42,429 nucleotides of DNA from Candidatus Bathyarchaeota archaeon (GTDB lineage Archaea > Thermoproteota > Bathyarchaeia > Bathyarchaeales > Bathycorpusculaceae): assembly GCA_017883615.1 (NCBI GenBank), contig JADGNF010000004.1, positions 1-42,429 of the forward strand. Direction: 5' to 3'. A model generated the notes under the pieces. The model was given only the letters and a program-made list of their open reading frames with translations. It was not told the origin of the DNA and did not search any database. Positions within the stretch are counted from its first letter, which is position 1. Every line of letters begins with the position of its first letter. Shown one piece after another: positions 1-42,429 of the stretch. A program made the translations under genes and the position numbers.

Positions 1-319
1 CTTGATCTTCCAAATAGTGAACGCCGTTTTTGTCTTTACGTAGTGGGATACCGGTTTCCCTGAGGGTTTCGCCTTTGGGTGTGTCGATGAAGATGTAGTA
101 TCGTCGTTCGTGGAGCATTATGATACGCAGGATAGTGGTTTCTTTGTTTGGGGAGAAGCCGTTCTGTTCGAGAATGTAGACAATACTACCAGGTTTTTTC
201 TCTATGACTAGCCGTTTGAAATCTCGCCATGCGTGGATTCTAACGTTCCCCGTGTTGGTTGCTTCGTTTTCGGGTTGTGGTTTGTCTATATAGGTCTGGT
301 CTCCAAGTTTTTTGTATTT
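1..319 (-). CDS. Partial open frame of unknown function, no start codon visible
   Basis: A minus-strand frame is open from the left edge to a stop at 320-322, about 106 codons. It reads as protein-like sequence, with runs such as NVRIHAWRDFKRLVIEKK and RYYIFIDTPKGETLRETGIP, rather than antisense noise. No ATG, GTG or TTG occurs in its first 60 or so codons; the first in-frame ATG lies deep inside, at the IIMLHERR stretch. It may be the tail of a gene whose 5' part is lost or frameshifted, or a gene with an unusual start. I do not recognise the family. The C-terminus is outside the window. Confidence 0.35.
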
Positions 320-453
320 CTAGTTTTGTTTTTGAATGTTAAAGGGTTTGCGGGTTGTTGTAGGGTGGTGGCTACAGCACCAGTTTATTATCTATAGTAT
401 GCACTCTTAAGATATAGGCAAATGTACAAGGGTTTTATTTTGGAGGAAATATT

Positions 454-774
454 TTGAACAAAAAACTATTCCGAGGTGCCATTCTCGAAACTATTCTACT
501 TAACCTCATAAACGATGCTTCGGCAGGCGGAACGCATGGTTATGCAATCTTTTCTGTGATTTACAAGAAATTCGGAGTGCGTTTGGGTCCCTCAACACTA
601 TACCCTGAATTGAAACATTTGGAAGCCCAAGGCCTTATCGAGTCAGAGTGGGATTTCGCTGTGGGAAAAGCCCGCAGACTTTACCACATAACCCGCAAAG
701 GACAAGCGTTACTCAAAGAGTATTATGCTGAGTTGAAAGTTGTAATTCCCGCGTTTATCACATGCAGCCCCTGA
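454..774 (+). CDS. PadR family transcriptional regulator
   Basis: A 106-residue winged-helix DNA-binding protein. It opens with the PadR signature: a helix ending in ETILLNLI, then GTHGYAIFSVI, then GPSTLYPELKHLEAQGLIES, which is the recognition helix and wing region, and RRLYHITRKGQALL. The length fits a PadR-type regulator with a minimal C-terminal dimerisation helix. The TTG start at 454 is supported by GGAGG at 442-446, seven bases upstream. PadR proteins usually repress neighbouring transporter or stress genes; the only transporter nearby is the VIT1-like gene at 2313-2789, so its target is not clear. The AT-rich stretch at about 384-396 may hold its TATA box. Confidence 0.85.
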   Translation: MNKKLFRGAILETILLNLINDASAGGTHGYAIFSVIYKKFGVRLGPSTLYPELKHLEAQGLIESEWDFAVGKARRLYHITRKGQALLKEYYAELKVVIPAFITCSP

Positions 775-867
775 ACCGCGGTCAAAACGTCTCTGGTGTC
801 TATTTGTGCACCAGAAACGCTCCAAGCCTTATCAACAAAGGCGCCTTCGCATGCATTGTGGAAAGAT

Positions 868-1326
868 ATGACCTATAATATTGTCCAGATAATTGTTGTT
901 GCATTTTTAGGGGTGGCAGGTTTGTCGGGAGGCGTTCCCCAATTGTTGCGGTGGATAAAACCTAGGCCCCATTTAGCAATCCTAAAGGCTGGAGTCCAAA
1001 GAGTATCTAACGACAACTACAAGTATCAAATCTTTTTGGAAATTGAAAACCAATCAGGGATTTGGAGAAGAAACAGCGACGCGACAAACGTCTTCTCCGA
1101 CTACTATATGATAAATAAAGACGGCGTCCAATCAGGCTCTTCATCCAACCAAATGATTTCTTCGTTCCTTGTAGTTGGAGCAAAAATTCTCAAAAACGTG
1201 GAAGCTTTCCATTCTTTGGTCCCTGAGGGAAATCCGTATTCGATTGTTTTCCGGGTTACGTGCCAAGAAAACGTGACGGCCAAAAAGAAAATTGCTTATG
1301 AAGCAGCGCCTATGGTTAGCACTTAG
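868..1326 (+). CDS. Membrane-anchored protein of unknown function
   Basis: About 152 residues. One hydrophobic segment at residues 5-21 (IVQIIVVAFLGVAGLSGG) is followed by a basic WIKPRP stretch and a soluble domain of roughly 120 residues rich in beta-strand-like sequence (YQIFLEIENQSG, YSIVFRVTCQENV). The predicted form is a single-span protein with a beta-sandwich-like domain. I do not recognise the family. The frame is open from a GTG at 796, but that start has no ribosome-binding site. ATG 868 puts the membrane segment at the N-terminus, so I prefer it, although its upstream GGAAAG is weak and close. It follows the PadR gene in the same direction. Confidence 0.62.
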   Translation: MTYNIVQIIVVAFLGVAGLSGGVPQLLRWIKPRPHLAILKAGVQRVSNDNYKYQIFLEIENQSGIWRRNSDATNVFSDYYMINKDGVQSGSSSNQMISSFLVVGAKILKNVEAFHSLVPEGNPYSIVFRVTCQENVTAKKKIAYEAAPMVST

Positions 1327-1405
1327 GCAAATTTAGGCGAAAAACTCTAAGCGTTGGCAGATTAAGAAATGGCAGGCGCTTTGTTGTCTTAAAGGAAAAA
1401 TGTGT

Positions 1406-2077
1406 TTATGCGAAAAGGATGTTTCTTGAAGTTTGTGCAGCTTCGCGGTTAACGTTGGGAATGGCGTTTTTCATTATGTTCATGGTTCCTTTCTTCCCTA
1501 AGCGCAGTTGTTTTTCGCCCTTGAAGCTAGAGACTGACACATTTTTCATTTGGATAGCATCGCCCAATTTGATGAAATCTGCTTGCTCGTTCCAGAGGCA
1601 GAGCCTTATTTTTCCTGTTTGGTCCGCTACCCACGCGTTGGTTAGCACGACGTTGTTTCCGTATTGGGTGCGCAAAGGCAATGGTTTGGCAATTTCTATA
1701 ATTTCAGCTTCGATGTTTACTTTTTTCATTCCAGGTCGCAGATCTTGGATTCGGTTGGTTTCTCCTGATGCTGTGCCGTGTCTGGCTATTTGTTTGCGGA
1801 TTTTATCTGTATCCATCCAGCCTTCAAAAGCTATGTCTTTTCTGGAGAGGAGTTCTTCGGCTGCTCTAAACTGCATTACTACTTTTTCTTCTGCTGTGAT
1901 CAGGATTATTGCTTCGTTGGCTACGCTGCCTCGGTAGGTGATTTTTAGTTCTTGGCAGCTTGCTTTTCCTGTTTTTCTTGCTGACACGATGGCTTCAAAG
2001 AGTTCAGAAAGATAAACGCTGTATTTCACTGAAAGAAACGCGAGTTGTTCGCCTAATATTGGTTTTCTATTGTTCAA
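1406..2077 (-). CDS. RPA-like OB-fold nucleic-acid-binding protein
   Basis: 223 residues. The C-terminal half carries an OB-fold of the archaeal RPA/single-stranded-DNA-binding type: DLRPGMKKVNIEAEIIEIA, then VLTNAWVADQTGKIRLCLWNEQ, then LGDAIQMKNVSVSSFKGEKQLRLGK, at about residues 110-195. This order (strand 1, the W.ADxTGxIRL.LW core, then the strand 4-5 region) is characteristic. The N-terminal 100 residues are charged and not recognised. It is expected to bind single-stranded DNA or RNA in repair, replication or transcription. It is a lone gene; TATA-like TTATATACT on the minus strand near 2180 could be its promoter with a leader of about 70 bases. Confidence 0.8.
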   Translation of the reverse strand: MNNRKPILGEQLAFLSVKYSVYLSELFEAIVSARKTGKASCQELKITYRGSVANEAIILITAEEKVVMQFRAAEELLSRKDIAFEGWMDTDKIRKQIARHGTASGETNRIQDLRPGMKKVNIEAEIIEIAKPLPLRTQYGNNVVLTNAWVADQTGKIRLCLWNEQADFIKLGDAIQMKNVSVSSFKGEKQLRLGKKGTMNIMKNAIPNVNREAAQTSRNILFA

Positions 2078-2312
2078 AGTTGTCCCCTCTCCATGTAATT
2101 CGCCTGAATTATCTTCGAAAAAGCAAGGTGGTATGGATCAGATTGGCTCTTTTTCTTGAAGAATCCCGACAATAGTATATAATGCAGGTTGAGTATATAG
2201 GCAAGTTACGGCGGAAAGCTTGTTTCTCCATTGATTTTTGACTTTTTGGGCGGAAAGGTTTGCGACGACGATTAGGCTTGAATTGGGTTGGAAGTGAGCC
2301 AATGTACATTTT

Positions 2313-2789
2313 TTATCCGAAGACGGTGAAGATTAGTTGACCAAGGAAATGGCTTATGACTATTACTGGGATAGCGATTCCAAGGTGGATAGCGACTTCT
2401 CGCAGTGTGCTTGTTTTGCGTTGAGCCCCTATCAGGTAGCTTAAGAAGACCAATATTCCCATTCCAATTATTGTGCATAAGATGGCGGCGTAGGTTATGG
2501 GCAGGAACGCGAAGAGCGCGACAAAGGTCAGGGTGATGCTGAAGCGGGTTATGAAGTTGCTGATGGTGAACATTCGGGTGTTTTCTTTTTTGGTGGCAGT
2601 TGACTCCCTGTAAATGTGGATGCCTAGAGAGTCTGCGATGTTGTCTGCAACGGCTATCACAAGCAGGGACCCTATGACGCTGGCTTTGGGGTTACCTGAA
2701 GTTAGGAGCCCAAAAATTATCCCGAGACTAGTAACTGTTGATGATGTGGCTCCGAAACTGAATTTGCTGGGGTCTTTTGGCATCTTCAT
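2313..2789 (-). CDS. VIT1/CCC1-like small membrane protein (metal transporter family)
   Basis: 158 residues with about five hydrophobic segments. The N-terminus reads FSFGATSSTVTSLGIIFGL followed by GSLLVIAVADNIADSLGIHIYRES, which matches the first two helices of the VIT1/CCC1 family of iron and manganese transporters. Helix 2 in that family holds the metal-coordinating acidic and polar residues; here D, N and D are present. The cytoplasmic metal-binding domain of plant VIT1 is absent, as in many archaeal members, and the cation carried cannot be told. A strong GGAGATC ribosome-binding site sits about eight bases before the ATG. The leader contains a perfect inverted repeat, listed separately. 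Confidence 0.75.
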   Translation of the reverse strand: MKMPKDPSKFSFGATSSTVTSLGIIFGLLTSGNPKASVIGSLLVIAVADNIADSLGIHIYRESTATKKENTRMFTISNFITRFSITLTFVALFAFLPITYAAILCTIIGMGILVFLSYLIGAQRKTSTLREVAIHLGIAIPVIVISHFLGQLIFTVFG

Positions 2790-2812
2790 AAAAGGATCTC
2801 CTTCTTTGTTTT

Positions 2813-2853
2813 CCTTACGGGGCGATCCTGATTTGTGTTGCGGTTCCGTAAGG
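2813..2853 (-). promoter_or_regulatory. Inverted repeat in the leader of the VIT1-like gene
   Basis: CCTTACGG at 2813-2820 and CCGTAAGG at 2846-2853 are perfect 8-bp complements with a 25-base loop, ending some 24 bases before the ATG of the VIT1-like gene, just upstream of its ribosome-binding site. In the mRNA this could form a hairpin. It could instead be a protein operator. A T-run follows the right arm on the plus strand, so a plus-strand terminator is a third reading, although no plus-strand gene ends nearby. Confidence 0.35.
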
Positions 2854-3012
2854 TTTTTCTTTGCCTGATGTTTGGGCAGTTTCAGAGTGGTTCATTTTTT
2901 TGTCTGCGTTTATAAGCGTGTAGCTTGCTTGTGTACATGAAGAGTCTCTTTTGTCCTTTGGGCTGCGCATCCGAGTCACTGATTCTTTTCTACACAAACA
3001 TAGGTAAAATAC

Positions 3013-3306
3013 ATGGTATACACTAAGGGTGGAGCATCAGCTCAGAAAGAAAACAAACGGGTATGTCCCCGCAAAGAGAAATCAGAACAAGACGTTCAAA
3101 TAGGAGTTAACATCGGTGACCAAGCACAATGCCCTGAATGCGAAACAATCGGCCGAGTAGTCTGGGTTTCGCAAGATAGAAAGACGATGGGCGTACAATG
3201 CCGTAGGAGCCACGGTGCGAACACAACGGACTCCAGATTCGGAGCTACAGCCGTTTCCTCCACAAAAACTAAGAAAAACGTCGTTTTCTTAACACCAGCA
3301 ACTTAA
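3013..3306 (+). CDS. Small zinc-ribbon protein of unknown function
   Basis: 97 residues. A CPEC motif (Cys40, Cys43) and a QCRRSH motif (Cys63, His67) make a plausible four-ligand zinc site, separated by a short hairpin containing GRVVWVSQDRKTMGVQ. The N-terminal 30 residues are polar and charged; the C-terminus is Ser/Thr/Lys-rich. This arrangement suggests a nucleic-acid- or protein-binding zinc ribbon, but no function can be named. It is transcribed divergently from the VIT1-like gene. The ATG at 3013 lacks a clear ribosome-binding site, so a leaderless transcript or a different start is possible. Confidence 0.62.
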   Translation: MVYTKGGASAQKENKRVCPRKEKSEQDVQIGVNIGDQAQCPECETIGRVVWVSQDRKTMGVQCRRSHGANTTDSRFGATAVSSTKTKKNVVFLTPAT

Positions 3307-3381
3307 CTTTCCTTTTCTTGTTTGGAAATTTCATATTACAGCAATAAAAATTTGGCATTTCGGAAGAAGCTTATTTTGTTT

Positions 3382-3459
3382 TGGTGGGGCTGCCCGGATT
3401 TGAACCGGGGTCTATAGAGCCCAAGTCTACAAGCCTGGACCAAACTAGCCGACAGCCCC
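3382..3459 (-). tRNA. tRNA-Pro (UGG anticodon)
   Basis: On the minus strand the acceptor stem GGGGCTG pairs with CAGCCCC, followed by discriminator A and an encoded CCA at 3382-3384. The T-arm is canonical (CCCGG, TTCAAAT, CCGGG). The anticodon stem GTAGA/TCTAT closes the loop CTTGGGC, giving anticodon TGG with G37, as expected for tRNA-Pro. The D-loop keeps G18G19. There is no intron. A TATA-like element lies about 40 bases upstream. Confidence 0.93.
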
Positions 3460-3497
3460 GCGCCGTTTCGGTTGCAGTGAACATAATTTCGGCTGGA

Positions 3498-3508
3498 CAA
3501 TAAAAACC
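3498..3508 (-). promoter_or_regulatory. TATA-like element upstream of tRNA-Pro
   Basis: GGTTTTTATTG on the minus strand, about 40 bases before the mature 5' end of the tRNA. The distance fits an archaeal TATA box with a short 5' leader. Confidence 0.4.
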
Positions 3509-3687
3509 TTAGCCAAGCTTCCAACTGTCGTGTGTGAAGTTGCTCTGGTGACTTTTTCTGTTTTCTTTAAGGTTACGATGAGGTTCATATTTCTGGTCTG
3601 CAGTTAAACGTGCAATAACTTGGGTAATTGATGGTGGGGAATCTTTTCGGAAGAAGCGGTGCGGCTATGTACCGGAGCTAGGTGTTT

Positions 3688-4152
3688 CTAAGCCGTTGCT
3701 GGTTGTTTGAGGTTTTGGGCGAAGGCTTCAGCATCTTTGAGGTCGTCTTCGTTTGGGTGCCCCTTCTTTATGCCGCCCCCTATCTTCAAAAGTCCATAGG
3801 TGTCGAATCCTGCACAGTTAAACTCACCTGCAATATCGTAGCCCTTCAACTGGAGTCTTTCCCTGAGTTGTTGGTGGAACTTTTCGGTTTTTCCTGTTTG
3901 TCCACTGGTGGAGAATATGAAGGCTTTTTTATCGGCCATTAGTGGCAGCTTGCCTGCTAGGTCCAGCAACACCTTGTGGTGTTTCCCAAAGTATATGCCC
4001 GAGCCGAAGCCGACAAGATCATATTCGCAAATACCTGTTTGGTCAGCGTCTGCTGGGGTTTTAATTTCTGCGTCCAGGATTTTCGCAAAAACCGAAGCTA
4101 TTTTCGCGGTATTGTTGTGGTGGTAAGAGAAACAGATTATTAGCGTTTTCAT
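3688..4152 (-). CDS. Flavodoxin-domain protein
   Basis: 154 residues, the length of a single flavodoxin domain. MKTLIICFSYHHNNTAKIA is strand 1 and the FMN phosphate loop, with HHNNT replacing the usual TGNT. YDLVGFGSGIYFGKHH is the second FMN-contacting loop and KKAFIFSTSGQ the third region. It is predicted to carry FMN and act as a soluble electron carrier or quinone-reductase-like protein. C-terminal GGGIKKGHPNEDDLKDAEAFA resembles archaeal flavodoxin-family proteins of this size. It is a lone gene flanked by a tRNA and a zinc-protein gene, so the redox partner is unknown. Confidence 0.85.
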   Translation of the reverse strand: MKTLIICFSYHHNNTAKIASVFAKILDAEIKTPADADQTGICEYDLVGFGSGIYFGKHHKVLLDLAGKLPLMADKKAFIFSTSGQTGKTEKFHQQLRERLQLKGYDIAGEFNCAGFDTYGLLKIGGGIKKGHPNEDDLKDAEAFAQNLKQPATA

Positions 4153-4239
4153 GGGTTCACGGCAGTTGAGTTTGACGCTGTTTAGCTAATATATTTTTTG
4201 TTGTGGTCTGTTATTTCAGGGCAACTGGTTCGAATCAAC

Positions 4240-4593
4240 TTAGCGTTTGCGCACATCGCATTGTAGGACTTTGGGGCAAATCAGACATTCATCCGGCAAT
4301 GCGCTGCCTGGCGCTCCTAACGAACCAGAGAAATGAGCGCATTTTGCGGGGGACTCAAAAACCGTTGCTGGATAATCCACCGCTTTTACATTCACAACCT
4401 TCATGTTCTGTGTTACGATGTCGATTTTGCTCATGCAGAATGGACACGCGTAGTATGATTCGCGGGGAATTTTGGATTGGTCAGTAAGCAAAGTAGGTTT
4501 GTCAAATTCTTTCTCGCAACCTTTGTAGGGACATCGCATTTGACCATTAGTATGCGAATGCCCGTGCCCGCCAAATAACGGCAAATCACTCAA
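4240..4593 (-). CDS. Cys/His-rich zinc-binding protein of unknown function
   Basis: 117 residues with several candidate metal sites: an N-terminal GHGHSH cluster, CPYKGC, CPFC, then a C-terminal CLICPKVLQC. The CPYKGC and CPFC pair, about 25 residues apart, would make a zinc ribbon. The C-terminal cysteines with the nearby AKCAHF could hold a second metal. I cannot name a function. A regulatory or RNA-associated role is conceivable, as it lies between a flavodoxin and a tRNA gene, but that is only context. Confidence 0.68.
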   Translation of the reverse strand: MSDLPLFGGHGHSHTNGQMRCPYKGCEKEFDKPTLLTDQSKIPRESYYACPFCMSKIDIVTQNMKVVNVKAVDYPATVFESPAKCAHFSGSLGAPGSALPDECLICPKVLQCDVRKR

Positions 4594-4677
4594 CCTCCTA
4601 CACGCTCGAACATCATGAATCGCAACAGTTAATAAACCTATCCGGTTACACGTACAACAAAACTACAGTGAATGAAA

Positions 4678-4754
4678 TGGAGCCTCGAGCGGGCTTTGCT
4701 CCCGCGGCCTGCTGCTTACGAGGCAGCCGCTCCACTGGGCTGAGCTATCGAGGC
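4678..4754 (-). tRNA. tRNA-Thr (CGU anticodon) with non-canonical elbow loops
   Basis: On the minus strand acceptor GCCTCGA pairs with TCGAGGC, followed by discriminator T, the archaeal tRNA-Thr identity base U73, and an encoded CCA at 4678-4680. The D-stem is GCTC/GAGC, the anticodon stem GCTGC/GCAGC, the loop CTCGTAA (anticodon CGT), and the T-stem GCGGG/CCCGC. All stems pair fully. The D-loop reads AGCCCAGTG, so position 18 is A rather than G and 21 is G rather than A. The T-loop reads AGCAAAG, so 54 is A, 55 is G and 60 is G instead of TT...T. The anticodon and discriminator make the tRNA-Thr identity firm; whether the elbow folds normally is open. Confidence 0.85.
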
Positions 4755-4784
4755 ACGCCCTGTCGTTATGTGTGATGGGAAAGT

Positions 4785-4795
4785 GGTTTTTAAAC
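4785..4795 (-). promoter_or_regulatory. TATA-like element upstream of tRNA-Thr
   Basis: GTTTAAAAAC on the minus strand lies about 35 bases before the mature 5' end. This is the normal distance for an archaeal tRNA promoter and argues that the unusual tRNA-Thr is expressed. Confidence 0.5.
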
Positions 4796-4888
4796 GTTCA
4801 CCGAGTTTGCGGAGGACAAATTGGTTTAAATTTCCAAATCACCTAATCAAAGTTGGATCGAGCGGAGTCTCTTTTGGGAGAACAGAAA

Positions 4889-5917
4889 GTGAGAAACCAG
4901 AAAACTAGCAAACCATTAGCAAAAACCGTGAAGGAGTTGGGTGAACACGCCATAATCGAACTTATGCGTTCCCATTTCGAACCTATGCCCAAAGTGGTGG
5001 TTCCGTTTGGGGATGACGTTTCCGCTGTTCCTTTGGACACTGTTGTGGGAGATGTGGCGGTTTTGAAAGCAGACATGCTAGTTGCAGCCACAGACGTTCC
5101 AGCTGGGATGAGTTTGTGGCAGACAGCGCGCAAATCAGTTGTGATGAACGTGAGCGACTTCGCTGCTAAGGGAGTGCAACCGCAAGCTGTTCAAGTTTCG
5201 CTGGGTCTGCCTGGGAAAATGAAGAGGGCGGATTTGGTGGAGCTTGCCAAGGGCTTGAATGCTGGAGCCCGCGAGTATGGCGCTTACATTGTTGGCGGTG
5301 ACACTGGCGAAGCATGCGACTTAATTATTTCAGTTCAGATCTTCGGCGTTGGATCCAAGGGTGCGTCAATGCTTCGCGGTGGCGCAAGAGCCGGTGATGT
5401 TTTAGCGGTTACGGGTCTGTTTGGGCGTTCCGCGGCTGGATTGCGGCTTTTGCTGGACCCAAAATTCAAAGCTTCTTCGGCAATTCGTACAGCACTGTTG
5501 GATGCGGTTTGCATGCCAAAAGCCCGTTTACAAGAAGGTTTAGCTTTGGCAGGTTTGGGTGCTGTTTCGGCTTCGATTGATTCCAGCGACGGTTTAGCTT
5601 GGTGCATTCATGAACTTTCATCACAAAGTGGCGTAGGATTTGTGGTTTCCAATTTGCCCATTGCAGAAGAAGCCAAACAGTTTGCCACACTCAATCACTT
5701 GGATGCGGCTGAGTTAGCGTTGTATGGCGGCGAAGAATACGAGTTAGTAGTGACAATCAAACCGGAGATGTGGCGGAAAGCCCAAGAAGTCGTGGAAGCT
5801 GCTGGCGGAAAACTTTTCAGAATTGGTGAAGCGACGGTGGATAAGTGTGTTGTTTTGAATTTCGACGGCGTGAAGCATGATGTCGAAGCCCGCGGATACG
5901 AGCACTTCAAAAGTTAA
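4889..5917 (+). CDS. thiL: Thiamine-monophosphate kinase
   Basis: 342 residues from the GTG at 4889. ThiL phosphorylates thiamine monophosphate to thiamine diphosphate using ATP, the last step of cofactor synthesis. The N-terminal half has VVVPFGDDVSAV with the Asp pair that binds Mg-ATP, then LWQTARKSVVMNVSDFAAKGVQP, and GAYIVGGDTGE. The C-terminal half has ASIDSSDGLAWCIHEL and LYGGEEYELVVTI. These follow the PurM/ThiL fold order. The frame is open from TTG 4853, but GGGAG at 4876-4880, eight bases before GTG 4889, picks the later start. Its stop overlaps the stop of the convergent trmY by four bases. No TPP riboswitch is visible upstream. Confidence 0.93.
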   Translation: MRNQKTSKPLAKTVKELGEHAIIELMRSHFEPMPKVVVPFGDDVSAVPLDTVVGDVAVLKADMLVAATDVPAGMSLWQTARKSVVMNVSDFAAKGVQPQAVQVSLGLPGKMKRADLVELAKGLNAGAREYGAYIVGGDTGEACDLIISVQIFGVGSKGASMLRGGARAGDVLAVTGLFGRSAAGLRLLLDPKFKASSAIRTALLDAVCMPKARLQEGLALAGLGAVSASIDSSDGLAWCIHELSSQSGVGFVVSNLPIAEEAKQFATLNHLDAAELALYGGEEYELVVTIKPEMWRKAQEVVEAAGGKLFRIGEATVDKCVVLNFDGVKHDVEARGYEHFKS

Positions 5918-6498
5918 TCGGTTTGCGTATCTTGGTTTTTCTGTTTCTGTTGCTGGTCAAGAAGGTAATTTATGACAGTGATGCATGATGCGGCGAGGTA
6001 AGGTTGTTTTCCGAGGCTAATTTTTTCTCCGTAGCGCAGCGCAAATCGTTCCGCGTTCTTGGGTAACCCAACGTGGTCGCCAAGCACGAACAGGGGATTC
6101 TCGCAGATGTGGGTTTCCGTGATGTCTGCTCCGCCTTCTTCAAGCACGTAAATGCTGTGGGTTTCCGCTTTCGCCTTCAGTAGCGCTTCGAAGCCAGTTT
6201 TCTGCATTGACACGCCCGGGTGAGTTTTGCCGCTGACCGCTTTTTTGAGGATGGCGTTCCAGGTGTCGATGTCTGTGCGGACGTCGTAGAGTGTTTCGCC
6301 AAGGATTTGGATGTGCATGGGTGGGTTGGGCGGTCCATTGAGGACTGCGTTGAAGGTTACGTCCCTGCGCAACCCGTGCGAAAGAAACAGGCTGGCTTCG
6401 ACGCATTCGTAGACAATGTCTAGTCTGCCTGCGTCGTGCAGGTTTGTCCAGCGAGGTTCGGTTTTTCCCATTCGGGAGTAAAGGAGGAATTCGCGCAT
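5914..6498 (-). CDS. trmY: tRNA (pseudouridine-54 N1)-methyltransferase
   Basis: 194 residues, the usual TrmY length. The enzyme is a SPOUT-class methyltransferase that converts pseudouridine 54 in the tRNA T-loop to N1-methylpseudouridine, the archaeal counterpart of ribothymidine 54. Diagnostic stretches are MREFLLYSRM, GRLDIVYECVEASLFLSHGL, RRDVTFNAVLNGPPNPP, NPLFVLGDHVGLP (the SAM-binding knot) and the C-terminal YLAASCITVINYLLD. It overlaps the convergent thiL by four bases. The tRNA-Thr gene 1.2 kb away has A at position 54, so that tRNA cannot be its substrate. Confidence 0.93.
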   Translation of the reverse strand: MREFLLYSRMGKTEPRWTNLHDAGRLDIVYECVEASLFLSHGLRRDVTFNAVLNGPPNPPMHIQILGETLYDVRTDIDTWNAILKKAVSGKTHPGVSMQKTGFEALLKAKAETHSIYVLEEGGADITETHICENPLFVLGDHVGLPKNAERFALRYGEKISLGKQPYLAASCITVINYLLDQQQKQKNQDTQTD

Positions 6499-6794
6499 GC
6501 CGGTTTTCCCTTGTGTGTTTAATTTGGTTACTTCTTGTTGCTTTTAGTTATTTCTGAAAAGTGCGTTATCTTTGCTCTGAGCAGTCTACCCCCTTTTTCT
6601 GTAGTGTTTGTTTTGAGTTGGGTTTGATTCTGAGAGCCTTTTGGGACTTTTTTCCATGGGTAAGAATGGGTTAATCTGGGCGAGGATGGCAGAATTAAGT
6701 GTGCGATGCCTTCTTCGGTTAGCAAATTCAAGGTTGCTAGGAAGAATTGTTTTATGTTACTTTTATCCTATCTTTGAGCAGGCGGTTCAAGCGT

Positions 6795-7757
6795 GTGGTG
6801 GCTTTGACTAAGGTTGGCTTCGGGGTTTTCTTGCCCTTCTATGCGTTTAGGACCCAAACCTCAGCAGCTTCGATGTTTAGTCGCCTCCAAGATCTCGTTT
6901 TAGATTGTGAACGACTGGGTTACGATTCTGTTTGGCTTGACGACCACTTGATGTTTGGGCAGAGACCGATTCTGGAATGCTGGACCACGCTTTCTGCGCT
7001 TGCGGTTGCGTCGAGCAGGATACGGTTGGGAACCATGGTAACTTCTAATGCCTTCAGGAATCCAGCGTTGGTGGCGAAGATGGCTGCCACGGTGGATGTG
7101 ATTTCGGGCGGCAGGTTGGAGCTCGGATTGGGCGCGGGTGTCCAGAAAGATGAACATGAGGCTTACGGGTTTCCGTTTCCTAAACCAAACGTGAGAGTGG
7201 AACGGCTAAAGGAATCCGTAGAAATCATCAAGCTGCTCTGGACGCAGGAAAAAGCAACTTACACAGGAAAATACAACCGAATCTTGGAGGCCGCTTGTGA
7301 GCCAAAGCCCATTCAGACTCCTCATCCGCCCATAATCGTTGGCGGCGTTGGAGAGAAACATTTGCTTAAGGTTACAGCGCGGCACGCGGATAGGTTCGAC
7401 TTCAGCTACCTGCCAACGCTGGAAATGTACAAACATAAACTCGAGGTTCTGCGCAAACACTGCGTCACTGTTGGCCGAGACTTTAATGAAATAGAAAAAT
7501 CTTGTTGGACTGAAGGGCAAATTATCTTAGCCCAAAACAAGGAAGCGCTGGAAGAAAAAGTGCGGCGCATCAAGCCAAAGAATGTAAGCCGAGGGGATTT
7601 TGAGCGGGCTCACTTTCTGGGAACACCCCAAGAGCTCGCGGCTAGACTGCAGCCGTATTTGGAGTTGGGTGTTTCGTATTTTATGTTGTTTTTTGCGGAT
7701 CTTCCCGACAAGGGTAGCCTGAAGCTCTTCGCAAAAGAGTGCAAGTTTGGTTCTTAG
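6795..7757 (+). CDS. LLM-class (luciferase-like) flavin/F420-dependent oxidoreductase
   Basis: About 320 residues forming a TIM barrel of the bacterial luciferase-like family. FGVFLPFYAF is strand 1. Then come LGYDSVWLDDHLMFGQ, SSRIRLGTMVTSNAFRNPALVAKMAATVDVISGGRLELGLGAG with the conserved SGGR loop, and PPIIVGGVGEKHLLKVTARHADRFD. The family uses F420 or FMN to oxidise alcohols, reduce methylene-tetrahydromethanopterin or perform mono-oxygenation; the substrate cannot be told. The frame is open from 6747, but family members begin just before FGVFLP. Starts at GTG 6795, GTG 6798 or TTG 6804 are therefore more likely. It ends in a four-base overlap with the convergent gene. Confidence 0.87.
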   Translation: MVALTKVGFGVFLPFYAFRTQTSAASMFSRLQDLVLDCERLGYDSVWLDDHLMFGQRPILECWTTLSALAVASSRIRLGTMVTSNAFRNPALVAKMAATVDVISGGRLELGLGAGVQKDEHEAYGFPFPKPNVRVERLKESVEIIKLLWTQEKATYTGKYNRILEAACEPKPIQTPHPPIIVGGVGEKHLLKVTARHADRFDFSYLPTLEMYKHKLEVLRKHCVTVGRDFNEIEKSCWTEGQIILAQNKEALEEKVRRIKPKNVSRGDFERAHFLGTPQELAARLQPYLELGVSYFMLFFADLPDKGSLKLFAKECKFGS

Positions 7758-8977
7758 AGATGCCCAATTACGGTGCCGTTCCAGTAGATTAATTGGTCGT
7801 ACATGAGCCTCGTGTTGAAATTGTCTGTTAAGGTTTCGTACACCATGTCTATTTTCTCGTTGTATTGTGTGATTAAGTTCTTTGTGTCGGTCCAGATTTT
7901 GGGTCCCAAGGTTTGATTTGCAGGGAATAAACCCCATATGGTGTCGCTGGGTCCGCGGAATCCCGATCCGTAGTCTGCCGGGAGAACGTAAGCCACCTGT
8001 GCTGGATCTTTATCGACGCGTGGATTGTCGATTGCATAGTTCCAGAATTGCTTCATTGCGTCGAGGTGTTCTTGCTGAAGAATGCCAAGACCCAGCTCTG
8101 AGGTTGCTGTGTTGTTGTCGGGAGAATCAAAAACCACAATGTACTTTGCGTCGTTGTTGTAGGCAAGAACCATATCGGTGTAAAGCTCGGTTCCATTTTC
8201 CAGGTAAGGCGGCTGTTGGTATTTCCATGTGATTATCGCTCCCCAATCCCTGCCCTGCACGTTGGCTGCTCCTCTGCAAAGCGCAACCGTCAACTGCCTG
8301 CTTTGGTTCCCAACGAATTCCCCGAAAACGACGTTGTAGCCCGACAAGTAGTCAAACCAGTAAAGTCCATAGTCCGAAGTGAAAACCCTCAAGTTGGGCA
8401 CATCGTAGTATGAAGGTCCGGAGTAATCTATTGCGAAACCGTACAAGTCTTTAATGTACTTCTGTGCAGCGTCGGTGGAGTTATCTGCCTGCTTAATTGG
8501 TTTATCAATGTAGTGCGTTGTGCCAGGCGCGTAGTCGAGTTGTTTTCCTCCTGGCTCATCGAAGATGTATGCGCCCAAAAACTTGTCCCCCCATTGCTTG
8601 ACAGTTGTGCTAAAGAACTGCATGTCTGGGCCTTGAGGAGCTAAAGGACCGTATCCAACGTAAATGATGAAGCTGAATCCTCTCTGGTACAGATAGTCGC
8701 AGACTCTGGTCAGCTTTGCCGTGTCATTGGTTACGGTCAGCGAGCCTATGATAATCAGGTTGGCGTATCCCTGAACGGCGTTGGCAACCTTGTAAACGTC
8801 TGGTTCATCCCCAAACCCAATGTCTACACCGACTAGAACGTTTGGCTGTTTTGTCGGCGTTTGTTTTGAGAGCAAGTCAAAGCCGACAAATGAGATGACC
8901 AGGATGCAAACAAGAGCCACAGTTGAAATAACCAACAGGTTTCTTCTCTTCAATAACCGACGTCTCTCCTTTTCCAC
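7754..8977 (-). CDS. Secreted or membrane-anchored protein, possible TIM-barrel glycosidase-like domain
   Basis: 407 residues. A basic start (KERRRLLKRR) is followed by one hydrophobic segment (LLVISTVALVCILVISFVGF), the pattern of an N-terminal signal anchor, so the rest should be outside the cell. The exterior domain has alternating strands and helices: VLVGVDIGFG, YANLIIIGSLTV, FSFIIYVGYG, FLGAYIFDEPGG, VVFGEFVGN, WGAIITWKYQ, KYIVVFDSP. That order, with acidic residues at strand ends (the FDEP motif), resembles a beta/alpha barrel of glycoside-hydrolase type. I do not recognise a defined family and catalysis is unproven. Several NxS/T sequons are present. Confidence 0.7.
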   Translation of the reverse strand: MEKERRRLLKRRNLLVISTVALVCILVISFVGFDLLSKQTPTKQPNVLVGVDIGFGDEPDVYKVANAVQGYANLIIIGSLTVTNDTAKLTRVCDYLYQRGFSFIIYVGYGPLAPQGPDMQFFSTTVKQWGDKFLGAYIFDEPGGKQLDYAPGTTHYIDKPIKQADNSTDAAQKYIKDLYGFAIDYSGPSYYDVPNLRVFTSDYGLYWFDYLSGYNVVFGEFVGNQSRQLTVALCRGAANVQGRDWGAIITWKYQQPPYLENGTELYTDMVLAYNNDAKYIVVFDSPDNNTATSELGLGILQQEHLDAMKQFWNYAIDNPRVDKDPAQVAYVLPADYGSGFRGPSDTIWGLFPANQTLGPKIWTDTKNLITQYNEKIDMVYETLTDNFNTRLMYDQLIYWNGTVIGHL

Positions 8978-9141
8978 GCTGAATGATTGATTTCTCCGGG
9001 TCCTCCAAATTGTTAATCCAAAAGGTTTCAGCTATTCTATTCTGAGCGATTACTTAAAAAAGTAACGCCCGCGCCAAAACATGTGCTTTGTCTCTAACCT
9101 TTTAAGCCTGAAACGCAAGCTATTTTCAGAGTGACGGCGAG

Positions 9142-9999
9142 ATGTTCTCCACTGGAAAGCCACTGTCAATAAGCCGCTACATAATCGGCATAGCAGTCAT
9201 ATTCATCGCAGTTTACGTGCCCTACTTCGTTAATGTAGGCAGCGAAGTCGTAGGCTACCTGATCGTCTACGGGATACCCATAGCCGTTGTCAGCGTACTG
9301 TTCGGCAGGCAAATCCTAAGTCGAGCAGCTAAAAACAACAAAGAAGCCTTCAAAATAACATTTGGCACCTTTAGTCCCTTCTATGTTGCAGGCATTTTCC
9401 TCGCCGCAATAGCCCTGGTGGTAATTGTGCAGTTTTATCCTTCTGCAACGGAGCTGATTCAAAAGACAAATCCGGTCCTCAACGTTTCTCCCGCCGCCGC
9501 CTGGGTATTCATCGCGTTTTCTCTGCTGGTTGTGGGTCCGGCGGAAGAATACCTTTTCCGGGGCTTTATGTATGGTGGCATGCTGAGCTTAACAAAAGGA
9601 AAGTACTGGTTTCCCCTTGCCATCGTCTCCAGCCTCACATTTGCTGCCGCTCACGGCTACTATGCAATAACCTATGGAGTCGCAAGCCCAGTCTTCTACA
9701 TTGAACTGGTAACTTTCGGCGTCTCCATGGCAATCGCCTACCAATGGTCAGGCGGAAACCTTCTCGCCCTTGCAGTCGTGCACGGCGCAAATGACGCCAT
9801 AGGCTTTCTAAGCGTAGCAACTAACGCGACAATTGCAGGAGTAAACGTCTCAAGGATTGCGCAAGGCGTTTTCATCGCGGTTGGCTTGGTCTTTACCGTT
9901 ACTTACGTTCTGAAGAAGAAAATTCTCATAAATCCAACTTCAACCCCTGATCAGCAGCCTCAAAACCAGCCACCTTCACCTACTCCGCCACCAACCTAA
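9142..9999 (+). CDS. CPBP-family intramembrane glutamic protease (Rce1/Abi-like)
   Basis: 285 residues with about eight hydrophobic segments. The CPBP catalytic motifs are all there: GPAEEYLFRG with Glu135-Glu136 and Arg140, then AAAHGYY with His171, and VVHGANDA with His214 and Asn217. The family includes eukaryotic Rce1, which trims prenylated proteins, and bacterial immunity and Abi proteins; archaeal substrates are mostly unknown. The C-terminal 25 residues are Pro/Gln-rich and probably disordered. A TATA-like CTTTTAAG about 40 bases upstream of the ATG suggests its own promoter. It is convergent with the ABC transporter pair. Confidence 0.9.
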   Translation: MFSTGKPLSISRYIIGIAVIFIAVYVPYFVNVGSEVVGYLIVYGIPIAVVSVLFGRQILSRAAKNNKEAFKITFGTFSPFYVAGIFLAAIALVVIVQFYPSATELIQKTNPVLNVSPAAAWVFIAFSLLVVGPAEEYLFRGFMYGGMLSLTKGKYWFPLAIVSSLTFAAAHGYYAITYGVASPVFYIELVTFGVSMAIAYQWSGGNLLALAVVHGANDAIGFLSVATNATIAGVNVSRIAQGVFIAVGLVFTVTYVLKKKILINPTSTPDQQPQNQPPSPTPPPT

Positions 10000-10051
10000 T
10001 TAGCTCACGTCGCTTTTTGGACTTGGAAACAAGTATTATTTCGTTGTTGTA

Positions 10052-10846
10052 TTAGAACCATGAGAGCGTTCCGTTTTTCCTTGCCATTTTTAGGCACCAT
10101 GAGTAGGCAAGATAGCCGACGGGCAGAATAATGGCGCACATCAAAGCTAAAATCCCAAGGTCAGGCAGAATCGTTCCTATCGTTTGACCTATAAGCATGG
10201 GTCGGATACAGGTGAAAAAGTAGTATTGGGGCACAAAGAAGCTTATTATTTGAAGGGGAAGCGGCATGACCGAAATCGGGAAAAGGACATTTCCAAACAG
10301 ATTCGTGGCTAACGTGATTATTGTGGTTACGGGGTCGCCTTGCTTGGTCAAAATCAGGACGCCTGCGCCAATCATGCTGAACCCGATGAAGGTTCCAATG
10401 CCTAATCCGACAACGATTATGGTTCCGATGATGTTTATGCTTAGGATGACGCCGAAAGCGAAAACGCCCACAGCCAGGTAAATGACGATGACGAGTGTGC
10501 TCCAGATGAAGCCCCAAAGCGAGCTTCCAACGATGAAGGTCACGAGTCCTGTTGGCGAAACCAGCACTTCCTCCAGACTCCACGGGTTGATGGTGCGCTG
10601 TACAAGGGTGAGGCTCTGGGAGAGGTATGTGTTGAAGGCGAGTCCAATGAGCAGGTAAGTGACGACGGGCATGCCAAGGTTCTGGACGCTGGGCATTGAC
10701 GCGTTGGCGCCCCAGAACGCGTACGACAAAGCCCCAAACAATGCGCTGACAATGCTAAGCAGTATGTTGGTCTTGTATGTGGAGAACGAGATGATGTCGC
10801 GTTTCATGAAGTAGTAAACTTTGTCCAGTTCCTGCATCAACTTCAT
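10052..10846 (-). CDS. ABC-2 type transporter permease
   Basis: 264 residues with six predicted transmembrane helices. An N-terminal coupling region (LDKVYYFMKRDIISFSTYKT) precedes the membrane part. ISVMPLPLQIISFFVPQYYF near the fifth helix is typical of ABC-2 permeases of the NodJ/DrrB type. The gene overlaps its ATPase by four bases (ATGA type), so both are translated as a unit. Such pairs export drugs, lipids or polysaccharide intermediates; the substrate here is unknown. Confidence 0.92.
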   Translation of the reverse strand: MKLMQELDKVYYFMKRDIISFSTYKTNILLSIVSALFGALSYAFWGANASMPSVQNLGMPVVTYLLIGLAFNTYLSQSLTLVQRTINPWSLEEVLVSPTGLVTFIVGSSLWGFIWSTLVIVIYLAVGVFAFGVILSINIIGTIIVVGLGIGTFIGFSMIGAGVLILTKQGDPVTTIITLATNLFGNVLFPISVMPLPLQIISFFVPQYYFFTCIRPMLIGQTIGTILPDLGILALMCAIILPVGYLAYSWCLKMARKNGTLSWF

Positions 10847-11880
10847 TCGCTAGCACCTGCTCCGGTTAACTCGATGAAGGCATCCTCCAGAGTTGGTTCT
10901 TCCTGCCGGAAGTTGACGAGTTTGATTTTTTCGCGGAAAAAGAAATCCAAAACCGAGGGCAAAGCATCCACGTTTTCCAAGCGTATCCGTAGCCGCGTTT
11001 GCCCCAGCACTGAGTCTTGCACTTCTGCGGCTAGACCAGCGATGCCGGCAAAACCCCGTAGACTGTTGACTTGGGCTTCAGACATGTTCTTAACCACGAT
11101 ATCCGCGACTTCGCCCTTCTTTGCCATACCCTTTAGCGCTTCGGGTGTGTCTAATGCGATGATTTTTCCGTGGTTCATGATTCCTACGCGGTCGCACATT
11201 TGGGAAACCTCTTCGATGTAGTGCGTGGTGTACAAGACGGTTTTTCCTCTTTTTTTGCCGAGGTCGTTTTTTATGAAATCCCTGATGTTTCTAGAAGAGG
11301 TCACGTCCAGTCCCGTTGTCGGTTCATCTAACAGCAAGATTGGAGGGTCGCCAAGCAGTGCTCTGGCAAGGGCGAGTTTTCTTTTCATGCCACCCGAATA
11401 CTTCTGGAAAACCTCAAATGCCTTATCTTTCAAACCCACGAGTTCCAGCACCTCCATGATTCGCTGCTGCCTGCCGCTTCGGGGTACGTTGTTTATGGCG
11501 GCGAAAAATTCTAGGTTGCTGTAGCCGCTAAGTCTCCAAAAGAACCCTCGTTCGCCGACGCTGAAAAGAGTACCGATGGATTCTTTTACCTTCATCTGCT
11601 GCTTCGCCACATCAAACCCGTTTACAACCGCAGTTCCGCCATCAGGTGGTAGTAGCGTGCAGAGGATTTTGACAAGGGTGGTTTTGCCTGCCCCGTTGGG
11701 TCCGAGCAACCCGAAAAGTTCGCCTCGGCGGATTTTCAGGTTCAAGTTGTCAAGGGCAGCAACAGTTCGGGTTTCTCCTCCCCCAAATAACCCAGCTTTG
11801 TTGTTTTTAATTCTGATTTTTGAAGTGTAAGTTTTCGTTAGATTACTTGTTTCGATGGAGTACTCGTCTGGGGTTGTCAA
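10843..11880 (-). CDS. ABC transporter ATP-binding protein (ABC-2 exporter)
   Basis: 345 residues. Walker A is GPNGAGKT at residues 60-67, the ABC signature is YSGGMKRK at about 161-168, and Walker B is ILLLDEP at 181-187, followed by TTGLD. The switch histidine lies in TTHYIEE. The last 80 residues are the extra domain common in DrrA-like ATPases, including the LEDAFIELTG ending. It is the first gene of a two-gene operon with the permease. The insertion after the first strand (NKAGLFGGGETR) is as in other archaeal DrrA-type proteins. It powers export across the membrane; the cargo is not identifiable. Confidence 0.95.
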   Translation of the reverse strand: MTTPDEYSIETSNLTKTYTSKIRIKNNKAGLFGGGETRTVAALDNLNLKIRRGELFGLLGPNGAGKTTLVKILCTLLPPDGGTAVVNGFDVAKQQMKVKESIGTLFSVGERGFFWRLSGYSNLEFFAAINNVPRSGRQQRIMEVLELVGLKDKAFEVFQKYSGGMKRKLALARALLGDPPILLLDEPTTGLDVTSSRNIRDFIKNDLGKKRGKTVLYTTHYIEEVSQMCDRVGIMNHGKIIALDTPEALKGMAKKGEVADIVVKNMSEAQVNSLRGFAGIAGLAAEVQDSVLGQTRLRIRLENVDALPSVLDFFFREKIKLVNFRQEEPTLEDAFIELTGAGASE

Positions 11881-12082
11881 GTGATTTCACGTAAAAGGTT
11901 GCTTCTTCATATTATGCGTGTTTCTATGCATAAAGCTTACCTGTCTCAAAAAGTGTATGGTGAGTAAGATTTGGAACATTCAAGGTGCTCAGGGCAGAAA
12001 TTATCAGTTTTTGGCCTATTTTTGCCGGAGTGGATCTTTATCTTTGGACATTTTCTGCGTTGTTGATCTAACGTTCATGACA

Positions 12083-12091
12083 TTTATATTA
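12083..12091 (+). promoter_or_regulatory. TATA-like element of the PT-stalk surface protein gene
   Basis: TTTATATTA lies about 27 bases before 12113-12115, giving a predicted start site there and a leader of about 40 bases that includes the GGGAG at 12146-12150 and the ATG at 12157. Confidence 0.45.
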
Positions 12092-12106
12092 TTGTTTATT
12101 ACTTGT

Positions 12107-12123
12107 GTATTGATATTCAATAC
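12107..12123 (+). promoter_or_regulatory. Perfect palindrome at the predicted transcription start, candidate operator
   Basis: GTATTGA, spacer TAT, TCAATAC: a perfect 7-bp inverted repeat with a 3-base spacer. It is centred on the predicted start site, about 26 bases after the TATA-like element. A dimeric repressor bound here would block initiation of the surface protein gene. The binding protein is unknown. Confidence 0.4.
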
Positions 12124-12156
12124 GATATAGTTGGGTACAAGGCAAGGGAGCAATAG

Positions 12157-13959
12157 ATGAAAACAAAAATCTGCACACTGTTCATCTTAACAATTTTATC
12201 CTTAGGACTTATCGTCCCACTTTGTATTAACCGAGCAATGGCTACTGCGGTAGATGTAACTTTTACTGAATCTGGTTTAGTTGGCGAAGATAGCTGGAGC
12301 GTAACTTTTGCCGGACACACTGAATCAACACCAACAGATACAATAATTTTCTCAAGCGAAAACGGACCCTTCGAATACAACTTATCAATTCCTCAAGGTT
12401 ACACCTCAACCTCGCAACTTTCAGGAACTCTGGAAGTCTCGGACAGTCCAATTAACATCCAAATAATCTTCGTTCCGGTACCGCATTTCCACTTGACAAC
12501 AGAAACCTACGTCAATGGTATATTGTCCCAAAGCCATGTAGACACTTATGCTGCGGGACACGTTGAAAGCGACGACTTGGATGACCTTCCCGCTCAGTAC
12601 ATCTTTGATCACTTAAGCGTGGATGGAGTAAGCAGCACCGAAAATTCTTACTCCATAACTATGAACGCTGACCATCTTTTGCAGATATATCTTAATTTGG
12701 TCACGGTTCAACTGACCATCGAATCAGCAACAGGCGGAACGACGAACCCTCTCGAAGGTGGCTACACCCTTAATTATGGTGATACCGCAAACGTGACTGC
12801 TACACCAGATTCAGGTTATGTATTCTCACAATGGTTAGTGGACGGCCAAACAAATGTCTATTCCAACCCAATACACCAAACAATGAACTCTGCACACACG
12901 ATAGCACCAGTTTTCACATTAGATGTAACTCCTTCGCCAACTGAAACCCCGACACCCACTCCAAGTCCAACGCCCTCGGTGACTCCGACGCCGACTGAAA
13001 CTCCGTTTCCTACGCCATCGCCCACCGGAACACCTTTACCTACAGATACACCCACACCGACCCCTACTCCAACTCCATCCGAAACTCCAACGCCGACAGC
13101 CTCGCCCACTCCTAATCCAACTGACTCTCCAACTCCCACTCCTACGCCAAGCCCAACATTAACTCCAACTCCTACCCCAACATCTACACCCTTGCCGACC
13201 GAAACCCCAACACCCACACCAAGTCCAACACCCTCCCCAACCCCAGTACCAACCGCAACTCCAACACCAACGCCTTCACCAACCTCATCTCCAACTCCAA
13301 CGGCGACTCCAAGCCCGACACCAACTCCGACTCCTTCCCCAACAATAGCTCCAACCTCGACCCCGACAACTGTACCTTCCCATACTACACAACCCACCTC
13401 AACTCCAACAATAACCGCCAGGCCAACCCAAACAGCCACTCCAACTCCAACCGCTACTCCAAACGGAACTCCACTTTTTTCCTCCGTGAACGTGAACGAC
13501 ATTGCAGGCGAACCAGTCGCTCAAGTGACTAATGCGACAAGCGGCTCCATCATTCAATCCGTTACAGGCTCCACGTTAGCAGGCGACTCAATAATTAACG
13601 CAACAGCCACACCCAATGCAGGGTACAGCTTTAGCCACTGGGTTCTCGACGGAAACAACATGACCGGCAACTCAATCACAATCACCTTAAACGAGACTCA
13701 CACCCTGCAAGCTGTATTCGAAACTTTCTATGCCCCTATCGAAACCTTAACGCCGACTCCTACAATCCAGCCTACCTTAGCACCAGTGCCGTATGACTCG
13801 TCAACGCCTGAACTGACAGCAACATCAAAGCCTAATTCACCGTCAGCAATGGGAACGTACATTCCAGTAATAGGCGCCATAGCAATAATAGCGGCTGTCC
13901 TCGCTGGGCTAATTATCCGAAGAAAAAGACAGCGACCCGCATTCACAATGCTAAATTAG
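12157..13959 (+). CDS. Cell-surface protein with Pro/Thr-rich stalk and C-terminal membrane anchor
   Basis: 600 residues. A signal peptide covers about residues 1-30. A beta-rich domain follows, then a repeat of about 65 residues ([18 protein letters not shown]...[13 protein letters not shown]) resembling the beta-grasp-like bacterial repeat domains found in listerial InlB-type and cell-wall proteins. Residues 256-440 are an almost pure PTPTPSPT stalk. A second copy of the repeat domain ([13 protein letters not shown]...HTLQAVF) comes next, and a transmembrane helix ([19 protein letters not shown]) with a basic tail ends the protein. The stalk is likely heavily O-glycosylated. GGGAG at 12146-12150 supports the ATG. 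Its role, perhaps adhesion or sheath, is inferred only from architecture. Confidence 0.8.
12930..13475 (+). repeat. Low-complexity Pro/Thr/Ser codon repeat
   Basis: About 545 bases of near-repetitive codons encoding PTPTPSPT-like sequence. Codon choice drifts between units (CCA, CCG, CCC, CCT), so it is not a perfect DNA tandem repeat. It creates a spurious 214-codon antisense frame of Val/Gly repeats. Confidence 0.85.
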
Positions 13960-13970
13960 GAAATCAACAT

Positions 13971-14000
13971 CGACCTAAAAGGTCGCACCCTTTTCATTTT
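13971..14000. terminator. Hairpin plus T-rich stretch between convergent genes
   Basis: CGACCT, loop AAA, AGGTCG at 13971-13985 is a perfect 6-bp hairpin followed by a T-rich tract. It lies between the end of the PT-stalk gene and the end of the convergent 57-codon gene, where a terminator is expected. Confidence 0.5.
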
Positions 14001-14017
14001 TGAAACTTTCTATCATT

Positions 14018-14191
14018 TTACCAAAAAGAGCCAAAATTACCCGCAAAATATGCCGCAATTATCAAACTGCAAAGAACCAAAGTCAAAGCTGGCGCGACTT
14101 TGCTTCCGTAAAATAAATCGCAAAAATGTGAAAACTCCTGTTTCGCTAGGCGGAGTTCCTTTTCGAGGCTGTTGCCTACTGTAAATGTCAT
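14018..14191 (-). CDS. Small single-span membrane protein (57 residues)
   Basis: The protein starts MTFTVGNSLEKELRLAKQEF, a charged amphipathic helix, and continues with one strongly hydrophobic helix (APALTLVLCSLIIAAYFAG) before a short tail. A strong ribosome-binding site, GGAGAAGG at 14197-14204 on the minus strand, sits five bases before the ATG. A hairpin terminator follows the stop. These signals support a real gene. The family is not recognised. It could be a subunit of a membrane complex, but no partner is adjacent. Confidence 0.55.
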   Translation of the reverse strand: MTFTVGNSLEKELRLAKQEFSHFCDLFYGSKVAPALTLVLCSLIIAAYFAGNFGSFW

Positions 14192-14382
14192 CGAATCCTT
14201 CTCCTCAAAGGTTTTTCTCGCAAAACTTGCATTTAAGGTTCATTGCGACAATCGGAATACCTTCCCAGCATCAAAAAACATGAGTTCATCCAAAATAGCC
14301 TTTTATTCGCCATTCCAGAACGCGGCTTAAGTGTAAGTGTTAAAAGATTTGGAGCTATATTGTTATTTGAAGGTCGAAAAAC

Positions 14383-14997
14383 ATGTTCTTACAACAAATC
14401 CAAAAGTACAGCGACAACTTCTCGTACCTCATAGCAGACGAAGTTACGCGTGAGGCTGCCGTTGTGGATTCCAGTTTTAACGCAGAAGAAATCGAGCGCA
14501 TCATCAAAGAAAAAAAACTAACATTAAAGTACGTTATCAGCACACACGGACATTCGGATCATACGGCGGGCAATTTAGACCTGAAGTCGGCGTTTGGAGG
14601 ACTAGTTGTGGCGCATAAGCTTTCTAGGATTGGGGCGGATTTGAAAGTGGATGATGGGGATGTTTTGAAGGTTGGGTCAGTTGAGATCAAAGTTATTTAC
14701 ACTCCTGGGCACACAGTCGACGGCATCTGCTTACTTGTTGACGGTTGTAAGCTTTTGACTGGCGACACTTTGTTTGTGGGGGAATGCGGCAGAACTGATT
14801 TGCCTGGTGGAAGCAGCCGAAGTCTTCATGACAGCTTTTTCAATCACCTGCTGAAGCTAAGCGACGATGTTGAGGTGTATCCGGGGCACGATTACGGCTC
14901 AAAGCCCCGCTCGACGATCGGGGAAGAGCGGCGGACGAATTATGTGTTGCAGCCTCGGAGCGTCGAAGAGTTTGTTGAGTTCATGAAGCAACCATAG
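14383..14997 (+). CDS. Metallo-beta-lactamase fold hydrolase (glyoxalase II / persulfide dioxygenase-like)
   Basis: 204 residues. THGHSDH at 54-60 gives the metal ligands His55, His57, Asp59 and His60. Further ligands are in TPGHT, TGDTLF and YPGHDYG. GECGRTDLPGG followed by SLHDSF is the pattern of glyoxalase II and ETHE1-type proteins, with the Arg/Asp pair after the bridging Asp. The enzyme hydrolyses a thioester such as S-lactoylglutathione, or oxidises persulfides. Archaea lack glutathione in most lineages, so a persulfide or other thiol substrate is more likely. The ATG has no clear ribosome-binding site. It is a lone gene. Confidence 0.9.
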   Translation: MFLQQIQKYSDNFSYLIADEVTREAAVVDSSFNAEEIERIIKEKKLTLKYVISTHGHSDHTAGNLDLKSAFGGLVVAHKLSRIGADLKVDDGDVLKVGSVEIKVIYTPGHTVDGICLLVDGCKLLTGDTLFVGECGRTDLPGGSSRSLHDSFFNHLLKLSDDVEVYPGHDYGSKPRSTIGEERRTNYVLQPRSVEEFVEFMKQP

Positions 14998-15094
14998 CCT
15001 GAAGGTTGAACTTCCCTGATTTCTAAGGATTAAACCGCTCATACAAACGGTAGCATGAAAAAGACAGAAGCGAAAAAGCGTCACCTATAGATAA

Positions 15095-15105
15095 ACTATA
15101 AAAGC
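15095..15105 (+). promoter_or_regulatory. TATA box upstream of the GT2/DUF3131 module
   Basis: ACTATAAAAGC, about 28 bases before 15128, predicts transcription starting at 15125-15130. The transcript would carry a leader of about 160 bases before the glycosyltransferase ATG. Confidence 0.5.
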
Positions 15106-15122
15106 TAACACACAAGAATAAA

Positions 15123-15271
15123 CCCGTATGAACAATATGGCTTTGCAGGACGGCAAACTCCCTAAACCCCGCATTAATCGGTTCTCCAAAATCCCAATTA
15201 ACGTCCTGCCTATCACAAGCTTTGCTGCATATCAACGAATAAACAGCCCTTCTCCTAATTGTTCATACGGG
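15123..15271. repeat. 14-bp perfect inverted repeat spanning the GT2 leader
   Basis: CCCGTATGAACAAT at 15123-15136 and its exact complement ATTGTTCATACGGG at 15258-15271, with 121 bases between them. The left arm covers the predicted transcription start and the right arm ends in the purine-rich ribosome-binding region of the glycosyltransferase gene. Confidence 0.6.
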
Positions 15272-15289
15272 AGAACGGGGCAAAAATGA
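15128..15289 (+). CDS. Possible 53-residue leader ORF overlapping the GT2 start
   Basis: An ATG lies 28 bases after a TATA box, the position of a leaderless archaeal start. The frame ends in a TGA that overlaps the glycosyltransferase ATG in the ATGA arrangement typical of coupled genes. The predicted peptide (starting MNNMALQDGKLPKPR) has no recognisable domain and is Pro/Asn/Ser-rich. It may be only an untranslated leader; the signals are suggestive and the sequence is not. Confidence 0.25.
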   Translation: MNNMALQDGKLPKPRINRFSKIPINVLPITSFAAYQRINSPSPNCSYGRTGQK

Positions 15290-16527
15290 ACATTTTCGCG
15301 ATCCTCTCCGCAGGCTTTCTTGCTGTCATGCTTTGTTGGACCATTTATCACGTGCGAATCTTGTACGCGGGAATGAAATTCAAGCCAAAACGCACCTACG
15401 AAGTCAACGGCGAACTTCCCAAGTTTTCACTCATCGTTCCAGTTAAAGACGAAGAAGCTGTAGTGGGACGTTGCCTGGATGCCTTATTGGATTTAGATTA
15501 CCCTAAAGAAAAAGTAGAGATACTGGTTGTCGAAGGTGCCTCCAAAGATTCCACCGGCAAAGTCTGCCGAGAGTTTGAAGCAAAGTATCCCGGAGCCATT
15601 AGAGTCCTAGCTGAAACTACATCTCACGGCAAACCAATTGCACTAAACTATGCTCTTACGCAGGCAACTGGAGAAATCGTAGGCGTTTTTGACGCTGACA
15701 GTGTTCCAGAAAAGAGCGTGCTAAGAAAAATAGTGTCTTACTTTCAGGATAAATCGGTATCAGCAGTTCAAGGCAGCACTGCCCCATTGAACGTCGGGCA
15801 GAACATGTTAACAAGAGTTGTCGCCATGGAGGATAAAGCTTGGTTCCAAGGTCTTCTCGGCGGCAGAGAAAAACTTAGCCTCTTCGTTCCATTAACAGGC
15901 AGTTGCCAATTCATCCGAACAGACATCCTCAAGAAGATGAGTGGCTGGGAAGAATCTGCACTCGCTGAAGACGTAGAGTTGTCATTAAAGCTTACTGAGA
16001 AAGGTTACTTAGTAAAGTATGCACCAGACATCGTCTCAGGTCAAGAATCTCCCGGAACTCTAAAAGGTCTCATTGCTCAGCGCACTCGTTGGTACCGAGG
16101 GTACATGGAGGCTTCTTTCAAATATGGGTCATTAATGAAGGCGCCCAGCCTAAAGGTGTTGGATGCAGAGTTGTCGCTGGCTGGACCTTTCGTAATGCTC
16201 GTATGCTTGCTTAGCTACTTCAACTGGGGATTCACCGCGCTGTTCGCAATAGACACCAGCCTGTTCCCGATATCAGCCGTTCTCGTAGTCGGATTAACCA
16301 CACTTACTTTGCTGTCCCTCGGGTTATCGTTAGCCATCACGGTGAAACCCATAAAGCCAAAAAACATTTTGTGGATACCATTCATCTACGTTTACTGGTT
16401 TATCCAGATGGGCATCGCCGCACGTGCCTTCTTCCAGATTCTGTTCCGAAGACGCAAAGTTTGGACGAAAACCGTCAAAGAAGGCTTCGTAACACCAACT
16501 TCAGTTCCCGGCAACTTGAAAAACTAA
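15286..16527 (+). CDS. Membrane glycosyltransferase family 2 (processive, cellulose/hyaluronan synthase-like)
   Basis: 413 residues. One N-terminal helix precedes a GT-A domain: FSLIVPVKDEEAVVGRCLDALL, ILVVEGASKDSTG, VFDADSVPE (the DxD metal site), ALAEDVELSLKL (catalytic Asp) and AQRTRWYRG (the Q..RW motif of processive enzymes). Three C-terminal helices follow. This is the layout of enzymes that extend a polysaccharide and thread it through the membrane; the sugar is unknown. The frame opens earlier, but ATG 15286 with its GGGGC upstream fits best. It is followed by the DUF3131-like secreted protein and the GT-C-like gene, which suggests one exopolysaccharide module. Confidence 0.92.
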   Translation: MNIFAILSAGFLAVMLCWTIYHVRILYAGMKFKPKRTYEVNGELPKFSLIVPVKDEEAVVGRCLDALLDLDYPKEKVEILVVEGASKDSTGKVCREFEAKYPGAIRVLAETTSHGKPIALNYALTQATGEIVGVFDADSVPEKSVLRKIVSYFQDKSVSAVQGSTAPLNVGQNMLTRVVAMEDKAWFQGLLGGREKLSLFVPLTGSCQFIRTDILKKMSGWEESALAEDVELSLKLTEKGYLVKYAPDIVSGQESPGTLKGLIAQRTRWYRGYMEASFKYGSLMKAPSLKVLDAELSLAGPFVMLVCLLSYFNWGFTALFAIDTSLFPISAVLVVGLTTLTLLSLGLSLAITVKPIKPKNILWIPFIYVYWFIQMGIAARAFFQILFRRRKVWTKTVKEGFVTPTSVPGNLKN

Positions 16528-16677
16528 AAGGCTTCTGCTTCTGGAAACTTTTCAAGGTTGCAACGAAGTTGTTCTCGTGGAAGAATTATATACCCCATGG
16601 ACGTGATGGTTTGGTGGGAGCAGTTGGATTGAGGAATAGCCCGTTTCAGGTTCATGTTTATCTTGGGAGGATTCTTA

Positions 16678-18390
16678 TTGTCCGGTCTTAAAGTTGGCGT
16701 ATTGATTTTTGCTGTTACTATGTGTTTGATGCTGGTCTTGCCTTCTTTTCAGGCTCTGGAAAATCCTCAGCCCGTTACAACTCGATCAGACAAAGTGAAC
16801 GCCCAAGTTTACGTCGATCCACAGTCAACAACGGATTCTAAAGCTTACTGGCTAAATTTAGCAACCAACGCCTGGCAATATTACCAGCCTAACAACGGTG
16901 TCAATTCAGTGACCGGGCTGGAGTCTAATGCAGTGGGTTCAAGTAGCCCCCAATTCACCGACTGGGATTTAGGAACATACGTTCAAGCAATTGTTGAAGC
17001 AGACAAGCTTGGCTTGTCCAACCCCCAGGGTTGGGATACTTCAAGCAGGCTTAACAAAGTTTTGACTTTTTTGGAAACACGTCCACTCATGGCCAACGGT
17101 CAACCGTATGCTTGGTATTCTGCCGTAACTGGGCAAAACGTTGGGATAGATGCTCAGGTTGCTTGGGATGCCGGAAACTTGCTTGTTGCGCTCAAAAACG
17201 TGGAGAATTATGGACCTACTTCTTACCTTACATCACGAATTAACAACATAGTATTTGGTCGGGCAGCGAATAATCCCACGAATTACATGACAGAAGCTCA
17301 AACAGCCGCTGCAGTAGTTGGTTGGGGACCAGACGTTTATCACTATTACCTCGCGCTAGGCTTCGGGTCCTTCTTTGACAACTATAACGGGTGGTCAGGA
17401 TTCACCCCGACTAATTTTACTTCTGAAGCAACAACGATTCTAAACAACATCGTTAGTTCCCAGAATATTTCCATAGGATTGTCGCCTCCATATGATATGT
17501 TGAAGTTACCGAAAGCGGATATACTGTGTGAACCATTACTTCTTGCAATTTTCGGCTCACAGCAACCTAATCCTGCGTTACTAAGCTTTTCGAGGCAAGT
17601 CTATTTGGCTCAGGAAGCTAGATACTACGCCACGGGCAAGTTTACCGCGTTTAGCGAGGGCGGTGCTATAGGTCAGTACGTCTATGAATGGATTGTTTTT
17701 TCTAACGGGGCCACTTGGGAAGTTCAAGATCCGAGTTACAATGTATTGTCGATATCTCCAGTAGTTTATTTGAAGGTAGCTGTGAGCTTTTTGGCACTTT
17801 ATGACACACCTTATTCTCAGAACATGGTCAGTTACCTCATACCCAAGCTTCCTGCACTTGCAAACGGATACGTCTGTGGCGCGGACGAGAACGGAGTGGT
17901 AGTTTATGACATTGAGGATAAAACTAACAGCTTAATTATCAGCGCCGCGAGGTATGCCATAGATAACAACGTTACCTTACCTGCCTCGTTCACGGCACCA
18001 AGCCCCGCTCAGTCAACTGTACCAACCTCTGGCTCTAGCTCTTCTTCCAACACTGGACCCACTGTAACATCAAACCCTCAACCTACTTCCTCACCAAGAA
18101 TTAACCCACAACAATCAAATGCACCAACGATCGCTCCTTCCCTTAGCACCACCAGCCCCTCCTCATCCAACATAACACAGGCAACTCCAACTCCTCCACA
18201 AAATTCAACAACATCAGAAAAACCATCAAAGAATCCCGCTGCCTCCGAAAGTCCAGCAAACACGCCTAACGGCAAAGATCCTTGGCAGACAAACCCAGCC
18301 ATAATCGCAGGCATAGTCGTGGTCGTTGCAATCGCTGTAATCTTGCCAGTTATTATCTTACGAAGAAACGGTTCACGTAAACCTCAATAG
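16678..18390 (+). CDS. DUF3131-like surface protein (alpha/alpha toroid, glycosidase-like)
   Basis: 570 residues from TTG 16678, chosen because GGGAGG at 16665-16670 lies seven bases before it. A signal peptide (VGVLIFAVTMCLMLVLPSF) leads into a domain of about 380 residues with repeated helical motifs. FTDWDLGTYVQAIVEADKLGL and RLNKVLTFLETRPL match the DUF3131 family, thought to be an (alpha/alpha)n-toroid related to glycoside hydrolases. A Ser/Thr/Pro linker of about 90 residues and a C-terminal helix (PAIIAGIVVVVAIAVILPVII) with a basic tail anchor it. Placed after a processive GT2, it may trim or modify the polymer outside the cell. Catalytic residues are not established. Confidence 0.8.
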   Translation: MSGLKVGVLIFAVTMCLMLVLPSFQALENPQPVTTRSDKVNAQVYVDPQSTTDSKAYWLNLATNAWQYYQPNNGVNSVTGLESNAVGSSSPQFTDWDLGTYVQAIVEADKLGLSNPQGWDTSSRLNKVLTFLETRPLMANGQPYAWYSAVTGQNVGIDAQVAWDAGNLLVALKNVENYGPTSYLTSRINNIVFGRAANNPTNYMTEAQTAAAVVGWGPDVYHYYLALGFGSFFDNYNGWSGFTPTNFTSEATTILNNIVSSQNISIGLSPPYDMLKLPKADILCEPLLLAIFGSQQPNPALLSFSRQVYLAQEARYYATGKFTAFSEGGAIGQYVYEWIVFSNGATWEVQDPSYNVLSISPVVYLKVAVSFLALYDTPYSQNMVSYLIPKLPALANGYVCGADENGVVVYDIEDKTNSLIISAARYAIDNNVTLPASFTAPSPAQSTVPTSGSSSSSNTGPTVTSNPQPTSSPRINPQQSNAPTIAPSLSTTSPSSSNITQATPTPPQNSTTSEKPSKNPAASESPANTPNGKDPWQTNPAIIAGIVVVVAIAVILPVIILRRNGSRKPQ

Positions 18391-18479
18391 TCTCCTCTCA
18401 GATCTTTTTCACGGTCAGTCGCACGGTTTTTTGACAGTTAGGATTCAGTCTTTTTCCCAAACATAGAGTTGCTGAGGTT

Positions 18480-20018
18480 TTGGGCAAATGTTTAACTTTC
18501 CAAAACCCACACTCATCTAACGTGCTTTCAAAAAAGTACCTGTTCCCGCTTCTCGCTTTCCTGGTTCCGTTGTTGATTAGGACTATTCCTGAGGTTTTAA
18601 TTGGACCCTACGTCCTTGGTTTCGATACCATGGGTATTTATGTTCCTAGCACTTTGTTGTGGTTGCACAATGGAATTAGTTTCTGGAGCTTCCTAGGAAC
18701 AGCACCACTATTTTATGCAATCCTCATTTCAATTGTTGCAGCTGGTGGACCAGTTGTTTTTGCTCTCAAGATTATTTCGCCGCTGCTTTTAGGGCTTTTG
18801 GGTTTGTCAATTTATATTTATAGTAAAAAAGTACTGGGCTGGTCTCCGATTAAGAGCTTGGTGCCTTCTCTTTTGGGAACAGTGTACTTTGTGGCTCTGC
18901 GAGTTTCTTGGGATATGCTTAGAAATGAGCTCGGTCTGATTTTCTTTTTTGTTGTTCTAACGCTTGTTGGGGAAAAGCGGAGCTCATGGAAACAAAACGT
19001 TCTACTTTCTTTAGCGATGATCGCAGTTGTTCTGTCGCATCAACTTGTTGCTGTATTAATGTTAGGCGTGGTCGTCTTTACAATCGTGCTAACATTGTTT
19101 CGAAAAGATTATTGTGGGGTCGTTAATCTTGTGGCGTTTTCTATACCAGCAGTACTCTTTTTTGCTGCTGTTTTCTTCAGTGGTTTAATGAAGTCTGGTT
19201 TCCTTGATTATTCATCAAATATCGGATCACCATTGGCTGATTGGTTAGGCTTTTCATCATATCCTTTAATGTTAGCAAGCGGAGCTGGTTTATTCTTGTA
19301 TTGTTTCCTTCCTCTCCTGCCATTGATTTTTGTAAGCCTAAAGAGTTTTGGGAACCTCCAGATTCGATCATGGCTCATTCTAAGTCTAATTCTGATGTTA
19401 ATTCCAATAGCATCAGTGAGTATTTTTCGTTGGGTATTGATGCTTACATATCCATTTGCCTTTTATGTAGCCGAAACTTTGAGTAAGCTCAAATCTATAA
19501 AATGGAAGCGTTGGAAGGTCACAATACGTGGGATCGCTATTGTTTATCTTGTTTTGTCAACTGCTACTCTGAGCTTTGGCTTTATGATATCGAGTCCGGG
19601 AAATCCTTTTCCACTTTTCAAAGCCACGCAAAACAATGGTTATAATAGTTATGTAAATGAAATTCCCACTTCTATGCTGCAAAATACAATACCTATTACT
19701 GACTGTCAGAGCACGACCAACGCCATTAGTTGGTTCAAACTTAATCTAGATAACAATTCCCTTCTACTTACACATACTGCATTCTATGGTTGGGCATTAA
19801 TAGCACTTAACGCCGACCAGGTCGTAAATTACGGGTTCGATAACCCCATTACCACAGCTGCAACAATTGTGAACGAAAGACATGAACAAACATACCTCAT
19901 ATGGTGGGTTAATGGAGAAGGTTGGTATGGATTACCAACGGTGCCATCAGCATTTAAGGAAGTTTATCAAAGCGGCAACATTGCAATATACAATTATACC
20001 GTTAATAACTTGCCTTAA
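18480..20018 (+). CDS. Polytopic membrane protein, GT-C glycosyltransferase-like
   Basis: 512 residues with about ten transmembrane helices, then an exterior domain of roughly 130 residues. The first exterior loop contains GPYVLGFDTMGIYVPST, with the acidic residue typical of the catalytic loop of GT-C enzymes that use lipid-linked sugars. The C-terminal part (TTNAISWFKLN, YGWALIALN, IAIYNYT) resembles the soluble domain of archaeal GT-C-like proteins. No specific family is recognised. The TTG start at 18480 has poor spacing from its GAGGT; GTG 18522 is an alternative. It lies 90 bases after the DUF3131-like gene. Confidence 0.65.
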   Translation: MGKCLTFQNPHSSNVLSKKYLFPLLAFLVPLLIRTIPEVLIGPYVLGFDTMGIYVPSTLLWLHNGISFWSFLGTAPLFYAILISIVAAGGPVVFALKIISPLLLGLLGLSIYIYSKKVLGWSPIKSLVPSLLGTVYFVALRVSWDMLRNELGLIFFFVVLTLVGEKRSSWKQNVLLSLAMIAVVLSHQLVAVLMLGVVVFTIVLTLFRKDYCGVVNLVAFSIPAVLFFAAVFFSGLMKSGFLDYSSNIGSPLADWLGFSSYPLMLASGAGLFLYCFLPLLPLIFVSLKSFGNLQIRSWLILSLILMLIPIASVSIFRWVLMLTYPFAFYVAETLSKLKSIKWKRWKVTIRGIAIVYLVLSTATLSFGFMISSPGNPFPLFKATQNNGYNSYVNEIPTSMLQNTIPITDCQSTTNAISWFKLNLDNNSLLLTHTAFYGWALIALNADQVVNYGFDNPITTAATIVNERHEQTYLIWWVNGEGWYGLPTVPSAFKEVYQSGNIAIYNYTVNNLP

Positions 20019-20068
20019 TCGTTCACAGGACGATGTCCTCGAATTCACGGAAACGGTTAAATTTATTC

Positions 20069-20080
20069 GAAATTTATACC
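20069..20080 (+). promoter_or_regulatory. TATA box of the small membrane protein gene
   Basis: AAATTTATACC, centred about 27 bases before the ATG at 20102. This spacing predicts a leaderless transcript. Confidence 0.45.
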
Positions 20081-20101
20081 TAACTACACGATAAGCTGAG
20101 C

Positions 20102-20359
20102 ATGAATATGACTAGAATTTACTTAAAGAGACTACTTGCCTTCTTGGCGGGCTCTATTAAACAGAATTGGGGTGCGCCCTTCATAGCGTTGTTCATTCTC
20201 CTTTTGATTGTGACCGCTGCTGCTTCTTCAATGGGTCTGGTTTCTCTCGCCGATTCCGTCACAATTGACGCGTATTATGTATTAATCGCCGGAGTCGTCT
20301 TGCAGTTTTTTTGCTTTATCAAATATCGCAAAAAACGCCCTGATGGTACAGCCACTTAA
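20102..20359 (+). CDS. Small membrane protein with two hydrophobic helices
   Basis: 85 residues: a basic amphipathic start (MTRIYLKRLLAFLAGSIKQNW), two hydrophobic helices (FIALFILLLIVTAAA and YYVLIAGVVLQFFCFI) and a basic tail (KYRKKRPDG). The family is not recognised. Its promoter, with a predicted leaderless start, sets it apart from the upstream GT-C-like gene. Its position at the end of the polysaccharide module suggests an accessory of the membrane assembly machinery, but that is context only. Confidence 0.62.
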   Translation: MNMTRIYLKRLLAFLAGSIKQNWGAPFIALFILLLIVTAAASSMGLVSLADSVTIDAYYVLIAGVVLQFFCFIKYRKKRPDGTAT

Positions 20360-20612
20360 TATTTCGTTTGGTTTTTTGAGCGTGATTTTTGTCATCGCGG
20401 AAAAGTTTGGGAAAATTCTTATCAGGTCCGATTGAAGTGTGGTCTTAGGAGATTTGCTATCAGAAATAAATTCTAAGACGATTCAAGATTACTCAAATTC
20501 ATGGAAGTAATATTTCGTGAAGAACGCTCACTTGTGGATGCGTGGAAGGGTTAATAATGTTCGAGCCGTATTTAGTGGCAAAACTATAATCTGCAACGCT
20601 GATGGTAAGTCT

Positions 20613-21773
20613 ATGGCTACAGATGACAGAGGGGTTCCATTTTTTGATCCGTGGATTAACGATGAGGATAAAAGAGCAGTCCTCGATTCATTTAATTCTC
20701 GTTGGCTAACTGGAGGCCCAAAGGCCGTTGAATTCGAAAAACTTTTCGCCAACGCTGTAGGTTCAAAATTCGCAATTTCCGTTAATAGCTGTACCGCAGC
20801 CTTACACATGGCGATGAGGGTGCTAAACGTTAAACCGGGCGACGAAGTTATTGTTCCAGTTTTGACGTTTGCCGCAACGGCGAACGCTCCCATTTTCTGC
20901 GGAGCAAAACCTGTTTTTGCAGACATCAATGAAAAGACATATAATATTTCCCCAAAGTCCATTATCGAAAAGATAACTGAAAAAACCAAAGCAATCATAG
21001 TAGTACATTACGGTGGTCAACCTTGCGACATGAAAGAAATAATGGAAATCGCAAAAGACCATAAGTTGCCTGTGGTTGAAGATTGCGCTCACACAGTTGG
21101 ATCAACCTACATGGAAAGAAAAGCAGGAAGCATCGGAACTGTAGGATGCTTCAGTTTCTATCCAACTAAGATTATAACAACCCTCGAAGGCGGAATGTTC
21201 GTTACCGACAACGAAGAAATTGCTAAACGGGCTAAAATTTTGAGAGAACACGGAATGACAAAAAGCGCTGTTGATCGGGAGAAGGGCTCAGCATGGTATT
21301 ATGACGTGGTAGACTTAGGCTACAATTATCGGTTAAACGAGATCCAAGCTGCATTGGGTATCTCCCAATTAGAAAGACTAAATGACATTAATCGACTGCG
21401 AGTTAAGGCCGCACATAACTATACCGAGTGCCTAAAAGGAATTAACGGAATTATCACCCCGTTTACAACAAAAGATAGAACGCACGCGTACCATCTATAC
21501 GTCATTCGAGTTGTAGAGAAGGAGTTCGGCATTAGTCGGAACGAGCTGTTCATGGAGCTGTCCAAGAAGAAAATAGGGCTAAGTGTTCATTATACCCCGT
21601 TGCATCTTTTAACGTTCTACAAAGACCTGTTACATCACGCGGTTGGCGATTTCCCTGTTGCCGAACGAATCTATGATGAAATTCTATCTTTACCAATATT
21701 TCCGACGATAACCAAGGAACAGCTGAATCAGGTTGTGGCTGAAATAAAACTTGCAAAAGAAAAAGCCCAATAA
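20613..21773 (+). CDS. DegT/DnrJ/EryC1/StrS-family sugar aminotransferase
   Basis: 386 residues from ATG 20613. A PLP-dependent aminotransferase for nucleotide-linked keto-sugars. VNSCTAALHMAMR binds the cofactor phosphate, VVEDCAHTVGS holds the Asp pairing with the pyridine nitrogen, and FSFYPTKIITTLEGG carries the Schiff-base Lys186. The Lys excludes an RfbH-type C3 dehydratase, which has His there. Plausible products are GDP-perosamine, using the Gmd product, or a 4-amino sugar from the PseB-like dehydratase. The frame opens at 20517, but family members start just before PFFDPW, so 20613 is preferred. The gene stands alone, with about 250 bases before it. Confidence 0.92.
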   Translation: MATDDRGVPFFDPWINDEDKRAVLDSFNSRWLTGGPKAVEFEKLFANAVGSKFAISVNSCTAALHMAMRVLNVKPGDEVIVPVLTFAATANAPIFCGAKPVFADINEKTYNISPKSIIEKITEKTKAIIVVHYGGQPCDMKEIMEIAKDHKLPVVEDCAHTVGSTYMERKAGSIGTVGCFSFYPTKIITTLEGGMFVTDNEEIAKRAKILREHGMTKSAVDREKGSAWYYDVVDLGYNYRLNEIQAALGISQLERLNDINRLRVKAAHNYTECLKGINGIITPFTTKDRTHAYHLYVIRVVEKEFGISRNELFMELSKKKIGLSVHYTPLHLLTFYKDLLHHAVGDFPVAERIYDEILSLPIFPTITKEQLNQVVAEIKLAKEKAQ

Positions 21774-21940
21774 TCATTAGTTTCTTTTTCCTCTAAACCA
21801 GAACTGAATTAAGATAACATAGCCGTTTATCGTTAGCTCGCTGGCAAAAACTTGCATTATTATCTTGTTTCTTTCCAACATAGAACGAAACAGAAACTCA
21901 GATTCACAAATTAAAGTGTGACTGCCAACTTCCCTATTTT

Positions 21941-22123
21941 TCAAAAGTCGCCTGAGACGATGCATCCGCATTTCTTGCAATGAACATGAATGCCGAATTC
22001 AAATCCTTTTTCTCCACTTCTTGTCGCCGTTTTTTTTGGAAAGATATTCCTGCATTTTGGACATACAAAGTTTTCATTGTTGAACTCCCATTTCTTAATT
22101 ATTTTGATGAGTTTTTGGCTCAT
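21941..22123 (-). CDS. Small zinc-ribbon protein (60 residues)
   Basis: Cysteine pairs FVCPKC and HCKKCGC make a four-ligand zinc ribbon, with a basic linker between them (PKKTATRSGEKG). The frame continues to an ATG at 22159, but GGGGG seven bases before the ATG at 22123 picks the shorter form, MSQKLIKIIKK. The function is unknown; nucleic-acid binding is plausible from the charge. It is transcribed away from the propeller gene. Confidence 0.55.
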   Translation of the reverse strand: MSQKLIKIIKKWEFNNENFVCPKCRNIFPKKTATRSGEKGFEFGIHVHCKKCGCIVSGDF

Positions 22124-22615
22124 TTTTGAACCCCCATTTTCCTTCATTTTTGTTTTCATGTTTGAACAACTTTTCTGGATCTTTATGTCTTCAGCGAAAC
22201 TGCAAGCTTATTTTCTTAGTCTTCAGAATTTCTACAAGTCCCTTTTTGGGTAGTTTTTTGAGTTGACTTTCTGTCTTATTTTTGATATCAGATGATTTTC
22301 TTCGATTTTCTCAAAACTTACAATAAGCTAGTACGAATTTTGGATATTTAAAGGAAAGTTGTTGCTATTTGACTGCAACATCTTACTAATCTGACTTAGA
22401 TGGGTTAAAGTTTATCGGTTTATCCTTTTTCCAACATAATGACCGGAGAGTTGATTCCTGTTGTTGGTAGAATAATTCAGACCAATCAGGTCTCAGAAGA
22501 CATTGTGAGGGTAGCTGAAGAAATCGAAAAGAAGCCGAAATTTTTCATGCTTTGTCTTTCATTTCTTATGTAATAAAAGTTAAATTTAAGTTCATATAGA
22601 GTAGTTGAGGGGACT
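22124..22615. other. AT-rich intergenic region
   Basis: About 490 bases with no recognised gene except a weak 44-codon frame near its right end, listed separately. It should contain the divergent promoters of the zinc-ribbon gene and the propeller gene. TTTAAATTTAAG-like sequence near 22580 is a candidate TATA box for the latter. Confidence 0.4.
22439..22573 (+). CDS. Possible 44-residue ORF
   Basis: ATG 22439 lies about 26 bases after GTTTATCGG, a leaderless-type spacing. The peptide has a charged middle (EDIVRVAEEIEKKPK) and a hydrophobic end (FFMLCLSFLM). No family is recognised and chance is a fair explanation. Confidence 0.2.
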   Translation: MTGELIPVVGRIIQTNQVSEDIVRVAEEIEKKPKFFMLCLSFLM

Positions 22616-24124
22616 GTGAAGACGAAAGCACTGTTGAGTGCATTCTTGGTAGCACTTATTATCGGAAGTTTACTTTTGGTTGGCACCGCGACCTCCGTTT
22701 CAATTCCCTCGACATCATGGGCAATGACTTATGGAGGAGTAAGTGCTGATGAAGCAAGATCAGTAATTCAGACTAGCGATGGGGGATATGCAATTGCTGG
22801 CTCAACGCAATCTTTTGGACACGGCGGCTGGGATATGTGGCTTGTTAAAACAAACCCAGATGGACAGATTCAATGGAACCAAACTTATGGAACCGTAAAC
22901 GACGATAGTGGCAGCCAGATAATTCAGTTGATTGATGGAGGATATGCCGTTGTTGGGTCAATTTGGAATCAGACAAGCAGTAGGGCAGATTTATTCTTGG
23001 TTCGTGTTGATTCTCAAGGTAACGCTATTTGGAATTTAGAGTACCCAATGACTAATCCTTCATATGATCCGTCCGGGTTGATGACTCGTTACGGTGGTTC
23101 ATCTTCCATTGTTCAAGGAGTTGACGGTAGCTTCGTACTTTGCTTCACCAGGAATTATCGTAGTTCATCCGGAATGCAAGCGATGGCGGATATGGGAGTC
23201 ATAAAAGTGAATGCTACAGGACAAGTAATTTGGGAAAAACTATGCAATCCCTACGGAATGGAAAGCGAAGCCAACAAGATAATACAAACAACCGAGGGGG
23301 GATATGCATTGGCAGGATTCTGGACTGGGGTGAGTGGCGGGGTCGGTGCATTATGCCTTATCAAAATTGACGCCAATGGAACTCAGCAATGGGTCAACAC
23401 CTTTGGTGACAACAACCAATTTGATATTGCTTTATCCCTCATTCAAACTTTAGAAGGCGGTTACGCGATTACTGGATATACGAATAGTAAAGGATACCCT
23501 GATTTCTGTCTCATAAAAACTGGCCCATTGGGCGATCAAACATGGTTTAAAACCTTCGGAGGAACCGGCGACGATCAGGCGTATTCTTTGGTTCAGACCA
23601 CTGATGGGGGATATGCGTTGGCAGGGTACACGGATTCTTTCGGAGCAGGTGGGCATGACATTTGGCTAGTCAGAACGGACCCGTCTGGAAACATGAAGTG
23701 GAACAACACGTACGGGGGAGCAGGTAATGATTTCGCGTATTCATTGATCGCAACTAGTGATGGTGGTTTCGCATTGGCAGGCGGAACAACTTCTTTTGGA
23801 GCGGGAAGCGAGGATTTCTTTCTAGTAAAAGTAGCAGACATAAATCCAACTCCTTCCCCAACTGTAACATCGACTCCTACCTCAGCACAATCTCTTTCCC
23901 CAACTGTAACATCGACTCCTACCTCAGCACAATCTCTTTCCCCAACTGTAACATCGACTCCTACCTCAGCACCTTCCTTATCCCCTACAAATACAAATGC
24001 CACACCAAATTCGACACCCCCATTAACTCCTTCTGCTCCAGAATTTTCTTCTATCATTGTCGCAATAGTCCTACTAGTGGCGTTGACATTAACACTCTCA
24101 GTTTTCAAGAAAAGAGCTCCATGA
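22616..24124 (+). CDS. Secreted seven-repeat beta-propeller protein with PT stalk and C-terminal anchor
   Basis: 502 residues. After a signal peptide (about 1-28) come seven copies of a 50-60-residue repeat built around SLIQTxDGGYALAGxT, D-WLVKTDxxGxxxWN and TYGG. Seven is the usual blade number of a beta-propeller. The third copy is diverged (SSIVQGVDGSFVLCF). A Thr/Ser/Pro linker from about residue 410 contains a 42-base tandem repeat, and a hydrophobic helix (IIVAIVLLVALTLTLSVF) with a KKRAP tail anchors it. Start GTG 22616 follows GAGGGG by three bases, a little tight. A binding or adhesion role outside the cell is inferred. Confidence 0.8.
   Translation: MKTKALLSAFLVALIIGSLLLVGTATSVSIPSTSWAMTYGGVSADEARSVIQTSDGGYAIAGSTQSFGHGGWDMWLVKTNPDGQIQWNQTYGTVNDDSGSQIIQLIDGGYAVVGSIWNQTSSRADLFLVRVDSQGNAIWNLEYPMTNPSYDPSGLMTRYGGSSSIVQGVDGSFVLCFTRNYRSSSGMQAMADMGVIKVNATGQVIWEKLCNPYGMESEANKIIQTTEGGYALAGFWTGVSGGVGALCLIKIDANGTQQWVNTFGDNNQFDIALSLIQTLEGGYAITGYTNSKGYPDFCLIKTGPLGDQTWFKTFGGTGDDQAYSLVQTTDGGYALAGYTDSFGAGGHDIWLVRTDPSGNMKWNNTYGGAGNDFAYSLIATSDGGFALAGGTTSFGAGSEDFFLVKVADINPTPSPTVTSTPTSAQSLSPTVTSTPTSAQSLSPTVTSTPTSAPSLSPTNTNATPNSTPPLTPSAPEFSSIIVAIVLLVALTLTLSVFKKRAP
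23858..23972 (+). repeat. 42-bp tandem repeat in the propeller protein stalk
   Basis: Two full units (23858-23899, 23900-23941) and a third partial unit encode PTVTSTPTSAQSLS-like peptides. The DNA is essentially identical between units, so the array is recent or kept uniform by recombination. Unit length is 14 codons, so copy changes keep the frame. Confidence 0.9.
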
Positions 24125-24459
24125 AACTATCATTATTTGTCCTTTTTTTTGTGTGATATCCGTGATATACGCGTGGATCTAAGTAGGCGAGAAAGAAAGA
24201 ATAGGACTTGGAATAGAAAAGAGATTTTGAACATATAGAGACTAGAAAGCGAGTTAGAAAGATTTGGGTTTGAGATTTAATTGAAGTTGAGTTCTAAATC
24301 CGCAAGCGATCATTTTGCTAAGTCTTTTAATAAAAAGTCCCAAAGATGCTAAAATTAGCTTGCACCCCAATGGAAAAAAGCAGCCGTTGACTCGGTGTTA
24401 AACAAGTCACTTTTCTGGTTTTCATTTGTCAACTTTCATAGCCTCTACGAACGCGTAAA
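24125..24459. other. Intergenic region without a recognised gene
   Basis: About 335 bases between the propeller gene and the promoter of the next operon. No convincing frame, RNA gene or repeat was seen. Confidence 0.4.
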
Positions 24460-24467
24460 CTTTATAC
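24459..24467 (+). promoter_or_regulatory. TATA-like element upstream of the glycosyltransferase operon
   Basis: ACTTTATAC is followed about 25 bases later by a predicted start near 24490 and by GAGGAG at 24492-24497. Confidence 0.4.
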
Positions 24468-24506
24468 TCAAGTCGGCATAAACTGGAAGCTGAGGAGACT
24501 TTGCGG

Positions 24507-24716
24507 ATGGGAGTGGAGGGGAAATTTGATGGTCCTTTGAAGATCAAAGAAAAGTTAACAATAAATAAAAACCAGTATGAAAACACACCACATTACGAAT
24601 TATTGCAAAACGTCTGTAAGAGCCAGCGCTCCACCACTTCGGCAATTCCAAAGGAAGTATCTTTATTCACGGTTATATTCAGTTCGAATAGGAAGACCTC
24701 AAATGTTCTCGATTGA
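24507..24716 (+). CDS. Possible 69-residue ORF ahead of the glycosyltransferase
   Basis: ATG 24507 has a good GAGGAG nine bases upstream and a TATA-like element at the right distance. The product is polar, without recognised domains (MRMGVEGKFDGPLKIKEKL onward). It ends 14 bases inside the following glycosyltransferase gene, in another frame, which would allow coupled translation. The signals favour expression, the sequence does not help, and it could be a translated leader. Confidence 0.3.
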   Translation: MGVEGKFDGPLKIKEKLTINKNQYENTPHYELLQNVCKSQRSTTSAIPKEVSLFTVIFSSNRKTSNVLD

Positions 24717-25536
24717 GAAGGTTAGTCTTGAAATGCCATCTGCCATTTGTAGAGAAGATTTTGAATCGATGTTATCGTCTCAGGAAAATATCTGCGAAGG
24801 AACCTTGTCGATTGTACTTCCAATTTATAATGAAGAATCAGTTTTGGAATCAAATGTTCTAAGGCTCCGATCTTACATGAAATCGGCTTTCAAATGTAAA
24901 TGGGAAATTGTTATTGCCGACAATTTTTCGACAGATCAAACACCGAGTATAGGCCAGAAACTTGCTGAATCATATTCCGAAGTCAAGTACCTTAGAATAG
25001 ATCGCAAAGGGGTTGGTATAGCGCTCAAGACAGCATGGGATAGTAGCCGGGCAGATGTTCAATGCCATGTAGATGGTGATCTTCCTTTTGATTTTGATGA
25101 CATAAAACGTGTAATCCAGGCGGCTCAAGAGGGCTACGATGTTTGCTTTGGGTCCCGTTTTGCGGTCGGATCATTCACCGATGCTAAACCCCTTAGGAGA
25201 TACCTTTCCATAGTCTTCCATTATTGGATTAAGCTGCTTTTTTCATATGAATACAGTGATATCTGTGGAATAAAGGCTGTGAGACGAGAGGCGTTCTCAG
25301 TGTTGTCGCCGCACTTATCAAGCGACGGCTGGTTCTTCAATACTGAGTTAATGCTTCTTGCTGACAGAGCGAATATGTCAATCAAAGAAGTTCCAGTGCG
25401 GGTGAAAGATCCTCCTGGAAGAAAGAGCAAAGTAAAATTGCTACAAACTATTGCAAATCTATTTATACTGACATTCAAGTTGAGACTCAAATTCTGGGTA
25501 GACGGTTCAGTCCAGAAAACTAGGCGAGCCCGTTAA
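24703..25536 (+). CDS. Glycosyltransferase family 2 (dolichol-phosphate-sugar synthase-like)
   Basis: 277 residues. LSIVLPIYNEESVLESNV is strand 1, IVIADNFSTDQTP follows, CHVDGDLPFDFDDI holds the DxD-type metal site, and the region CFGSRFAVGS then SDICGIKAVRREAF is as in DPM1/DPG synthases. There is no C-terminal membrane domain. It probably charges a polyprenol phosphate with a sugar, or adds a sugar to a lipid-linked chain. The frame is open to ATG 24577, but AGGAAG upstream of ATG 24703 and normal family length favour the later start. It begins a tight three-gene operon; the next gene starts two bases after its stop. Confidence 0.85.
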   Translation: MFSIEKVSLEMPSAICREDFESMLSSQENICEGTLSIVLPIYNEESVLESNVLRLRSYMKSAFKCKWEIVIADNFSTDQTPSIGQKLAESYSEVKYLRIDRKGVGIALKTAWDSSRADVQCHVDGDLPFDFDDIKRVIQAAQEGYDVCFGSRFAVGSFTDAKPLRRYLSIVFHYWIKLLFSYEYSDICGIKAVRREAFSVLSPHLSSDGWFFNTELMLLADRANMSIKEVPVRVKDPPGRKSKVKLLQTIANLFILTFKLRLKFWVDGSVQKTRRAR

Positions 25537-25538
25537 TC

Positions 25539-26705
25539 ATGATTGCAAAAAGCTTCATCGTTGTCACACACAAATTCACAGCTTCCACCCAAGACGATTT
25601 AGTAGAATATCTGGATAAGCGTTTTGAAAGAGTGTTGTTTGTGTGGCATGATTTCGCTGATTGTCCCAATAGAAGGTCGTTTTGCGAAGAACACCGAAAT
25701 GGCGTAATCGTGAAAAGGTGGATGAGCAGAGACTTTCGGGATATGCCTGAACCCTTTGTTATGATTAAAGATTTCCTCTTTGCGACGTATAGCATATTGC
25801 GAACAGGAAAAAGTTGGGATGTCTCAATTGGCCTTTGCGGATTCGATGCATTACCTGGGATAATTCTGAAAAACCTCCTCAGAGTAGGCAAAACAGTGTT
25901 TTGGGCGGGCGATTTTGTTCCTAACTCGCGTTTCAGAGAAGGGTGGAAGAACATAATCTATTTTCAGGAAAATCGTTATGTTCTCAAGAGATGTGATTAT
26001 GCTTGGAACATTTCGCCCAGAGTTGAAAAATTAAGAGAGAAAATGTATGGGATCAAATCAAAACGGCAGCAACGAATTGTGCCGATAGGAATCTGGACAA
26101 GTCGCAGAGTGAAATTGCCCATTGAAAAAATTCACAAGCACAGAGTGCTTTTCGTTGGCCATTTGCTTGAAAAACAGGGCGTTCAATTAGTTCTTAAAGC
26201 AATACCTGAAATAAGAAAAACGATATCTGATTTTGAGTTCTTGATCATTGGCAAGGGCAATTACGAGACTACACTAAGATGTTTGGCGAAAGAACTTGGA
26301 GTCGAAGATTGTGTTCAGTTCGCAGGATACAAGAGCGATGAAGAAATGGAGCAGCTGTCCTCAGGTTGCGCTTGTGCGGTTGCTCCATATGATATGAAGA
26401 CTGATACTTGGACCCGCTATGCTGATCCTGCGAAAATAAAAACCTATTTGGCCTCAGCCCTGCCCGTTATTTTGACTGATGTTCCATACAACGCATACGA
26501 TATCCAGAGGCAACGATGCGGGATGGTCATCAAGTATGATACCGATGAGATGACAAATGCGATTATAACTCTGCTTTCAAATAAATCGCTATTAGAAGAG
26601 TATCGGAATAATGCTTTCAAGTATTCTAAACAATTTGATTGGAATAACATCTTTGATGGGGCTATAAATGAGGTAATAGCCTCAAGTAGTGAATGCTCAT
26701 CATGA
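25539..26705 (+). CDS. Glycosyltransferase, GT-B fold (family 4-like)
   Basis: 388 residues. The C-terminal half carries the retaining GT4-type nucleotide-sugar site: HRVLFVGHLLEKQGVQLVLKAI, FEFLIIGKGNYE, VQFAGYKSDEEMEQL, then DPAKIKTYLASALPVILTDVP, with the E of the usual EX7E replaced by a K-containing stretch. The N-terminal half (ITHKFTASTQDDL... VGKTVFWAGDFVP) is the acceptor domain. The donor is probably one of the activated sugars made in the 33-42 kb cluster. It sits between a GT2 and a large membrane protein, with two bases and a 13-base overlap respectively, so all three are one transcript. Confidence 0.85.
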   Translation: MIAKSFIVVTHKFTASTQDDLVEYLDKRFERVLFVWHDFADCPNRRSFCEEHRNGVIVKRWMSRDFRDMPEPFVMIKDFLFATYSILRTGKSWDVSIGLCGFDALPGIILKNLLRVGKTVFWAGDFVPNSRFREGWKNIIYFQENRYVLKRCDYAWNISPRVEKLREKMYGIKSKRQQRIVPIGIWTSRRVKLPIEKIHKHRVLFVGHLLEKQGVQLVLKAIPEIRKTISDFEFLIIGKGNYETTLRCLAKELGVEDCVQFAGYKSDEEMEQLSSGCACAVAPYDMKTDTWTRYADPAKIKTYLASALPVILTDVPYNAYDIQRQRCGMVIKYDTDEMTNAIITLLSNKSLLEEYRNNAFKYSKQFDWNNIFDGAINEVIASSSECSS

Positions 26706-29700
26706 AGTGCTTGACGATGGCTAATTTGGACACAAATTTGCGTTCACTGACTAGTTTCTTTAAAAAGATTATTCGTGAATATTTTTGGTTTATTTTGCTT
26801 GCTCTTATTCTGATCTTCTTCTTCATTGTTAACTTTGGATATGGTCGATTCTACGCCTTTACCGACATAAGTAATATTGAATTGCACCCCTGGCAAGAAC
26901 TACTGAAGAGATTCTCGATGTGGCAACAATGTCGAGGATTTGGGGTAGAACTAGGAACAGAAGCAGGTTACGCCATTCCCTTGGCTTTTTTCTCTTTCCT
27001 ATCAGCCATTGGATTTGGTGCCCTTCAGATTAACTTCATCAATAATCTGTTGCTCTTCGTATTACCTGGATTATCAGTCTCTGTTTTAGCATATTCCATC
27101 TTTTACCGGGATTCGAGACGAAAATTAGTTGCTTTCTTCGCAGGTCTACTTTTTGCCACCAGCTTTCTTATGTACATAAGAATACTTTCTCCTCTTTTTC
27201 TCCAAGTTTGGCCTTGGATAATGAGTTCACTAATTGCTGCAAGCGTTATCCTCATTTTGCAAACTGGCAAAAAACGTTTTTGGCTTATGTTCCTAGTATT
27301 ATGCTACCTCAATTTAGGGGCATTCATTGGTCTGCCTTCTGCTCTCGCTCCAATGGCGTTTGGTGGCTTATACGTTCTATATTACCTTTTAGTTGAGAGC
27401 CGCAACAAACGGCAAGATTCTATCAAGGTTCTCATAGCTGCTCTTGTTTTCTTTTTAGTATCTCTCCCTATGATCTGGTCCGTCATTCACGTTGTCTTTA
27501 GTGATGCTTTCCAAATAGCAGGTTTAGCCAAGACCTATACAATGTCCGTATTTACTCTAAATCTGCAGAACAGAGATTTTTCAAGTCTGCTTTACGGATT
27601 TAGGTTAATCGGAACAGGTAATTGGAATCTTGCGATACAAATGCCCGGGTTTGTTGGGCGATTAGGCTACCCGTATTATACTTTGTTTACATACAACGCT
27701 GCGTTTGTGTTTAGCAGTTTCATGCTTCCAATAGTTGCCTTTGGGGCTTTGCTATTCAAAGAATCAAAGCTATTGAGTCGTCGGCTCTTGTTCTTGGGAT
27801 TGGTTTCTGTTCTGTTCTTTTTCTTGATGAAGGGCGTAAGGGAACCTTTCGGGTCTTTGTTCCTTTGGTTGATGACACATGTGTCTCAGTTCGCAATATT
27901 TAGGACGCCTTACGATAAAATAGCGCCCGCTTTGGCCTACTCCTTGAGTATCATGGGGGCTTATACGTTTTCAAGAATTCTTCCTTCAATGAAGGAGATC
28001 TCTCAATTCAAGTCCTCAATTGGTAAGTTTTCCTTACCTAATTCGTTTTCAACATTTCTCTTGTCTGTTAAAAAGAAATCAGTATTCAAAAAGGCGGTAG
28101 CTGTTGTACTGTTGACTGCGTTGGTAATTGACGCTTATCCCGCCTACTCTGGCCAGCTTCTAGTTCCACTGGGTTTCTTCAACATCCCCCCATATTATCA
28201 ACAACTTGCAGATTACGTTAAGGCAAACCCCGCATCATACAAGATTTTAGGGCTTCCCTCGGTTGAATATACAAATCGTTATTCTTGGGGATATTTTGGA
28301 ATAACATTCGATGGCGTTAACTTAGATAAACCTGTGCTTGAACGATCATACATGGGCAGCGACTTATATGGCGATAGAGTTATTGGTGCAATACAAGATG
28401 ACGTCCTTTTCCGGTCTGATATTTCATCGGCGCCTGTTGTTGGGGGAACATTGCTTTATGCAGATAACACAAGTCCAAATGCAACAATTAACCTCGAAGG
28501 AGTCAAGTACTTTAACTATTTACTGCAGAAAGCAAACGACGGTCAGATAATGCTTAGAAATGACGCGGCAGGCGGGTATGCCTATCAACTGAATTCGCTT
28601 GATTGGCAGAGATACGACGATCTCTTCAGCTCGCTAAATAGCCTTGGCTTCATAGGCAACCCCAAAACCTTCGGAAACGTAACTATATACGACGTGAACA
28701 ACTATCTACCTTTGGTTTATGCAAATTCTCCAGCAAATGTCTACACCACGAATGATTACAGCACATTTCTCGGTGATGCTTACGTGTCTTCCCGCCTGTC
28801 AGTTCTCGCTTCTTTGTCCAACTATAACACTTCTTACGACTATGTTAGTGGAAGCACTAATACTGGGAGCGCAGAAATATACGTTCCAATAATTGCTAAT
28901 CAGTACTACACCGAAATCCAAAATAATTTGAATATAGAAACTCAGTATACTGTTACTCCGAACGCAGCTCTCATATCCCAGCTTAATAATACTCTACTGG
29001 AACTGGGAAAAATAGTTTCGGACTATAATTCAATCTATTATGTTGATAACATTCAAAATCCTGGGACTTTTGACATCTTACTAAAGTTGGATAATGTCGC
29101 ATCGACTGCAAACGAAACTGCGAATGCTTACTCTGGTAAGCAGTTGGCTTTTGGGAACCAAACAGTAGTAATCAGCGAGCTCGGCTCGTTAGGAAACGGT
29201 TGGTTTAAGATCGGCAGCGTTAATCTTGATGCTGGTGAACTCGTAATCCGTTCAGATATCCCCTCACAAGTGACTCTTACTTTACCTGATGGAGTTACGG
29301 AAGACAAGTTGCCCGCAAACATTATTGTTCAGAATAAGCCTGTACATCGACTGAATAATGGGACATGGATAGTTGAACTCGGCTTCGGAGCCTACACTTA
29401 TGGTAGCCTTGAGCAACTCTTAACATCTAACGGTCTTGATGCTAACTTTAGACAGAATATTGCTAAAGCACTTAACGTTAAAATAGCCACCACAGATTTG
29501 GATGTAGCTTTAGTTTCATCAGATATACTTCAGAATAATTCTCCGGCGCCACCGATAGTTTTTCGTCAAATCCAACCAGGGCAGCTGCTCATTAATGTGG
29601 AAAATGCTTCATCATCATTCTTCTTGAACTTCCTTGAAAGTTATCAAGCGGGTTGGAAATTATATGGAGTGCCTACAAAAATGTTAACAAATGCCGAACC

Positions 29701-30061
29701 TGCCCGAGATTATGCGGGAAGCGTAGAATTGAAGCAAGCCAGTAATCCTTTTCCGGATTCAAATGATCTCACTGCTTTAGGCGCTACTTCAGTTTTGGAT
29801 GATTCACACTTCCTCCTGAACGGATTCGCGAATAGCTGGTATGTGAACTTAACTGAACTATCCAATCGGCACATAATAACCCAGAAAAATGATGGGACTT
29901 ACGACTTCAGTTTGTTGCTGTACTTTGAGCCACAAGCCAACTTTGTATTGGGGCTGGCCATTTCAGTAATAGCGGGATTGACTGTGTGCGTCGTATTGGG
30001 TTATTCAACAATTCGAATCTGGACGCGCTCAAAGAAACTTAAGCACAAGTACTCCACGTAA
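26693..30061 (+). CDS. Large polytopic membrane protein, YfhO/AftD-like GT-C family
   Basis: 1122 residues. The first 480 or so hold about 12 transmembrane helices, beginning FWFILLALILIFFFIVNFGYG. They are followed by a large exterior domain of roughly 600 residues rich in Asn and Tyr, and a last helix (VLGLAISVIAGLTVCVVLGY) with a basic tail. FFLNFLESYQAGWKLYGVP near the C-terminus is the pattern seen in YfhO-like and AftD-like GT-C proteins, where ESYxPGW lies in the exterior domain. It likely uses a polyprenol-linked sugar to modify a glycan outside the cell. Membership is inferred from layout and this motif. It overlaps the preceding gene by 13 bases. Confidence 0.7.
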   Translation: MLIMKCLTMANLDTNLRSLTSFFKKIIREYFWFILLALILIFFFIVNFGYGRFYAFTDISNIELHPWQELLKRFSMWQQCRGFGVELGTEAGYAIPLAFFSFLSAIGFGALQINFINNLLLFVLPGLSVSVLAYSIFYRDSRRKLVAFFAGLLFATSFLMYIRILSPLFLQVWPWIMSSLIAASVILILQTGKKRFWLMFLVLCYLNLGAFIGLPSALAPMAFGGLYVLYYLLVESRNKRQDSIKVLIAALVFFLVSLPMIWSVIHVVFSDAFQIAGLAKTYTMSVFTLNLQNRDFSSLLYGFRLIGTGNWNLAIQMPGFVGRLGYPYYTLFTYNAAFVFSSFMLPIVAFGALLFKESKLLSRRLLFLGLVSVLFFFLMKGVREPFGSLFLWLMTHVSQFAIFRTPYDKIAPALAYSLSIMGAYTFSRILPSMKEISQFKSSIGKFSLPNSFSTFLLSVKKKSVFKKAVAVVLLTALVIDAYPAYSGQLLVPLGFFNIPPYYQQLADYVKANPASYKILGLPSVEYTNRYSWGYFGITFDGVNLDKPVLERSYMGSDLYGDRVIGAIQDDVLFRSDISSAPVVGGTLLYADNTSPNATINLEGVKYFNYLLQKANDGQIMLRNDAAGGYAYQLNSLDWQRYDDLFSSLNSLGFIGNPKTFGNVTIYDVNNYLPLVYANSPANVYTTNDYSTFLGDAYVSSRLSVLASLSNYNTSYDYVSGSTNTGSAEIYVPIIANQYYTEIQNNLNIETQYTVTPNAALISQLNNTLLELGKIVSDYNSIYYVDNIQNPGTFDILLKLDNVASTANETANAYSGKQLAFGNQTVVISELGSLGNGWFKIGSVNLDAGELVIRSDIPSQVTLTLPDGVTEDKLPANIIVQNKPVHRLNNGTWIVELGFGAYTYGSLEQLLTSNGLDANFRQNIAKALNVKIATTDLDVALVSSDILQNNSPAPPIVFRQIQPGQLLINVENASSSFFLNFLESYQAGWKLYGVPTKMLTNAEPARDYAGSVELKQASNPFPDSNDLTALGATSVLDDSHFLLNGFANSWYVNLTELSNRHIITQKNDGTYDFSLLLYFEPQANFVLGLAISVIAGLTVCVVLGYSTIRIWTRSKKLKHKYST

Positions 30062-30242
30062 GTTTCTATTTTTAGTTTGGATACTCTTGGGAATTAAGTC
30101 GGTTTGGAAGACGCTTTTTTCTTCTTCTGGTTTCCATTTTTAAGAAATGAGTAAAGCCGGTTTTGTGAACGCGCCACAAAACATTTTTGCTTGAATCAAC
30201 TAGACTGAGAGTTCTTTATATCTCCATTAGGAATATGTTCGA

Positions 30243-30680
30243 TCATAATTCTTTAAACTTTTCGAGAGGTGGCATCATAAATCCTGTTCCTTCAGTTACT
30301 ACGGTGCCGTTCTGGTTGGTGCATGTGAATTTCAGTTTCACGATGTTCTTTTCAACATTCTTTTCCATGACTTCCACTTGAGCTGTTATGGTATCGCCGA
30401 TAAACACTGGAGCTTTGAATTGAGCATTAATCTCTCTAGCCAACGTTCCTAAACCTGGCAACTTCGTTCCAAAAACGGTTGCAACTAACGCTATTGAGAT
30501 TGGGCCATGAGCAATTCTTCGCCCAAATTTAGTCTTCTTCGCATACTCTTCATTCATATGTAGTGGGTTGAAGTCTCCAGAGACCCCACCATAGAAATAT
30601 ATGTCAACTTCTGTTATCGTCTTCGCGAAATTAGCTTTGTCGCCAATCTCTATTTCGCTTATTTTTTTCCCAATTTCCAT
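30243..30680 (-). CDS. MaoC-like (R)-specific enoyl-CoA hydratase
   Basis: 145 residues with a single hot-dog fold. GGVSGDFNPLHMNEEYAKKTKFGRRIAHG is the hydratase-2 motif, with catalytic Asp36 and His41 and the following IAHGP loop. FKAPVFIGDTITAQVEV is the second conserved region. The enzyme hydrates trans-2-enoyl-CoA to (R)-3-hydroxyacyl-CoA, usually in fatty-acid or polyester metabolism; in archaea the substrate is often unknown. It is a lone gene between the glycosyltransferase operon and the acyltransferase gene, and no CoA-pathway neighbour is present. Confidence 0.9.
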   Translation of the reverse strand: MEIGKKISEIEIGDKANFAKTITEVDIYFYGGVSGDFNPLHMNEEYAKKTKFGRRIAHGPISIALVATVFGTKLPGLGTLAREINAQFKAPVFIGDTITAQVEVMEKNVEKNIVKLKFTCTNQNGTVVTEGTGFMMPPLEKFKEL

Positions 30681-30840
30681 GATTGTATTTTGCTTCGATT
30701 TAGATATAAATGTTCTGGAAGCTTGAGTTTACGCTACCGGTTGCAAACGCTTGTTTGAGAGAAGAGAGACTGGCGATCAGATTGATGGTAATCTCTTAAA
30801 TCGCTAACGTCTAATATCGAAAAATGCAGATATTAGATAG

Positions 30841-31809
30841 TTACATCCATTTGTGCCATGTATTTTGAGAACGGACAATCTTGGTGCCTAATTTTGGCCA
30901 AACTCTTTGAACGGGATAATTTCCAATTTGAGTTCCAAGCTCTGCAATATCTGCCTTGTCCGAAAACCATCTTAATGTCGCGTTTATCATGCTTGTGTAA
31001 ATTTGAGCGTTCCGGTATTCTGGAGAAACTGCAGACAGTATGAGTGTGCCTATTTTTTTGCTCGTGTAGCTGTTTAGTCGATGATTTAATCCGCTGGTGG
31101 TGAATCCTACTGGGTGGTCATTGATTTTCGCAACTAATACGATGCTTTCTTTATCTTTGCTAGCCTCTTCTATCCAATGTTCATATAAGGCATCGCTTTT
31201 TGCTTCATCTAAACGGCGATCTGCATGAAAATGATCGGTTGCGACCTTAGCTTCCGAGAAACTTGTTCTGGCAATCTTCTTCAATTCAGGTATCTCGTCC
31301 TTTAATAGTTCGATTTTGCAGGTTTCCTTGAAATCAACTACTTTATTCTTGAAATCAAAATAGTGCGTAACTAACGTGTCCATTAATTGAAAAGAACTGT
31401 CTTCGAGCGCGTGAATGAGCGGCGTGTCTTCGGTATGTGTTCTCGTAATCAAAAGGCTAAATCCTGAGAGTCTTGATAAATGTGATAGTAACTCTTTTGT
31501 GTGTTGTTTTTTTTCTAAATAATCTCCTAATGTGAATAGGTACCGTATGTTGGCGATTTCTGTTCCAAAGTGATTAGAATCCCATTTTGATTTTACAACA
31601 GAAAGTATTCCGAGAACGGTGTTGTTTTCTTCAGCTAAAAGAACCGAGGCCCCTTTTTCTTCAGAATCGCGCAAATCTCCAATTACGTAGTTTACTAAAT
31701 TATCGAGAGGGATGCCATATTCGGCATATGGGAGAAATCTGTTTTTACTGAGAAAACTACCCAAAACGTCAACGGACAATTCATCTTTTGTTGCAACATG
31801 AATATTCAA
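30841..31809 (-). CDS. GNAT-fold N-acyltransferase, WecD-like
   Basis: 322 residues with two GNAT-like halves. The C-terminal half contains IVLVAKINDHPVGFTTSGL, then KIGTLILSAVSPEYRNAQIYTSMINATLRWF, the acetyl-CoA-binding strand and loop, and ends TQIGNYPVQRVWPKLGTKIVRS, which resembles WecD (TDP-fucosamine acetyltransferase). The N-terminal half is a diverged second domain (VLLAEENNTVLGILSVVKS). It probably acetylates an amino sugar; the DegT aminotransferase at 20613-21773 could supply it. The start is TTG 31809 with a distant GGGAG, so the exact start is uncertain. Confidence 0.7.
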   Translation of the reverse strand: MNIHVATKDELSVDVLGSFLSKNRFLPYAEYGIPLDNLVNYVIGDLRDSEEKGASVLLAEENNTVLGILSVVKSKWDSNHFGTEIANIRYLFTLGDYLEKKQHTKELLSHLSRLSGFSLLITRTHTEDTPLIHALEDSSFQLMDTLVTHYFDFKNKVVDFKETCKIELLKDEIPELKKIARTSFSEAKVATDHFHADRRLDEAKSDALYEHWIEEASKDKESIVLVAKINDHPVGFTTSGLNHRLNSYTSKKIGTLILSAVSPEYRNAQIYTSMINATLRWFSDKADIAELGTQIGNYPVQRVWPKLGTKIVRSQNTWHKWM

Positions 31810-32098
31810 TGTTTTTGTGCTCCCAGAGTGCAGCTATTGAAATTCCAACTAATGTATTTTCACATTTAACGTTAATATTGATTTTCATCTCAAAAAATTG
31901 TTCTTCAAATGACAAAGCAGAAATTTTTATGGTCTTTGCCTAAAATAATCTTAAATGGTTCAACATTCCGCCTAATTTAATGCTTGGCAGATAATGTTAT
32001 TAAACAAAAACTCTTCCAAAAAAATAGGGTTCAGGGCGCTAAATAGTTCAGTATTGAGGTAAAACCTTTGGGTTCTTGATGTCCTAATTTATTTCCAT
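31810..32098. other. AT-rich intergenic region
   Basis: About 290 bases with no convincing frame, RNA or repeat. It presumably carries the promoter of the acyltransferase gene and the terminator of the methyltransferase gene, but no clear element stands out. Confidence 0.35.
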
Positions 32099-32827
32099 TT
32101 ATTTATGTCCATAACCAAATAAGTTGTCAATTTCGAAATGGTCTCTAAGCGACGGACTAAAATCCATCCATGCTTTATTCATGTTGATATCGTCACTGCC
32201 TATTATCCCATTGTTTTTGACATACTGAAAGGCGTTGGTGAATTCAAATTTCATATGTTCGTAACTATGGTCGCTATCGTGATAAAACATGTCTATTGGC
32301 CCACACTCTTTCAGTAGGGTTGGGACAAGTTTCGCTGCGTCGCCGATCTTCAGTGTCCAATAGTTGCGTAGTTGTTTTGGTACAAACCCTCCTATTTCAG
32401 GCACGGGTAACTTTGAAGTGCAACTGGTTTTGACTCCCAAATCAATTGAAATAAGATGACCCGAACCGTTATCTGCTATTGCTTGCAGAATGGTCCAACT
32501 TGTTTTCCCTGTCCACACACCAGTTTCAATGATTAGCTGTGGTTTCTCTTTGCGAATAAGGTAGTACAACATTAGAATATTGGTAAATTCGCTGTCGGTC
32601 CTAAGGAAAGCCATTTTTTTGGGAAAAACTGCTGAAGATCTTATCTTTGAATTTTCTAATAACTCACTTATCTCTTCTGATTTGCATTCCGATAGATTTA
32701 CCAAGAGTTTTCGTATGACTTCTCGATAAGCCTCAATTTTGCCTCCCCGGAAAAAAGCAGAAATCGTTGATGGCTGATTCAACATGATTCTTGCGTTGGT
32801 AAACGATAGCAGTTTTTTGGCGTTCAT
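32099..32827 (-). CDS. Class I SAM-dependent methyltransferase
   Basis: 242 residues. PQLIIETGVWTGKTSWTILQAI is motif I, the SAM-binding loop, GHLISIDLGV is motif II, and IDMFYHDSDHSYEHMKFEF with NNGIIGSDDI are later motifs of the Methyltransferase_24/CmcI-like type. The first 75 residues are helical and not recognised. Such enzymes in glycan loci methylate sugars; the target here is unknown. The frame extends to TTG 32887. I prefer ATG 32827, since a TATA-like CTTTTATTT about 30 bases upstream would give a leaderless transcript. It is divergent from the PseB-like gene. Confidence 0.72.
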   Translation of the reverse strand: MNAKKLLSFTNARIMLNQPSTISAFFRGGKIEAYREVIRKLLVNLSECKSEEISELLENSKIRSSAVFPKKMAFLRTDSEFTNILMLYYLIRKEKPQLIIETGVWTGKTSWTILQAIADNGSGHLISIDLGVKTSCTSKLPVPEIGGFVPKQLRNYWTLKIGDAAKLVPTLLKECGPIDMFYHDSDHSYEHMKFEFTNAFQYVKNNGIIGSDDINMNKAWMDFSPSLRDHFEIDNLFGYGHK

Positions 32828-33034
32828 AATAACAGAAAGCAGATTTGGGAAATAAAAGTATGATGGTTTATTTATCTGTCTTCGCAATTGCTTTAGGATG
32901 AGTTAGTCAATAGTCAATAAGCTTTTTCCTTTTGAAGTAACAGAATTAATTATCAGGAATCGAGATATTGGGGTTGCAATCTCTCGAAGTGCATAAAGTT
33001 AAATATTGAGTTATTCACTTTAGGAGAAGAGGGC

Positions 33035-34066
33035 ATGGCATTGGCTGAATTCAAAAACTCTGTTTATACAGATTCGACAATATTGGTAACCGGGGGAACA
33101 GGTTCAATAGGTTTGGAGCTCGCCAAAACTCTTCTCAATCATAAACCTAAAAAAATTCTTCTGTTTGATAACGACGAGAATGGCCTTTTTGAGGCTAGGA
33201 CTCTTTTACGTGAGCATCCTGAAGTATTGTATAAACTAGGCGATGTAACGGATATTCGCAGTGTTGAATCCGTACTCAAAGATTGTGATTATGTTTTCCA
33301 TGCTGCTGCGCGAAAGCATGTAGATTTTTGTGAAGGAAATCCGTACGAGGCTATTTCTACTAATGTGCTAGGCACCCAGATAGTTGCAGACTGCGCAATT
33401 AAATATGGGATTAAAAAATTTGTGTTTATAAGTACTGATAAGTCGGTCAACCCAATTAGCGTTCTAGGTACAACAAAATTGCTTGGCGAACGACTCATTA
33501 TCAGCGCAAGTAAATCAACGAATAAACCGATTTTTTCGGTTGTCAGATTTGGCAACGTTATTGGAAGCAGAGGTTCTGCTGTTCTAATTTTCGACAAACA
33601 GGTGAAAGAAGGATGCCCATTGACGGTAACAAACCCTGAAATGACTAGATTCATTATGTTACCATCTGACGCAGCTAAACTTGTCCTCAAAGCCGCTGAG
33701 TTGGCCAATTCGGGCGAAATTTTTGTGTTGAAAATGGATGCTGTTAAAGTGGAGACGCTTATTGAAGCGTGCCGGGGATTTTTTGCCGCGCTTCATGGCA
33801 AAGACCCTAATTCAGTCAAGATTATCAAGGTTGGAGCAAACCTTGGCGAAAAAGTGCATGAAGAACTCATGACGTCTTCCGAAGCAACAAATGTAATTGA
33901 AACCGCGAAATATTACATAATTAATCCTCATACCGAAAGGTTGAAAGATGCCGTAAAATCAACACCCGACAATGTAGTGTGTTCTTCAGACAGTGCTCAT
34001 TTGGGCTCTGAAAAAGAAATACTCTCTTTGTTATCCAAACTGTACTCAGACAAAAGATTATGTTAG
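33035..34066 (+). CDS. PseB/CapD-like nucleotide-sugar dehydratase (extended SDR)
   Basis: 343 residues. VTGGTGSIGLELAKTL is the NAD-binding motif of the polysaccharide biosynthesis protein family. AAARKHVDFCEGNPYEAISTNVLGT and FISTDKSVNPISVLGTTKLLGE include the catalytic region. The usual Met of the family's M..xK site is Leu here, with Lys retained and no Tyr. VVRFGNVIGSRGSAVLIF and MTRFIMLPSDA follow. PseB-type members convert UDP-GlcNAc to a 4-keto-6-deoxy sugar, the entry point to amino sugars. The short form lacks the membrane domain of WbpM. GGAGAAG about seven bases before the ATG supports the start. Confidence 0.9.
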   Translation: MALAEFKNSVYTDSTILVTGGTGSIGLELAKTLLNHKPKKILLFDNDENGLFEARTLLREHPEVLYKLGDVTDIRSVESVLKDCDYVFHAAARKHVDFCEGNPYEAISTNVLGTQIVADCAIKYGIKKFVFISTDKSVNPISVLGTTKLLGERLIISASKSTNKPIFSVVRFGNVIGSRGSAVLIFDKQVKEGCPLTVTNPEMTRFIMLPSDAAKLVLKAAELANSGEIFVLKMDAVKVETLIEACRGFFAALHGKDPNSVKIIKVGANLGEKVHEELMTSSEATNVIETAKYYIINPHTERLKDAVKSTPDNVVCSSDSAHLGSEKEILSLLSKLYSDKRLC

Positions 34067-34186
34067 GTTCAGCTAAACTCGGCGTGTTAAGAATAAGCTA
34101 TAAAATTCAAAAAAGTACATGGGTCCATCTGGGTCTTATCAACAAGTAAGCGGAAATTAGTTTACTATTCGACAAATTTGCATGAA

Positions 34187-35005
34187 CTAATCCGCATCAA
34201 GCATTAACCCAATGAATCCTGAGGTGAATTCACAGCATTTAATGAAAATAATGCCACATGCATGAAGTGGGTCTTTTTTTAAGGTCGAATAATCCAATAG
34301 CAAAAATCTAAGCGGGCTCCATTGATATTTCGAATATTTCTCATGTTTAATCTGGTATTTTTTTACTGTCTTTCCGTAGCTGTAGGTTTTCCTAATCCAT
34401 TTGCCCAAGTCATAGTTTCCCCACCCGTGAATAACATAAACATTTATTCTTTTGAGTCGAAAGTTTTCTTCGATTCTTTGGGTTATGTCCCAATCCTCGC
34501 CTGCTTCTAACTCTTCGTCATATCCTCCGATAGAATCAAAGACTTTTTTTCTCATGAATCTGCAAATTTTTAGGTTATCATCATTCGTACTGCTCAAAAC
34601 TTCAAGTTCTTTGCTTTTGCCAAAAAAACCTTCCCCTGCAAATCGCTGGGGGATAACTATTCCATCATATCCTTCAACTATTTTCTTAACTGCGTTTTCT
34701 ATTAATTCTTTAGGCAGTATCATGTCTGAATCCATGTGATAAAGAATTTCTCCGTTGGCTTTAGTTGAACCTAAATTTCTCCTACGCGTAAAAGGGCTTT
34801 TTTCCTGTACTATTCTTGCACCGTACTTGGCTCCAATTTCAACTGTCTTATCTTTAGAGTACCCATCGGCAATAATTAGCTCTATGTTATCGTAAGTTTG
34901 GTTCTTTAGAGATTCTAAACACAAGGGCAACTGTTTTTCGCAGTTAAAAGTGGGTATTATTACTGAAACTAGTGGATGATTATCTAGATCTAATATTTTG
35001 GTCAC
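34187..35005 (-). CDS. Glycosyltransferase family 2
   Basis: 272 residues. VSVIIPTFNCEKQLPLCLESL and IELIIADGYSKDKTV open the GT-A domain; ILYHMDSDMILP is the DxD metal site and LEAGEDWDITQRI the catalytic region. No membrane helix is obvious apart from a hydrophobic C-terminal stretch. As the last gene of the CDP-glucose operon, overlapping its predecessor by four bases, it most likely transfers the CDP-6-deoxyhexose made by the upstream genes. The acceptor is unknown. Confidence 0.92.
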   Translation of the reverse strand: MTKILDLDNHPLVSVIIPTFNCEKQLPLCLESLKNQTYDNIELIIADGYSKDKTVEIGAKYGARIVQEKSPFTRRRNLGSTKANGEILYHMDSDMILPKELIENAVKKIVEGYDGIVIPQRFAGEGFFGKSKELEVLSSTNDDNLKICRFMRKKVFDSIGGYDEELEAGEDWDITQRIEENFRLKRINVYVIHGWGNYDLGKWIRKTYSYGKTVKKYQIKHEKYSKYQWSPLRFLLLDYSTLKKDPLHACGIIFIKCCEFTSGFIGLMLDAD

Positions 35006-35979
35006 TGTATACCCCTATACCATTGTATCGTCTTTTCCAAGCCTTCTTCAAGGGAGACTTTTGGTTCCCAGTTTAAAGTATCCCGAGCAAGCGAGTTATC
35101 GCAATACATATCCCATATTTCATTTTTCCTGTAATCTAAAGCTCCTAACTTCAGGTTGTCAATTCTGTCCAATTTTTTCGCTATAAGCATTGCAACATCT
35201 TTTATGCTTATGGAGATGCCGCAACCTATGTTAAGTGTTTTGCCAATGCTTTTATTAGAATTTAGCGACCGTAATATGGCATCCAACAAGTCGTCCACGT
35301 AATTAAATTCTCGTTTTTGTTCGCCTTTAGTTAGCGGAACTTCTTCATTGTTTAGGAGTTTAATGATTATGTAGGGTATGACTCTTTCTGAAGGTTGGTA
35401 CATGCCATACAAGTTGAAACTTCGCAAGATTGTTACCCTGGTGCCATATACATTGTAGAACATGTATAGGAACATCTCAGTTGCTGCTTTGCTTGCTGAA
35501 TAAGGCGAGGCTGGTTGGGCTAGTTGATCTTCTCTGAAAGGGGGATTAACTCCTCCGTATATGTCGCTTGTGCTTAGAAAAACGAAATTGTCAACTTTTG
35601 CTTTTTCTGATCCTTTTAGCAGGGCTAACGAACCCTTTAGATTTATGTCTATAGCTAAACTGGCGGTTTCAAAGGTTTTTTCTAAATTAGTCATACCTGC
35701 AAGATGTATGACAAAGTTCGGCGCAATATTTTTGACTGTCTCTGCGACCTTATCACTATCTCTGATGTCAATGTTGTAATACTCTAAAGACTCAAGATTA
35801 AAGGGTATGTAATTTTTGTCCAATTTTTTTAGGTCTGGCTTAAAATCCATTAATATCGGTTTAATGCCCATCGACATTAGTTTTTTTGTCAGATTAACTC
35901 CGACAAACCCCAATCCTCCTGTTATGAGTATTCTTTTGTCTTTCAGATAATTTTGATGGTCTTCTTGCATTTTCGTCAC
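35002..35979 (-). CDS. NAD-dependent sugar epimerase/reductase (extended SDR)
   Basis: 325 residues. ILITGGLGFVGVNLTKKL binds the cofactor; FLSTSDIYGG and PASPYSASKAATEMFL give the Thr/Ser and YxxxK catalytic residues; VTILRSFNLYGMYQPSERV and REFNYVDDLLDAIL are standard for the family. It lies directly after rfbG with a four-base overlap, so its likely substrate is CDP-4-keto-6-deoxyglucose, which it could epimerise or reduce at C4. It replaces rfbJ-type genes in bacterial CDP-sugar operons. The exact product cannot be read from sequence. Confidence 0.9.
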   Translation of the reverse strand: MTKMQEDHQNYLKDKRILITGGLGFVGVNLTKKLMSMGIKPILMDFKPDLKKLDKNYIPFNLESLEYYNIDIRDSDKVAETVKNIAPNFVIHLAGMTNLEKTFETASLAIDINLKGSLALLKGSEKAKVDNFVFLSTSDIYGGVNPPFREDQLAQPASPYSASKAATEMFLYMFYNVYGTRVTILRSFNLYGMYQPSERVIPYIIIKLLNNEEVPLTKGEQKREFNYVDDLLDAILRSLNSNKSIGKTLNIGCGISISIKDVAMLIAKKLDRIDNLKLGALDYRKNEIWDMYCDNSLARDTLNWEPKVSLEEGLEKTIQWYRGIQ

Positions 35980-36980
35980 TTAGCTTGGTGATTCTGATAT
36001 TTTTGGAACCATTTTTCGTACCATAGGTAGGTCTTTCTTAGTCCTTCATCGAGCGTATGCTTTGGTTTCCAATTCAGAATATCTCTGGCTTTTTTGGTGG
36101 ATAAATACTGATCTTTAATTTCTCCTGTTGCTGTGTTTGAGATAATTGGCTTCAAATGTTCTTTGCCAGCTATTTTTATCATTTTATTGACCAAGCTTAT
36201 TACGCTGATAGGATTTTCAGTTCCAAAGTTGAATGCTTCTCCTTCGAGCTTCTTTTCCAAAAATTTCTCCGCGAAAACGATGTAAGCATCTACTGCGTCA
36301 TCAACGTAGAAGTAGTCTCTCAGAAACGTTCCATCGCTCCGAATAATTGGATTCTCATTAGAGTGGAGATGTCTCATTGTTTGGGGTACGATTCTGTTAA
36401 AATTTAGATCTCCCCCGCCATAGAGATTTCCGCATCTTGTTATGCCAACGGGTAGTTTATAGGTTGCCGCGTATCCTTGACATAGTAAATCTGTAGCTGC
36501 CTTGGAAAGGTCATAAGGGTGAGTAGCGTTAAGAGCGTCAGTTTCAAAATATGGTAAATGCTTCTTTTCTCCATAGGCCTTGTCGGTTGATGCTGCAACC
36601 ATTCTTTTGACAGTCTCTGATTTTCGAGTTGCCTCTAAGACGTTCCACGTTCCCTTCATGTTTGTTTCGAACGTAGATATTGGCGACCTATTAGCTACTT
36701 GAACTATTGTTTGAGCTGCAAGATGGAATACCGTTTCTATCTCATATTCGTTTAAAACTCGCTCTATAAGAAAATAATCTCGGACATCTCCTCTTACCGA
36801 GATCATTTTGGTGTAAATGCTTTCTTCAAATAGTTTTGATTTTGGAACATTATCTCTAACAATTCCTACGACGTTTGCACCTGATTTGACTAATCTTTCT
36901 GTTAGATAACTTCCAAGAAAGCCTGATGCTCCCGTTACTAATACATTTTGTTCAGTCCAAAAATTGCTTTTATTGTCCAT
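35976..36980 (-). CDS. rfbG: CDP-glucose 4,6-dehydratase
   Basis: 334 residues. NVLVTGASGFLGSYLTERLV is the NAD motif; VFHLAAQTIVQVANRSPISTFETN, MVAASTDKAYGE and HPYDLSKAATDLL are the stretches that distinguish RfbG from other dehydratases, with the YxxxK catalytic pair. GITRCGNLYGGGDLNFNRIVPQ and GTFLRDYFYVDDAV follow. It turns CDP-glucose into CDP-4-keto-6-deoxyglucose. It begins nine bases after rfbF ends and overlaps the next SDR by four bases, matching the rfbFG gene order of bacterial O-antigen loci. Good support from motif and context. Confidence 0.88.
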   Translation of the reverse strand: MDNKSNFWTEQNVLVTGASGFLGSYLTERLVKSGANVVGIVRDNVPKSKLFEESIYTKMISVRGDVRDYFLIERVLNEYEIETVFHLAAQTIVQVANRSPISTFETNMKGTWNVLEATRKSETVKRMVAASTDKAYGEKKHLPYFETDALNATHPYDLSKAATDLLCQGYAATYKLPVGITRCGNLYGGGDLNFNRIVPQTMRHLHSNENPIIRSDGTFLRDYFYVDDAVDAYIVFAEKFLEKKLEGEAFNFGTENPISVISLVNKMIKIAGKEHLKPIISNTATGEIKDQYLSTKKARDILNWKPKHTLDEGLRKTYLWYEKWFQKYQNHQAK

Positions 36981-36989
36981 TTATTTCAC

Positions 36990-37766
36990 TTACCATATCT
37001 TCCACTTCTTTTCTTTTTGCCACACCTCGTTGAGATACTCTAAATCCTTGTATGTATCCATCGACCCCCAGAATCCCTCATGTTTGTAAACGTTCATTTC
37101 TTTATCTTTCACAAGATTTTCGAATGGTTGTCTTTCTAGGATGCAATCTTCGCTGAGATAGTTGAATATCTTCTTATTGAATACGAAAAATCCTCCCGAA
37201 ACCCATTCTTTCAGGGTCGGTTTTTCTCGGAAATATGTGACTGTTCCTTTGTCGTCGATATCTAAAATTCCATATTTCGATGTCGGATGCAATCCAGTTA
37301 AGGTTGCAATTTTATTGTTTTCGATGTGATATTGAATGAGTTTTAAAATATTTATGTCAGCCACACCGTCTCCGTAGGTCGCTAAGAAGTAGTCGGTGTC
37401 AATATATTTTTCTATTTTGTTTATTCTCCCGCCCGTATTTGTTTCTTCACCCGTTTCTGCAAGAGTAATGTTCCAGTCTTCGGATGTGTGGTTCTCGAAT
37501 TGAACTTCTTTTTTAGCTAATCTAATTGTAGTGTCATTACTGTAGAGGCTGTAATTTTGGAAGTATTCTCTTATCATGTCTCCTTTGTACCCTAAGCAAA
37601 TAACGAAGTTCTTGAAGCCGTAATGAGAGTAAATCTTCATAATGTGCCATAAGATTGGTTTTCCACCGATTTCTACCAAACATTTTGGTTTGAAGGCCGT
37701 CTCTTCTCTTAGACGTGTTCCTTTTCCCCCGCAAAGCAAGACTACTTTTACATTATCGCCTTTCAT
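36990..37766 (-). CDS. rfbF: Glucose-1-phosphate cytidylyltransferase
   Basis: 258 residues. VVLLCGGKGTRLREET is the nucleotide-binding loop and KPKCLVEIGGKPILWHIMKIYSH follows, with LATYGDGVADINI (metal site) and the RfbF-specific GWKGSMDTYKD-like ending (GFWGSMDTYKDLEYL). It makes CDP-glucose from CTP and glucose-1-phosphate. The frame runs to TTG 37787, but the conventional start MKGDNVKVV at ATG 37766 is preferred. It is the first gene of a four-gene operon; the 412-base region before it should hold its promoter. Confidence 0.92.
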   Translation of the reverse strand: MKGDNVKVVLLCGGKGTRLREETAFKPKCLVEIGGKPILWHIMKIYSHYGFKNFVICLGYKGDMIREYFQNYSLYSNDTTIRLAKKEVQFENHTSEDWNITLAETGEETNTGGRINKIEKYIDTDYFLATYGDGVADINILKLIQYHIENNKIATLTGLHPTSKYGILDIDDKGTVTYFREKPTLKEWVSGGFFVFNKKIFNYLSEDCILERQPFENLVKDKEMNVYKHEGFWGSMDTYKDLEYLNEVWQKEKKWKIW

Positions 37767-38066
37767 GTGTGTCCCAACTGCCACCAATCGAAATTGTTAC
37801 TACGGTTCAACCTAATATGTCAGGGAGGAAAGAAAAGTATTGCGGTTATCTTGGATATGTCTTCTCCAATTTCAAAAAAGGCAGATTTTCAAAATCGAAA
37901 GAAATGAATTAAGAACTCAAACTGGTATGCATTTTCGAGTTTGTCTTTCTTTTAGATAGTACATCTGCAAGTTGAATTAGATTCGAGCCTTTATTGCAAT
38001 GAATTTGCCATTTTTTAAATACAAGACCGATTCTTTTTGGTTCGATGAAAGCACTTCAGAGTCATC

Positions 38067-38098
38067 AATGCTCAGATAAGTATTCAAAATTGAGCATT
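38067..38098 (+). promoter_or_regulatory. Inverted repeat upstream of the gmd promoter
   Basis: AATGCTCA at 38067-38074 and TGAGCATT at 38091-38098 are perfect 8-bp complements with a 16-base spacer. The right arm ends 11 bases before the TATA box, the position of an activator site or upstream operator. Confidence 0.35.
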
Positions 38099-38109
38099 TG
38101 CATAGAAAG

Positions 38110-38119
38110 CTTATAAATT
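38110..38119 (+). promoter_or_regulatory. TATA box of gmd-fcl
   Basis: CTTATAAATT lies upstream of gmd with a predicted start near 38140 and a leader of about 40 bases carrying AAGGG before the TTG start. Confidence 0.55.
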
Positions 38120-38178
38120 ATCCCGATTTCAATAGTTTAATAAATTCGGTTTAGATAGTAGTAAAGAAGGGTTGCAAT

Positions 38179-39222
38179 TTGAAGAGGGCGTTTGTTACAG
38201 GAATTACAGGTCAAGATGGTTCATACTTAACCGAGTTTCTTTTGTCAAAAGACTATGAAGTTCATGGAATAATTCGACGGGCGAGCACTTTTAATACTGG
38301 TAGAATTGACCACATTTATGTTGATCCTCATGAGCCCAATGCACGCCTTTTTCTTCACTATGGGGATTTGTCTGATTCGGAGCAAACCTCCAACATTTTG
38401 TACAACATAAAACCAGATGAAGTCTACCATCTTGCTGCACAAAGCCACGTTAAAGTTAGTTTTAATATGCCTGAGTATACTGGAAACGTTACTGGTCTCG
38501 GAACTGTTAGACTTTTGGAATCAATTAGACGGAGTGGAAATGAAACAAAATTCTATCAGGCTTCCAGCAGTGAAATGTTCGGTAGAACTGCTTCACCTCA
38601 AAATGAAGAGAGCGCGTTTAGTCCAACAAGTCCTTATGCAGTAGCAAAAGTTTATGCTTATTGGATGGCAAAGAATTACCGCCTCGGGTATGGATTGTTT
38701 GCCTGTAATGGCATTCTTTTTAATCATGAATCGCCGCGCAGAGGCGAGATATTTGTTACCCGAAAGATTACGATGGCTATAGCTAGTATTATCGCCAAGA
38801 AACAGCAATATTTGTATCTTGGAAACTTAGAGCCGAAACGCGACTGGGGATTTGCACCCGAGTATGTTGAAGTAATGTGGAAGATTTTGCAACAAGAGAC
38901 GGCTGACGATTATGTCGTGGGGACTGGAGAGCAGCATTCTGTGCGCGAGTTTGTGGACCAAGCTTTCTCCTATGTTGGCTTGAAGTGGGATCAGTATGTG
39001 AGAACCGACCCGAAGTATTTCAGACCTACTGAAACTGAAGATCTGGTTGCTGATTCAAGGAAGATTAAGAAGACTATTGGTTGGGCGCCTAAGATTCGGT
39101 TTAGCGAATTAGTAAAAATTATGGTTGACGCTGATTTGAGAAGAGCAGGATTAGCAACAATAGGTGAGGGCGATGAATTTTTGAGGAAGCAGTTTCCAAA
39201 TCGGTGGTGGAAGACAGATTGA
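38179..39222 (+). CDS. gmd: GDP-mannose 4,6-dehydratase
   Basis: 347 residues, the family length. [18 protein letters not shown] is the NADP motif; [35 protein letters not shown] and [18 protein letters not shown] hold the Ser/Thr, Glu and YxxxK catalytic residues; [13 protein letters not shown] is diagnostic of Gmd. It makes GDP-4-keto-6-deoxymannose, the branch point for GDP-fucose, GDP-rhamnose and GDP-perosamine. The TTG start is supported by AAGGG about seven bases upstream. It overlaps the next gene by 19 bases, consistent with one operon making GDP-fucose. Confidence 0.95.
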
Positions 39223-40175
39223 CCAACTTTTGGACAGGTAAGAAAATATTGTTGACTGGTGGGGCAGGCTTCTTAGGTACACATATTGTTGAAAATCTGC
39301 TTGAAAAGCGAGCAGTTTCCAAAGATCAAATTGTTATTCCCAGAAAGGAAAGCTCCGATCTGCGAATTTGGGATAATTGTAGAAAAGCCGTGGAGAATAT
39401 TGATGTAATTATTCATCTTGCTGCACGCGTAGGTGGCATAGGTTTTAATCAAAAATATCCAGGCACCTTATTTTATGACAATATCATGATGGGCGTCCAA
39501 CTTATCGAAGCTGCCAGAATGGCAAAAATAGAAAAATTTGTTCAAGTTGGAACGGTTTGCGCCTATCCCAAATTTACGCCCACTCCATTCAAAGAAGATG
39601 ATCTTTGGAATGGGTACCCAGAGGAAACAAATGCGCCTTATGGCATTGCCAAGAAAGCGCTTCTTGTAATGGCTCAAGCCTACCGGGAACAATATGGAAT
39701 GAATATTATATATTTGCTTCCTGTAAATCTCTATGGTCCCGGCGACAACTTTGATCTAGACTCTTCTCACGTTATCCCTGCTCTCGTAAGAAAATTCACA
39801 GAGGCAATTGGTAGAGACGAAAAACAAGTAATCATCTGGGGGACAGGAAAAGCTTCCAGAGAATTCCTCTATGTAGAAGATGCAGCTGAAGGAATTATTG
39901 CATCAACTGAGAAATATAATAAGCGTGCTCCCGTTAACCTTGGCTCCGGAAAAGAGGTAACAATCAGTCAGCTAGTGAAAACAATCGCTGACATTACGGG
40001 ATTCAAAGGGGAAGTAGTCTGGGATACATCAAAACCAGATGGACAACCTCGAAGGTGCCTCGATACCACGAGGGCAAAGATTGAGTTCGATTTTGAGGCA
40101 AAGACAAATTTGGTTGATGGATTACAAAAAACGATTGAATGGTATCAAAAGACAAGTAAAGAAATTGACGATTGA
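39204..40175 (+). CDS. fcl: GDP-L-fucose synthase
   Basis: 323 residues. [19 protein letters not shown] is the NADP motif; [27 protein letters not shown] and [37 protein letters not shown] are the typical Fcl stretches, with the YxxxK pair in the latter. [12 protein letters not shown] and [14 protein letters not shown] complete the match. The enzyme epimerises C3 and C5 of the Gmd product and reduces C4 to give GDP-fucose. The start is GTG 39204; TTG 39219 is an alternative. The 19-base overlap with gmd implies coupled translation. Some Fcl relatives only reduce, giving other 6-deoxyhexoses. Confidence 0.9.
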
Positions 40176-40270
40176 TCTATTGCGTCTACTAATCCAGTTT
40201 CAGATACTTCCAGATTGCTAGCAAAGCATGCGCGATAATTCACTTTAGAAAAGGGCATAGTCATTGGTAA

Positions 40271-40669
40271 TTAGTTTTCAGAAGATGCTTCTTCCCCTTG
40301 ATAGTCTTTTATGGTTTCTAAGAGATAAGGATGCAATCCATCAGGAATATCGTTAAAGAGGTCAAATTCGGAATGTTCATCGTTGAGAATAATTTTGAAC
40401 TCTATACATCCGCAAAGATAGACGATAGTTATATCATGTCTCTCGGGGAAGACCCTTGAATATACATTGATAAGTTTGGATGAAACTAGTTCAAGACCCG
40501 TTTCTTCTGTGATTTCCCGGCTTAACGTCTCTTCAAGAGATTCTCCTTTTTTAATCTGCCGCCTGGAAACCACCATTGTCCAATAGCTGGCATATTTTTC
40601 CTTCTCAAAAAAGCAACGCACCGTTAATTTCTATAACTGTTCAACTGTCGCAATGGGCATCTGTTTCAT
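40271..40669 (-). pseudogene. Broken Nudix hydrolase gene, GDP-mannose mannosyl hydrolase-like
   Basis: The frame from 40621 to 40271 contains GESLEETLSREITEETG, the second half of a Nudix box, and a normal C-terminal half (VFPERHDITIVYLCG). In that frame the first part reads VSRRQIKK, but one frame over the same DNA reads NMPAIGQWWFPGGRLKK, the expected front of the box. The two frames join at a run of six A (minus strand, 40547-40552), one base short. A second run of six T (40607-40612) separates this from an upstream piece reading IEINGALLF, and a likely N-terminus MKQMPIATVEQL near 40669 is in a third frame. Next to gmd-fcl, a GDP-mannose hydrolase relative is plausible. Confidence 0.75.
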
Positions 40670-40849
40670 TATTTGGTCGTAGAGAGCTGAAGGAATAACC
40701 CTCGTCTATTCAATGTTTGAATACATATTTTTGTACTCCTCACTTGAAGTAGCTAATGATTTATTTGCAATGTATTAACCCAAACATATGGACTTCTGTT
40801 TAAGGTCAACAGAAAATTATCCGACGTTAACAATAACAATTTACTATTA

Positions 40850-41863
40850 CTAGTATTTCTTACCCGAAAACCAAACGATAGTTCTTTTGAGCCCTTTTTC
40901 AAAATTAACACTTGGTTTCCATAGCGCGATTTTCTCCAGTTTGGTTGTATCTGGTCGACGTCTTTTTGGGTCGTCTTTTGGTAGTGGATGAAACTCTATT
41001 TCTGATTTGCATTTTGTGATTTTCTTGATTTTTTTTGCCAGTTCTAGGACGCTTACTTCTTGGGTGTTGCCAATGTTTACGACTTCTCCTTTGGCCTTGG
41101 AGCTTGCGGTCAGCAACATCAGCCCGGTTACAGTGTCTGTTATGTAGCAGAATGATCGGGTTTGTTTTCCGTCCCCGTACACCGTTATTGGCTGGTTAGT
41201 CAGTGCCTGGAGGATGAATCGTGACATTGCCCTGCCATATAGTCCATCTTCTCTTAAGCGCGGTCCGTACGAGTTGAAGATTCTTGGGACTCTCACGTTC
41301 AACCCACACTGCTTACAATAAGCCATCAGAAGGGCTTCGGCAAACCGTTTCCCCTCATCGTAACATGACCTTGGGCCGATGGGGTTGACTTTTCCCCAGT
41401 AAGTTTCTGGAGTTGGGACGATTTCGGCGTCGCCGTAAACTTCTGAAGTTGAGGCGAAAAGTAGTGTGGCGTCATTTTTTCGGGCAAGTTCCGCCATGTT
41501 TCTTGTACCGTCTGCGCTGGTTTGCAGGGTTTCAATTGGATGAGCCATATATTCGTCTGGGGACGCGTGGCCTGCCATATGGAGTATTAGGTCGAGTTTT
41601 TCTTTTTCTTGAAATTTGCAGACGTCCGATTTTACAAGCTTAAACTTGGGGTTTTGCATCAGATGTTCAATGTTCCTCGTTCTTCCTGTGGAAAAGTCAT
41701 CCACAACAATGACTTCTGAGCCAAGGCTTAAGAGAACGTCGCAGAGCCAGCTGCCGATGAACCCAGCGCCACCCGTGACCAGCACTTTTTTTCCTGCAAA
41801 AAAATCTCCCTTAAGGTTGCTCTTTATTGTTTCAATGTCTTCAAAGACTATGTTATCGATCAT
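40850..41863 (-). CDS. UDP-glucuronate decarboxylase-like NAD-dependent SDR
   Basis: 337 residues. VLVTGGAGFIGSWLCDVLL binds NAD; HMAGHASPDEYMAHPIET, FASTSEVYGDAEIVPTPETYWG and PIGPRSCYDEGKRFAEAL are the motifs of UDP-xylose synthase (UXS) and its close relatives, including the YxxxK pair. VRVPRIFNSYGPRLREDGLYGR and VYGDGKQTRSFCYITDT follow. UXS decarboxylates UDP-glucuronate to UDP-xylose, but some archaeal relatives act on other UDP-sugars. No UDP-glucose dehydrogenase is visible. It overlaps the next gene by four bases, so the nucleotidyltransferase may supply its substrate. Confidence 0.84.
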   Translation of the reverse strand: MIDNIVFEDIETIKSNLKGDFFAGKKVLVTGGAGFIGSWLCDVLLSLGSEVIVVDDFSTGRTRNIEHLMQNPKFKLVKSDVCKFQEKEKLDLILHMAGHASPDEYMAHPIETLQTSADGTRNMAELARKNDATLLFASTSEVYGDAEIVPTPETYWGKVNPIGPRSCYDEGKRFAEALLMAYCKQCGLNVRVPRIFNSYGPRLREDGLYGRAMSRFILQALTNQPITVYGDGKQTRSFCYITDTVTGLMLLTASSKAKGEVVNIGNTQEVSVLELAKKIKKITKCKSEIEFHPLPKDDPKRRRPDTTKLEKIALWKPSVNFEKGLKRTIVWFSGKKY

Positions 41864-42429
41864 TTTGTTTGCCTCTTACAAAACTGCCTATAGGACAAAT
41901 CTAACGCTTCCCAGTACCTTTCGGGGCTGCCGATATCCAAGTGAGAATAGCTTTTGTCCAGCCTAATCGCGTACACTTTTGAGTTCCAGTCGACGAGTTT
42001 TTGGATGGCGTCAGTTAGTTGGATTTCTCCGTTTTTGCCCGGTTTTGTCTCCTCTAAGGCTTTGAATATGATGGGGTTAAACGCGTACATCGCCATAATC
42101 GCCAGTTTCGTTGCAGGGTTTTCCGGTTTTTCAACGAGGCGTTTTACTTTGAAGATTCCGGGTTCAACTTCGCTTCCTTCCACGATTCCATACTGCTTAG
42201 GTTTCTCAATTTCCAGGGCGATGAAGGCTGCATCTGCGTTTAGCCGTTTGTATGCTTCGAGCAATTTTTTGATGTAGTCCATGTTTTTTGATATGATGGC
42301 GCTATCTCCCGCATGGACAAGGCAGGGCTCGTTTTGCACGAAGGGCTGAGCTGTCAAAACCGCGTTGCCAAAGCCTCTTGCCTCAGGTTGGTTAACCCAC
42401 ATTATTTTGGAAGAGCCCAGTTTCTCGTA
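41860..42429 (-). CDS. Sugar-1-phosphate nucleotidyltransferase (partial, 5' end off the window)
   Basis: About 190 residues of a larger protein; the frame is open to the right edge, with YEKLGSSKI ahead of the first internal Met. WVNQPEARGFGNAVLTAQPFV, CLVHAGDSAIIS (metal site), EIEKPKQYGIVEG, RLVEKPENPATKLAIMAMYAF and GEIQLTDAIQKLV are the order seen in GalU and RmlA-type enzymes. GFGNA and EIQLTDA favour a UTP:glucose-1-phosphate type. It joins a sugar-1-phosphate to UTP or dTTP. It overlaps the UXS-like gene by four bases, implying a shared transcript. Confidence 0.85.
   Translation of the reverse strand, partial: YEKLGSSKIMWVNQPEARGFGNAVLTAQPFVQNEPCLVHAGDSAIISKNMDYIKKLLEAYKRLNADAAFIALEIEKPKQYGIVEGSEVEPGIFKVKRLVEKPENPATKLAIMAMYAFNPIIFKALEETKPGKNGEIQLTDAIQKLVDWNSKVYAIRLDKSYSHLDIGSPERYWEALDLSYRQFCKRQTK

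Follow-up and report, generated by a model that had tools for sequence, protein, structure and literature searches.

An unusual elbow in the tRNA-Thr(CGU) gene of a Bathyarchaeota archaeon and its relatives

Can a tRNA serve translation when both partners of the contact between residue 18 and residue 55 have been replaced? This contact, normally formed by G18 and pseudouridine 55 (Psi55), is regarded as near-universal in cytosolic tRNA (PMC4810234). In the known anatomy, residue 18 is inserted into the T-loop as the partner of 55, the loop turns at U55, and 54 pairs with 58 (PMC4810234, PMC7912444). The tRNA-Thr(CGU) gene described here departs from this arrangement at five positions.

The tRNA-Thr(CGU) gene and its surroundings

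The window, meaning the whole stretch of 42,429 nucleotides analysed, is one contig of a source genome assembled in 79 contigs (1.73 Mb, 95% complete). Its features relevant to the question are the following.

4678..4754, (-): tRNA-Thr(CGU) gene with encoded CCA and intact cloverleaf (ARAGORN; Rfam RF00005, 53.9 bits)
4736, (-): A18, where G18 is normal; 16 of 72 distinct Thr-UGU/CGU genes carry A18 (sequence)
4733, (-): G21, where A21 is normal; private to few species and outside the covarying set (sequence comparison)
4700, (-): A54, where U54 is normal; faces the retained A58 at 4696 (sequence; relatives)
4699, (-): G55, where U55/pseudouridine 55 is normal; found only with A18 (sequence; 72-gene table; tree test)
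4694, (-): G60, where a pyrimidine is normal; usual companion of A54 within the family (sequence comparison)
4787..4794, (-): TATA box TTTAAAAA, located 33-40 nt ahead of the mature 5′ end (flank comparison with congeners)
4853..5917, (+): AIR-synthase-related protein, divergent neighbour with conserved synteny (Pfam PF00586/PF02769; adjoins Thr-CGU in relatives)
5914..6498, (-): TrmY-like RNA methyltransferase (Pfam PF04013, 141.8 bits; PDB 2qmm and 3aia (MJ1640); synteny)
3382..3459, (-): tRNA-Pro(UGG) with canonical elbow, a same-strand neighbour given for context only (ARAGORN, Rfam)

The tRNA reads, 5′ to 3′, GCCUCGA UA GCUC AGCCCAGUG GAGC G GCUGC CUCGUAA GCAGC AGGCC GCGGG AGCAAAG CCCGC UCGAGGC U CCA, with the D-loop A14 G15 C16 C17 C17a A18 G19 U20 G21 and the T-loop A54 G55 C56 A57 A58 A59 G60. 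All four stems are paired, the Rfam match over 4678-4754 (E 5.7e-9) has only standard pairs, and U73 and CCA are encoded in the gene. The earlier note on this DNA had described the stems, the discriminator, the CCA end and a TATA box at the right distance in the same way, and had named each of the five odd bases correctly. G19-C56, G15-C48, U8/A14 and A58 are retained as normal. Cloverleaf and NGU-type threonine anticodon (CGU) assign the gene to the archaeal elongator tRNA-Thr by both ARAGORN and Rfam. It carries the U73 discriminator of archaeal tRNA-Thr, an identity element in Haloferax volcanii (PMC9976931) and a determinant whose strength differs among archaea. With A18 and G55 the tRNA lacks the G18-Psi55 contact; this contact is a general feature of tRNA, not one that defines tRNA-Thr, and its absence is reported here as a deviation.

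Congeneric Thr-CGU genes retain the box TTTAAAAA upstream, although the remaining flank bases have diverged; the Thr-UGU genes have an upstream element of their own in common, AACTTTTATTTG. The AIR-synthase-like and TrmY-like genes flank Thr-CGU in most of the relatives examined. The TrmY-like protein, encoded 1.2 kb from tRNA-Thr(CGU), belongs to the family of the archaeal pseudouridine-54 N1-methyltransferase, and Pus10 is present as well. The two show that the usual machinery for pseudouridine 54 and 55 is present; Thr-UGU and Thr-CGU cannot be its substrates at these positions, where A54 and G55 preclude pseudouridine as already noted. The family-wide synteny between a gene of a pseudouridine-54-methylating family and a tRNA-Thr devoid of U54 is probably a coincidence. 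Elsewhere in the window there is a surface-glycan cluster (15259-26705 and 38179-39222) with glycosyltransferases, a GDP-mannose 4,6-dehydratase and a PseC-like transaminase (20517-21773, score slightly below its cut-off), as well as a 600-amino-acid protein with InlB B-repeat-like domains (PF18998; 12157-13959, (+)) that is likely a surface protein.

The tRNA scan of the source genome gave 34 matches, complemented by ARAGORN readings. There are three Thr tRNAs: GGU (G18, T54, C55), CGU, and UGU, whose elbow is the A18/A54/G55/G60 of Thr-CGU. No canonical copy of Thr-UGU or Thr-CGU was found by the scan and ARAGORN in this 95% complete genome. A second, canonical Thr-CGU, which the earlier note had named, with this copy silent, among the observations that would count against its reading, was thus not found. 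A congener (G005; a single 2.73 Mb contig, 96% complete, 40 tRNA matches) also has just three Thr tRNAs, GGU, UGU and CGU, the latter two with A18/G55. ACA has no reader in it other than the odd-elbow Thr-UGU, and this elbow must therefore work. Threonine codons ACA and ACG occur 223 and 106 times among the 9,744 codons of the 24 ORFs of the window. Judging by decoding rules, the Thr-UGU and Thr-CGU tRNAs with the odd elbow almost certainly function in elongation.

The other tRNAs read in the source genome have G18 and T54, the Met tRNAs among them with T54, and the sole exception is an intron-like CAU tRNA with C54. This tRNA-like gene of 104-105 nt has CAU at the anticodon position, an intron-like insert and the T-loop CTCGAAT; it is found in the source genome (C79:5611-5715, L021) and in G005 (C1:2100555-2100658, L187), and ARAGORN called neither copy in any intron mode tried. 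Another irregular call, tRNA-Arg(CCU) of 81 nt (source genome C52:9738-9818, L204), has an odd and unusually long 5′ half; it may contain an intron or be a miscall. The T-loop reads T54 C55 C56 in tRNA-Asn (L006), tRNA-Asp (L022) and tRNA-Thr-GGU (L015) of the source genome, and likewise in Val (L176, L183) and Glu-UUC (L190) tRNAs of G005. With C55 replacing U55 in several unrelated tRNAs, not every tRNA of this lineage has pseudouridine 55. G55 is an unusual base, as the earlier note stated, but the gene is not alone in lacking U55.

Spread and covariation of the altered bases

Near-identical genes are found in named relatives, all of them Bathyarchaeota and including the termite-gut Bathycorpusculum. 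In most congeners the A18/A54/G55/G60 set is found in Thr-UGU as well as in Thr-CGU, which, together with its presence in the Thr-UGU of the source genome, exceeds what chance would give; the same odd bases recur in independent assemblies from other samples. The comparison that the earlier note had proposed, of Thr-CGU in relatives and in the rest of the genome, hence places the odd elbow in congeners and in the genome's own Thr-UGU. A phylum-wide pattern search of 398 genomes retrieved A54 in Thr-UGU/CGU from 55 of them, a few of these being chance matches that are not tRNA. In that search A54 extends over almost all of the family to which the window belongs. It occurs with U60 in one other family of the same order and, outside the class, in Thr-CGU of one family, mostly with U60. 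It is also present in Ca. Nitrosothermus, a recurrence in Nitrososphaeria. The combination U54/G60 was seen in one gene (L046). A18/G55 is confined to two genera of the family by both the pattern search and the gene comparison; G55 pattern matches outside the family (G069, G073) do not resemble arms of a tRNA and were discounted as fortuitous. In two fairly complete genomes of one genus (G221 and G329, genus g12) no such Thr-UGU/CGU gene was found, for which a gap, an intron or divergence may account.

The altered bases therefore form two layers: A54, usually with G60, is an old and widespread one in Thr-UGU/CGU of the family, and A18 followed by G55 a young one, limited here to two genera. 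G21 is private to the species and a few relatives. The five odd bases that the earlier note had grouped in one elbow are all real; they do not stem from one event.

Among 72 distinct Thr-UGU/CGU genes, positions 18 and 55 are G/U in 55, A/G in 11, A/U in five and G/C in one (a Thr-UGU, L105); G/G does not occur (Fisher p 1.7e-9, descent ignored). A58 is invariant in all 72, and so are G19-C56 and G15-C48; for these two pairs the result is partly imposed by the search pattern in the pattern-found subset and not in the BLAST-found subset. Descent was taken into account with a ThrRS tree, a single-gene tree of 28 genomes in which several forks are weakly supported. The fewest changes on it are five per position for CGU and likewise five for UGU, and those at 18 and 55 nearly always coincide; this count of independent events could be inflated if UGU and CGU copies have undergone partial gene conversion. 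A Pagel-type likelihood test on the same tree (47 gene states, root fixed at G/U) favours dependence of the two positions (LR 43.1, 4 df, p about 1e-8). In the fitted rates the gain of G55 is near zero unless A18 is present, and the reversal of A18 to G18 is near zero while G55 is present. The conservative independent-pair sign test of treekit had too few fully supported pairs for significance. On this evidence from sequences G55 appears to arise only after A18, and the earlier proposal of co-variation rather than decay holds.

The A18/G55 CGU genes of several species keep CGU-type bases at positions 4, 20 and 59, which makes simple gene conversion from UGU unlikely as the sole source of the CGU change; short converted patches could still have contributed. 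Secondary structure was also considered and ruled out as the cause of the 18/55 linkage: the four 18/55 combinations on an A21 background have the same folding energies within error and equal gaps between cloverleaf and minimum free energy (MFE) structure. A tertiary cause fits this neutrality best. The bare MFE structure of the native unmodified sequence differs from the cloverleaf by 2.5 kcal/mol, a gap caused by G21 and not by 18/55.

How the elbow may be held

We consider it likely that the gene encodes a functional elongator tRNA-Thr and that its elbow was remodelled in two stages, A54 coming before A18 and G55. The old step would be U54 to A54, usually with G60. The 54-58 closure would thereby become a wider purine pair, A54/A58, and position 60 a purine, which is the arrangement of eukaryotic initiator tRNA. 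The recent step, in two genera, would begin with G18 to A18. The resulting A18/U55 would be a tolerated intermediate, plausibly paired in reverse Watson-Crick fashion, and U55 to G55 would follow. A18 presumably keeps its stacked position, intercalated between 57 and 58, while G55 would maintain the sharp loop turn, where 55-58 read GCAA, a GNRA-type turn, and would form a purine-purine pair with A18. The loops would still be docked through G19-C56 and G15-C48. The sequence, its conservation, the covariation with its order, the absence of a canonical substitute and the conserved promoter are observed; the geometry of the A18/G55 contact, the expression and charging of the tRNA and the reason for the change are inferred, and the sole ACA reader of G005 speaks indirectly for expression, charging with threonine and use on the ribosome. 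The fuller proposal is one of which we are slightly more doubtful than confident: a stable A18/G55 substitute for G18-Psi55, with a GNRA-type T-loop turn over an A54/A58 closure, would have evolved stepwise (G-U, A-U, A-G), and more than once, among the essential cytosolic elongator tRNAs that Bathyarchaeia possess.

The main alternative is relaxation, the 18-55 contact having become dispensable: A54/G60 would stabilise the loop, A18 would weaken the contact and position 55 would drift with no new pair being formed. Loss of U55 is indeed tolerated in the lineage, as the C55 of the Asn, Asp, Thr-GGU, Val and Glu tRNAs and the single G18/C55 Thr-UGU indicate, and once A18 had weakened the contact G55 could be merely tolerated. 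Drift should however yield A, C and G at position 55, and only U or G accompanies A18, G55 is never found with G18, and A18 hardly reverts in its presence; we regard relaxation as rather unlikely. That position 54 escapes pseudouridylation despite Pus10 and the TrmY-like enzyme encoded 1.2 kb away could also suggest a tRNA partly diverted from translation, or hidden from a modification enzyme. Recognition by elongation factor or by Pus10/TrmY would then be lowered by the odd elbow, as in non-proteinogenic tRNAs. This is very improbable for a lineage in which a Thr-UGU with the same elbow must serve translation as the only ACA reader and has no canonical copy besides it. Finally, a decaying or silent gene, or an assembly or sequencing error, could explain why one gene deviates at five near-invariant positions. 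Against this the stems are perfect, relatives conserve the gene with its TATA box and synteny, no canonical substitute is present, and identical bases in independent assemblies of other samples rule out decay and error, a reading that retains next to no probability. Compared with these alternatives, a rebuilt elbow is our preferred reading, and nature seems to have found an alternative route to holding the L shape of tRNA.

Comparison with known tRNAs

The elbow of eukaryotic initiator tRNA-Met (A20, A54, A60; A54/A58) is similar in having A54 with A58, a purine at 60 and no possibility of thymidine or pseudouridine at 54 (PMC10602860, PMC7912444). The gene here shares the initiator-like arrangement of A54 facing A58 with G60, but its anticodon is CGU and not CAU: it is an archaeal elongator tRNA-Thr, with G60 instead of A60 and with 18 and 55 also changed, while the initiator keeps U55. 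The earlier note had mentioned A54 from initiators; it occurs in these, and also in eukaryotic tRNA-Ala(AGC), an elongator with A54/A58, R15/A48 and a purine at 60 (PMC7566577). In contrast to that tRNA, the 72 genes analysed here all have a normal G15-C48. According to the same study archaeal tRNAs do not show such unusual pairs; for 54/58 the A54 Thr genes are an exception, which corrects the view of A54/A58 tertiary pairs as absent from Archaea. A59 followed by G60, a rare combination, is shared with the Thr, Ile and elongator Met tRNAs of Pyrococcus furiosus, for which the available text of PMC7668247 reports the 59-60 combination only and not A54.

Disruption of the G18-Psi55 contact slows ribosomal translocation (PMC4810234). 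Essential natural tRNAs in which both partners are replaced, with intermediates alive in relatives, make it directly testable what the 18-55 pair is needed for and whether a tRNA can do without pseudouridine 55. A literature search outside the major tRNA surveys found no described A18/G55 elbow, and the Thr tRNAs present a real, conserved and lineage-specific elbow variant, new as far as could be checked and of specialist interest. Mutants of the 18-55 pair reported by Pan et al. in 2006, a work cited in PMC4810234, reportedly showed, by its title, that rapid translocation depends on the pair; the same tertiary contact is altered here, in a double substitution that nature keeps in genes that are essential. 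Suppressor tRNAs obtained by selection from libraries of D/T-loop variants (Zagryadskaya, Doyon and Steinberg, 2003-2004) are reported to function with non-standard 54-58 and 18-55 combinations. Those are laboratory selections, whereas the A18/G55 Thr tRNAs belong to a natural lineage.
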